Assembly (NCBI RefSeq): GCF_038396675.1
Contig: NC_088931.1
Span: forward strand, 21,364,001 to 21,428,000
Origin: Hydra vulgaris
Lineage: Eukaryota > Cnidaria > Hydrozoa > Anthoathecata > Hydridae
Reading direction: 5' to 3'
DNA length: 64,000 bases
This document shows, piece by piece, positions 1 to 64,000 of this stretch (positions are counted from its first letter, which is position 1; every line of letters starts with the position of its first letter). Under the pieces are notes generated by a model. The model worked only from the letters and a program-made list of their open reading frames with translations. It did not search any database and was not told the origin of the DNA. A program made the position numbers and the translations under genes.

Positions 1-565
1 AAATGCTCAAGTTCTTACCTACGCCGTCAGGTGGTTGATAACAACGGCTTATAAGTTTTTTGATTCATTGTTTATAATTTCAATAGTTAAAATCTCGTTA
101 TCGCCATCGGAACACTTAAATCATTCCTAACATGATAAACAATGTTTTCATTTAGATATATAACAACTCCACCGCCGCGTTTATTTACTTGTCTCTGGAG
201 AGAAATTAATTTAAAATGAGGAATATAAAAGCTTAAAGTATTATTTAAATTATTCGAAATCAACGTTTCAGTCAAACAAATTAAATAAATTTTTTTTTTG
301 TTTCCTCTAACAAATTGAGAAGGTTTTCAAAATTATTATTAAGGCTTCGAATGTTTACGTGGAGAATTCTAATTTTATTTAAATTTTTGTCGCGAACTTT
401 TTTAAAAAGAAACCCATAAGCGAGCAATCCATAAGCGTGTCGTGGAAAAATTTTATATCGTGTTTTAAAATTTTCATTATTATTTATTTCAGAAAAGTTG
501 AAACTTATGGATTCAACACTAGTCCCAGCCATGCTTTTTTTTTTTTTTTTTTTTTTTAGGGGCAT
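1..565 (-). pseudogene. LINE ORF2 N-terminal (endonuclease) fragment, runs off window edge
   Basis: Two adjoining minus-strand reading frames (565-281 and 275-87) look like the start of a non-LTR retrotransposon ORF2. The first contains ILHVNIRSLNNNF, the usual opening of an apurinic-like endonuclease domain. The second contains a tyrosine-rich stretch followed by RGGGVVIYL, the next conserved endonuclease block. The two lie in different frames, so at least one frameshift separates them. The reverse transcriptase would lie left of position 1. It starts over a 22-nt homopolymer (T on the plus strand, about 535-556) and overlaps the ORF1-like frame at 519-941. I read this as an inactive LINE copy; the clade (L1-like or CR1-like) is not resolved. 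Confidence 0.65.
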
Positions 566-941
566 TTATTTTTAGAAAAATTTCTTTTAAAAATGTTTTG
601 GTTTCTAAATTCCCTGCAAAAAATTCATATTTTATAATAGCATACTTGCCTTCACTGCGTAGTCTTTTTACTTCCTCCCATAACTTTTTACGCCTCTCAA
701 TAGTTTCCTTCTCAAAATCTTCATTAATAAATATACCAGTACTCTGCAAGTTTTTCACGACGTTTAGAATTTTGTTTTTGTCTTGGTAATTTAATAGCTT
801 CAAAACTATTGTTCTTGGTAGTTTACTATCTCTTGATTTCTTGAGCGGCAGAGTATGGGTTGTCCCCACAAAAAATACTCTGCCGCTAGTGGTTACAAAG
901 TAAAGTTCAAGTCGAACTTGACTCAAGTTCGCTTCTTGCAT
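519..941 (-). pseudogene. LINE ORF1-like C-terminal half
   Basis: The minus-strand frame contains RTIVLKLLNYQDKNKIL followed by GIFINEDFEKETIERRKKLW and GKYAIIKYE. These match the C-terminal pattern of L1-type ORF1 proteins (RNA-binding chaperone region: conserved R-x-I-x-x-x-L-L-x-Y, I-N-E-D-F, R-x-x-L-W). Only the C-terminal half is present. The N-terminal 35 or so codons of the open frame (838-941) come from an apparent short insertion flanked by 15-bp direct repeats, not from ORF1. It sits directly upstream of the ORF2 fragment in the same orientation, the normal order for a bicistronic LINE. Confidence 0.6.
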
Positions 942-948
942 TCCCCCC
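838..948. mobile_element. 111-bp insertion flanked by 15-bp direct repeats
   Basis: The 15-mer TTACTATCTCTTGAT occurs at 823-837 and again at 949-963, bracketing 111 bp that interrupt the ORF1-like frame. Inside is a 12-bp inverted repeat (845-856 against 875-886, GCGGCAGAGTAT). The duplication length fits target-primed (LINE-driven) insertion better than a DNA transposon. No family recognised. Confidence 0.5.
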
Positions 949-976
949 TTACTATCTCTTGATATAATATGGATGG

Positions 977-1224
977 TTAAGCGCCGAACCAGCCTAGAAC
1001 CAGCCTAAACCACAAAGTTGAAAAAAATTAGTTTATATTAAAAAATGATTTATGTAGTGTTTCTTTGTAAACACCAAAATACTATAATTAAAATTTTTAA
1101 GTGCACTGAACTGCAATTACTTTTATTTTTTTCGGTTTAGTGGCTTTTGTTAAAGACTTTTAAACTTTGCGTCAAGTTATCTCATTTCAACATATTCGTT
1201 GTATAGGCTGGTTTGGCGCTAAGT
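977..1224. mobile_element. MITE-like element with ~20-bp TIRs
   Basis: The left end (TTAAGCGCCGAACCAGCCTA) and the reverse complement of the right end (about 1203-1222, CTTAGCGCCAAACCAGCCTA) match except for a few positions. The unit is about 245 bp, AT-rich and non-coding. A TTAA or CTAA flank is present at each side but the target duplication is not clean. Confidence 0.5.
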
Positions 1225-1330
1225 TATCTATATATACCCTCGTTATTCAAGCAATATAAAAATAACCCAATGAAAAAAAAAAAACTTCAGAGCGATGTGT
1301 TCTAGCGTTTTAAATAAGAAAAATCGGGAA

Positions 1331-2080
1331 GCTGTATAAAGTGCGAATTTCATGTGTGAATTCGCCAAAAGAACTTGCAAACGTTGGCATAAGTGCGAAT
1401 TGAAAGAAGAGCGAACTGTTATAAGGGATCATCCATAAATTACGCAACGCAAAATATATTTAAAAAACAGAAGTAATATTTTGATTTCATATTTAAATTA
1501 AGACTCTGCGAGGGAAAACTTTTGTTCTTTTTTGTTTTGTTTATATTGAAAGTTTGTGTTACGTAATTTATGGATTAAGTGCGAAACAATTGCTAAAACA
1601 TTGGCATAATTTCGAACTGACATAAGTAGTTGCTTAAACTGGAATAAGTGCAAATCGACATAAGTACGAATTAGCATAAGTGCAAACTGGCATAGGTGCA
1701 AAGCAGTTACAAAAACTTAGAAATAGAATTGCAAATATTAACATAAGTGCGAATTGGCAATTTACACTTATTATTATTACAATTTGCATTTATGCCAATG
1801 TTCGGAAAGTTTTTCGGCGCACTTATGCCAGTTCAAATATATGCTGATTCGCACTTGTGCCAGTTTTTGCAACTGATTCGCACTTATGACAGTTCCCACT
1901 TATGCCAATTCACACTTATACCAATGTTTTCAAATGCTTTTGGCGCACTTATACCGGTTCGCACTTATGCCAGTTCGCAATTGTGTCAGTTTTTGCAACT
2001 GCTTTGCACTTATGTCAGTTCGCACTTATACAAGTTTGCACTTATACCAGTTTGCACTTATGAAATTCACGCTTATTTCA
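1331..2080. mobile_element. Foldback-like element built from ~16-bp ATAAGTGCGAA units
   Basis: From about 1331 to 1764 a short motif near GGCATAAGTGCGAATTG recurs many times in plus orientation. From 1766 to 2075 the reverse complement (CACTTATGCCAGTTCG) recurs at least ten times. The outer ends also mirror each other (TGCGAATTTCAT near 1347, GTGAATTTCAT in inverted orientation near 2063). The whole would fold into a long imperfect hairpin whose arms are tandem arrays. A separate Harbinger-like MITE is inserted in the left arm at 1425-1575. The two open frames over the right arm are repeat artefacts. Confidence 0.6.
1425..1575. mobile_element. Harbinger-like MITE (family A), nested copy
   Basis: Starts GGGATCATCCATAAATTACG after a TAA and ends GTAATTTATGGAT before TAA. 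Internal text including GACTCTGCGAGGGAAAACTT is shared with copies at 31061-31157, 36913-37168 and 46797-46983. The last six bases of the right terminus are missing. Confidence 0.65.
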
Positions 2081-2794
2081 GTCATCCAGAAAAATACGGT
2101 TTTCAAAACAACGATGTGATGTAACCGCCATAGTATTTATTTAAACGAACGTCATTCGGAGAACACTGTTGATATTCTATTTCCGAAGATTCACTTTTTT
2201 CCTAAAATAATCTGCTTCTATTTTAGTTTGAGTTAAACGTAAGTTTTATGTAAAGGACAATTTAAATTTGTTATTTTAAATTAACTTTTTGTAAATACTG
2301 AAACCCCTGAAGACAGAAATTCGTCATAACCTTTGCCGCGAATAGCCTCATAATAGCCTCAAAAAAATATTATAAATTTATTGATTAAATAATAGTAAAC
2401 ATCGTGGTAATGGACTGATGGCCAACAACTCAACAAATCATTTGTTTTTCTCCACCCAGGATGACAACAATTCGCTCTATTAAATTTAGTAATTTTATTT
2501 AGTCATTTTAAGAATACAATAAATTATTCATATATTTTTAAATGTCCTTTTTTAAGTTTTAGTTACATCCAGTTATTTTAAACAGTTTTTTTTTTTTAAT
2601 CAATTGAATCTGTATATACTTTTTAACCGTACGAAAAGTAATGGTTGCGAATTCTTTGACTACTGCATCATATATTATCATCATTTACATCAAAATGTTA
2701 ACATTTTTATTTACATTTAATAGTTTGTATATAATTTTAAAAAATCTTTAATTAAAAGCAATTTTTAAAAATTCAGTTACTAGGCTCATAATAA
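2081..2794. other. AT-rich sequence without recognised feature
   Basis: Non-coding on both strands as far as I can see; no repeat family recognised. Confidence 0.5.
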
Positions 2795-2985
2795 TATTTA
2801 CGCAGCCGTAGCACATTGGTTAGAGTTAAATTGGTAAGGAAGACGTTAAGTTGAGTATTAATTGAGGTAAAGTTAAATTGGTAAGGAAGAAGGCGTGAAC
2901 TTCCTAGTTAAATGCTCTTCCGCGGTGCTCTGTGATAAGACCGTAAGGACTTCTAGGAGCACCTTAATAACCACCCAAAAAACAA
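2795..2985 (+). mobile_element. Probable tRNA-derived SINE
   Basis: GCCGTAGCACATTGGTTAGAG resembles a tRNA 5' segment with a pol III A box (TAGCACATTGG). A segment around TAAATTGGTAAGGAAGA is present twice (about 2830 and 2876), so this copy carries an internal duplication. The 3' part (CGGTGCTCTGTGATAAGACC, then AGGACTTCTAGGAGCACC) forms a hairpin-prone tail. No clear B box was found, so the assignment is tentative. Confidence 0.45.
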
Positions 2986-3179
2986 AATATTATAATTAAT
3001 ATAAAAAAAAGGAAAATTATTTACCGTCAAACGGGGTGAAATTGATCAAACTAAAGGTTGATAACATTCTGTTATTGAAAAAGTGTTTATTCGGCACTTT
3101 AAGCATAGTTAAATTTGCGCTTTGTAAATTTACTAATTTTTTTTGGTTGGAGTTTTGTTAATTATACCCTGGCACAAGA

Positions 3180-3252
3180 GTTTTGTCAAATTTACATACA
3201 CCCTTAACTGTACACATACACCCGTAATTGTACACATACACCCGTAACTGTT
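3180..3252. repeat. Short minisatellite, ~20-bp unit x3
   Basis: ACATACACCCGTAACTGT-like units repeat three times with small differences. Just upstream (3030-3056) the string CAAACGGGGTGAAATTGATC may be a transposon terminus, but no partner end was found. Confidence 0.6.
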
Positions 3253-3567
3253 CTATCAGTAATTTTTTTTTAATTCTTTAATTTTAGATAATTAAAACTT
3301 TAAACAGAGTGAAGACAATAGTTTTAACGATCGCTTCATCATAGTTCAAAAGGTCGATTTGCATACCCAGGAAAAAAGCAAAATAAATCCTTGAACTTTA
3401 TAGAAAAAATAACAAAGTTTCCCAAAATATTCAATAGCTCGAGGTAAATTTTTGAAGAAACAGAGTAGCGGAAAAACGTTTCAATTCACTGACGAAGACT
3501 AATTAGACACAAGTTCTGCCTCTTATGTCAGAATCTCTTGATGAAACAAAACTAAAAAACAAACAAA

Positions 3568-3576
3568 CATCAATAA

Positions 3577-3607
<31 letters not shown>

Positions 3608-3773
3608 AACAACAACAAATAAAAAGCTATTTATTTTCCGTTAATCATTTTTACAATAGTATTAGTAATAGTAAAAATAATAATAATAACAACAATAACA
3701 ATAATAATAATTGTAATAAAGGCAATAATAACAACAACAACAACAACAATAATAGTAATATTGACAATAATAG

Positions 3774-3806
<33 letters not shown>

Positions 3807-3990
3807 GAAAATAATAATAATAAAAATAATAATAATAATTGTAACAAAATGATAAAATTAAAATAAAAGGAGGATTTCATAAATAAAGACAAAAACTGCA
3901 GCAACAAAAATTTAGTAAATAATGACAGCAACAACAAAGATGTAGTACGAAGTAGAGAATAGTTGAATAAAAAGAGATAAATATATAGAT
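3568..3990. repeat. Low-complexity (CAA)n / (AAT)n / (GATA) tract
   Basis: Trinucleotide runs of CAA and AAT dominate, ending with GATA-like repeats near 3965-4000. The long leucine, tyrosine and isoleucine frames here are artefacts. Confidence 0.9.
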
Positions 3991-4261
3991 AGATAAATAA
4001 AGAATGCCAAAATATCGGTAATAAATTAATAATATTAGAATGAAAAATTTAATGAAGGGGCTGTTCAAATAATACGTGATACTTTTTTTGTCGTTTTTCT
4101 AACACCCCCTCCCCTATGTGACATTTTGTGGCATTTTGAAGAACCCCCCCCCCTCCCTGTGTGACGTGACAAAAAAATTTTTTTATAAGTTTATATTTTA
4201 ATTGTAATAGTTTATTTTTATAAAAAAATACAATTGATGAATATCTGTCAAAATCCTAAAT

Positions 4262-4600
4262 TTGTTCCCAAATCGGACTTTGACCTTCAAGTATTGGAGT
4301 TCCATGTTCTTCAATAGTTTTTGAAGGCCAGTTGAGGTCAGAGGTATCAACATCATCTTGATCATACCGCTCAATTGTTTCTTTGTCCGAATTTAAAAAG
4401 ACACACATGAGTTCAGATAGACGTTGAGCAACTAAGCGTTAAGGTCTAACTTTTTGAATTTCATTCGAATATCCAATACTTGAGCAAACTGTTTTGTGTT
4501 GTTTCATTGATTTGATAGTTGCAAAATATAAACTGCAACTGGTACAAACTCTTTTTGGTAAGGAATTTTGAATGCTTGGACATGAGTAGTCGTATGGCTA
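4262..4600 (-). pseudogene. Detached C-terminus of the Zator-like transposase, C2HC finger
   Basis: Reading the minus strand beyond the 602-codon frame shows coding-like text interrupted by stops. YDYSCPSIQNSLPKRVCTSC and then a segment ending MKQHKTVC give a C-x2-C-x12-H-x4-C zinc-finger pattern (about 4575-4475). After an in-frame TAA, RLVAQRLSELMCVFLNSDKE continues to a natural-looking stop at about 4262. This indicates a frameshift plus at least two nonsense changes separating the tail from the main frame, so the copy is not autonomous. Confidence 0.6.
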
Positions 4601-4657
4601 TCCATTGGGATACTTTTGTAACTGTCGTGGGCAAAATTATTTTGCAAAGTGATAAGT

Positions 4658-6466
4658 TTAAAAAGAGAGATGCAAAGTTGTTCTTTGTATTATTACTTCT
4701 CCTTGGAACAAAGAAATTGGTGGTGGAAGAAAATCAGTTGGAATAAGATGAAACAGTGAGCTGCAACGATGACCACAGCATTTTTGATCATTACATTTTA
4801 CAATTTGAAGGAAGTATTGACTTTCTCTGACATGTTTAGCATCCCACTCTGCTCCAAAATGTTTTAACTGTACACATTTTTCACTGTTTGGTTTTATGTA
4901 CTCGGCTTTAGTTTCAAATCCATCAATGACTGTGCTAGACCAAATTTGTGCAAGAACTTCACCTGCTTTGGTATTTGGAGCATTAGTGGCCACAAACATT
5001 GCATCAAGATCATGTTCTTTGAAATAAGTCTTGGCACAATGAATTGTTTTTTCATATCTTGAATTTTCATCTGGCCCACCATCAACAGTTATAATCATGA
5101 TTGGTTTGCTAATTCCATCTTCAGTAAATAAGCTGCTTTTAAATGCAGGAAGATGGTTTATTCTGTTCATGTCTTCTAAGTGACTAAGTGCTGTTGATGA
5201 ATCATGTTTTGCACTTCTGATTGCTATGTATGTTGGGCCAGAGTACGTGACTGCTTGTTTTTCCATGCAATCCTTTTTAATTTCTATGACTGCAATTACT
5301 GAAGGAATAAGTTTGTGTTGAGAGGCAATTACAAAATCATGATCAGCTAAAGTTACCTTGTACTCAATATGCATCATCATTGGTGCTTGTTTGCTTGCAG
5401 CTGTCAATCCAATTGGCACCCTAGCTTTATCATTCTGGGAGTGAAACGTCACTTCTTTAGGACCCAAGACTGCCGCAAGTTCTTCAAGGCCACTAATGGA
5501 TGATTTGGCAAATTTTGTGTCTGCATGATATTTATGCTCAAAATTTTGTGCTCTTATTAACCGGACAGGTGCAGTTTTAACATGTCTTTTTCCTTCTGTG
5601 CTCAATAATCTGCTTGGAAGTAATCTTAAGTAAACTCCTGATCTCGAGAGATTGTAACCATGATTTTTCAATTCTTGAACCAAGTCATTTAATGTTTTTA
5701 CAGTTCGAACCATTTCAGTTCTTCTCCTATCATCAGAAGCAGACTCTTTCATGGCAATATCTACAATTGCTTTTATTAAACTGTCCTGATCACAGGCTAG
5801 CGGTCGACCTTTTGATACTGAATTTTTAATTCCATACAACTTTTTTCTAATATCTGAATCTAATGCTTCTATAGCTTTTTTTCTTTTTAGTCTGGTTGCT
5901 GTTTGGCGTTCAGTGGCTTTTTGACGAAGTACAAGATCTCGGTTTTTTTCTACCAAAAGTTTTTGCTTTTGCCCTAGTATTTGGTAGTCTTGTGACAACA
6001 AGTTGCAATTTCTTTTTTCAGTGAGATATGCAATATCTTTTTGTAAAATAAAAATTTCATTTTTTAACTGATCTTGTTTCGGGGCTTGTTTTGTTACAAC
6101 TTTTGAGAAATTGGAATTTTCTTTTTCACACTCTTCACTTGTTGTAATTGATGGGGTCGCGTTAGTCACGCCATCAAAAGTGATTTTAGATTCGACCGCA
6201 CGCTTTTTTGGTGTATTCGGTACTTGGTTCGATAATTTTGTCCAGTAAGATAAAATACTAACTTTATTTCGGAGTTCAATTTGTTTTAGCTCTTTTAACT
6301 TTTTTTCAACTTCTACATTTAATTCGGATAATGTTTTGCTCTTTGTTTTAATCTCAGACCAGATTTTATTTGTTTCTTCTTGAGACTTTTGCTTTGGTTT
6401 GTTTGCAAATGCTTTCAAATATCCTTCATAAATAGATTTGTAAAGTTTTTCTTTTTCACTAGACAT
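4658..6466 (-). pseudogene. Zator-like transposase, catalytic segment apparently deleted
   Basis: A 602-codon open frame covers most of the element. The first 200 residues are lysine- and glutamate-rich and probably coiled coil. A helix-turn-helix-like stretch with SRSGVYLRLLPSR follows. The catalytic core has YHADTKF (first acid) and ITVDGGPDENSRY (second acid), the pattern shared by Zator and bacterial ISAzo13/TP36 transposases. The family then normally continues after N-A-P with a block holding the third acid (an N-x-x-E-R motif). Here NAPN runs directly into TKAGEVLAQIWSSTVIDGF, so that block seems to have been deleted in frame. The cysteine pattern KCNDQKCCGHRCSS and FLPPP near the end are also family-like. 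The frame stops early; C-terminal coding continues downstream in another frame. Family naming is from memory of motif order. Confidence 0.7.
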
Positions 6467-7249
6467 TTTTAATCTATAACAACATCAACAACAAGAAATT
6501 AATTTTCCTTACAACCATTACGTTAAATAAGTATATAGTAAAGATAATATTAATAATAACATTATTAATAGTACAACTATTTAATAGCAGTACTAAAATT
6601 TTATATCATAGTAACTAAATAACTTAACATATAATAAAAATGATAACGTAACTAAAGTAGTTCGACAAATTCATTAGAGTGACACAAAACATTAAAAGTA
6701 ATAATAACAATAACATTAAAAATTAAAGTATTGTAAAACTAAAACATTTATAGATCAGATGACGATCAAGAATAATATTTATGTTTAAAGATCAAATTTT
6801 AAACAACTATTAATACTAAAATTTTTAGTATATTTATACAAATATTCGTTAAATAAAGTTAGATTTTTAACGGTAACATAAATTGCTTTTAAATAATCGC
6901 CCACTATGTGGTTTTTCTTTTTTTTTTTTTTATGTCTGCAATTACCACAAGTAACTTAAAAAAAAGCTAATTTAATTTTTTTATTTTCATTTGTTATGAC
7001 TCCGTTATGTGAAGTCGTTGCATAGCATTTTTCTTGAAAATTTTCGTATTGTATATAATTATCTCGGAGTTCGCAATTTTAAAAAATTACGCAGTGATAA
7101 AAAATTTGATTTATCACGTCACACTGTAGCAAGTTATTTATCACGTCACACTGTAGCAAACCACCCCCCTCCCCCATGTGATATTTTGTGACACTTTCCA
7201 ATACCCCCTCCCCCCTTCTAAGACTGTCACGTATTATTTGAACAGCCCC

Positions 7250-9345
7250 GAAGTTTAAAAATGGCAGATAGATAACCAGAGGAATTAGATGTAGATAGAT
7301 AAGTAGAGAATTTTAAAATGTTAAAAATATCAAATTAAAAACTGAAGGATCACGAATTGATATATATAATAAAGAATTTCAATACTAATTTGTAGAAATA
7401 TCTAATTGTATTTTTTTAACAAATATTTAAAAAGCTTGATTTTGAATATAGAGATTGAATTAAGAGATTTTAGATAAGAAGGTGGTTTGTTCCATGAGCT
7501 AATACATTGATATTTAATGGATTTATTTCCATATTTAGCAGAGTGGTGTTTTGGAACAACTAAGTTTAAGCTACTGATGGAGCAAACAGGATAGTGACAA
7601 TTTGTACTTGTAAAGAAATTGTTGAATGATAGGGGAAGGTTTTTGTGATGATAATTCCAGGCAAATTGGCAGTTAAGGAATACCACAAGATCTCTTAATT
7701 TTAATAAATTAGAGATTAGATACAGCACATTAGATTTAAAGTTATTATACTGAAAATATATTATTTTCAAGGCTTTATTTTGGAGATGGAACCCGAAAAT
7801 AGCATGATATATATTTAGCAGAGTTTCTAGATTTACATAATGGTGGACTTTGGCTAGCATTCCATTAGATCTGCTGAGTTTTATTGCTAAGTCATTCAGA
7901 TGGCCTTGAATTGAAAGATTAGAATCAATTTTAATTCCAAGATATTTAATAGAGTTTAAAGGATAAATTTTTTGTCCCTTTAGTCTGAAATTTAAGTGCT
8001 TATTAATTGGTGCCAAATTGGGTTTAAAGATGATCAGCTCTGTTTTGTTAGAGTTAAGAGAAAGTTTATAAGAACGAAGCTACTGAACAAGATTTCCAAG
8101 ATCATGAATAATATATTTGTTGATTTCTTTAATTTGTCAACCAGTAGCATGTTAGTATCATCAGCAATATGGTAAGCAGTTGCAAATTTAAAAGAAGTAT
8201 TTAAGTCATTAATATAAAGAAGAAAAAGAAGTGGTCCTAAAACTGAACCTTGTGGGACGCCATTTGAGCAATTCTCCAAGTCAGATTAAGTGCCATTAAT
8301 GGAAACAAACTGTGTTCTGTTATGGAGATATGAGGTAAACCATTTTAGTTTAATTCGCCACTTTTAAAAGAATTATTTATCACAATGCTAAGAGGTTTGG
8401 AGATTATGTGAGAGGTAAGTTTAAGAAAAATGTAGGTATGCTGTTAGGTCCAAAACTTTTATCACTTTCAAGAGCATTATTAATAAGACTAGATACCTCA
8501 TTTTCACTCACAGGATCAATAAAGAAAGAACTAGCATTAGGCAAATTAAGAAAGTCACTATAAGTAAGTTATGATGGGATGATTTCATTGAGTAGTTTTT
8601 CACGAATAGAGACAAAGTAGTTATTAAATATATTTGAAACAATGGCATGGTCAGCGATGATATTTTCATTTAGATTTTCAGCTGAGTAGGTGTTTTATGT
8701 AATGATGCTTTAGAATTTATATCTTTTATGTCTTTCCATGTATTTTTTATGTTGTTCATGTTGTTGTTAAAATAAGTTATGTAGTATGACTTTTTACTAC
8801 TTTTTAATAAGTTGCTAATTTTATTTCTATAAAATTTAAACATTGTGAAAAGTTCATTTTTAGTATTAATGTTCTTACATCTTGCAAATTGCTTATAATT
8901 TGTTTTTTCAGAAATAGATTTAAGTAAGCCTTTAGATATTCAGGGTATATATTTAAGTTTAATTCGTCAAAGCTTTATAGGGGGCACATTGGTCTAAAAC
9001 CCTATTAAACGATTTTAAAAATTAATTGATGGATTCATTAATATAGTCATCTTTTTTAATCATAAGCTCTCAGTCGATTTTAGAAATTTCTAGAATAAAT
9101 TTGTTAAGGTCAAATTTTCTTAGACATCGTCTAAAAATTTTAACTTTATTTATTTCGCTGGATGTGCCAGGAACACAGAGAAATTGTGCCGTGTGATCCG
9201 AGATAGAAACAGTTAAGCTACCTAAGAGATGACTAGAAAAGATCAATGAGTGTTTGAGATTTAGCTGTTATACGAGTAGGTAGGATTATGAAAGGATTAA
9301 ACGAAGACAACAGCTTATGTATTATCTCATATAAACCATGGAATA
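7250..9345 (-). pseudogene. LINE (CR1/jockey-like) ORF2 fragment with internal RT deletion
   Basis: Minus-strand coding runs from about 9345 to 7402, followed by a short 3' tail. In order: the endonuclease end (SISDHTAQF), a linker with NNIKNTWKDIK, the start of reverse transcriptase (INNSFKSGE), then immediately LKWFTSYLHNRTQFVSING, GVPQGSVLGPLLFLLYINDL, the active-site box HIADDTNML (YxDD family), and the thumb and C-terminal region (LNSIKYLGIKID ... SSWNKPPSYLKSLNSISIF). Between SGE and LKWF roughly 100 or more residues that normally hold the first catalytic Asp (F-x-D-F-x-K-A-F-D) are missing. Stops and frame changes occur at about 9245, 8287 and 8030. It is 5' truncated and inactive. Confidence 0.75.
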
Positions 9346-9612
9346 AGCAGTAGATAAACATAAAATATGTAATAAGTTTTTATTGATCTTGTTTCGTTCT
9401 GACGTTACAAAATATTGAATAGTAAAAAAAAATAACGGGATGGTAAATTTTTTTAACAGTAAAACAATCAAAGAATATTACCTATACAACTAAGAAATTA
9501 AAGTAAATAACACCGTCGAACATGTATGAATATCCTTAACCAGAAAAGAAAAAATTATCAGTCTACGTAATCATTAGTAAAAGAGGTTATACCATTTTAA
9601 GAAACTACTCAC

Positions 9613-9666
9613 CACCATTGCTGGATCATCAGGAAGAGAACTCTTCCTGATGATCCAGCAATGGTG
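9613..9666. repeat. Perfect 26-bp palindrome (2-bp centre) around a hammerhead half
   Basis: 9613-9638 is the exact reverse complement of 9641-9666, separated by AA. The right arm holds the first half of the hammerhead motif annotated next; the left arm is a mirror copy that lacks the GAAA half. Confidence 0.95.
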
Positions 9667-9683
9667 AAACTTCAAGTCGAAGA
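9642..9683 (+). ncRNA. Hammerhead ribozyme motif, Penelope-type (type I, short helix III)
   Basis: All core parts are present in order. Helix I: TCTTC (9642-9646) pairs with GAAGA (9679-9683). Core CTGATGA is at 9647-9653. Helix II is CCA-GCAA-TGG (9655-9664) with a U-U mismatch at its base. GAAA is at 9666-9669. Helix III is only AC/GU closed by a 5-nt loop, then the GUC cleavage triplet ends at 9678. Hammerheads with such minimal helix III are known from Penelope-like retroelements. No Penelope protein coding was found next to it. It matches in architecture the motif at 50435-50476. Confidence 0.75.
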
Positions 9684-9710
9684 TAAAAGTTAGATAAGTG
9701 TTTTTTACTA

Positions 9711-9901
<191 letters not shown>

Positions 9902-10203
9902 TACAGTATTGGACAAAACATTTGCAACCAACATCGAACAATGCTAAAAAGTGTTTCTAATTTTACATGTCTTAAAAACGAAACGAACTATACTACCACA
10001 GCAAACAGTTCAGGAGTCTGGAGTCATAGCATGCCATGACATGAGCAATCAGCTGACAGGTGACAGCACACAGGCAGAATTTCGTTGACAAGTGCCATTT
10101 TGCAGCGGACAAAACAAGTGCAACTTTTTTGGTTTGTTTCATTTTCTTAAGTCTGGTCCGTGTCAACGTCACGGAGGTTTTTTAATAATTAAAGGAAGTA
10201 TCC

Positions 10204-10383
10204 AGAAGTTTCCAGAAGCATGAAGAAGCTTCCAGAAGTTTCCAGAAGAAGCATCTGGAAGCATCCAGAAACATTCAGACGCATCCAGAAGCATCGAAAA
10301 GAAGCATCTAGAATCTTCCAGAACAGGTTCACACAGGTTCATTTTACTATATAAGAGACATGTAAATCGACATGTAATTCAGT
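10204..10383 (+). promoter_or_regulatory. Heat-shock-type promoter: HSE array, TATA box, Inr-like site
   Basis: Three runs of alternating nGAAn/nTTCn pentamers are perfectly spaced: 10204-10218 (3 units), 10224-10248 (5 units) and 10310-10324 (3 units). Isolated GAA and TTC blocks lie between. A TATATAAG box is at 10348-10355 and a TTCAGT initiator-like hexamer at 10378-10383, 33 bp from the start of the TATA box to its A. This layout equals that of hsp70 promoters. It sits between the inner direct repeat (10107-10124) and the transposase ATG (10623), so it is positioned to drive transposase. Confidence 0.75.
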
Positions 10384-10622
10384 CAGTATATGGAAGTCAA
10401 TCAGTCAGTATTATCAAGACAGTTTATCAAAGTGAGTTTTATCAAAGTGTTTTATCGAAGAACATCAATACAAGAAGTGAAATACAACAAGTGTTTCATT
10501 ACATCAATACAGTCCACATCCAACCAAGACGTTGTGTTCCACATTATTGTATCACAAGGTAAATATAACACGGTAAGCCTTGAGAAGCGTGATTATTTAT
10601 TTTTATGACTTCAAGTGCAAAA

Positions 10623-11720
10623 ATGGCTCCCGACAGTCTTGGATTGGAACAAAGAAAGAAAACTATCGGCGATTACGTAAGTGGAATGTCACAAATAAGT
10701 ATTTGTGATAAATATCGTGTGAAAAAATGGACCGTATCAAGACTATGTTCCTAATATCGTTCTACGGGGAAGTTGGCAGCAGATAACAAAGGTGGAAGAC
10801 TGCGTTCCACCACTTCTAGAGAGGATTCTATGATCGTCAGATCCATCAAGAAGGATCCTTGGATATACAGTCGAGATACAAAAGCAATTAGAGCTGCCTG
10901 TATCGGACCGAACAATCAGACGACGTGCTGTTGAAGCTAGATTGTTTTCTCGACGCCCTGCAAAGAAACCGCTGATTTCACTAAAAAACTACAAGAAAAG
11001 ACTCCAGTTTGCTACATCTCATATTGACTGGAATGTGCAGAAATGGCGAACTGTCCTGTTCAGTGATGAATCGAAGTTCAACATCATTGGGAGCGATGGC
11101 ATTTGCCGTGTACGTCGACCGGTCGGAAAACGCCTCGATTTACGTTACTGCCATAAGACCGTGAAGCATGGTGGAGGCAATGTAATGGTCTGGGGGTGTT
11201 TTTCTGCTAACGGTCTAGGTCCATACATCGAAACGATGGAATAATGAACCGTTTCATGTATAAAAATATCCTGAAAGACGTTATGTTATCTCATGCTGAA
11301 TGAAATATGCCAATAAAATGGGTTTTTCAGCAAGACAACGATCCGAAACACACTGCTAAAGAAGTCAAGCGGTGGTTTCAAGACAACCACTTATCAGTGA
11401 TGGATTGGCCGTCTCAATCTCTGGATCTCAACCCTATCGAGAATCTGTGGGAGATCGTCAACTGCAGAATTAATCGTGAAGGTGTTCGTAATAAGGATCA
11501 ACTGTTTAAACAAATCCAAAAGGCCTGGGCAGCGATTCCACAAAGTTTCATTGATCACCTGATCGAATCTATGCCTCGAAGATGCAAGGCTGTGATCGAC
11601 AACAAAGGATTCGCCACGAAATACAGCTTGGTCAACATTTTGTCGAGTTGCACTTATTTTGTCCAGAAGGAAATCAACTTTTTTTATACTTTTGATTTAT
11701 TAATTTTCGTGTACAAATAA
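10623..11720 (+). pseudogene. Tc1 DD34E transposase, broken
   Basis: The start is ATG at 10623 (MAPDSLGLEQRKK). An N-terminal paired-like HTH region is followed by the catalytic core: LFSDESKFN (first D), VFQQDNDPKHT (second D) and LDLNPIENLW (E), with 34 residues between the second D and E. WGCFSANGLGP and MPRRCKAVI are typical Tc1 landmarks. Lesions: an in-frame TAA at 10752, a frameshift near 10890, a second shift near 11230 and an in-frame TGA at 11301. The gene is therefore dead in this copy although its ends and promoter remain intact. It could still be mobilised in trans. Confidence 0.85.
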
Positions 11721-11864
11721 TGAACTTTGTGATGAATAAAACTTGAAGAACTTTGTCTCTAAACAGTTACATAGTTATTTCTCTAAATTGAAAAAATGCA
11801 GCCCTTTTATATAAAGAAACTAAATTAGCATTATTTGGTTGCACTCGTTTTGTCCGATACTGTA

Positions 11865-11897
11865 TGTATATATATATATATATATATATATAGAGAT

Positions 11898-11954
<57 letters not shown>

Positions 11955-11962
11955 CACACACA
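11865..11962. repeat. Compound (TA)n-(GATA)-(GA)n-(CA)n microsatellite
   Basis: Three dinucleotide types follow one another directly after the Tc1 element's right TA. Confidence 0.95.
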
Positions 11963-12500
11963 CATCATTGCTATTAATATACTGTTTGAACACTCGCGCG
12001 TTACCAAACAAAGAACATTTAATAAAAACCTTACTTCGTTTTTGGAATTCTTTTTTATTCAACAAACGATTAAAAATTAACCAAAACGAATATATTTAAT
12101 ACGAGACACATACTACATTTACATATAAAAAAAAAATTACATAAACTTGAAATTAAAATGTTCAACCAGTGAAACAAATATGGTACACTTTTCTTTTTAC
12201 AATTGTGTGAAATAAACTGGTATAAGAAAACTTATAATAAAAAGATTTAGCAAAACAGAAAAATCATTCAAATATATTTAATATATTTAAATGACTTCTT
12301 ATATAAATTATGATCTACCGTAACACGGATTAGATTCGTTTACCAACCAGTCAACCATCAACTCTATTTACATCACTATTGGAAAGATTGAGTATTAAGA
12401 GGTTGATTGAATTCCAACAGAGAATAAAATTAAGTGATAAGAAAATAAATGTTTTTATGTAAGCAAATTGACTGTCTATAAAAAAAAAATTTAAAAAAAA
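11963..12500. other. AT-rich 3' flank of the HIF-like gene, no feature seen
   Basis: No coding or repeat signal recognised. Several T/A homopolymers near 12480-12505 lie just beyond the gene's predicted poly(A) site. Confidence 0.5.
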
Positions 12501-12517
12501 TTTAGACATCAAAACAT

Positions 12518-12523
12518 TTTATT
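12518..12523 (-). terminator. AATAAA polyadenylation signal of the HIF-like gene
   Basis: AATAAA on the minus strand about 20 nt after the TGA at 12543-12545. This would give a very short 3' UTR; a more distal site cannot be excluded. Confidence 0.5.
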
Positions 12524-12542
12524 GCCATCAATAGATAATCTT

Positions 12543-13047
12543 TCATTTAACATAACCCATTGGTATAAGCACGCAATTTGTGTCTTTGTCGTCAAAAGGA
12601 AAAGACTCGATGCAATCAAACGGAATTTTTGGTGTTATTTTTAACATGTCATCGAGATCCACTTTTAGTTTTACATCCGCCATTGGGGATGGGACATATG
12701 GTGATCTATCAAAAACGAAATTTTCTGTTAATGGTACACCCACATCATCGTAGTCAAGAAACTCAAGGTCTGGAATATCACTGTCAGAAAGTTCATCATC
12801 AAAATTGTTAGAAAGTTGTGGTGGCGGCGGCGGTCGCGGAGAATCAGGCAAATAATGAGGATTATTTTTTTCAACAACTTTTTCTTTAAATATCTTTACA
12901 GGCACATAACTCTCTAGATCCGTATTGCTAACCTTTTTTTCTTTAATTGAACCTTTTTTAACGTTCACATTGTTGATTTCGTGCTTACGCTTCACAGAAA
13001 CATTGATTTGTTTTGTAGATAATACAGTTCCTTCAGCCTCGAGACCA
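12543..13047 (-). CDS. HIF-like exon 8 (C-terminal regulatory region, stop)
   Basis: Acceptor TTTTATTTTGCAG. Encodes residues 351-518 with a basic patch (KRKHE), PRPPPPPQ, an acidic stretch [19 protein letters not shown] and [20 protein letters not shown]. Ends at TGA 12543-12545. No typical C-terminal transactivation domain with the FIH-target asparagine is recognisable. Confidence 0.85.
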
Positions 13048-13211
13048 CTGCAAAATAAAAAATTAATTTGCAGAAAAATTCAATATATATATGTATATAT
13101 ATATTGTATATATATATTGAATATATATATATACATGTATATAATATCAAATAATATATATATTATATATATAATATATATATTATATATAATATATATA
13201 TTATATATATA

Positions 13212-13242
<31 letters not shown>

Positions 13243-14964
13243 ATATACACTGCCGCTCACGGAAGTTAGGACAGTGGAGATTTTTTCGAAAAAGCAAAAT
13301 TAATATATAATTACGCTATAGAATTTTTAATTTATATTAATAAAAATTATACTTTTTATACATTTTCAATATAAAATATATTGTTAGTCAGTTTTATGTA
13401 ATAAAAATGTACAAAACCATTATAATAATTAAATTTTTTTTTCGTCAAAAAAACCACCCTTTGATTTAATAACTGCTTTAACTATTCTCGGCATTCTTTC
13501 AATTAATTTTCTAATTGTTTCTTTTTGAATATTATTCCATTCCTGTTCTATAATGTTCCATAAATGAGATTTTGATGTTGGACATACAGTTCTAATTTTT
13601 CTATCCAGTTCATCCCATAGTAACTCAATGGGGTTGAGGTCTGGGCTTTGGGGAGGCCAGGTCATTACACGTAATAAATTTTCAGCTTTTTGTGATTCTA
13701 AATAATTTTTACATAATAATGCAGTATGTTTAGGGTCATAATCATGCATCAGAATAAAATTATCTCCGATTAGTCGAAGTCCCGAAGGGATTGCACTTGT
13801 TTCCAGGATATCTCTATAATGTTCTGCTCTCATTATATCATCGATTTTATGCAAATATCCCACTCCATCCAGAGAGAAACAACCCCAAACTATCACAGAG
13901 CCTTCACCATGTTTTACTGTTGGAACCAGAAATTGAGTTAGCATTTTTTCTTCAGCAGATTTTCTAACGTAAACTCTTTGCTTATTTCCGAAAACTTCAA
14001 ATTTTGACTCATCGATCCAGAGTACTTGTTTCCATTCATCCATTGTCCAATTTTTGTGGAGCTGTGCCCAACGGAATCTCTTCTGTCGATTAACTTTTCG
14101 TAGATATGGTATTCGGATAGCAACAAGACCATGCAAATTAGCTTTTTGCAATCTTCGTTTGATTGTACTGACAGAAACTTTTTTTTCTCGATCACAGTTA
14201 AAAATAGCTGTTATTTGTGGAGCAGTTAACATTTGATTACGCTTACTGATGATTTTTATACGTCGGTCATCAGTTTTTGTTGTTATGCGAGAAGGACCTG
14301 GACGATTTCTGTCTTCCAAACTTCCAGATTCTCGATATCGACGAATTGTATAGCTAACTGTTGATTTACTCAGATTTAATTTTTCAGCTATTTTTCTAAC
14401 TGTATAGCCTTCTTGAAGCAAAGTGAGTATTGCTGTCCTTTTTTCAACACTTATTGGCTTACCTTTAGGCATATTTTTGTCAATATTTTAAATTTACACT
14501 AAAAAAATAATTTTTAATTTTACCTTTGAACTTCTGCACTTGAAGTTTTTAAAACACTAACACAAAATACACAAAATATCTGCAAAAACACAGTAAACAA
14601 TAGAAATACTTGTTAAATGACAAAGTTAAAAGATTTGAGTTGATAATGTAAACTACAGGTTCATATGTGACCTTTAATATGTTTCTGCATTCTCTGTTTA
14701 TTTATTTAAAATGATAAGACTTTTACTTGTGAGTACAATTTATGTTATTTTAAATGTTAGTTATTTTAATATATTTACATTAAAATAACTTAATTTAGAA
14801 TTTTTTTGATACAAATTTTATTTAACTTGATTTATTTTTATATAAACATAAATTTTACTAATATAAGTAAATAATTTTATAACATAATTACATTTTAATA
14901 TTGTTCTTTTGAAAAAATATTTTTTGTCCTAACTTCCGTGAGCAGCAGTGTATATATGTGTATG

Positions 14965-15037
<73 letters not shown>

Positions 15038-15068
15038 AATATATATATGTATATATTGAATATATGTA

Positions 15069-15150
<82 letters not shown>

Positions 15151-18100
15151 TGTATATATATATAGTAATAATAATAATGAAAACCTATAAAAATATTTTG
15201 TGCATAAATAACTCAACTTTGTTTTAACATCAAAATGAAATAGATTAGGGTTTAGGTAAGCAGTATTTTGTGGGGGAAAAAATGTCTTTTATTTTGAGAT
15301 AATACCTCACTACAGTATGCATGCAAAAGATATATTGTGGTTGACCATTTGATTCTAAATAGACTACATTTCCAATAGTTTGCAGCCATAACCACCCTCC
15401 ATTTAAATGTAATACACGATAATATGCGCTCACCGATTGTCCTTTCTTCAATACTAAAAATAAAAAAATTAACATTTGTAGACGAATTATAAATTGCAGA
15501 CGCATCAAGCATATGTTGAGCACGAATAAACATTTAAAATACTCAATTTTTGAAAAACTATGTAATACCGAAAGTCATTATAAAACCCAATACCGGTGCT
15601 GTCGGTATTTTAAATTTTTCCATCTCAAACAGAAATGTTTTGCGATTGCTGTAACTAGAAATGAAGAACTTAACAATATTATTTATTCTAACAATTCACA
15701 TTCTAACATTCATGAAGCTGTTGTTCTCTATACAAGATTGTATAGTTAATTTCATTATGCATTATTAGCAAACCTATCATTGTTTAGTTAGCTAACATTC
15801 TAGTACAACTAATTTATCGTCAATTCAGGGAATTAAATTATCGTCAATTCAGGGAAGGATCCAGCAATTTTTGGTGTTTGAGATAGCTAACTTCCAGACA
15901 TGGAACAAACTCTAAATATTTATGTTTATACTTAGGAGCTGCCCATACGAGAGAGAGAAATAGAGAGAGGGGTGTGTGTCTTTAAATAGCGTACGAAAGT
16001 GTATGGGGAGAGGAGGGGATTTTTTGATATATTTTTACAATATAAAAGTACATACACACCAATAAAAAAAAAAGTTCCGAGAAAAGTTTGTTTTTCTAAT
16101 TTATTACAATTAACAAGTATTTGTTAATAACTAAATGTTTTAAATAAATAAAAACTTTTAAAAATAAATAAAACCATACTCATGTCTCATCGTTGTCCAT
16201 AATTCGCCAGTTAACAAATAGAAAAGTTGCTATCATAAAAGGATGTATGGTATAGAGGAGGGAGGTTATAGTGTCCCTCTATGCACAGACATGCTACCCC
16301 TTATACACTGGCCCTGAGTAAGTTGGACGTTTGTTTCAGAAAACCCTTTTTTGAGTCTGCAAAAGACAAGCTTTAGGCTTTGTTTTCAATATTACCAATC
16401 TCGCGTAACACTTGTTTTTTACAGACTTACTCAAGAGGGGTGCCTGAAAAAAACGTCAGATTTAAGTATAGTTAATTTTATTTGATTCATCATTAAAAGC
16501 AATTTTTAAAAATAATTTACGTCTTGACTGTGATTAGATCACAGTACCTTCAATGTGGAATCACAAGCATTAAGCATTAATTAAATTAACTTTCTTAAAA
16601 GCATACGTACTTTTAAGAAATAAGGGGGGAAGGGGGAAGGAGGATGGGAGCTAAAATGTACGCATGACAACAAGGGGAGGTCAAATTTCTAAACTTTTGG
16701 TGTACATACTTTATGTTACCAAGCTCCAAAGATAGAAACTTTTTTGCAAAACGGTTTTATTTGACTTAAGTATAAACATAAATGTATGGAGTGGGCTGTA
16801 TGTCTTGAAATTAGTTAAATCTTAATCTCCAAAAAATGCTGGATCAGCCCCTGCTTTAATTTAGGTTGTTACACACTATAAGAAAGTTTATATCAATAAA
16901 CTAATCTAGCCTTATTGCTATATAGTACAGCACATTGAAAAAAAAAAAGGAGTTGCTCTAACTAAAAAAAAAGTTAAGAAATTGACAGACTTATTGAAAA
17001 TCTTGATTCCAAACACAAGATACATGAAAGATCCAACTTGTTCTGACTTTAAATGTTCTCATAGTGCAGCAACAAGCTCAATGCTTCATCATTTTGAAAA
17101 AATCAAAATTAAAAAGCCTCTCAAATTAAAGAATAAGAATAAGTTTAGAAAAAGAGTAATCAAATGTCAATTATATCTTGTCTTAGAACCAAGATTAATT
17201 CACCTGAAGTTGTGCTTGACAGACTTTTCTAAGTTGGAGAAAAGTATTGATATTACGAATGGTTGGTTAGCACAAAACTTAAAAATTACAAGAAATAGAA
17301 ATAAAGAGCAAGTTCAGTTTGGCTGATGACTTTAATAGGTTAAAAAAAGTGGATGAATGGTCATCAAAAAACTATTGTCGGTATGTGTTTAAACTTGCAA
17401 GTTCAGTCTATGGGCATGCTGAGAACCAATGGTTCCATGCCAGTAGAATAAAATATTTAAAATGATTATAAAAAAAGCTTCAAGACTTTAATTTAAATTT
17501 TGATTAACATAACTAATCACAGTGGGCCAAACAGTGGACATTGCTTAAAAATCAATGTTACCAAAATAAATTTGGTAACATAAAACTGGTAACTGCTAAA
17601 GCACTTGGCTCCAATGAATTGACATTTGCACAAAAAACAATAGTTCAGAATTAAAAAAATGGGCTATGCTGGCATACAATTTAAGGCTGATAAGGAAACC
17701 TTGCTTGAAAAGGATGTTAAAAAATAACTCTTTCAATAAGTTTCCAATAGAAACAATTTAAACAGTTTGTGCTCTTGGTAGGCATTTATATACAAACCAT
17801 AAAAAAACTTTTTTAACTGTTGGTTTTAATATATTGCCTAGTTGGAAACATCTCAAAAGAAAATAATCTGAAGTAACACCAATTATTATGAATTATCTTG
17901 AACTTTATTCTTGTGTTTACTTCAGTGATGATGCAAAGAATATTGGAGAACATTTTTTTAGCTATAAACATTGAAAATATACTAATGAAAATAAGATTTG
18001 GATTTGATGGAAGTGGAAGCCATGCAATACTTAATTATAAAGATAGTGTAAACACAAGCAATATCATGCTGACAATGTTTTGTCAATTTTCACTTAAAAC

Positions 18101-21100
18101 AGAAGCAGGTTTGTTAATATGGTTGCAAAAGTCACAAAATGCCTCACTGAGTCACAAAGTCTTCAAATGGGAAAAGAATTTAGAGAAACTCTTCATTGTC
18201 TGCCTTTAATTCTGACATAGAAGAGTTAAAAAAGAGTTAAAGGTTTCCTTATGTATAAAAAAGGAAAATAATTTAATGTAAAGGTGATAGTGCAGTCATA
18301 TATGGGTAAAAAAGCAGCAAATCTTTTTTCAGGAGTTAGAAGAGCATATTGTGATCATGTGCACATGCTCAAAAGATCAGTGTTTGAACATTGAAAGAAT
18401 TGAAAAATTGTTTTGTAATCAATCGAGACACTATAACTATAAATGAAGTATTTAACCATCTTGAACTAGAAGACGTTTCTTTACTTAAAAAACTCTCAAT
18501 TATATCACAAGTGCCGGACAAACCTTAAAACCAATTCCAACCTGTAATGTAAAGCCAATACAAGTACATTGGTATCTTGTAATAGTGTTCATGTTATTCT
18601 ATATTATTAACATGTGAACATACCTGATATTAAAAATTATTACATTTAAAAATTACTGATATTTTTATAGGTTCTTCATGCTTTACTAGATACATTTGAC
18701 TATTTCATGAAAACTGTTGTACAAGTGAAAGCTGGTGTTTTTGATTGGTCTGAGTCCCCCTCCAGTGCTTCAAATGGATTTTTGAAGCAACCAGAGACTT
18801 CATTACAAACAAAGATGTTAAAAAAAATCAGGGCTTTTATTGTTCAAACAGGGATTTAATTATTGCACAATTGCCTGTTTAATATCATGCAACATTTCAA
18901 AAGTTCAAATTGGTGCTCACAGTAATTCTTTGAGTATTTTCCTCAAAAAGAAAAATTGATGTTGATCAATATAAAAACTATTGTACAGATTTTTATTTAT
19001 TTCTATTTAACGAGTTTCCACCTGTTACATAAATAAATTTACCTGAACCATGGATCAGTATAATAATAAGTATATACCTGGACCATGGATCAGTATAAAA
19101 CAATCACTATACAAACTGATTGGTCATTCTTGGGAGCTAATTTTGAATGAGGAAAGTGGTTTGGGAAATCTTTATGATTCAGGTTTAAAAGGTAATAACA
19201 AAATATTAGGATTGATACATACTCTCAAGAAAAAACTCCTAAATTGTCAATTTAACAGACACCATTAACTGAATGCGGATATCATCTAATCAAATTTTAT
19301 TTTACAAGAGATACAAGTCAAAATCATTCTGCAAATTTTGGTATGAATGAGGACATTCTGATAAATATTCTCATAAACAAAATATCAAGAGATATTTTAT
19401 AATTTATATACTATATATTTATATATATTTATATATTTTATATCAAGAGATATGTTATAAGAATATGACTTATCTGAAGATGACTATTCTTAATCATTTT
19501 GTACTTTGGGCTGTAACAAAGAGCAACTGAACCATGTGTCATCTTTTTGATAATTAAAAATTGCTACTTTTTTTAAGTAAATACTTTTCATTAGCTAAAA
19601 TGTAACAAAATGACTATTTGACAAACCAAACATAAACCCTTACAGACAGAAAAAAAAATTAGTCCTTCATCACAAATTTTTGGACAGACGGCTAAAATAA
19701 AAATAAGACATTCTTCTTGAGACACCCATTAGCAGTATCAGAGCCAGTAGTGACAGAGCCAGCAAAAAATAAAGTTGCATTGGTCAGAAGCTATTCTAGA
19801 CCCTTTTCGACAGCGTTGAACATATTTGGGCAAGTTTTGGGTGCCGCCCAAACTCAGAAGTAGAGGACTTTTTTATTTTATTTTTTTATTTGCAAATAAC
19901 ATTTTTTTATCAGAAAAATATATTAATTTAACAATGTTTCTATCAATTTATCTGTATGCACGCACCTCCACAGGGGGTACCGCAGTCCAAATTATTTTCC
20001 TAGAAAAGCCCCAGACGGTACTGACAAAGCCATTAAAAGTTGAAGTAGTAGTAGTTGCAAAGCCAGAAAAAACCAAAGAAAAAAATTTAGTAGAACAAAA
20101 GGGAAAAAAAATGCAGAAGGGATGGGAGTGTTAGTTTAACTAAAATTAGTCAACTAAAATTTTTTTGTTATTTAATGTTTTTTTAATTAATTAATACATT
20201 AAAGTCATAAAATATTTTCAGTTAAACCAAAAAGTTAGTTTATTAAAATTTACCAAAAATTTAGTTAATTAAATAGACAACTAATTTTAGTAGAACTAAA
20301 AAGCTAGTCCACTAATTTTAGTAACAGTTTTTTTAGTTAATTTAGGAATTAATTTTAGTTTTAATCATAACACTAAAATGCAGTAATGAAGGTAAGAGCA
20401 GAGCTAATAAAAGACAAGAGTAAAGGAAGAGCTTAGCGTGTCCAATTCCCACAAAACTTTAGAATTATCATGCCAACTTTTAAAATGAGGCTAAGACTAA
20501 GAAAAAAATAATATGTACAAAGTTTTTTTTTTTAAATATAAAAATTTTAGGGGCCTCACTTAGAAAAAGTTGAAAAAATTCTTTTTTACTGTCTTTTTTG
20601 AGTATTTTTGCTTAAAATGTTAACCGACATATTCTGTGACTTCAACTTTTTATACAGTATTATTTACTATCTTATTTATATTGTGTAAAATATTAGATTT
20701 AAATAATTAATTTCAAGGTCTCCCCAGGTAATTTCATGCATGCTGCTGTATTTACTTAAGGTAAATTGTTTTCATTTTATATATCTGCAAATATAATATG
20801 GTCATTAAGTTCTCAGTTTATTAAAAACCGTGAACGCTGTTTTAATGAAATGGTCTATTTATCATATTGCAAAAATTAATGAAAAAACAAAACAATAATA
20901 ATATACAAAGCAGTCAAAAAAATATTTTAAATTATTGTTTGTTTAAACACCAGGTATTACATAAATTTATTGATGTATATTAATAAGACTTTAAGTATTA
21001 AAAAACTGTCACAACATATAAGCAGTTAAGTATATTGTAACGGAAATTGCAACGGTCTAGGGATACAGTAAATAAAATGAAAACTATCCGATTCCAACCT

Positions 21101-24100
21101 GTACCATGCTTCTGAATTAACATCACTCTAATTGTTACTATGTAGAAAATTGAATAAAATGAACTAGATAAATTTAAAAATTTTAAGTATTATAACTTAA
21201 TAAATAAGTTATAATACTTAAATTTAAAAAAAAAAAATTACTAAAGGGTCGAAAAATTTGTACAGTAACTTAAAAATGAAAAGTTATACTATTTACACAT
21301 TGTACAAAATATTAAAACCAATTTTTGTTTAGTTTACTTTGAGGGATTATTTATTTAAAAAAATTTTAATGTTTTAAATATGAAATTAATTAATTGATAA
21401 TAAAATCAATAATAAAAAAGGTACATTCTGATCGCAATGATTGCCTTGAAATCAGACTCTAAAAAAAAAAGAAATTCAGCTTTAAGTGATAAAGAAATTT
21501 AAGAAATCTTTAAGAAGTTGACCATTTAATTTGAGGGGACTCTTAAAATAATTTTTTTCAAGTCAAATACTTTTACAATATAAATAAAATAGTAAACAAT
21601 ACTGTGTGAATAGTTTAAGTTGTTACAGAATATATTTGTTAACATTTTAATACTAAATATTCTAAAAAGATGGCAAAAAAGGAATTTTTTTAATTTTTTC
21701 CAAGTGGTAGAGGAAGGGGAGAGGGGAGGGGAGAAACCTAAAATTTTTATATTTAAAAACTATTTAAAAGTTGGCGTGACAATTCTAAAATTTTGAGAGA
21801 ATGGGACACACCCAAGGCAGAGCTAAGAGAAGTTGATGAAATGACTGTTCTTGCATAGGAGATGATTTTAATATTTTCTTCAGACATTTAAGTGAATTCC
21901 TTCAACACTAGGCAATATATATTTTAAAAGCATATCTAACTAGTAAAACATAAATTATCATTATGTAATGTTACAACAAATATTATAAATTTCTTTTTAA
22001 TTTAATTTTTAACTAAGAAATGGATAAAATTAAAATTGCTTTAAATGAAGTGATTACAAATACTAAACAAAACTTAAATGCAGCTAATTCCTGGTAAGTC
22101 GAATCTTGGCTAACTTGATCTTTTATTATCTCAAACTGTTTCATTTGGTCCCTTGAAATCATCTTATTGATTACTATTAAAATTCTCTGGTTAAATCGAA
22201 CCTTGGGTAACTTATATTTTATTAAGTGGAACTAATTTTTCTACCCCCTTTTTAGTAAATTTCTTTGGTTAACTCGAACTTTTGTATGGGCAATTAAGAA
22301 ATCAAAATAATTTGATTAATTTTTTTTTTAGAAGTCATCCCATATAAAACATAAATAACACTAGTCTAATATTTTCTATATTTTTTTCGTTGTATTTAGA
22401 TCTAAATAGAACATTTATCACACATAAAATAAAGCTAAAATTATTACTGTTACAAAATAAATCATAATAAAACAATGTTAAAATAGCAATAATTTTATTC
22501 AAGAAATTTTTAAATAAATTTATTAAAAGGGGCCATCCATAAAGTACATACACAAGTATGGGGGGAGGGGGTTTCCCAAAAACGTACAAACATATACAAG
22601 AGGGGAGGGGGTGTTAAAGACAGTGAGTACCTACGCAGTTTGTTTATCTCTCCTAAACTTGATTTTATATTTTTTAAAACATTGAACTTCACTAAATGTT
22701 TTTTTGTTTTTAATGTTTTGAAATATTTATGCGTTAAGGAAAGGTGGAGGGGGACTTTAATTTGAAAAAATAATGTGGCTAGCGCAACAATACAGTTGCT
22801 TTAATATTTTATCTTAAAGACACAGTAGTAAAGTTTAACTGGTTTATTTTAAGTTATCTTTATCTTTCTTGGAAACCATATATCAAATCGGTTGCAAAAT
22901 TAGCATCTGCTAAGGTTGCATCTCTTTATCGAGCTCGCCACTTTCTTACTCTGGATTCTATTCTCTACCTCAATAAATCTCAAATCCGGCCTTGTATGGA
23001 ATACTGTTGCCATATCTGGGGCGGATCTTCTAATGATGCCCTTTCTCTTTTAGACAAGGTGCAAAAACGCATTGTAAACATAGTTGGACCTGCTCTTGCA
23101 GCCAACCTTCAACCATTATCACATCGTCGTAATGTTGCTTCTCTTTCTCCTTTCTACAAATACTATAATGGGCACTGCTCGAAAGAGCTAGCGTCTCTTG
23201 TGCCATCTACTAAAATTCATTCTCGTGTTACTCGTCATTCAATTAAGTGTCATCCTTTTTCTGTGACTGTTCCTAAGTGCTCCAAAAACGCTTACTCGTC
23301 TAGTTTTTTTCCTCGAACATCAGCTCTTTGGAATTCGCTTCCTTCATCTTGCTTTCCTGATTCATATAATTTGCAATCTTTTAAATCGTCCGTCAATCGT
23401 TATCTTGCTCTACAATCTTCATCTTTTCTCTTACAGTAACTTCCAACTTTAATTAGTGGCTGCTTGCAGCCTTGTTGGAAGCGAAGATGTTTAAAAAAAA
23501 AAAAAAAAAAAAGTCACGGCTGCGAATATTATTGGTTGATATTAAAAGTTTAATTTATACAAATTTTAAAAGAATTCACCATTTTCAACATTGCACGTTT
23601 AGAATTGTGGTATCTCGTTGGTTCATCGTCCACAGTGATCTGGGATCGATCGGATAGGGAAAGTGGAGCGCACTTACACCGATTAAGGGTTTTGGTTTGG
23701 GCATTCTTTAAATAAAAGAAAAAAAATCAACCAATCAGAAATCATTACCATGACTTTAAGAAAAAAATTAAAGCAACGGTACTATTGCGCTAGACACTGC
23801 GAAAATAATGTGTATGTATGTGGAGGGAAGAGAGAGAGAGAGGTCCTTAAAAGCATACAGGTTTGTACAAGGAGGGGAGGGGTCTTAATTCAGTGGTTTT
23901 ACTGCGTATGTACTTTATGGATGTCCCCAAACTATAAAATAGTTATTTTATTAAAATTTATTAAAACTATAAATAATTATTATTTTATTAATAATAATTA
24001 TTTTATAGTTATAACGGTGCATATTTAATTTTTATACTTCATCATTCAAAAAATTGCCTTAACTTGAACTATTATATTATATTAGCCAAAACTAAACTTT

Positions 24101-27100
24101 GAAAAGAAGTTCGCTTTAATCAAACATTTGTTAAGTTGAACCATTATCCTTGGTCCTTTGGAGGTTTTAGTTATTGATTAAAACTGTAATTACAGTTTTA
24201 AATAATTAAACAGTTATATACAGTGGTGGAAAAAATCAATGACCTAAACATTTAAAAAAATACATTTTATTCACAGTAATTAATGAAACTGATATTACTT
24301 TTTTTGTTTTCATAAAGTATAGTGTTAATACTTACTTTAAAAAAGTTACTAAGTTCCTTCTGACTTTTCTCATGTAACTAACAACTTTGTTTAAAGTAGC
24401 TGGATTTTACTAAATTTACTGGAAAAATTAATACATACAGAAATGGCTAATTTGATTTTATAATGAAAAAAATCAATAAAATTCAATGTTTATGTAATAA
24501 ATTGTTAACAGAATTAATAAAACAATTAATAACAGAAACAAACTATTTTTTACTTGGCAAAATGTTCTATCACTACATATCTATAACAATATTTTGTTGC
24601 ATGTTATTTTTTTTTTTAACTTTAATCTTTTGGGCTGTTGACTAATTTATAGCATATTGATGGCAGAATAGTGTACTATGATGTTTTTACAGCCTCCCAA
24701 AGATTCTTTTCTATTTCAAAGCATTTATTTTACCTTATCTTTTACAATTTTCCATAAATTTCTATTGGATTTAAATCTGACAATTGTTCAGGCGAATCCA
24801 ATTATCTTTTACTTTAAAACAATCTCTTGGTGATAGTTTTGCATATGTTTTGGATTGTTATATTATAAATATTAGCTGTTATAATGTCTGTTATTAAATT
24901 AATAGGTCCAGATAATGAGAAATATCCCCGAATCATAATGCAAACTTTTCAGTAGTTTAGTGTTATGCGGGTCAAAATCTTTGTTTGGTGGTTTGTTGAC
25001 AAACTGCTTACCATCTGATCCAAAAATATTAAATTTAGATGTCTGTCCACAAAATTAAACTTCATTTCCTCTTTGTCCATGCAGAATATTTATGACAAAA
25101 CTCTTCTCTGGCTATTAAATGTTGTTTTTTCTATAAACTAATTGATCTTGAAAATAAGTTTACTTTAACTGAACATTCTCTAATCATTTTAATGGTGTTT
25201 TTCTTTTGTGACCCCTTATGTCACATTTTTGTGGTTTAAGAGTGTTTTAAGCCATTCCAACAGAACGCTCAGCTATATTCTTAAAATCTCTATATGACTT
25301 TTCATTGTTTTTAAGCTCAGATGAGATGCAATGTGACATTTTATAAGTTAAAACAAATCCTAGGTTTTAATCCTAAGTTAAAACTGTCATATAATTTATT
25401 TACTTTATATACATAATACCACCATCACATATTTTTATATATTAAAAAAACTTTAAAAGTGAAAGATAATACATTTAACTTTTAACTAATATATTAGTAA
25501 ACTAAACATAAATAGAACACAATTAACTAAACATAGATAGAACACCTAATGAACATACCACATTTCAAAATATACAGTACAATATTACTTAGTAAAATAG
25601 GAAGGTCAGAGCAATTAGATAGGGGGTGGCCAAAGCAGTCAAGGTTGGGAATTTGAAAGAGAGGGATGATAGTGACTCTTCTTTTGACTAAATATGGGGA
25701 GGTGTCTGTTGCACCCACCCCACCAACTTTTCTAATGCCTGTGCTGTTACTGATAACCAAAGCCAATTCACATAATAGAAAGTAATAGCAAATGAAAATT
25801 TAAAGAAAAAAAGAATAACTTCACTACTTTAAACAAAGTTGTTAGTTGCACAAGAAAAATTAAAGTGAACTTTAATATTTTCGAAGATATAATTATCAAC
25901 ACTAGTTCTTATTAAAAAATAATAAATATCAATTATCATCAACTTCTACCAATAAAATGCACTTTTTTAAATGTTTAGATTATGTATTTATTATTTTTTC
26001 CACCATTATATTTAGTTATTAATAATTTTCTCAAACCAACACTAATTAGACACATACTGAAGCCCAAGAAAATACACATATGGTGGTACTTTTAAATTTA
26101 TAAATAAAAAATACATATAAAACAAATAAAACTAAGTATCAACATCCACTCTAACTCACTTATTTTAATTTTATATTTAGGTAATCAGGGACAAACTCAG
26201 ACCTTTTTTATTCCAAAAAATAATTATTATTTATTTTCTTTTGCTTTTTTATTAAAAATAAGAAAAAAAGCTTTAAACGAAGAAATTTCAGTAAATAACT
26301 AATATCAGCTGTTATAGTGTCTGTTATTAAATAAATAGGTCCAGATGACGAGATATATCCCCACATCATAATGCCAACTTTTCAGTATTTTTAGTGTTAT
26401 GTTTATCCACAAACCACCAAACTCTTTGTTTGGTGGTTTGTGGATAAACTGCTTACCATCTGGATCCAAAAATATTAAATTTAGATGAGAGTGTCCACAA
26501 AATTTCTTCTTTGTCCATGCAGAATATTTACGACAAAACTCTTCTCTGACCATCATATGTTCTTATATGTTCAAAGAAATGAACCTGTCATTTCGAAAAG
26601 GGCACAAGTCCATTTACTAAAACATTTCAAAATCAACAAAAATATGATTTTTATTAAAATAAAAAAAACATAAATCATACAGAAATTTTTAATTCAAACT
26701 TATAAACTAACTGCTAAAAGTTTTGGACTTATGTCCTTTTCGAAATGACAGGTTCAAATGCCTTTTACAGCAAGACGTTTTTTCAAATCAAATCCTTTTC
26801 TTCAGATAAAACTAAACAAAGTAAAATTTTAAAATCATTGTTGCAGCACCGGTTTTAACTAAGGGAAGCTATCACATCCCACCTCCTCAAGTGGCTGAGA
26901 AAATTTCCGAATTAAATCTGGGTTTGTCACTAGTACTATCGCTTGTGTGTACCAAAAATATTTGCCAGAGGAAAGTCCTCCTGTCTAATAATATCCTGTT
27001 ATATCCTGGTTTGATCTAAAATTGTACAATATCATTGAACCAGCAATAACCATCCTCAAAAAGATCTTTGCTGACACATACAATCCTATAACCACTAAAT

Positions 27101-30100
27101 TAGTCCACCCCAAAACCACACCACGCCAAAAACCTGATGGATAAATACCTTTTTAAAAATCTGCAATGATTAAAACCTATCAACAATCCTTTGCTCAAAA
27201 AATATCTCCAAATTCTTTGTGATGGCAGCAGTGACCTCTATCTCCCACGCATTATGGAATCTCAGCAACCTTTTCTATGCAAGTTATCTGTTTTTTATCT
27301 GCATTCTTAGCTTAGTTTATTATCTAACAATAAATAAAATTGTATTACTATATTATATATTTTATATATATATAATAGATAAAATTGTATTATTATATTA
27401 TATATTATTATATGATACTTTTTTTAATACCTTTAAAAAATATATACATTTATTAGGTCTTTCCAGACAAATGGAAAATAAGAAAAAAATTTGAGAACAA
27501 CATAAACAACAAATGGAAACAAATTTTATTTAATTGATTATAGTCTCAATATTCTAAAATAACTATAAATTATGACAAAAATAACAAAACATCAGGCTAT
27601 TTGAAGTGTCAAGAATCAATAATATGATTTTATGTTTATGTCAATAGTGATACTCAAGCGTGAAAAAAAATTGTATAGAGGAAAACAGTGTAAAAGTGTA
27701 GTGTAAAAAAAATAGTGTAAACAACATATCCAGGTTAGCTTTTAAAAAGAAATTTAAAAAAATTAGCTTATGAAATGAAAATTATGATTATAATAAAATT
27801 ATGATTATAATAAATTTTTTTAAATTTATTTAAATCAACTATAATAAAATTATTTATTATAGTTGATTTTTACAAAACTATTTAAAAAAATCTTTTATTC
27901 CTTTGGCACCCATTAAAATACTTTTATTTTATATATTATTATAGAATACAATTATGAGTGCGCTAAGACAATCTTTAAAAAGTTGTTGCTTTCTATATCA
28001 ACCTAATATATAGGCCTCAGCAGGAGTAAATAAGTGTACGAGCGATGAAATGCTTGTCAAAAATGGATTTGGTGGGCGATGCAAGCCATTCAAGCTGATA
28101 GTGCTTGTGTAGGCGATTGATTTTACTTTGCAATTTTCAAAGAAAATTTCCACCAAAATAATATGTACTTAAGGATGCAGTGTGGATCCATCAACAACTC
28201 TCTTGCATGCTTTCACTAAATCAGTCTATGCATGTATTGCCCACTACAGCTCTTTATTTCAATATGTTTTAAAAGTTAAAAAAATCAAAAACATACAATT
28301 TTAGCAAAATCAAAATATTTGCTAAAACCGTTGTTTTCAAAAGAATAAATATCTCATATTATTACTTAAGTCTGCTTTACATAAGCATGCTAGCGCTATA
28401 TGCCATGTGAAAATCACCCATGGTCCTTTCATGTTTCAGTTCGCTTGGGGTTTAAAGCAAAGAAAATTTTTTTCAAGTTTATTGTTAATGATGATCTTAA
28501 GCTTACCCCATGTAAAACTAAATAGGTTTCTGAAAATTAAATTTCAATCTTTTTTTCTCTCAATAAAACTTCAATAAAACCCTAAGCAAATTAAGTATGG
28601 TAATTTAACAAAGTTTTTTGAATAAATAAGTTAGATCATTTCCACCTCAGCAAAAATTATTTCTTTAAATAAGCTGTTTTTTTTTTATGTTTAGAATGTT
28701 TAACTATTTTGTTTGAAAACATTGTACACTTCATAAATTTTTTTTTTAATAACTAAACTAACAACTTTTTTATAACACAACTTCAAATATAACTATTTCT
28801 TGTTTGTAATTTTTATTATAGAAATTGAAGCTTGTTACTTTCTTGGTCAATTAGAAGATGTAAATTAACTGTTTTCAGTATATGCTTGAGATAAAATGTC
28901 AAAAAAAATATATATATTTCAAAAACCTAGAAATAAAATAAACAGCCAATAACATTTTAAAAATTAAACTTATTTTGTGGCAATTTAGTTAATTGCAGTA
29001 GTTTAAAAAAATTGATAGCTTTAATTATAAAAAGCATATAATTTTATTTCAGAAACAAAAGTAACTTCTGACTTAAGTTTTAACTTCTTGCAACTTTATT
29101 GGAAATAAATTTGTTAAAAGAAAAATATAAAATTTTAAACATTTAATAAAATGATTAAAAATTAAAAATATGGTAGTAAATCTAGCTTTAAAAAATATCA
29201 TGCACAAACAAATAAAAATATCATAAAACAGAATAAAAAAAAAAATCATTTCACATGTTTCATGACAAGCTTTTACCACATCAGTATCACATAAGTGAAT
29301 ATAGATATACCACGAATAACCAAGCATCTCCTTGTCACTGTATCCAAGAATGGAACTTGTTCTAATTTTAAAGTTATAAAATAAAATTTTAATAAACATA
29401 ATTAAAAAAATTTAATTTATTTTAATCATAAAAATTTAAAACTAATTTTATTCAAATTTGAAAGTCAAAAACTTTTAAATATTAACAAAGCAATTTTTAT
29501 CTGACAAAACAGTTACTAACAAAATGGCAAAATCCAATTAAACCCAAAACAAGAAAACCAAGTAAACAGAAAACATAGAATTACATCTTACATGTTATCC
29601 ATTTCAAATATTTTCATGTCAAGACTGTGTTTGCTGATAAATGTTTTTCTATCTATAGGAAACTCAACTGATGTTGAAGTCAACAAGGGGTTACCAATTG
29701 CAAGTAAACACTGAGTGAAACCTTCATTTTGATCAAGTTTTGTTTTATAGTTTTTGATTGTCCCAGTGCAATGCACAACCTAAATACAGCACTGTCAACT
29801 TATAACTTATTTTAATAAAATAAAATAAATTAGAGAGAAAACCTAGGTATACAAGCATTAAAACTATGGTATTATATATTTTAAAAAATTTTATAAGTTC
29901 TTTTTAAAGGTCAGAGAGGAAACTACGTTTGAGGAGCTTATTCTTTTTATCTCTCTCAAACTTATAACTTTGAACAAGAACCTCAACATACAAAAACACT
30001 TTACAGAGAAACAAGCTAATGAGGCACTACCCAAGAATGTGTTGAGATTTTAAAACAACACTCAAGACAAATGTTTCACCACTACAGCATTACCAATAAA

Positions 30101-33100
30101 CAGCATCACTAGCCTCGAGTAGAACTGAGAAATGATACCATTAAATAAAAAAATGATAATGATCTGATAATAATTAGCAATTCTTTACCACAGAAATAGA
30201 TTTTTTTTTAATTACATTCACCTCCATAAGTGTTCAGAGAGAAGCCACTGAAGTCAAGGAAATTACCCATTTTACTTGAAACTCTCTTCTACCTCAAACT
30301 CCAAAACACAAACTATGTTAAACAAAGATTTGAACCTCAAACCACTTGATTGTGAGCCAAAATTTTTACTACTATAACATTACATTTTAAAGAGTTTTCT
30401 GATGCATAAAGGCTAATTTTAGTTAAATTAATGAACTGTGAATTATAAAAAATAAAAAACTTTTGAAATCAAAACCTCTCTATAAAATCTTTAAAATGTC
30501 CCTGAAATTATTTTATAGATAACTTACTCTGTAAGTTGATGCATTTATGTTAACATTTTTACCACGACTGGTCAGAGTTGACTTCATACGCAAGAAGAAT
30601 GATCGATATGGGCTATTCTTGAGCTCATCACAAATTTCTAAAAACAAATTTTATTAAATTATTTTTATTCATTTGATTTAATAATAATATAATTATATTA
30701 ATTAGCCAAGGCTTTTTTTTTTAACATGTATTTAAAGAGTTTTAAATAGTAAAAATGTATAAGCAAAATGAAAAATCTAAATCAAAGAATAACAGACATC
30801 AATCAAAAAAATAAATTTTTGAATTTTTTTATGTTACAACATAAGTATTTTTTATAAAAAAACTCAGTTTCTAAATCCAAACTAATATTTATTACAAAAC
30901 ACGCATGAAACTATTTAAATCTAGTGTGGCATGCAGTTAAGTGGGCATTTTCTAACAGTTGTTTTTTTTTTTTTAATGGGATTTAATATGTTGATATAAG
31001 TTTTATACTTTGGTGGAAATAAAATAAAAGTTCATTTTTGATAAATCAAGATTTACTTGAGAATCATCCATAAATTACGTAACGCAAACTTTCACAATAA
31101 ACAAAACAAAAAAGATCAAAACTTTTCTCTCGCAGAGTCTTAATTTAAATAAAAAATGTTGATATAAGTTTTATAACTAAAAGCTAAAATACATTAAACA
31201 ATCATGTTAAAACTAAATACTTAATTATGTTTAATACATTTTTTAACAACTTAAGGGATCTTTAATATAATAGTTAGATTATTATTTGCACTTACTAATT
31301 ATGTATTAGGTAACCAAAAAAGTTCGTGCGGTTGTTGGTAATTGAATTGTTTTTAGCATTTTTTACAACACCCACATCGCACAAGGCAAGTAGCTTTGTT
31401 GCGTAATAGAACGCGTGTGTCACGCGCAGTTGCTGCATATATAGTGTAGGCTTGTAACGAGCTTACAGGAAAGGTTTTGTGTAAAGAAAGGATGGCAACC
31501 CAACCAACGATTATTCGATCTTGCTTACTTTACGAGTTCAAACTTGGAAGGAATGCAACACAAGCGGCCAAAAACATCTGCACAGCATTTGGAGAAGGTA
31601 CAGTAAGTGAACGCACAGCACAGAAGTGGTTTCAGCAATTCTCTTCGGGAGATGAGTCCATCGAAGACCTGCCGCGTTCTGGACGCCCATTGTTGGTTGA
31701 TGAGGATGAACTGAAGGACGCTGTCGAGTCTGACTCCAGCCAAACTTGCCAAGAACTTGCAGTGAGGTTTGCTGTGAGTGTTGAAACCATCCGCCTGCAT
31801 CTGCATGCGATTGGGAAAGCGTGGAAGCTGAGTCGGTGGGTTCCGCACAAATTGTCGATCGACAACAAGAAGCAACGGCTTACGATCTGCACATCACTCT
31901 TATCACGCAACAATGTTGAGCCTTTTCTTGATCGTTTATTGACATGCGACGAAAAATGGGTTGTGTACAACAATACCAAGCGTTGCTACCATTGGTTGTC
32001 CCCCGATGACCCCATCCCAAAGGCACCCAAGCCCAATCTCCACGAGCGGAAGGTTTTGCTCTGCATTTGGTGGACTACAGCTGGTGTGGTGCATTACGAG
32101 TTGCTCCCAACAGGCCAAACCATTACTGGACTGGTCTACTCACCACAGCTGCAACGAGTTCACGACCTGTTGCTTGTAAAGCAGCCTGCACTGGTGCACA
32201 GGAGAGGAGTTCTGCTTCTCCACGACAACGCGAGACCGCACACCGCTCGCGTGACTCAGGACAAGCTCCAAAGCCTTGGTTGGGAGAGTTTGCCTCATCC
32301 ACCATACTCGCCAGACCTCTCCCCTACTGATTTCCATTTTTTCCTTTCCCTGGGAAATCATTTAAAAGGACAGCAGTTCCGAGACCAGGACGCGGTTGAA
32401 ATGGAGTTGAAAGCTTTTATAGACTCAAAGGACCAAGAACTTTTTAGAAGTGGAATAAATAAGCTTGTTTTACGTTGGGAAAAGGTTTTAGATGCTAATG
32501 GTGACTATTTTGATGAATAAATGTACTTACTTTTGTCGTTTTGTGTGTTTTTATTATATACGGAAAAACCGCACAAACTTTTTTGGTTACCTGATATTTA
32601 CACATTTAATCATTTAAAGTAAAACTTGAAATCTAACCCTAATATAGGTTAACTTTTTTATTATGACCTTTTGAACTTTCAGGAGTTTTAAACCAATTGG
32701 GAAATACATCATACCATTAGACTTTCTAAACCCCTGATGTTTACATAAATATATCTTTCTTGATACACACTATCAGATAAACTATTCCCAATCTCCTTCT
32801 AAGATCACTGTTTCTTTTCTCATCTTTTAAAGCCTCACAAATACATCCATCTGTTCATAATCTTTTTTATTCTTTCCAAACAATTGACAGCATAAACTTT
32901 AATTCATTGTGCTTCTTCTGCTCCCCCAGCTGATTCAACTGCATCTCCAAGATATAACAAAAATTACTAACAGTCTATTTTAGAATAGATAAAGGAAAAA
33001 CCATTATTATATTTCAAGAAGTTGAGTTTTGAAGGGTGTTTACCCTCAAGCTTAACAACAAGCTAAAAGGAACATTAATAACAGTAATAAAACATTAAAA

Positions 33101-36100
33101 ACATAACAGCTTTTAAATGCGTTGAACAACACTTAATAAACATCTTTATGTAGTGCTTGTGAAGACTTTATACCACCTAATTCAAACTATTGTGACATTT
33201 GGGATCTTCAATTTTCATAACATAAATTATTTTAAAATTTCAGATTTGTTATTTGTTATAGTAAATTTATATGAAGTGTATTATGTTACAAGTATAAAAT
33301 CTAGATATCAGACCTTGTTTTAAAGTGTTACGCTGCTGGCAATTTACATACAAGCTATTTAACGCTTTAAGCGATTTCTGTAAAGCAACTTTTTATTATT
33401 TTTTATTAACTTATTAAACAAAACTTGAAAAAAAAAAACATAAATATTTGTAATAAAAAACTTTGATTTATCATCTTGCAAGCACAAGAATTTATACAAC
33501 TTTTATAGTAATAAAAAAAATTTACTTAAACTTATATTTAATAATAAAAATTAATAAGTTAATAACAAAAAAAATTATCTTTATATTATCGCTATCTATT
33601 TTATTTTTATTATGTTTTATGATAGTGACTGATTTATTCTTTGTTTTTTTCCGCAAAAATATTTTCACCATCTGGTAAATTTGATTTAATTCAACACCTT
33701 TTCAGACATTGTTATGAGATTTTGTTGTGTAACGGAAAAGCATAACGCAAGTAAATGTAACTTTACACTATAAAGATATTTACTTCGTTAAATGTTTAAT
33801 TACGTCAGTTGCGTATTTTAAAGTACCACATTGTAATTCAATTCAATTTGAAACCACATTAAAAATCTTTATAAGTTTTTATCTTTATAAAATATCTTTA
33901 AATTAAACAATATTGTTATAAAAAAATAATAATAATAAAAGGGTCATTCCATGCCAAATGGACCAAAATTTTAGGGCTTTAACATGGACCTCCTCAGATT
34001 CTGATGAAACTTAGTGGGTTTGTTAATATCAATGAGAAAGGCAATTCCTAAAAATTTCAGCATAAAATCTTTTGTGGTTCATGAGATATGGTCCTTTGAA
34101 ATTTCTGATTTTTCCAAAAATAAAAACTTCAGTAGCAAAAACATGATTTTCTCATACTTTGAAGCTCTATATTTTAAAAACAAAATTTCAAAAAACCTTC
34201 TAGTTTTTTTTTATTGTATACAACTCTAGACTTACTTTAATAAAACTTGGTCAATATCAAAACCTGCAGTTTAAGAAATGAAAAGAAATATTTTTTTAGT
34301 TTCTATATAGGATAGGCTTCTAAATTTTTAGAAATTTACTGATAAGATACAATTCATTGAAAAATTGTAGGCCTCTAAAAATGACTGCGGCTAAAACTTA
34401 GGAAAATGTGCCTCCACTTCAAACCACCGGTAACCTAGGATCAACACTGGTTTTAATAAAATTTTTTTTTCCTTCTAATTTAATAGACTTTATTACAGTG
34501 GTTTCAGAAAAAAAAAAGTGGGTTCTCATGGGAAAGTTACAAAATCAGAACAATGAAAATTACCCAAAATACATTAAAAACGATAAAATAAAGTTATTGT
34601 TATACTTTAGTTTGTATTATATATTGTAATACAAAGTATGTATGAATTTAAAAGTATTTTATAATCAGTACTAGAAATAAGTCTAGAATTAAATCTGAAT
34701 TAAACTCAATTTTTAAATAGCCCTAGCTCTTTCCTGCCCCCCTCATCCCCTGATTATTTACTTTTTAACATTCACATTTTTTCCCAAAACTTAGAAAAAA
34801 ATTGTAATAAAACTTAGAAAAAAATGTAATTGAACACTTCTCCTTATATGGCGTGTCTGGTTTTATGTCTGATGTATGAAGTGCCTTTATGCCCGAACAC
34901 ACTACTAAACATAAACATATAAAAACTGAAATTTAGTCTTTATATGTGTATGTGAAATGAAAGACTTTTAGTCTAATTTACCTAATACTTAATATCATGG
35001 CTATAAATTTTATAATATTTTTTTATTGTTTGATAGACATAGCATGGAAGATATCACCTTTAATCAGTGGCAAAAGGCCAACAAAAAACATGATATAGTT
35101 TCAGTCACTCTTCCTATGTATGATTTTATTGAAAAAAATGTAAAAGTGTTTGTATCATTTCAGATCATTTGCAACACAATATAAACTCAGTTCATTTTTT
35201 CATTTATGAAGTAATAAAACAAAAGAGCAGTTGCCTTACTTCAATTATTGCATTTATTTTTTAAGTTCAATCAACTATATCATGTTTTTTGTTGGCTTTT
35301 TGCCACTGATTAAAGGTCCTATCTTCCATGCTATTTCTATCAAACAAAGCAATAAGATACTCTTTTAGTGTGTTGGTATCTGGGCAGTTATTGAGGGCAG
35401 ATATCTTATTAGTGTGTTTGGGCATAAAGGCACTTCATACATCAGACATAAAACCAGACACGCCATGTAAGGAGAAGTGTTCAATTACAATTTTTTTCTA
35501 AGTTTTGGGAAAAAATGTGAATGTTAAAAAGTAAATAATCAGGGGAGGAGGGGGGCAGAAAAGAGCTAGGGCTATTTAAAAATTGAGTTTAATTCAGATT
35601 TAATTCTAGACTTATTTCTAGTACTGATTATAAAATACTTTTAAATTCATACATACTTTGTATTACAATATATAATACAAACTAAAGTACAACAATAACT
35701 TTATTTTTATCGTTTTTAATGTATTTTGGGTAATTTTCATTGTTCTGATTTTGTAACTTTCCCATGAGAACCCACTTTTTTTTTTCTGAAACCACTGTAA
35801 TAAAGTCTATTAAATTAGAAGGAAAAAAAAATCTTATTAAAACCAGTGTTGATCCTAGGTTACCGGTGGTTTGAAGTGGAGGCACATTTTCCTAAGTTTT
35901 AGCCGCAGCCATTTTTAGAGGCCTACAATTTTTCAATGAATTGTATCTTATCAGTAAATTTCTAAAAATTTAGAAGCCTATCGTATATAGAAACTAAAAA
36001 AATATTTCTTTTCACTTCTTAAACTGCAGGTTTTGATATTGACTCATCAAAAATCAACTTTTATACTTGCAAACAATTTTTTCGGTTTTTTAGGTAGCCA

Positions 36101-39100
36101 TTATGGAGAAAATATGACATTCAAGAATTCAATGTCAAAGTTTTATTAAAGTAAGTCTAGAGTTGTATACAATAAAAAAAAACTAGAAGGTTTTCTGAAA
36201 TTTTGTTTTTAAAATATAGAGCTTCAAAGTATGAAAAAATCATGTTTTTGCTACTGAAGTTTTTATTTTTGGAAAAATCAGAAATTTTAAAGGACCATAT
36301 CTCATGAACCACAAAAGATTTTATGCTGAAATTTTTAAGAATTGCCTTTCTTATTGATATTAACAAACCCACTAAATTTTATCAAAATCTGAGGGAGTCC
36401 ATGTCGGACCTTGGTCCAGCAGTTGGCATGAAATGACCCAAAATTCAAACGTTGTTTAAAAAAATAAATTTCCTTATTTTTAAAAACTTAAACTTATTTA
36501 AACTTATTTTTTTTTCTCTTTAAAACATTTGACTTATGTTTATATATTTTTTTCAAATGAGGGGGTGATGCTTATAGCTGAATTTCTTCAAGGCCAAAAA
36601 ACAAATAAAAACTATCAGCATTTTTTTTTTTAACATTTCGGCTTTAACTAAATTTTTGCTTACTACTCATAAACTAGTTAATCATTTCTAATCGACGTTC
36701 GTTCTTTGGTCAATTCAAAAAATTAATGCTAAAGAAAAAACTTGTTAAAAAGCAGTTTCAAAACTGAAAAATTCTTCTTTTTATAAATTTTTTTATATAA
36801 AATTTACTAAAAAAATTCTCTAAAATACTTTTAATAAATCTAATAATTTTGCCTACAGGCTTGATTATGGTTTATCTGGCAATGCATTTATATACAGTTA
36901 TAAGTGAACTAAGGGATTGTCCATAAATTATGTAACAAACTTTCACAATAAACACAACAAAAAAGATCAAAAGTTTTCCCTCACAGAGTTTTAATTTAAA
37001 TAAAAAAAATCAAAATATTAATTTTAATGTTTAAGTTTAATTATCAAGTATTTTTATTATTAAGTTATTAACATTAAGTTTAATGAAAATTGCTGCGTAA
37101 AAGAGCTTAATATCTCCTACTTCTGTTTATTAAATATATTTTGTGTTGCGTAATTTATGGACAATCCCTAACCACTTTTATATATTATCTCTTTCGTAAC
37201 AGAATAAAAAAAAATTATTGATTTGAAACTATAAATAAATAAACAAAATAGTCTAATGTAACACGAACATTTTAAAGTTTGAATTAAATTTTTTTTTAAA
37301 AATTTTCTTTTCCTTAACATAATTTGGAAATTAATGTTTTCCGCATAAACTATTTAAAAAAACTGTTTAATTAATTTAATTGAAAAAAGATTTGGCATTA
37401 TGTAAATGGCTTAACATGAAGGTGAAATCACCACTTTGTATGCAAAATTCAAATAGCATAATGCTTCTAAACAAGGCCTGCTTTGTACTTATTTAAAGGA
37501 TCTCAAAATGCTGAAACAAGTTGTGTTTATATTAAAGTTAATGATTTTTAAAAATGCTCGGGCTGAATTTTTTTGATTAAAACAGAATAACAAACGTATC
37601 AAGAAAAACTAACTAACTTTGTAGTTTTAGTAAAAGCTCACATTCTCAATTTAAGTGTGATTTTCAAGTCTTTAAAACATACAGGCATTTTTCAACAGAA
37701 TCTACAGACTTTATAATTTATTCAAGTGTGTTTAATTCCAAAGAGTTTTATTATATGATATTATTGTAAAACTTTGATAAGAAATCTAGAAATTCTTTAT
37801 AATTATTTTTCTTAATGAACGATTTGTCGCATCAAAATTATGAATAAAATCTTTTTGATATTTTAAGCAATTATTGGTATAATTTGGTTTTGTGCTATTT
37901 TTAATGTTATTAAACAATAATAATAATAATAATGTTATTAAATCTTTATCAAGATTTTTTTTTTTTAATTTCTTTTATTGTTCAACTATATAAAAGTATT
38001 TATTTGTAACAGCATTTATTTGTAACTTTTTTTTACTTTTTTTTGTCCTATTTATATTAGCTGATGTATGTACACTCCACTGCGACTATGGCTATATTAA
38101 CTGCACATTGATGCACTTATTCTATGAAACTATAAAAAATAAGAACAAATTATGAACATAACTATAAATAAACAATAATAATAGTTAAAAATATAACTAC
38201 TTTCTAAAATAAAAAGAAAGTACCCAATAAAGGGTTTGTCTGCCATGTCTCTAAATCAGAGCAATATAACATCCAGAGCACAGCGATAATATGTAATTTA
38301 CTTGAAAAAATTAATGAATTCATAAGAAACAATTATTTTTTTAAATGTATAGTAAACATTAAACTTAAGAATTAAACATATTTGAATAAATAATAAAGTC
38401 AGTAGTTTAACAAAAAAATAAAGTGGTTACATTTTAAATATTTAAAAATCACACTGAAATGGAGAAAGCAAGCTTGGACTAAAACTACAAAGTTAGTTTT
38501 AGTTGGTTTACCTTTATTATTTTGTTTTACTCAAAAAAGGCTCAGCCTAGACATTTCTTTAAAACATTCTCTTTAATATGAATACAACTTGTCTAGGCAC
38601 TTTAGGATCCCTTTAAAACAACAACAATTTTAAAGGCATAATTTAAAACATTTAAGTTTTTAAATAAAGAGTTAAAGTAGGAATTCTTTAAAGTAGGTAT
38701 TCTTTAAAGTAGTCTTTAGGGGGAACCTAACAAAAACCAGACTAAACAAATTTAGTCAAAATTTTTATTGGTTGATTTTAAAATTTCTCAACATTTGTTT
38801 CAATCCTTTAGTTACCATTTTTTTAAACATATTTATAATACTTGAATTAATTGGTATTTAAATCAAAATTAAATTAAAACATAAGTTTTGACTTTTATTA
38901 CTTTTAAAGTGGTAAATTTATTGTTTTTTCCAGGTTTTCACAATATGATAAACAGCTTTTTATTAAAACAGTGTTCACAGTTTTTAATTAATTGAGAATT
39001 TGAAGTCCAGAAGCTTTTTCAATATTACAAATTATCATATTGAAAAATTAGTAATAAAAAAATACTTTTCTTGGGATTCTGCAAACATGGTGCTGCCTCA

Positions 39101-40256
39101 GAACAGAACAAGCCATCAAATATTTCCATATCTTCAAGAGGAACTTGACCACCTATTTGTTCAGCTAATGTAGTTTGATCACATGGTTGCACATACTTAT
39201 AAAAGCTGTCACCCATCATATCTAACTAAACAGCAAAAAAATATTGAAACCAATCATTAGTAACACTAAAACAATTCAAAACATTAAAACACATAATTTT
39301 TCAATTTTATTATAATCAAAGTTAATTGCATTTACCTAAAGCACGCTTCTTTAAAATACCAACAATTTAATGGTAGAAATTTATTTATTGCAACAAAATC
39401 ATTTGATTAGCCTTTTACTGCTATTTATCAGTTTATTTATACCATACATTTAAGTAATGATTACTTAAAAGTATGGCAAAAATAAACCGATAAACATTAT
39501 AAAACAATCAATCAATCTCTATATAAATAAACTTAATTAAAACAATAAATTATTTATAAAAATATTTTAACTTTTTGAGTCATAGGAACAAAAAATATTG
39601 CAAAGATTTTCATAAGTTTTTTTAAACTGAATGTTAACAAATATTAGAGAAATAAAGATAATTATTTATATAATATTGAATATTATTTATGTTTTAGTGA
39701 TAATAAATAATATCATTTATAAAAATTAATAACAATATTATTTAAAAAAATTAATAACAATATCATTAAAAAAATTGAATAATATTTGTGTGTTAATAAA
39801 TGCTAGAAAATCTTACTTGGTTTAATCCAAGATTTTCTTTAATATTTGGAGAAATATACAAACATTGACCATCTTTATTTAAAACAAAAATAAAGCCCCC
39901 AAGAGCTTGTGGAATGCATGCATTAAAATAACTAGAAGTATTTTGTTCTGGTGTTATAGTTCCTGTACAATTGCAAAATGAAAAAATATATATACTTATA
40001 AAAAACGATTACTTAAGCATATTACCCATCATACTAATTAACTTCAAAAATATAAATATTAACCTATAATTTGCTTTAAGACATGCTTTATCTTAATAAA
40101 GCTATTTGATAAACGCATTGTACAAAGTCGATCAAGATTTTCAGCAACTCCTTTAGGAAGTGGCAACTGACAAGCCAATTCACCAAACTCTCCATTTTGT
40201 TTTCCTCTACGCTGACGAGCAGCATCTCTAGATTTATTTCTTTTTGATTGTTCCAT
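12543..40256 (-). CDS. HIF-alpha-like bHLH-PAS transcription factor, 8 exons, 518 aa
   Basis: Joining eight exons with GT/AG borders gives one uninterrupted frame of 1557 nt. Residues 5-62 are a bHLH with the HIF-type basic region [13 protein letters not shown] and helix LPLPKGV. PAS-A (about 80-250) contains [19 protein letters not shown], the VQPCD motif and [19 protein letters not shown] followed by VVHCTG, closer to HIF/EPAS than to SIM or trachealess. PAS-B (about 250-350) contains [37 protein letters not shown] and GGWLWLQT. The C-terminus (351-518) is short and acidic, with a run of five prolines (423-427). SPYVPSP at 466-472 is a loose match to the oxygen-dependent hydroxylation site of HIF-alpha (L-A-P-Y-I-P). 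HIF-alpha pairs with ARNT and, in most animals, is destroyed in normoxia after prolyl hydroxylation. At 518 aa it is shorter than vertebrate HIF-1alpha (about 826). The ATG at 40256 is chosen because it directly precedes the basic region and no upstream acceptor is visible. Confidence 0.9.
13081..13247. repeat. AT-rich microsatellite (TATA/ATATAT mosaic)
   Basis: Interrupted TA dinucleotides in intron 7, ending at the TA target of the DD38E element. Confidence 0.95.
13248..14950 (-). mobile_element. Tc1-type DD38E transposon, apparently intact, 1.7 kb
   Basis: TIRs starting CACTGCCGCTCACGGAAGTT (left) and CACTGCTGCTCACGGAAGTT (right) differ at one position in the first 25 bp. Weaker similarity extends for about 90 bp. 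The flanks are TA on both sides (13246-13247, 14951-14952), embedded in (TA)n tracts. The single gene is uninterrupted. It lies in intron 7 of the HIF-like gene, in the same orientation. Confidence 0.9.
13429..14472 (-). CDS. Tc1-family transposase with D-D-38-E spacing, 347 aa
   Basis: A complete frame from ATG ([12 protein letters not shown]) to stop. Residues 1-110 hold two HTH units ([31 protein letters not shown]) with a GPSR-type linker. The catalytic motifs are [20 protein letters not shown] and [12 protein letters not shown] count 38 residues between the second D and the E, against 34 in classical Tc1; the extra four lie around [25 protein letters not shown] and MPRIVKAVI are standard landmarks. 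Cut-and-paste integration at TA is expected. DD38E spacing matches the group called Intruder in the literature as far as I recall. No stops or shifts, so activity is possible. Confidence 0.92.
   Translation of the reverse strand: MPKGKPISVEKRTAILTLLQEGYTVRKIAEKLNLSKSTVSYTIRRYRESGSLEDRNRPGPSRITTKTDDRRIKIISKRNQMLTAPQITAIFNCDREKKVSVSTIKRRLQKANLHGLVAIRIPYLRKVNRQKRFRWAQLHKNWTMDEWKQVLWIDESKFEVFGNKQRVYVRKSAEEKMLTQFLVPTVKHGEGSVIVWGCFSLDGVGYLHKIDDIMRAEHYRDILETSAIPSGLRLIGDNFILMHDYDPKHTALLCKNYLESQKAENLLRVMTWPPQSPDLNPIELLWDELDRKIRTVCPTSKSHLWNIIEQEWNNIQKETIRKLIERMPRIVKAVIKSKGGFFDEKKI
14951..15167. repeat. (TA)n microsatellite with TTGAA interruptions
   Basis: About 215 bp of TA repeats on the right flank of the DD38E element, within intron 7. 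Confidence 0.97.
15306..15453 (-). CDS. HIF-like exon 7 (PAS-B, end)
   Basis: Acceptor TTTATTTTTAG, donor GTATTA. Encodes [34 protein letters not shown] and [13 protein letters not shown], the second half of PAS-B. Its end phase joins exon 8 as VVSGLEAEG, matching the VVSG found in HIF proteins. Confidence 0.9.
15820..16900. other. Intronic, G-rich patches, possible decayed DNA element
   Basis: ATTATCGTCAATTCAGGGA is tandemly doubled near 15835-15860. Purine-rich blocks (15950-16020, 16255-16275, 16625-16650) resemble the G-rich subterminal blocks of the GGGG-ended elements at 4057 and 22529. A weak GGAGCT inverted terminus occurs at about 15931 and 16727. I could not define ends. Confidence 0.3.
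16982..19268 (+). pseudogene. RAG1/Transib-like transposase relic
   Basis: Coding-like pieces in plus orientation occur in the order expected for the RAG1/Transib superfamily. 17349-17460 gives [20 protein letters not shown]. Around 18000 [11 protein letters not shown] holds a candidate first acid (D codon 18006). 18330-18400 gives C-x2-C-like cysteines with [13 protein letters not shown]. Then GQTLKPIP leads into an apparent intron (donor near 18563, acceptor 18670). [14 protein letters not shown] holds a candidate second acid (D codon 18689) and is followed by [10 protein letters not shown]. At 19110-19268 [16 protein letters not shown] and [10 protein letters not shown] correspond to the third-acid region of RAG1 (E-x-G-N-K), but the residue aligned with the Glu is Lys (19188). 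Multiple frameshifts and stops. The superfamily call rests on motif order, not a search. Confidence 0.5.
17518..17529 (+). other. Isolated CACAGTGGGCCA, same as Transib terminus at 44865
   Basis: This 12-mer equals both ends of the Transib-like element at 44865-46503. No partner end was found nearby. It may be a scrap of a related element inside the RAG1-like relic. Confidence 0.45.
19269..20126. other. Intronic AT-rich sequence, no gene
   Basis: Repeated short phrase around CAGAGCCAGTAGTGACAGAG near 19740-19770 and lysine/valine-rich open text to 20134; nothing recognised. CCATGGATCAGTATA is doubled at 19048 and 19083. Confidence 0.4.
20127..20372. mobile_element. MITE-like, TAACTAAAATTAG-rich
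   Basis: GTGTTAGTTTAACTAAAATT at the left is mirrored by TTTTAGTTTTAATCATAACAC at the right. The interior is a series of AACTAAAATTAG variants in both directions. No clear target duplication. Confidence 0.4.
20373..21990. other. Intron 6, AT-rich, no feature seen
   Basis: No coding or recognisable repeat. A short inverted repeat (TTAAGTATTATAACTTA / TAAGTTATAATACTTAA) lies at 21182-21222. Confidence 0.5.
22529..23928. mobile_element. GGGG-ended non-autonomous DNA element (Zator-like?)
   Basis: The left terminus GGGGCCATCCATAAAGTACA and the right terminus (reverse complement GGGGACATCCATAAAGTACA) differ at one base and are flanked by AAA. G-rich subterminal blocks (22558-22612, 23869-23884) are direct rather than inverted repeats, as in the Zator-like element at 4057. 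A 5'-truncated LINE is nested inside. TIR sequence differs from the 4057 element, so it is at most a distant relative. Confidence 0.55.
22862..23512 (+). pseudogene. 5'-truncated LINE 3' end with poly(A), nested
   Basis: Open text from about 22865 ([20 protein letters not shown]) leads into [64 protein letters not shown] and [10 protein letters not shown]. This is the C-terminal region of a jockey/RTE-like reverse transcriptase polyprotein after the RT thumb. It ends at stop 23437, followed by about 50 nt and an A-run of about 20 at 23492-23512. The frame is uninterrupted and distinctly GC-richer than its surroundings, which suggests a recent insertion. Confidence 0.8.
24219..26005 (-). pseudogene. 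Decayed Tc1-type element
   Basis: Ends CAGTGGTGGAAAAAAT (24221) and, inverted, ATGGTGGAAAAAATAATAA (about 25990) with shared CTAAACATTTAAAAAA behind them. The minus strand between 25130 and 24680 reads [20 protein letters not shown], then a wrecked core with NNPKH and [12 protein letters not shown], typical Tc1 transposase scraps. No frame survives. Confidence 0.6.
26290..26560 (-). pseudogene. Second scrap of the same Tc1 transposase
   Basis: Minus-strand text [20 protein letters not shown] and [17 protein letters not shown] parallels the 24.7-25.1 kb copy. It is interrupted by a 22-bp perfect palindrome (26401-26422 / 26428-26449) made by inverted duplication of the AAACCACCAAAC segment. 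Confidence 0.65.
26580..26756. mobile_element. 177-bp MITE with 32-bp TIRs
   Basis: TIRs starting TGAACCTGTCATTTCGAAAA match over 32-33 bp with two differences. AAAT occurs at both flanks if the terminal T is counted as target. AT-rich centre, non-coding. Confidence 0.75.
26757..29254. other. Intron 6, 3'-proximal 2.5 kb without recognised feature
   Basis: AT-rich. A TATA-type stretch lies at 27345-27420 and two short inverted repeats (AATTTTATTATAATCATAAT and neighbours) at 27775-27860. No exon is needed here for the HIF-like reading frame. Confidence 0.5.
29255..29361 (-). CDS. HIF-like exon 6 (PAS-B, first part)
   Basis: Acceptor TTTAAAATTAG, donor GTGAAA (weaker than consensus). Encodes [20 protein letters not shown] and [15 protein letters not shown]. 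Followed by intron 6 of 13.8 kb. Confidence 0.88.
29592..29779 (-). CDS. HIF-like exon 5 (PAS-A/PAS-B junction)
   Basis: Acceptor CTGTATTTAG, donor GTAAGA after codon fragment AT. Encodes [17 protein letters not shown] and [18 protein letters not shown], the connector into PAS-B. Confidence 0.92.
29900..30090 (-). mobile_element. Possible tRNA-derived SINE, copy 1
   Basis: Minus strand reads GTAATGCTGTAGTGGTGAAA (A-box-like) followed by a degraded B-box region GTTTTAAAATC and a tail including AGAGATAAAAAGAATAAGC. Shares layout and pieces (CAGAGAAACAAG, CTCAAAC) with 30190-30390 and with 62380-62490. Confidence 0.4.
30190..30390 (-). mobile_element. Possible tRNA-derived SINE, copy 2
   Basis: Minus strand: TGTTATAGTAGTAAAAATTT (A-box-like) and, 30 nt later, GAGGTTCAAATC, a good B box (GGTTCRANYC). 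Lies in intron 4 beside copy 1. Confidence 0.5.
30528..30637 (-). CDS. HIF-like exon 4 (PAS-A, end)
   Basis: Acceptor TTGTTTTTAG, donor GTAAGT. Encodes [20 protein letters not shown] and [13 protein letters not shown], a strongly HIF-like block. Exon of 110 bp whose phase fits both neighbours; too short to be found as a plain ORF. Confidence 0.9.
31061..31157 (+). mobile_element. Harbinger-like MITE family A, truncated copy
   Basis: GAATCATCCATAAATTACGT onward matches the left half of 36913-37168, then stops after ATTTAAATAAAAAATG. No right terminus. Confidence 0.65.
31306..32594 (+). mobile_element. mariner transposon (DD34D), apparently complete
   Basis: TIRs TTAGGTAACCAAAAAAGTTC and, right end inverted, TCAGGTAACCAAAAAAGTTT, with TA on each side (31304-31305, 32595-32596). 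Length 1289 bp, standard for mariner. A TATATA-type box precedes the gene at about 31436. It lies in intron 3 of the HIF-like gene in opposite orientation. Confidence 0.93.
31492..32520 (+). CDS. mariner transposase, intact, 342 aa
   Basis: ATG at 31492 ([10 protein letters not shown]) to TAA at 32518. The N-terminal HTH domain carries [20 protein letters not shown] and LPRSGRP. The mariner signature WVPHKL is present. The catalytic triad is LLTCDEKWV (D), [13 protein letters not shown] (D) and [13 protein letters not shown] (D), with 34 residues between the second and third D. No stop or frameshift. The coding sequence is much GC-richer than the window around it, which fits recent horizontal arrival followed by little decay. 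It inserts at TA. A slightly longer open frame starts upstream at 31477 but lacks an ATG. Confidence 0.95.
   Translation: MATQPTIIRSCLLYEFKLGRNATQAAKNICTAFGEGTVSERTAQKWFQQFSSGDESIEDLPRSGRPLLVDEDELKDAVESDSSQTCQELAVRFAVSVETIRLHLHAIGKAWKLSRWVPHKLSIDNKKQRLTICTSLLSRNNVEPFLDRLLTCDEKWVVYNNTKRCYHWLSPDDPIPKAPKPNLHERKVLLCIWWTTAGVVHYELLPTGQTITGLVYSPQLQRVHDLLLVKQPALVHRRGVLLLHDNARPHTARVTQDKLQSLGWESLPHPPYSPDLSPTDFHFFLSLGNHLKGQQFRDQDAVEMELKAFIDSKDQELFRSGINKLVLRWEKVLDANGDYFDE
32597..33941. other. Intron 3 sequence without recognised feature
   Basis: AT-rich, non-coding. No repeats noticed beyond A/T runs. Confidence 0.5.
33942..36440. repeat. 2.5-kb palindrome, arms ~1.16 kb
   Basis: The left arm 33942-35103 and the right arm 35267-36440 are inverted copies, at a guess over 90 percent identical. 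Outer ends are GGGTCATTCCATGCC and, inverted, GGGTCATTTCATGCC. The centre is a unique 163-bp spacer. The right arm carries about 100 bp (36045-36140) absent from the left. No protein was recognised; the mirrored open frames (34014-34229 with 36157-36372; 34408-34629 with 35682-35885) are not evidently coding. A partial single-arm copy lies at 59336-59610. AAAA flanks both ends but is uninformative. It lies within intron 3 of the HIF-like gene. Confidence 0.92.
36441..36912. other. AT-rich intron sequence, nothing seen
   Basis: Between the palindrome and the next MITE; no feature. Confidence 0.5.
36913..37168. mobile_element. Harbinger-like MITE family A, complete reference copy
   Basis: 256 bp with TIRs GGGATTGTCCATAAATTATG / GGGATTGTCCATAAATTACG and TAA on both sides (36910-36912, 37169-37171). 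The 3-bp TAA duplication and GGG start fit PIF/Harbinger. Copies: 1425, 31061, 46797. Confidence 0.8.
37172..39065. other. Intron 3, 5'-proximal 1.9 kb without recognised feature
   Basis: AT-rich; a (TAA)5-6 run at about 37917-37933 and a short doubled AATTCTTTAAAGTAG at 38680-38712. Non-coding. Confidence 0.5.
39066..39225 (-). CDS. HIF-like exon 3 (PAS-A, middle)
   Basis: Acceptor GCTGTTTAG. Begins [17 protein letters not shown], equivalent to the HPCD segment of HIF PAS-A. Donor GTATTT after NPKK, phase 1. The variable loop [20 protein letters not shown] is unlike vertebrate sequence. Intron 3 that follows is 8.4 kb. Confidence 0.85.
39817..39962 (-). CDS. HIF-like exon 2 (PAS-A, first part)
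   Basis: Acceptor TTGTACAG, donor GTAAGA, phase 1 in and 0 out. Contains [19 protein letters not shown] and [13 protein letters not shown], the start of a PAS fold. Separated from exon 1 by a 101-bp intron. Confidence 0.88.
40064..40256 (-). CDS. HIF-like exon 1 (start codon, bHLH)
   Basis: Encodes residues 1-64 and the first base of codon 65. Starts [17 protein letters not shown] and ends before donor GTTAAT. The in-frame codons upstream of the ATG (to about 40280) are also open, so a further 5' exon is not fully excluded. Confidence 0.85.
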
Positions 40257-42633
<2,377 letters not shown>

Positions 42634-42641
42634 AATGAGGA

Positions 42642-43175
42642 CAGGGGTGGCGCCAGCATTTTATGGTCTTCGAGATATCTAAAACATTTATATATTTATA
42701 CATAAGTATAAATATATAAATGTTTGGGGTGCAAACCCCAAACATTTATATATTTATACTTATGTCAAATAAGGATGCTTTTCAAAAATTGCGATGATTG
42801 GAGCCAGGAACAAAAAACCCCAAAATTTTAGCCCCCCCCCTCCTGCCTTGAACGTGAAAGCAACTAGTTGATGATATATTTATTGAAATATTTTCAACTT
42901 GACTTATATTCATCGAGAAATTTTTAGTTTCGTAGTATAATTTCTCAGCGTTCAAAAACTATGACCATGTAAAATTTGATACCCCTAAAATTAAGGAGGT
43001 TTAAGCTTTATATGGTCATACTTTTTGAACGCTAAAATATTTTACAATGAATTTAAAATTATTGATGAATATAAGTCTTTGTTTGACATAATTATAAACA
43101 TATAAATGTTTGGAGTTAGCTCCATGTCTGGGAGATAGATATCTCGAAGACCAAAAAATGCTGGCGCCACCCCTG
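42642..43175. mobile_element. hAT MITE with 8-bp target duplication
   Basis: Termini CAGGGGTGGCGCCAGCATTT and its inverse at the right, followed by matching TCTTCGAGATATCT. AATGAGGA flanks both ends (42634-42641, 43176-43183). The interior contains a second inverted repeat (AGCGTTCAAAAACTATGACC near 42946 against its inverse ending about 43033) and a triplicated AAACATTTATATATTTATAC, so the whole is strongly self-complementary. 534 bp, non-coding. Confidence 0.92.
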
Positions 43176-43183
43176 AATGAGGA

Positions 43184-44864
43184 TATAAATTACTGAAACG
43201 AGCAAATAAATGTCTTGTGGGAAAATACATGTCTAATCTGACAAAGTGGCTATGAGTTAGCATTAACAATGATTAACGGCAAAATGTGCAATGCTGCAAC
43301 AAAAATGCTGCGGATATTGCAGTTAGTTTATTTATTTTTGAATAATCTAATTTTTGAAAGTTTTGCGACTGATTTTGTACAAGATCACGTTAAAAAATAG
43401 CAGCAAGCGAGAACGCAAGTAGAAAACTGTTATAGGATAAAAAGCACAAGTTTAAAAAAGATTTTGAAATGAGCTTAGATTAACGACGCGCCCAATGCAA
43501 AGAGAGCAGTAATGGAAACACCATTAAAGAATTTTTCAGTAATTCAGAAACAGGCGCAAACATCAACCGTTAAAAATATTGTATTAAAGCAATGAAAATA
43601 AATTAAATAATTTATTTTATATATATTGTATATAGATATTATATATTTTATATAGTCTATTCCTTCTTTTGATTCACAATTATATCTTAAATTTATAATT
43701 TAGTTTTTTTCCCTAAAAACAAACTACTGCTTGTTTAAAATGAATGCAACACGTAAACAATTTTACTGTGGAGATAAGACACGTAAACAATTTTACTGTG
43801 GAGATAAGACACGTAAACAATTTTACTGTGTAGTTAATTACTTAGATTTCCAAAATATTTACGGAGAGGCGTATTCATTTTACAAAGCGTAACGAAACTC
43901 CAAAATCTTTACATTTTTTTAAATTTAAAATATTAAAAACTCTTTTTAAAAAATATCTAAATAAAACTAATACCAAAAAAAAAAAAAAAATAAACATTTA
44001 AGTTAATTAAAATAAAGTTTAAAATAACGTTTAATGATAATAATAAAATAACGTTTTTACGTTAAAAAAAAACTATATATTTAAAAACTTTATTTAAAAA
44101 AATTAAATAGAAAATTTTGATTTAATGTCTTGATATACTAAAATATAGGGAGAGTTTACTTGAGAAATGAGAATACAGCCCCAGAATTTTATTAGACCTA
44201 ACTGTAAACAGTTTAGTTTAATAAGGGAGAAGATGAAAAGGAATATTTTCAGACTTTAAGAAGTAAACTTAAAAAGTAAAATAAAGTAAGATCAACATTA
44301 CAAATTATTTTCTAGCCGTTAATATAGTTTGTCAAACTAGCTAGGGGTTATATATATATCGCTCAGTGACGGATTCGGGGGGATGGGGAGTATTAATACT
44401 GATGTTAATTATTATATATTATCTGTATTTTAAAATTTTTATAGTTTTATAACAAAACTGTATGCTGCTCACTAATAAAAAATTTCTATTACAATAAGAT
44501 TATAAATAGTAGTGACTGTTCAAATAGCTTTAAATGTCGCGTCACAGCAGAATTGTATTTAAAACGTATTAATTCTGAAGTTATATTGTCCTAAAGTTAT
44601 ATTGAAGCGTTAAATTTTGTTTTTCATTCCACCAAATAAAAAAAAAACAGTGCATCTTTTCTCTAGAAATATAAAGGATGCAATCGAAATTGAATTCAGT
44701 AATAAATCTTGCGGTTTTTCTCTGACAATTTAGTTCTAACGTTAGATCGCTTGATAATAATGTAGTATATTTTTATAATATGAAAAAGTTTTAAATTGAG
44801 ATGGAACAGAATATAAACATTTGTCCAAAAGTATTTTGCGTTAGTGTGTTATATTGTTACATAC
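43184..44864. other. Intergenic, AT-rich; 30-bp tandem repeat at 43749-43831
   Basis: ACACGTAAACAATTTTACTG plus ten further bases repeats 2.8 times at 43749-43831. Otherwise no gene or known repeat. Confidence 0.6.
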
Positions 44865-46503
44865 CACAGTGGGCCAGAATTCACTTTTACTGGACAAAGT
44901 TCATAACTAAATTTTATAATAGGGCTATATTCATTAAAATTAGCATGAGTACTAATATCAAGTCTGCGCTTTTTATGAAGGTAAAAGTTTTTATTTCGTT
45001 GCTATGGATACCTTTTCGTTGCTATGGATACCGTAATATTTTGCTTAGCAACAACCTATTTTTGGTATTTGCAGATATTTTACGAGTGCTATATTCACTA
45101 AATTTGGCATGAGTTCCAATATGAGATCACATTTCTTATAAAAGTAATAAATTTTTATTATTTAGTTGCTATGGATACTTATATTGCTTAGTTTCTAGAT
45201 ACTTTCCTTTGTTGCAAAGGGGTAAATTGATTTTTGACTAAATTTTATCGGATTTTCGACCCACCTGTGTTGAATAACAATTAATTATTTAGGTAAATAA
45301 TGGTTTAGCAATAATAAAAACAAAAAATTGTGGAAGAAAATAATGTCAACATAAAAATTGTAAAACATCTGAAGGAAATGTTATATGATTTTTAGGTGTG
45401 ATGTTGATTAATGCAGTGATGAAATAATAGGATCACTGGAAACTAGGAGTCTATTGATTTGATCAGTATTTGTTGCTCTACTGTCTGTTTTTCGGCTGAA
45501 ATTTTCGCGATAAGATTTTAAGTGTTTATTTCTAGCCTCATGAGCTTCCTCTAACATAAGTTCGATGGATAATGTACGGCTTTTAATTATGTGATGCCCA
45601 TGTATCAATGCTTTATGAACTGATTAAGCCATATAATACCGTGGATAAAGGGACACATATAATCTAACAGTGTCAAAGCAATAATCAGTCTATTTCATAT
45701 CCTGAAGAGAGTGTTACCAAGATAATGTAAAATCTGAATAAAAGGTTTTGATACTTTTATAAATGCTTTGGCCAGTAGTATCATCAAAACCTTACACGTG
45801 AGTGTCATTGCTTTTGTTGCTTTTTTGTTCAATATTGAGTGCCTCAGCCCAGGTTCCTTGCAGTTGTTTCATTGTCTTTTACTGACAACTAAGTGTTCAT
45901 TATAGTATCATTGACAGTATAGTCTGCAGATTTCCAGATTTCTGTAAAAACAACTTTAATGTAAAAATGGATTATTGCTATGCAAAATTAGCAACCAAGT
46001 TGAAACATAAATAAAATCTGAACGGGGATTTATGGGGACGAGCAATCAATGAAAACTCGATTGAAGCATCATATAGTTTAAATAAATATAAGACAGCACA
46101 CGGCAAATTGTGCTAATTATTAGTTATAGTGCGGCAAAAAGTATATTTCTTTAAGATTTTTTTTTAATCTGGGATTTTCAAAGTATAACTGAGATAGCTA
46201 TGACAAATTTTATTTCACACAATTGTTTTTCTTATCTCTAAATTTTTTTTCTTTTAAAAACGTAGATGTAATTAAAATATCACACAACGTTGATGACACC
46301 AGAATTACTAATTTATATATATATATTTTTATTTTTTTTAAATTTCAATATTTAAATGCTCAGGGCCCTGTTAACTAAGGGATTTAATAAAAATAAATTA
46401 CCAATAAATTTCTCCTAATATATATAGATACTAAAATTATATAAGTTTTTAAGATTAGACAACAAAAATTTTTACCATTTTGTCTACATATTGGCCCACT
46501 GTG
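44865..46503 (-). mobile_element. Transib-like element with CACAGTG (V(D)J heptamer) termini
   Basis: Both ends read CACAGTGGGCCA inward, and CATAC flanks each side (44860-44864, 46504-46508), a 5-bp target duplication as in Transib. ACAAAGTTC begins 22 nt behind the left heptamer and ACAAAATGG 13 nt behind the right one, resembling nonamers. A minus-strand transposase relic lies inside. It is 1639 bp, about half the length expected, so internally deleted. A ~60-bp internal duplication (44922 and 45087, around GCTATATTCA) and three GTTGCTATGGATAC copies (45000-45180) are present. Confidence 0.75.
45408..45800 (-). pseudogene. Transib-like transposase relic (first-acid and Glu regions)
   Basis: At 45795-45750 the minus strand reads GFDDTTGQSIYKS, the Transib motif around the first catalytic Asp. 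At 45608-45408 it reads HGHHIIKSRTLSIEL, LEEAHEARNKHLKSYRENFS and NRLLVSSDPIISSL, the region with the third catalytic Glu and the RAG1-like E-x-x-N-K pattern, ending in a stop. Only about 140 bp separate the two, so the middle of the core (second Asp) has been lost. Confidence 0.65.
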
Positions 46504-46796
46504 CATACCTAAAACTGTTTACACCAATAATAGTATTTTCATTTATGCTGATGTTCCCCAACCTAGCCTATTTGTGAAGGCAATAGGATTTCTCCCAAAA
46601 ACTTTGTTTTGTTTTTGTGTACGTCACAAAATTTGAATCTATCTATAATCACGGGGTAAAATACGTCACTGAGTAAAATAATTAAATATTTAGTATTAAT
46701 ATTGTTTAATTTGACAAAAATAATTTAGTATTTTTAGTTGATAAAAAGTATCGCCGGTTTTATAAATTTTTTTCCTAATAGTTTTCATTAATGTCT

Positions 46797-46983
46797 TTAC
46801 GGATTGTCAACAAATTACGTAACTTACTTAAAACTTATTTGATGATAGAAGTAGATCATTACACATTTGCGTAGGAGATCATTACACTTTTGCACGATGG
46901 TTTTACTGGGCTTAGAGAGTTATTTTAATTTTTGGTTAAATTAAAGACTCTGCGAGGGAAAACTTTTAATTTTTTCTGTTGTC
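46797..46983. mobile_element. Harbinger-like MITE family A, right end lost
   Basis: ACGGATTGTCAACAAATTAC at the left, and GACTCTGCGAGGGAAAACTT near the right, as in 1425-1575. The final ~40 bp including the right TIR are missing. Confidence 0.6.
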
Positions 46984-47039
46984 CGTAGCCCTATCCTATA
47001 AAGCGAATTTACAATGTAGTATTTTATATATTGTAAAAA

Positions 47040-47100
47040 TTTTTATAGGACTGTGTAATTTTACAATGCTACATTGTAAAATTACACAGTCCTATAAAAA
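47040..47100. repeat. Perfect 29-bp inverted repeat, 3-nt loop
   Basis: 47040-47068 is the exact reverse complement of 47072-47100 (TTTTTATAGGACTGTG...). A further hairpin with 16-bp arms and one mismatch (AGTTACTCTAACAGGA) lies at 47186-47220. Confidence 0.95.
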
Positions 47101-47822
47101 ATTTACGGCGATTTTTTGTGTACAATTTTACAAATATTTAAACTACAATTTTACACTATCCGATAGGCGTGTTACACACCTGAAGTTACTCTAACAGGAA
47201 ATTCTTGTTAGAGTAACTTTAAAGTAATGTAAATTATAATACAAAAATTGTGTAATGTTATAAAGTTCTGCTTTTGGTTTTCCAGAATTGTATTAAAAAT
47301 TATTCAAAGTTGCCAAGAATTTATATCACAATGAAGTAAAACTGTAATTAAACCCAAGATGGCTTTTTTTTTAATTTAAAAGTAAATTTAGCAGTAATTA
47401 CAATCAAAAATGACACTATAAAACAAATTCTTGTTGTTAAAATACAAACTTTTTTTTTGATTAGCCCTGTAAAATGAACAGTTCTGAGTCAGATTAGGGT
47501 TCGACGATTTTGGTAACTTCCAAAACAGTTACTTTTAGTTACCGGTAACTGCGGTAACTTGAGAGTAACATAAGGTAACTTGAGCATAACTTAAGGTAAC
47601 TTGAGCGTAACTTAACTACTTAATTAAATAATTGGGTAACTTTTAATTTAAAAAAGTAAGTTAAAAAAAATTGACAACTTTTATTGATAAAATGTGAGAA
47701 GAATTTACACTAGCAATAACACTCGCGCAGATTTAGTTTGTCGCTTGCATACAAAAATTGAAAAACATTTTCATTATCAAAAAAGGAGAAAAAGTCAAAA
47801 ATTAGTTCCTCGCAAGAAAGAA

Positions 47823-47825
<3 letters not shown>

Positions 47826-47881
<56 letters not shown>
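47826..47881. repeat. (TA)n microsatellite
   Basis: About 55 bp of TA at the 5' side of the Penelope-like element. Confidence 0.95.
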
Positions 47882-47884
<3 letters not shown>

Positions 47885-47897
47885 ACGCTCCTAATAG

Positions 47898-50476
47898 TTG
47901 TTAGTTGAGCACTCTATATTTGTATATTCAACAATAGATAACATCCAGTTTGATTATTCTCTTAAAAACATACCCACAACGGGAAAAACAAATTATAATA
48001 TCAAATTAGTAGAAAAAATAGAAAGTTTCATAAAAAGAGTTCGTTGGAAAACTCATTTTTTTTCTGAAAAACGAACAAAACAATGAAACAAACGATAATT
48101 ACGGTTTTAAATCAAAACTAACACCCCCTCAATGTACCGAGCTAAACGACTTTGAAAATGACCTTTTAAATTTAGTCAAATCTATTAAATTCAGAAACAT
48201 AAACGATCAATTTCAAACAAAAATAAAAAAAGATATCCTTAAAATTGTAACCAGCAAAGAAGTTCACGTATTTGCTGATAAAACCAATAATCTATATAAT
48301 GTCTGCTGAAAGTCAAAATAAACTGATGAACGAAAATGTTACAAAAACCTATAAAAAAGCACCGGATAATTTAGAAAAATCAGTCAACCTAGAAGCCAAC
48401 CAAATAGCTTTAAAACTAAATTTAAATAACCGAATTGAATACCTAGCAAAATCTCCAGCATTTATCACCTTAAAAGACCATAAAAAAAACTTTCAATCAA
48501 AACCTGCTTGCCGTCTCATTAACCCGGCAAAAAGCGAAATCGGAATAATAAGCAAAAAAATCTTAGACATTACTAACACATACTTAAGAAACAGCCTAAA
48601 AGTAAACCAATGGAAAAATACCACCGACGTTATTAATTGGTTCAACGGCATAGAAGACAAAAATAGTTGTTGCTTCATCCAATTCGACATAAACGAATTT
48701 TATCCATCTATAACTACAGAAATATTTAATAAAGCCGTTTCCTTTGCAAAACAACACACCACAATAACAGGCAAACAACTTAGAATTATAACACATAGCC
48801 GAAAATCCCTCCTCTACTTCAACAATAACACATGGATAAAAAAATTGAACCATGAATGTTTTGATGTAACAATGGGCAGCTACGATGGCGCTGAAATTTG
48901 CGAACTTGTAGGGATCTACATTCTCAACGAATTATCTAATATAATTATAAAAACCGACATAGGGCTTTACCGTGATGATGGCTTGTTGATAATACGCAAT
49001 TCTAACGGCCAAGAAATGGAGCGAATCCGAAAAAATATAATCCAAAAGTTTAAAGACGTTGGATTTCAAATAGACATAAGAACAAATCTTAAATCAGTTA
49101 ACTTCCTTGATCCTTAAATCCTTAACTTTCAATTTAGCCCAAAACACCCATAAGCCTTTCAAAAAACCCAACGATAATCTTCAATATATCCACATATCTT
49201 CTAATCACCCACCACAAATTATTAAACACTTACCTACTTCAATATCAAACAGACTATCACAAAATTCCTCCAGCGAAGTTATATTTAATCAATCTAAAAA
49301 CGAATATGAACAAGCACTAAAAAATAGCGGATACAAAAACTACTCCCTCAAATATCAGATCAAACAAAAAATATCCCAGAAAAATCGTAAACGCAATACC
49401 ATATGGTTCAACCCCCCATTTAATAAAAACGTCTCCACAAATGTTGCAAAAATGTTCTTGTATTTACTAGAAAAAAACTTCCCTAAGACACACAAACTTC
49501 ACAAAATCTTAAACAGAAACCCTGTAAAGGTTTTTCTATATTTACAGTTGCACTGAAAATATAGAAAAAATTATAAAAAACCACAACAAAAAAATTATCT
49601 TCCCTAGAATTGAAAATAATGATCCAAAATGCAACTGTCGAAACAAAGCAGAATGCCCCCTGAATGGTAAGTGCAAATCAACAAATATTATATATAAATG
49701 CATCATCGCAGCAAAAAACCAACCCAGCAAAGTTTATATAGGATTAACGGAAGGTGAGTGGAAAACCAGATACAACAACCACAAATCATCATTCAATAAT
49801 ATTAAATACAAAAATTCGACCGCCCTATCAAACTATGTCTGGGATTTAAAAAACAATTTTAATGAAACCCCTATGCTAACATGGTCTATTCTCAAATCAG
49901 TACCCCCCTACTCAAATATTTCCAAAAGATGCCCACTATGTCTGTATGAGAAATTTACTATTATATCATATCCAAAACCTGAAGAACTAAATAAGAGAAC
50001 CGAAATTATATCAAAGTGCCGCCACGAAAATAAATTCTTATTAAAAAATTACAAAGCTCGCTACAAACCTGACTAACAACTATAAATAAAAATAACAATA
50101 CTAATCTGCTCCATATATCTCTAGGCTAACTAATAAATTACTCACATACACAGCTTTTGTAATATATTTCATAATATTATGTATATCTTTATATCAATTT
50201 TAATTCTTATTTTTATTTTATTATTTTTTAATACACAAATAATACACATTAACACATAAAAATATTTTAAACAACATTAAACATATAACTATTTCACAAT
50301 TATTAGCCAACTATAAACAAATTAATAATATTATTAACCTAACTACTAATCAATTTCCATCCCGTAACGATCTAAAATACAAATAAACCGTAACGTCCAC
50401 TAAACAAATCGTAGCAAAATTAAACTTTTACTACTTGCCTGATGATTGTGATAACACATGAAACTCAGAGTTGCAA
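47898..50476 (+). pseudogene. Penelope-like retroelement: RT plus GIY-YIG endonuclease
   Basis: Reading order on the plus strand. N-terminus: FDYSLKNIPTTGKTNYNIKL and ESFIKRVRWKTHFF (47940-48086). A frameshift leads to TPPQCTELNDFENDLLNLVK. The reverse transcriptase at 48272-49117 has PAFITLKDHKKNF, FIQFDINEFYPSI (first catalytic Asp), TMGSYDGAEICELVG and GLYRDDGLLI (YxDD). After another shift LQYIHISSNHPPQIIKHLP and RNTIWFNPPFNKNVS follow (49107-49520). A third shift leads to a CxC...C cluster (CNCRNKAECPLNGKC), then IYKCIIAA...KVYIGLTEGEW...NHKSSF, a GIY-YIG nuclease, and CPLCLYEKFTI, with the stop at 50074-50076. RT and endonuclease order is diagnostic of Penelope-like elements. It is nested in the hAT element. 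At least three frameshifts make it inactive. Confidence 0.88.
50435..50476 (+). ncRNA. Hammerhead ribozyme motif at the Penelope-like 3' end
   Basis: Helix I TTGC (50435-50438) pairs with GCAA (50473-50476). CTGATGA is at 50439-50445. Helix II is TGTG-ATAA-CACA (50447-50458) with a U-U mismatch at its base. GAAA is at 50460-50463. Helix III is AC/GU with a 5-nt loop, and the cleavage triplet GUU ends at 50472. Same layout as 9642-9683. Hammerheads in the terminal repeats of Penelope-like elements are an established finding. Confidence 0.82.
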
Positions 50477-52244
50477 TATTTGTATACCTTCCTTGTCTAA
50501 TAAAGATGAACTGATGTAAAGAAAAGCTAACTTTTCCACATTTTCATTTAATAGTCTGTTTCTTTTCTTTTCATGAATGAAATTATATGTGCTCCAAACA
50601 CTTTCACTAGAAGCAGAAGATGTCGAAACTGTGAATAACCTGATTGCAATTTTAGATAAATTTGGAAATTTGCTTTTTCCAACAATTGCCCAGTATTGAA
50701 AATTTGACATTTAAAAAATTTCTTCTTTGATACTGTCTGACATAAAAACAAATTGTGTTAAATATTTATTCAACTCAAAAATAGCTAAACTAATTTCTTC
50801 TTCAAAAATCATAAAAAATTGTACATTTTTTTAATTGTTTCAAAGTGTCTAATTTACCTGAACCAATCATGTCATCACTAGCATCTATTGGTGATAAAAC
50901 AAATGCAAATCCTATAGATTCTGTATGGATAAAGGCCCACTTTTCATATAACAACTTGACAATTATTCCTGAATCTAAATCATATTTTTCAAAATGACAG
51001 AGGAGCCTTTTAAAATCATTGTAAATGTTTGCTAAATCATAATTATCATTTTCAAATTTTCCAATTATATTATTTGGAAATTCAAGCATGGTTGATAAGC
51101 TTTTGACTTTTTTCCAAAACTCACAATCAGAAACAATTTTTATAAACAATTTTTTTTTCTCTGATTCTTTAATATTTGACAAGTGATCCTAAATTAAGAG
51201 TTCAATAATAAATTTAGCATTCTTTAATTTTGATAAATTATAATGAGTATAACAACGAATGTCAACAGGAATCACTAAGGTATTTTGAATTCTATACTGT
51301 TTTTTAAATTCATTAAACCTATATGAAAGCAATTGTATTCTTTTTATAAATAAGACAGCTTGTAAAGCGGATGTCATTGTTTCTTTAAAATAATCCAAAG
51401 AAATTATATCTTTTATGAGTGGATTAATAATATGAGCAGCACATCCATTAGTAAAAATTTTAGGAAACTTACATTCAATAATATTCCATGCACTTCTCAT
51501 TGAACTTGTGTTAACAGTTATAATTGAAACACATTTATCACTTCCTAATTCTTCTACAAACTTTAAAATACCTTCAGCAATAGTTTTTCCTGTTTGAGAA
51601 ACACCACTAGTGTTTATAGATTTTTTTTAAAAAAGGTTGTTTTCCAGGAATTATGATAACATAGTCTACAAGGTAATCATTTCGTATATTTGACCAACCA
51701 TCACATGTAATTGAAAAATAAGGACCTTTGCTTATCAATTTTAAGAAAATATTGTAATACTTTTCATACTGATTCCTCAGAAGAGTAGTTCTAATAATTT
51801 TTTCTGATGGCATATGGTTTAAATAAAGCACCTATAAAGTTTTTAAAAGCTGAGGAGTTTATAACATTAAATAGAATTCCAGTTCAAAAAATAAAATTTG
51901 ACAATAATTCATCTATTGCAATTGGTCAGATTTGCTTAAAGTGTCCATCCAATTTATTATGGTAGCATTTTTATTAAATTCTTTTGGAATATCAAATCTT
52001 TCACTTTGTTGACTTATCAAATTAACACCAATATGTTGTTTACTTATACCAACTTTATTATTTACAGGTTTATCAAAAAAAAACTGTTTTTCTTCATCAG
52101 ATATACCAGAACAATTAGCTCTGTATTGGCTGCTAATTTATCAGACGACCAACAAACTTCAATGCCACAAAGAATGCATTTTCCTCTTTTAGTGAAAATA
52201 CTCCTGCTTTTAAGATATCTTTCGATACATATTTTAGCTTTCAT
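50465..52244 (-). pseudogene. hAT transposase with BED finger, several lesions
   Basis: The first codons (MKAKICIERYLKSRSIFTKR) precede GKCILCGIEVCWSSD, a BED-type zinc finger start. Then ITCDGWSNIRNDYL (RNase-H core with first Asp), INTSGVSQTGKTIAEGILKF, FTNGCAAHIINPLIKDI (the hAT C-x-x-H motif) and finally SASSESVWSTYNFIHEKKRN, the C-terminal dimerisation motif. Frameshift at the T-run near 51628, a stop near 51183, another shift near 50750. The last dozen codons run into the Penelope 3' end, so the insertion junction is about 50490. Confidence 0.75.
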
Positions 52245-52916
52245 CTAAATCAATGTTAAATAACAGTAAAACGTGACTTTTGAACTCAGTGAATTAATAC
52301 TAATTCAACAACAACGTGATGATTTTATTTATATAAACACATAACCAACAATTTAACACTTTTGTTGTTATATAAAACTTATTTAGCTCTAAAAGACTTA
52401 ATATTTTACTTAAACTTTTATGTAAAATTTTAATATTTACTTAAAAACTAAATGTATATGAAAATGTTAAATTTCTGAGCATTTTGAGGTGCTGCAAACT
52501 AAACTTCAATTTAAAGCACCTCGAAATCTTAAGCAATTTAACACTTTTTTATACATTCTGTTGTTAAATAAAAATATAACAATCTTACATCAAAAATACT
52601 TTAAACTAAAACACTTACTTTTGATATAAATCCTTTATATTAAACGCTTATAGTAAAACACTTGTAATAAATGTAATAAAGATATAAAATATAAAAACAT
52701 GTGCTTTAAGAACATCCACTTAATTAGCTATATTTTAATATTTTAACGCCCTCGCTTTGATCTTTTTGGAAGTAACCGGTAACTAGATTTAAGCTACCGG
52801 TACATTACTGGTAAAGAACCGGTTAGTAACATTACCGGTGAGTAACTTACCAAGTCCCAAGTCAGATTTTAAAGGTCTCTTACATTTTCAAAAAAGATTT
52901 ACTGACATACCACTTC

Positions 52917-52918
<2 letters not shown>

Positions 52919-52995
<77 letters not shown>
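52919..52995. repeat. (TA)n microsatellite
   Basis: About 75 bp of TA between the hAT and Harbinger elements. Confidence 0.97.
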
Positions 52996-53000
<5 letters not shown>

Positions 53001-53039
53001 CATAAAATAAATTCAAGAGAATATTTCTGAATTTGTGAG

Positions 53040-54560
53040 CGGTACCGAGTCCCTATTGCAGTTATGGATAGCCTTGAAGAAATGATCAAAGATGACCCGC
53101 ATTATCCAACTCAGAGAAACAAAAAGTTATCCCCACGAGATCAAATTAAAATATTTCAACATTTTTTAGGTGTATTTTATTATTTTTTAATGATGACTTA
53201 ACTTTACCGATTTAACTTTTTTACCGGTTATTTTTGTTCTGAATAAGTAAGTTTCAAGGTGCTTATGTAAATTTAATTTATTACTTCTGAAAAGGCTGCA
53301 AACATTCCTACAATTTTAATTTTTGTTTTTAGTTTCTGTAAAACTAGTGTTTTACACTTGTAGGTTTTTGTGTGGTTAGAAATATTCCTCATTTGTATAA
53401 TTCAAATATGCTCTTTTCCCAATAGTATTTAAAATAGTTTAAAAATTGACTTCCTAAATTTCAGGAACTGCATCATTCTATCATGTTGAACGAGATTGCC
53501 ATGGTGTTGGAAACGGCAATGGCCATTAATCAGTTCATGCAGTCCTGGACAATTTGTTTTGTCGATGAGAGGAAGTTGTTCATAGGCCTAATCCTGTTGC
53601 AGCCTACCTGGTAATTTCTACACTGTTCCACTGATTCCAAGTGTGTGTGGTTGCATTGACGGTAGTCACATACCAATCATCCCTCCGTCAAAAGAGGAAG
53701 ATGCATTCTTTAATTTCCACCAATTCCATTCCTTGAATGTTCTTTGCGTTTGTGAAGCAGATTTGTTTATTTATTACGTTTACGCTAATGGCCCTGGGTG
53801 ATGGCATGATTCTAGGGTAGGTTTTAATTTTGCTGATTTTGTAAAAATTGAATTTAAGCTAATTCATCAATTATCTAAATAACAATATTTTAAAAAATAA
53901 ACATCTAAGTAAAAAACTAGTGTAGCATATTAAGTCATATTAAGACTTTCTTATCTAAATCTGGTGTGTCAAAAAATCAAAAAATATTTTGTTTTATAAA
54001 ATGTTAAAACTTAAGAAACAAATGTATACTCTACAAAAATATTATATTTTCTGCACATTCACCTTTAGAATTCTGCACATTCACCTTTAGAATTCTGCAC
54101 ATTCACCTTTAGATTTCTGCACATTCACCTTTAGAATTCTGCACATTCACCTTTAGAATTCTGCACATTCACCTTTAGAATTCTGCACATTCACCTTTAG
54201 AATTCTGCACATTCACCTTTAGAATATTTAGTGCAATAGTAACTAGTTAGTCTGAAAAATTTAGATTGCTTTTTCAAACATTTTAGGTGTTACATGAACC
54301 AACACTTTGGGACGCTTTTGAAGTTCGAAGTGAGCAAATATTTCCAGGAGCAGTTATCTTAGGTGACCAAGGATTTCCCTGTAATAATTGGCTCATCACA
54401 CCTTACAGTGATAACAACTTCCAAGCGTTGGTTCAATGATGCACATCGAAAAACTAGAAATGTGATCGAGCGATGTTTTGGGATTTTGAAACACAGGTTT
54501 TACTCTCCACAAATTCCAATTCGATTTCGTAAGTTGGAAAATGCGACAAAACTTGTATGA
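53040..54560 (+). pseudogene. Harbinger (HARBI1-type) transposase with introns
   Basis: Exon-like pieces: YRVPIAVMDSLEEMIKDDPH ... RDQIKIFQHFLG (53043-53170), GTASFYHVERDCHG (53465 on), VCGCIDGSHIPIIPPSKEED (first Asp, about 53640-53705), HSLNVLCVCEADLFIYY, then a GT...AG intron (about 53816-54286), VLHEPTLWDAFEVRSEQIFP and GAVILGDQGFPCNNWLITPY (second Asp), AHRKTRNVIERCFGILKHRF (Glu). These are the DDE motifs of Harbinger nucleases. Frameshifts at about 53520 and 54415 break the gene. A 22-bp minisatellite fills part of the last intron. Confidence 0.82.
54051..54226. repeat. 22-bp minisatellite, 8 copies
   Basis: CTGCACATTCACCTTTAGAA plus TT repeats eight times, nearly identical, inside the Harbinger intron. 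Confidence 0.97.
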
Positions 54561-54702
54561 TTCAAAACATGTGCATTAAAGTGGGAGATGAGGGAGAAAA
54601 TCTTCCAATTATACCTTCCACAGCTTTGTTCTTTCAAACTAGAGATGACACTAAAGATAAAGTTCAAACAGATGCACGTCGCGATTTTTATCAATAACAG
54701 TT

Positions 54703-55206
54703 TTAACTAGTTAAAATAAAGTTTTTAAATTCTCTAATAAACTTATGCGAAAATTCTTGAACAGTACCCGAGCCTAAGATGTCTACAAAGTCATTTGAAG
54801 TAATGTATTCATTTATATTTGGCATCTCCTGTGAGTTTATTCGTCGAATCCTTCTTTTCAACTCTAATGTCATCAACTTTGACGGGAGAATATGCGCTGA
54901 TTCTTTTCCGATGATGTCCATCACAGTGCATTCATAGTCAGAAAGTTGGCCACCTTCAGCACCAGATTTCTTCAGTTTCTTGAAATTATCCACGGTTGAT
55001 CTCCTCAGGTTTTGCTACTCAGTTGTCCGAATATGTTCAACAGTGACAGTAAAAGAAAGACCATGAGCTGCAAGAAGTTTTCTAACTTCTCGCTATTTTT
55101 CTTTTGGATCTTGATTGCTACAAGTCGGAGAGAGAGAACCAATTATTTTCTCTTTGTTTTGGAAAATGAAATTAGCCATAACAGCTTTCTGTTCTTTTGT
55201 TAGCAT
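54703..55206 (-). pseudogene. Harbinger accessory Myb/SANT-like protein
   Basis: Convergent to the transposase. ATG near 55206: MLTKEQKAVMANFIFQNKEK and REVRKLLAAHGLSFTV, TVEHIRTTE, then FKKLKKSGAEGGQLSDYECT and VMDIIGKESAHI. The pattern (N-terminal trihelix, then a G-G-x-L-x-x-x-E motif and IIG) is that of the Myb/SANT-like partner that carries Harbinger transposase to the nucleus and DNA. Stops near 55107 and 55015 split it; 54703-54993 is still open. Confidence 0.6.
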
Positions 55207-55285
55207 TTGCATAAAAATATTAGCTTTCTTATTATTATTTTTTTGTTTTCATGTAATTATTGTATAGAAAACAATCTTTTTATAG

Positions 55286-56185
<900 letters not shown>

Positions 56186-57588
56186 ATAAGAACACTGAAT
56201 TAATTAAAAAAAAATTTAAAAACGTAACAGTAATTTTTCCTTCTACAAAAGATAACAAAAAAAGAATTTCTAGGCCCAATAGAATTCTGCTTGCATAAAG
56301 CATGGATTTGAAAAAATAATTTTTTTTTGATTTACTCGTTATGTTTAAAGTTATTCAACAAGGAAGAATTTATGCAACAAGGAAGTCAAGCCATAATTAA
56401 AACCAAGATATATTTTAAAATTTAAATGTAATAATTATAATTAAAAATGACACTACAAACTCAATTAAAAATGACACTACAAAGCAAATTACTCAGTAGC
56501 CATCCTTTTTCTTAACGGGTCTGAGGGTAAGTATAATTAATGTTCAAAACATACAGAACCCGAAGAAATATGAACAGCATACCACTCATTCCATCCACTA
56601 ATTTTAATTATGTTCCAGCCTCCCCTGACGCTGCTATTGTACTATTATTGTTTTTCTTAAGGTTTTTATCTTATTTATCTGTAGGGTAAATAAAATTATG
56701 GTTTTTAAATTATTTAAGAATTTAAAAAATAAATTCGTAAAAAAAACCAAAACATTTAAATGTTTTTATCATTAAACAAATCATGTAAATTTATTTGAAA
56801 AATTATTTGTAAAAATAGGTTTAGAAATTTCCTTTTTCAATTTATAAGTGTCATTAAAGCGATATTTTGCGGCTTTCGAGGGTGGCGACAAAATGCGTCG
56901 CGCGTGGGAGCAAGTAAATTGGGCGGAAATTTTTTTATTTCACATATAGTAATTTTGCAATTAAAAATTTAAAAAAAATGTAAAATAAAACGTTCCTTTT
57001 TATGATGTATGTAAATTGAACATTTTTTTCTAATTTATAATTTTTGTATTTAATATGCTATTATTTTCCATTGTAATTTACTCGCAAATTTATAAATTTG
57101 TCAGGGATGGCCTAAAATTTTGCACGTGGCAGCAAGAAGGCTAAAGTCTACACTGAAATAATGTCATACTTTAATATCATATTACTTGTTTAATAAACGC
57201 ACAATTAAAAAATATCTTTTAAATATAATAGTTGTAAAGATAAACGGACAAAAATAGACCAAGTTATTTATGTTTTGTTTTTCGACAGCTCTGTTAAAAA
57301 AGCTCTGTTATTTGGCAATGTCTGTTAAAAAAGTAACGCGGTAACTTTTACTCTGAGTACATTTTTAATGAGCAACTTTTTTAAATTTTACTTGAGTTAT
57401 CTTTTCGGCTGTTTGCTTGTTCTTATGTAAAACTTCGCTCATGTAACATCAATCTAAAAGTACTTTAGCGAAATTTATTTTTAAATTAAAATTTAATTTT
57501 AAATTAAAATTCAATTTTAAATTAAAATTTAAGATTTAAATTTAAATTTAAATTAAATTAAAATTTAAAATTAAATTTTCCTATTTGT
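56186..57588. other. Intergenic, no gene; hAT-like TAAC/AGTTAC text
   Basis: 57328-57445 contains AAAAAAGTAACGCGGTAACT, TTTTACTTGAGTTATC and GCTCATGTAAC, the kind of sequence seen at ends of some hAT MITEs. 57470-57570 is a self-complementary TTTAAATTAAAATTTAA tract. Confidence 0.4.
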
Positions 57589-57657
57589 AAAAAGCAACAA
57601 AGTTTTGTAATCGAATAAAAAGTACTTTTAATCGATTACAAAATTTTGTTACTTTTT
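57589..57657. repeat. Inverted repeat, 26-bp arms
   Basis: AAAAAGCAACAAAGTTTTGT... against its inverse, two mismatches, around AGTACTT. Confidence 0.85.
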
Positions 57658-58207
57658 CCACCTTTGGTTGTCCCAAAATCTATGCTTTCTAGTCCATAAC
57701 ATAGTTTATAAACAACCTCTATATCCACTATTATTAATGTGCTTTTCACCTTTATTATCTCCCCATTTTTTTTTTTCAAAGTTTTTCAAAGAAAGAACCT
57801 TTTTTATTTTCAAAGATTACCTCGAGCCAAACAATAAGCGATACCACTAGCAACGCGTCTTTGCGCATGTGCAATTCATAAAAATGTTTACTTTATATAA
57901 TTTAAACTATATAAATATTATAATTTATATAAATATATTCATAAACAAACTTTGCAGAAATTTATGGTTGTACTAAAGAGTCTATATACGAATAATATAA
58001 GTAAATAAAGATCTATATAGGAATACAATAAGCGAAAATATATGCTCTCCATGTTATATTATATAATGATGTTTTTTTTGTCTTATATTCTATATATCAT
58101 ATTTTTATTATTACTTAACTTTGTAATAAATTTACTTTTAATGCTACTCTTACAATTATTAATTATCATTACTATAATTAACACATATGCGTGTGCGTAT
58201 GTAGGTT
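57658..58207. other. Intergenic, no feature seen
   Basis: AT-rich, non-coding, leads into the GT tract. Confidence 0.45.
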
Positions 58208-58358
<151 letters not shown>

Positions 58359-58374
58359 TAATAATATTAAGATA

Positions 58375-58431
58375 ATTTAAATAGTTAATCTAAGATAAAA
58401 ATATTTTTTATCTTAGATTAACTATTTAAAT
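58375..58431. repeat. Perfect 27-bp inverted repeat, 3-nt loop
   Basis: Arms ATTTAAATAGTTAATCTAAG... and inverse, loop TAT, immediately after the GT tract. Confidence 0.95.
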
Positions 58432-58708
58432 CATAGAGGGAGTCAATGTTTGATTTATTTAACCATGGAAGAACTACGAGCAAAGCTTGTGGCAAGATCA
58501 GAAGTAATTCAACCTAAAACTTTGAGTTGTACTCATCCTTTACTTAACCAGAATAACAAGGTAAACGGTATACTTACATTATTTTGTGCCTTTCAAAAAA
58601 AATTTTTAATGTATTTTTTTTCTAAAAACATGTTAAATATATGCTACAAAATAGTTCTTTATATTTTTTCCCCTGGTTATATAATAAAATAATAAACTGA
58701 AGCTAACT

Positions 58709-58711
<3 letters not shown>
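58432..58711. other. Short unique stretch between repeats
   Basis: An open frame beginning MEELRAKLVARSEVIQPKTL (58465) ends in AT-rich text. GAT..GGTAAACG after AACAAG could be a donor site, so a small first exon is conceivable but unsupported. Confidence 0.25.
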
Positions 58712-58774
<63 letters not shown>

Positions 58775-58782
58775 TATATCAA

Positions 58783-58879
<97 letters not shown>

Positions 58880-59043
58880 TTCATACATACATACATACAT
58901 ACATACATACATACATACATACATACATACATACATACATACATACATACATACATACATACATACATGCATACATACATACATACATATATATATATAT
59001 ACATACATACATACATACATACATACATACATACATACATACA

Positions 59044-59132
<89 letters not shown>

Positions 59133-59151
59133 CACATTATCATGGCGTATT

Positions 59152-59228
<77 letters not shown>
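58712..59228. repeat. Compound (TA)n-(CATA)n-(TA)n-(CA)n microsatellite, ~500 bp
   Basis: (TA)n 58712-58880, (CATA)n 58882-59070 with a TA island at 58986-59000, (TA)n 59071-59128, (CA)n 59155-59214. Confidence 0.98.
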
Positions 59229-59335
59229 TTGACATGTTATAGTATTATATTTTATATATATAATATAGTTTAATGAAAAATACATTTTTTTTGCTATAAT
59301 AAATCTTTCATATTTAAATAGTAACTATCTAACCC

Positions 59336-59610
59336 CAATTCTTTGTTCCATGCCAGTGGGTTGGTTTATATTAATGAGAAAAGCAAATCCTGAAAATTTT
59401 AACATAAAACATTTTGTAATTTATGAGAAATGGTAATTTTAAATTTCTGAGTTTCCCAAATAATAAAAACTTCAGTATCAAAAAAAAGTTTTACTCATAC
59501 TTTAAAGCTCTATATTTTCAAGCAAAATTTCAAAAGTATTTCTTGCTTTAGCAATGAGCAATGTAACTTGCTAATTTTTAGAAATTTATTGATAAGTTAC
59601 AATTTTGTAA
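59336..59610 (+). repeat. Partial, diverged copy of the 33942 palindrome arm
   Basis: Shares in order TTCCATGCCA, GTGGGTTGGTTTATAT (GTGGGTTTGTTAATAT in the palindrome), AATGAGAAA, AAAACTTCAGTA and AAAGCTCTATATTTT with the left arm at 33950-34190. Confidence 0.8.
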
Positions 59611-60375
59611 GCAGTTATAAAGTCCTTAAACTGTTACTATATATAATAAATAATCAACATAAACATTGAGTTATGCTTTAAGATCAATTTTAACTTGATA
59701 ATTATAAAAGTTCAAAACAAATAAATTAAATTTATAAAATTTTGCTATGTGTTGTTATATACAGGCTTTTAAGTTTTCATTTTTTTCCTTTTTTATAGGT
59801 ATTTTCATTATTATTATTTTTATTTTTATTATTTTCATTTTTTTGAGAGTTTTTTTCATTTTTTTAAATTTTTTTATGAAATATTTTCTAATAATTTTTA
59901 TTTTAGTTTTAATATTTGGATTGAGTTAAGGTTTATATCACTTCAAGTTTCTTTTTTGCAATTTAAGTTGTTTTCATTTTAAATTTGACAAGATTTAAAG
60001 ATTTTAAGTTTGACAAGATTATGCAGTCTTAAACTTAGTTGAAGTAATTTAAAATACAGTTCAGTTGGTTTCCAAGCTCTTTATCTTTAAAACCTAAACA
60101 TAAATCAGTTTCTGATATTAGATTTTCAAACGCAAATAATCATTTATATATATATTCACACAAAAACAAAAAAAAGTCATTCAATTAGAGTATTGTATAA
60201 ATAATAACAGTTTTAGCTTTATAAGCAACGTGGCCTTGGAACATTGTTTGAGAAAAACCTATGTGTTAGTATAACATTAAGTTAGCCTTCACTTTGAAGC
60301 AACAACTACTATACAGTCAAGAAAAAAATAGAACTTTTGGTTAGAAAAAGAGAACCAAGTTGTTACAAAACATTT
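59611..60375. other. AT-rich, no feature seen
   Basis: Phenylalanine-rich open frame at 59747-59929 reflects T-richness. Confidence 0.45.
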
Positions 60376-60964
60376 AATATTGCTGTTCTTGAGCAGGGTG
60401 TCAGTAGAAGATGTCAAAATATTGCTTGGAGGATTACATAAAAAAATAAAGATTTGATTTACATGGGGTTGTTATTTTTTAATATTTCAGCTAATGTTTC
60501 TTTTAAATAAATTGACTTTAATAAAAATACATTGACTTCGCAGCAAGTAAAACTAAATGAAACATTAATGACTTTGTGAATATCAAGGTAATATGCAAGA
60601 AGTTGCCATAGAGCATTTAATGTTGGTGCTCTCTCTAAAGGCGTTGTTCAAGCAATTCATTGGAAAGAATATTATAATATTGCTGTTCTTGAGCAGGGTG
60701 TCAGAAGAAGATGTCAAAATATTGCTTGGAGGTTTACATAAAAAAATAAAGATTTGATTTACATGGGGTTGTTATTTTTTAATATTTAACCTAATGTTTC
60801 TTTTTAATAAATTGACTTTTATAAAAATACATTGACTTTGCAGCAAGTAAAACTAAATGAAACATTAATGACTTTGTGAACATCAAGGTAATATGCAAAA
60901 AGTTGCCATAGAGCATTTAATGTTGGTGTTCTCTCTGAAGGCATTGTTCAAGCAATTCATTGGC
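60376..60964. repeat. 300-bp tandem duplication, two copies
   Basis: AATATTGCTGTTCTTGAGCA recurs exactly 300 bp apart (60376, 60676). Similarity continues through GCATTTAATGTTGGTG and CAAGCAATTCATTGG of each copy with only scattered differences. No coding or RNA-gene signature recognised. Confidence 0.93.
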
Positions 60965-62000
60965 AGTGTTGCACTTGTGGCTTCTGCCCCCTTAGGCATA
61001 TTATTAGTCATCACCTTATAATTTGTAATAGTAGTTAAAACAATACATATCTACAGTAAAACCTAGTTATCTGTTGTTTTTGTTTATTTATTGATTTAAT
61101 AAAAGGTAAAATTATACTGTAAAAGTAATAATAGAAACCAGTACTTTCTATTACGCGATATAACAACAATCAAGTTATGTAACGTAAATTTTTGCGCAAA
61201 TGTTCTTTACCTAAAGACACTTATACTATTGTTGCTTAAAATCTTCATTGTTTATTATAAACTAATCATAGGAATAATTTTAAAATTCAAATTAATTTTG
61301 GTTATGCGATAAAAAGTAAAATTAAAAAAACGTTTGATAAAATTTTTTCAAAGAAAATAAGAAATTCAGTGCCCCTTTTTGTTTGGCACTCCTTTGGCAA
61401 TTATTTAGATTTTTTTTTTGCTTAGAAAGTTCAAATAAATTAATTTTAATAAATTTGAAATAAAAATTAGGGAAGCTTTGGAGATACAGTACTAACTAGC
61501 CCACATGACCCATTTGGAATAAGTTTGGATGATATCTAAAAACAGGTTTTTGGAAACCAATGATGCAGTTTATTCAGATTAAAAAGTGGTATCCAATATG
61601 TTTTTTTTAACAAGTTTTTAAAATGTTTTTTATAAAAATGTTTAGTCTGATGATGAAACCATCTAGTGGTCTTAAAATATTACTAATAAATAAATAATAT
61701 AGTTATTTTGAATGTCTCCATAAAAAGAAGTAATTTAAAATAAATAATTTTGTTGTTTTACTTGTGTTATACTTAAAAGCAACATATTAAAGCATTGTTA
61801 TCAATATTTATTCATGTATCGCCTTCTATATTTCTATATGATTGCTGTTTAGATATCTAAATTACTGAAGCAAGTTGTTCAAAACAGTCCAAACAAACTT
61901 TGAAACACTTGAGAGAATATGCTATAACTATTATGTTCCATGTAGAAAACACATTAAAAGTTCTGTTTTTCAAAATAAATAGAACCAAGTCAGGCAAAAT
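60965..62000. other. AT-rich, no gene recognised
   Basis: Contains CTGATGATGAAACC at 61650, a hammerhead-like string without helix II. Confidence 0.45.
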
Positions 62001-62212
62001 CAGGGTTGGCATTAAAAAACCCACCCAAAAATACCCACCCAATAAAACCCAAAACAACCAGCTTAAAAAGGCAATATAGGTTTTATTGGATTTTTTTAAA
62101 GATATTTTATAATTTTATGAACTATTAACATCAACAACATGAACTATTATAACTAACATTAACATCATAACTATTACATTATTAACTATTATTATTAACT
62201 ATTATTATTAAC

Positions 62213-62268
<56 letters not shown>

Positions 62269-62741
62269 ATTATAACCAACAATAACAGCTATCAGAGTAA
62301 ACTAATATTTGAATCATTATTTGGAAATACATTATCAAAATTTTTATTCAAATCTTTTTATAGATTAAGATTTTTTTTTATCTTTTGTGTTGTTCATCTT
62401 GTGGTCACAATCCTCTCACAACTCTTTAACTCCAAAACACGAACCTTTATTAACAAGGCCAATGCGCAGAGAAACAAGTTTAAAAAAAATCAATACATAT
62501 AGATGAATTTTTTTTTCTATTACAATTTTAAATTATGTTTAAAAATCTTTTTCAAAATAATTTAAAAACTTTTTATAAATTATTAAATAACATTATGTAC
62601 AACATATTTTAAATAAAGTTTAAGTAGAAAATTTTACTAATTTTCAATATCATTAAACAAAAAAAAAAAAGTTTAACATATATAAAATAAAAATAAAACC
62701 CAAGTTTACCCAAAAAAAACCCAGGGTTTTTACCAACCCTG
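62001..62741. mobile_element. hAT MITE with 8-bp target duplication
   Basis: CAGGGTTGGCATTAAAAAAC at the left, inverted CAGGGTTGGTAAAAACCCTG at the right, and GGCAAAAT on both flanks (61993-62000, 62742-62749). The interior holds an (ATT)n run (62156-62265) and a SINE-like piece around CAAAACACGAACCTTTATTA. Confidence 0.9.
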
Positions 62742-62827
62742 GGCAAAATATCTAAATTGTAATAAATGATGTTTCATCCATTTCACTGCCAAAAATATAT
62801 GTGAAACAATTAGAAGTTCTATAAGTG

Positions 62828-63490
62828 ACTTTCTTATTCTAGCTTCAAAAGTATATTTAGTTGCTAGAGATAATGCAGCTAATATGGTAGCTGGAATAAG
62901 AGAACTGAGTTACAATAGTTTGCCTTGTTTTTTACACACTTTACAATTTGCGTTGGATGATGCTATATTTGCCCAGATATATATAAAAAATATATCAACA
63001 ACTTATAAAAACATAGTAACCAATAAAAAAAATTTCTGATGAGTCTTTATAGATGCAACACAGTGTAAAATGAAAAAAAGTTGATAAGTGATTTTCTACT
63101 AATTTATTGTTGCTCTGTTCTTTTAAGAACATTGAGCACTCTAGTTTGTAGAACACATTAAAAATTATTTGTATATATAGTAACCCATTTAATTCATTTT
63201 CAATTTTCATTTGAAGTTTATTTAAAAGTACCAAACTCAATATCAAGTGCTAGAAAGTATGTTCATTACTACAAGATGGAATAGTCACTATGTTTATGGT
63301 TTTTTTGAACAGAAGTGTGCTTTGATCTCATTTTCTTGTGATAATGACAACTCTAAACTGAAGTCAACTCTAAACAATGAATGAATTAGTTAAGAAAAAT
63401 TACTACAATTTAATGGTATCAAAAATTTATCAAGTGAATGTGAAGCAATTACATCTTCTATATTTCCAACTGTACAAGCTATACAAACCA
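62828..63490 (+). pseudogene. hAT transposase fragment
   Basis: Plus strand reads SKVYLVARDNAANMVAGIRE and LPCFLHTLQFALDDAIF, the D-N-A-x-N-M and C-x-x-H-x-L motifs of hAT cores (62845-62970). After a gap, TRWNSHYVYGFFEQKCALIS follows (the T-R-W-N-S motif, about 63273-63330) and then SSECEAITSSISTVQAIQTM. Stops and shifts throughout. Too far from the 62001-62741 ends to belong to that MITE. Confidence 0.65.
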
Positions 63491-63499
63491 TGCTTGTTT

Positions 63500-64000
63500 A
63501 AGCTGAAAGTCTCCCTTATTTTTAAGATTAAGAACAACTTTTAAACAATGTAATTTAATAATGTATTTTAGAAAATTACCAAATAAAAGATTTTAAAATT
63601 ATCACAATGAAAAAAAAATCCAATTTTTATAATTTTTTTCCAAACAAAGAAGCTGATAATTATCTTACAAAAGTTATTAATTTGCTTGTAGATGTGATTC
63701 ATTATTGCTTGTGATGTGATTTATTATTGCTTGTAGATTATTCAAAAAGTCTTAGGTTTAGTATTATTTGTTAAAATGATTAAGTTTAGTACTATTTGTT
63801 AATCACAATAGTGTTATTAGTATTTGTTAACAATAGTATTTGTTAACTTATTTTTATAATTGTCAACTTATGATTTGGGTTAATATTGTTAGTGTTAATA
63901 ATATTTATTATTAGTATTTTTTTAAATTTAATCATGGTTAGGGTTATTATTAGTTTTTGTTAACCTTAATCATGAAATCCATGATGAAGGTTAGTTTTGG
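63500..64000. other. AT-rich tail of the window, no gene
   Basis: Short imperfect repeats of TAGTATTTGTTAA and TTATTGCTTGTAGAT; nothing else recognised. Confidence 0.45.

What the first reader, a model, noticed from the sequence alone, without database searches (positions are those of the whole stretch)
9904..11862. Tc1-type transposon carrying a complete heat-shock-type promoter
Between the inner direct repeat of the left end and the transposase ATG lie three perfect HSE runs (3, 5 and 3 alternating GAA/TTC pentamers with exact 5-bp phasing), a TATATAAG box, and a TTCAGT initiator 33 bp downstream. Five perfectly phased pentamers are most unlikely by chance in AT-rich DNA. The element could transpose in response to heat or stress and could donate heat-shock inducibility to genes near which it lands. 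I do not know of a description of this in Tc1 elements of this group.
Basis: partly seen in the sequence, partly recalled or inferred. Interest (0 to 1): 0.82.

Follow-up and report, generated by a model that had tools for sequence, protein, structure and literature searches.

The report
Tc1 transposon with heat-shock-like promoter
A family of jumping genes, very likely from Hydra, carries in front of its transposase gene a promoter built like that of a heat-shock gene, and other copies of the family that could be read share it, so the family may be switched on by heat or stress; this has not been tested at the bench.

Summary
The element at 9904-11862 is a Tc1-type transposon flanked by TA, with outer and inner repeats at both ends. 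Between the left inner repeat and the transposase start lie perfect GAA/TTC runs of 3, 5 and 3 units, TATATAAG at 10348 and TTCAGT with its A at 10381. None of 5,000 shuffles gave a five-unit run, but the runs sit in a 10-bp tandem repeat (consensus GAAGCATCCA), so shuffles overstate the odds.

This copy is dead: two stops and two frameshifts in the transposase. DNA of other copies could not be fetched, but eight public protein clusters are read-throughs of the same region. Seven of eight fit the five-unit run; the eighth starts downstream. Three reading frames together fix all 15 of its bases. One cluster is named Hydra vulgaris. So the promoter belongs to a family, not to one copy. HSF binding, heat induction and effects on neighbouring genes are inferred. 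HSE-bearing transposons are known (Helitrons in Caenorhabditis, ONSEN in plants); the ten answered searches of an open-access library showed no Tc1/mariner case. New variant of a known kind.

The parts
9902..9903 (.). TA target dinucleotide, left
   Evidence: TA beside 9904
9904..9931 (+). Left outer terminal inverted repeat
   Evidence: Complementary to 11835-11862 at 24 of 28 bases
10106..10124 (+). Left inner repeat
   Evidence: 10107-10124 is 89% identical to 9911-9928; 10106-10124 is 95% complementary to 11838-11856
10195..10323 (+). 10-bp tandem repeat array, consensus GAAGCATCCA, 12.3 units
   Evidence: Tandem Repeats Finder
10205..10217 (+). Perfect HSE, 3 units
10225..10247 (+). Perfect HSE, 5 units
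   Evidence: fits 7 of 8 other clusters
10311..10323 (+). Perfect proximal HSE, 3 units
   Evidence: fits 7 of 8 other clusters
10348..10355 (+). TATATAAG box
10378..10383 (+). TTCAGT initiator-like site, predicted start at 10381
   Evidence: position relative to TATA; start inferred
10381..10622 (+). Predicted 5' leader; GTAAAT at 10559 and TTTTTATGACTTCAAG ending at 10615 could serve as splice donor and acceptor (untested)
   Evidence: sequence; inference
10623..11624 (+). Broken Tc1-type transposase; ATG at 10623, or in frame at 10605; TAA at 10752, TGA at 11301, frameshifts near 10865 and 11240
   Evidence: three-frame translation; PF01498 and PF13358 on two of three pieces, none on the N-terminal 49 residues; homologues
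11646..11664 (-). Right inner repeat
11835..11862 (-). Right outer terminal inverted repeat
11863..11864 (.). TA target dinucleotide, right

Best explanation
A multi-copy Tc1/mariner family, very likely of Hydra (DD34E transposase, outer plus inner repeats at each end), has a strong-looking, HSF-responsive type of promoter for its transposase: an array of HSF-binding pentamers that ends 24 bases before a TATA box, then a start site at about 10381, all inside the inner repeats so that it moves with every copy. Under heat or protein-damage stress host HSF trimers would bind the five-unit and three-unit runs and raise transposase mRNA from intact copies, so that mobilisation of copies with working ends, dead ones included, would be coupled to stress. 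Shown: anatomy, more than simple chance, sharing across the copies that could be read. Inferred: HSF binding, heat induction, mobilisation.
For: HSE runs, TATA and initiator in the order and spacing of heat-shock gene promoters (the comparison with heat-shock promoters is recalled). Eight other protein clusters read through the same region. A five-unit run fits 7 of 8, at exactly one position each, against 1 of 20,000 random 9-mers of array residues (a control that keeps composition, not the repeat order); the proximal three-unit run fits 7 of 8, against 50 of 20,000 random 6-mers. Aligned in register, all 7 place the five-unit run on 10225-10247. Three reading frames together fix all 15 of its bases. 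In register, 0 of 187 HSE-critical cells changed against 26 of 594 in the rest of the array; as distinct changes 0 against 15, p = 0.03, and as changes seen in one cluster only 0 against 12, p = 0.08, on residue-fixed cells. In P0126 spacer bases of two runs changed while the runs still fit. The other Tc1 and the mariner in the window have 0 sites of 8/9 or better in 928 and 927 bases before their ORFs, against 11 in 9904-10622. Homologue cluster P0001 has 229 member sequences. Hydra vulgaris is reported to make a heat-shock protein and tolerate heat (review PMC7904725, passages), and TcMar-Tc1 is reported among putatively active, expressed Hydra element families (PMC12220107, section 6 and passages). 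HSF-1 association and heat induction of an HSE-bearing DNA transposon are reported in C. elegans (PMC6765114, PMC6927752, passages).
Against: No expression, HSF-binding or start-site data. Other copies are seen only as translations: silent bases are inferred, only copies open in a frame are seen, and the clusters share ancestry. The HSE bases were picked because they are perfect in the window copy, which favours them in the counts; a first count with one cluster out of register gave p = 0.14. The consensus repeat unit is an imperfect HSE (GAA..ATC). In P0126 the inferred DNA lacks TATATAAG and bases between TATA and initiator seem lost; its database protein reads through the array as coding sequence, which, if backed by RNA, would put a start upstream in that copy. 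The copy in the window is dead.
Confidence: 0.6

Rival explanations
1. The array is an ordinary 10-bp minisatellite near the end of a transposon that happens to look like HSEs; transposase transcription is driven by TATA alone or by flanking sequence, and heat does nothing.
For: Tandem Repeats Finder calls it a 10-bp array with consensus GAAGCATCCA, which has 5 of 6 HSE bases; a random 10-bp unit reaches that with 4.6-6.7%. Array length differs between copies: P0122 has ten residues (30 bases) more than P0123 there. Constraint on HSE bases is at best borderline once shared changes are counted once.
Against: The perfect five-unit run and the proximal perfect run fit every cluster that covers them (7 of 7 each), and the array stops 24 bases before a TATA box in the orientation of the transposase. 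A perfect HSE unit arises in only 0.2-0.3% of random 10-bp units.
Confidence: 0.25
2. The promoter and leader were captured from a host heat-shock gene, such as an hsp70 of Hydra or of a former host.
For: The set of HSE array, TATA, initiator and A-rich leader resembles hsp70 promoters (recalled).
Against: Not tested: no host heat-shock gene could be compared, since the search of the window's own genome did not complete in 11 tries (first, last). A 10-bp tandem array fits local amplification as well. This rival would not exclude heat induction.
Confidence: 0.1
3. The region is coding: the open frames of 118-218 residues that cross all or part of it (P0121-P0127) are an accessory protein of the element.
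For: Seven clusters are open across all or part of the region, in the same frame downstream of the array, and one bears an NCBI name, Hydra vulgaris LOC124814402.
Against: The shared downstream frame is expected, since the search was made with P0121 in that frame. Across the five-unit run the frame differs between clusters, and the window copy has a stop in it. P0126 runs on into other sequence upstream.
Confidence: 0.04

Closest known systems
Helitrons with HSEs in Caenorhabditis (Helitron1_CE)
   Same: [quoted passage not shown] passages)
   Different: Rolling-circle elements of nematodes; here a cut-and-paste Tc1 element, very likely of a cnidarian, with TATA box and initiator in register; no functional data here
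ONSEN of Arabidopsis
   Same: HSEs in the element's own promoter region drive heat-induced transcription (PMC8376061, passages)
   Different: LTR retrotransposon of plants
TCN3 and TCN12 of Cryptococcus
   Same: Putative HSEs proposed to explain heat-linked mobility (PMC12810828, passages)
   Different: LTR retrotransposons of a fungus; one or two putative HSEs
Tc1/mariner elements with blurry promoters (Bari1, Bari3, Sleeping Beauty, Hsmar1)
   Same: Same superfamily, promoter between the terminal repeats and the transposase (PMC6446368, passages)
   Different: Those promoters are described as AT-rich with weak core motifs; this one has TATA, initiator and an HSE array, the array being 43% G+C and 10324-10622 33%
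Sleeping Beauty-type Tc1 elements
   Same: Outer and inner repeats at both ends, TA target, DD34E transposase (the comparison is recalled)
   Different: No HSE array known to me there (recalled)

Membership tests
Tc1/mariner superfamily, Tc1-like DD34E | TA target duplication | tested here: met
   TA at 9902-9903 and 11863-11864; the element lies in a TA microsatellite, so a duplication cannot be told from the context
Tc1/mariner superfamily, Tc1-like DD34E | Terminal inverted repeats | tested here: met
   24 of 28 end bases complementary; inner repeats 95% complementary
Tc1/mariner superfamily, Tc1-like DD34E | Transposase with HTH and DDE domains, 34 residues between second D and E | tested here: met
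   PF01498 and PF13358 on two of three pieces; D245 and E280 of P0002 leave 34 residues between, and the aligned window ORF has both; that these are the catalytic residues is recalled
Tc1/mariner superfamily, Tc1-like DD34E | Intact transposase in this copy | tested here: not met
   Two stops and two frameshifts; a dead copy of the family
HSF-regulated promoter | At least three contiguous alternating GAA/TTC pentamers | tested here: met
   Runs of 3, 5 and 3
HSF-regulated promoter | HSE array upstream of a TATA box and initiator at proper spacing | tested here: met
   Array ends 10323, TATAAG at 10350, A at 10381
HSF-regulated promoter | Shared by other copies | tested here: met
   Five-unit run fits 7 of 8 clusters, proximal run 7 of 8; the missing one in each case does not cover the place. 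Protein level only
HSF-regulated promoter | Purifying selection on HSE bases | tested here: inconclusive
   In register 0 of 187 against 26 of 594, p = 0.0015 without correction for shared ancestry; distinct changes p = 0.03, single-cluster changes p = 0.08; first, out-of-register count p = 0.14
HSF-regulated promoter | HSF binding and heat induction | not testable with these tools
   No RNA or chromatin data held

The most novel reading that the evidence does not exclude
A cut-and-paste Tc1 family in Hydra has a heat-shock-gene type promoter and amplifies in bursts when the host is heat- or protein-stressed, seeding HSF-responsive start sites through the genome of an animal whose stem cells are long-lived, and so rewires the host's heat-shock network as Helitrons are reported to do in Caenorhabditis.
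Probability: 0.25. Interest if true: 0.75.

Novelty: new variant of a known kind. Interest (0 to 1): 0.52.

Why it matters
It would be a Tc1/mariner element with a stress-wired promoter, where the promoters of the superfamily studied in PMC6446368 are described as having weak core motifs. It gives a directly testable link between environmental stress and transposon bursts in Hydra, where related species are reported to differ in their heat-shock response (PMC7904725, passages), so the same family, if present in both, could be compared in responsive and non-responsive hosts.

Tried and rejected
DNA copies elsewhere: the window itself holds no second copy. IMG/VR: five scans, with the C-terminal ORF (1 stretch, none confirmed), the terminus GGACAAAACATTTGCAAC (13 contigs), the alignment A2 (29 stretches, none confirmed) and two promoter patterns (0 and 0). 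The 13 contigs match the element over 18-19 bases only, and 11 of 13 are one repeated stretch of other DNA. GTDB contigs: 14 stretches, none confirmed, and 0 for a promoter pattern. Phage records: no match. Metagenome contigs were not scanned (the cap is 0).

Coding reading of the promoter region considered and rejected (see rivals). Constraint on HSE bases: the first count (tested) had P0122 out of register in the array and a misaligned tail of P0050 and gave p = 0.14. The TCAGT that one search reports for P0050 lies in its misaligned tail and is not counted. My first reading of P0121 and P0050 by eye was that they had lost part of the five-unit run; the codon scan showed otherwise.

Rfam at gathering threshold and a tRNA scan of the window: nothing. 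Papers: ten searches were answered, of which 11 and 15 found no paper; one search listed 40 of 46 and one search listed 8 of 2,561. No paper describing HSEs in the promoter of a Tc1/mariner element was seen in these listings, which cover open-access papers only. Thirteen papers were opened for passages, two of them also for one whole section (PMC8896005 section 20, PMC12220107 section 6); no paper was read whole. PMC4298943, PMC10379824, PMC13293977 and PMC8834629 gave nothing used for the verdict; PMC11254759 reports an engineered mPing carrying HSEs, a made and not a natural case.

Full report
What is there. The element runs from 9904 to 11862 (1,959 bp) and sits in a TA microsatellite, with TA on both sides. 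Its ends are inverted repeats (24 of 28 bases) and each end has an inner repeat about 190-200 bp inside, the arrangement of Sleeping Beauty-type elements (recalled). The transposase is of Tc1 type: two of three pieces match PF01498 and PF13358, the N-terminal 49 residues match nothing; the six best hits are 60-88% identical; and D245 and E280 of the aligned relative P0002 are 34 residues apart. This copy is dead: TAA at 10752, TGA at 11301, frameshifts near 10865 and 11240.

The promoter. Between the left inner repeat and the ATG at 10623 are perfect alternating GAA/TTC runs of 3 (10205), 5 (10225) and 3 (10311) units, TATATAAG at 10348 and TTCAGT with the A at 10381. In 5,000 dinucleotide shuffles of 10120-10380 no five-unit run appeared, and no shuffle had three runs of 3 or more; 62 had any run of 3 or more. 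Eleven of the window's 39 near-perfect HSE trimers (8 of 9 bases or better) lie in 10190-10330; no 141-bp stretch starting outside 9801-10500 has more than 2. The other Tc1 and the mariner of the window have none in 928 and 927 bases before their ORFs, stretches that reach beyond those elements.

A caution on chance. The array is a 10-bp tandem repeat with consensus GAAGCATCCA, and 10 bp is exactly the HSE period, so once a unit contains GAA and TTC in phase, duplication gives runs for free. The fair question is how often a random 10-bp unit is HSE-like: 0.2-0.3% for a perfect unit, 4.6-6.7% for one as good as the consensus. That is unlikely but far from impossible, so sharing across copies matters more than shuffles. 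TATA plus initiator alone means little: 16 relaxed pairs occur in the window.

Sharing across copies. The DNA of other copies could not be reached (see Tried and rejected). A search with the joined transposase reading gave 5,337 relatives at E 1e-20 or better, 120 of them listed, the best being P0001, a cluster of 229 member sequences. P0050 in that list turned out to read through the array of another copy. Searching with part of it gave P0121 (2 of 4 candidates, counting itself), and P0121 gave six more (8 of 26 candidates, counting P0121 and P0050). These eight clusters, 19 member sequences, are translations of the same region in other copies. One is named Hydra vulgaris LOC124814402, which with 72% A+T makes Hydra the very likely source of the window; no species-level test was done.

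A codon scan of the eight shows one, and only one, place compatible with a five-unit HSE run in 7 of 8; the eighth, P0125, begins downstream of it. The proximal three-unit run fits 7 of 8; the exception, P0050, skips the place. Of 20,000 random 9-mers drawn from array residues, 1 fitted a five-unit run; of 20,000 random 6-mers, 50 fitted a three-unit run. That control keeps composition, not repeat order. Aligned in register, all seven put the five-unit run on 10225-10247, and the three frames in which different clusters read it together fix all 15 GAA/TTC bases. TATATAAG is in the inferred DNA of 6 of 8, the exceptions being P0126, which seems to have lost bases there, and P0050, which skips it; TCAGT is in the 7 that cover it. 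This is ascertainment-biased, since only copies open in a frame can be seen, but nothing in the scan requires an HSE to be kept.

Is the HSE kept by selection? The first count, with one cluster out of register and one misaligned tail, gave 6 of 208 HSE-critical cells changed against 36 of 644 in the rest of the array, p = 0.14. In register it is 0 of 187 against 26 of 594, p = 0.0015, but clusters share ancestry and the HSE bases were picked for being perfect in the window copy. Counting each distinct change once gives 0 against 15, p = 0.03; counting only changes seen in one cluster, 0 against 12, p = 0.08, both on residue-fixed cells. Suggestive, not proven; the sharing may also reflect the youth of the family.

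What does not support it. There is no RNA or HSF-binding evidence. The database protein for one copy treats the region as coding. P0126 has a damaged TATA-to-initiator stretch. The copy in the window is dead.

How it probably works. HSF trimers bind the runs under heat or proteotoxic stress, TATA and initiator set a start near 10381, and a leader of about 240 bases, perhaps shortened by cis- or trans-splicing (TTTTTATGACTTCAAG ends at 10615; about 30% of Hydra transposon Iso-Seq reads are reported to carry spliced leaders, PMC12220107 section 6), leads to the transposase. Intact copies would supply transposase for dead ones like this. All of this after the anatomy is inference.

Known or new. 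HSE-driven transposons are known: Helitron1_CE and other Helitrons in Caenorhabditis (PMC6765114, PMC6927752; passages) and ONSEN (PMC8376061; passages); putative HSEs are reported in LTRs of Cryptococcus elements (PMC12810828; passages). A survey of C. elegans elements reports transcription factor motifs in Tc1/mariner elements, with the HSEs placed in Helitrons (PMC8896005; passages and section 20). Tc1/mariner promoters studied in PMC6446368 (passages) are described as AT-rich with weak core motifs. I therefore file this as a new variant of a known kind, with moderate interest that would rise with heat-induction data.

Noticed in passing
Hydra vulgaris LOC124814402 (P0126): A named Hydra vulgaris protein is in part a read-through of the promoter and array of this transposon family, so it is probably a mis-annotated gene.
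   Followed up: partly
31304-32596: A mariner element with 33-nt inverted repeats (91%) and an open 347-residue transposase frame; no HSE trimer in 927 bases upstream.
   Followed up: partly
13232-14966: A second Tc1 element on the minus strand with inverted repeats (119 nt, 81%) and an open 347-residue transposase frame; no HSE trimer in 928 bases upstream.
   Followed up: partly
4658-6466: A 602-residue open frame on the minus strand with no Pfam match at E 0.01; possibly part of another mobile element.
   Followed up: no
48272-49556: Two open frames that look like Penelope-type reverse transcriptase pieces (recalled resemblance; the first has no Pfam match at E 0.01, the second was not scanned).
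   Followed up: no
10390-10608: A 72-residue open frame begins 9 bases after the predicted start; it could act as an upstream frame that limits translation of the transposase.
   Followed up: no
9613-9666: A perfect hairpin (26-base arms, 2-base loop, read by eye) about 240 bp left of the element, beyond the TA repeat.
   Followed up: no
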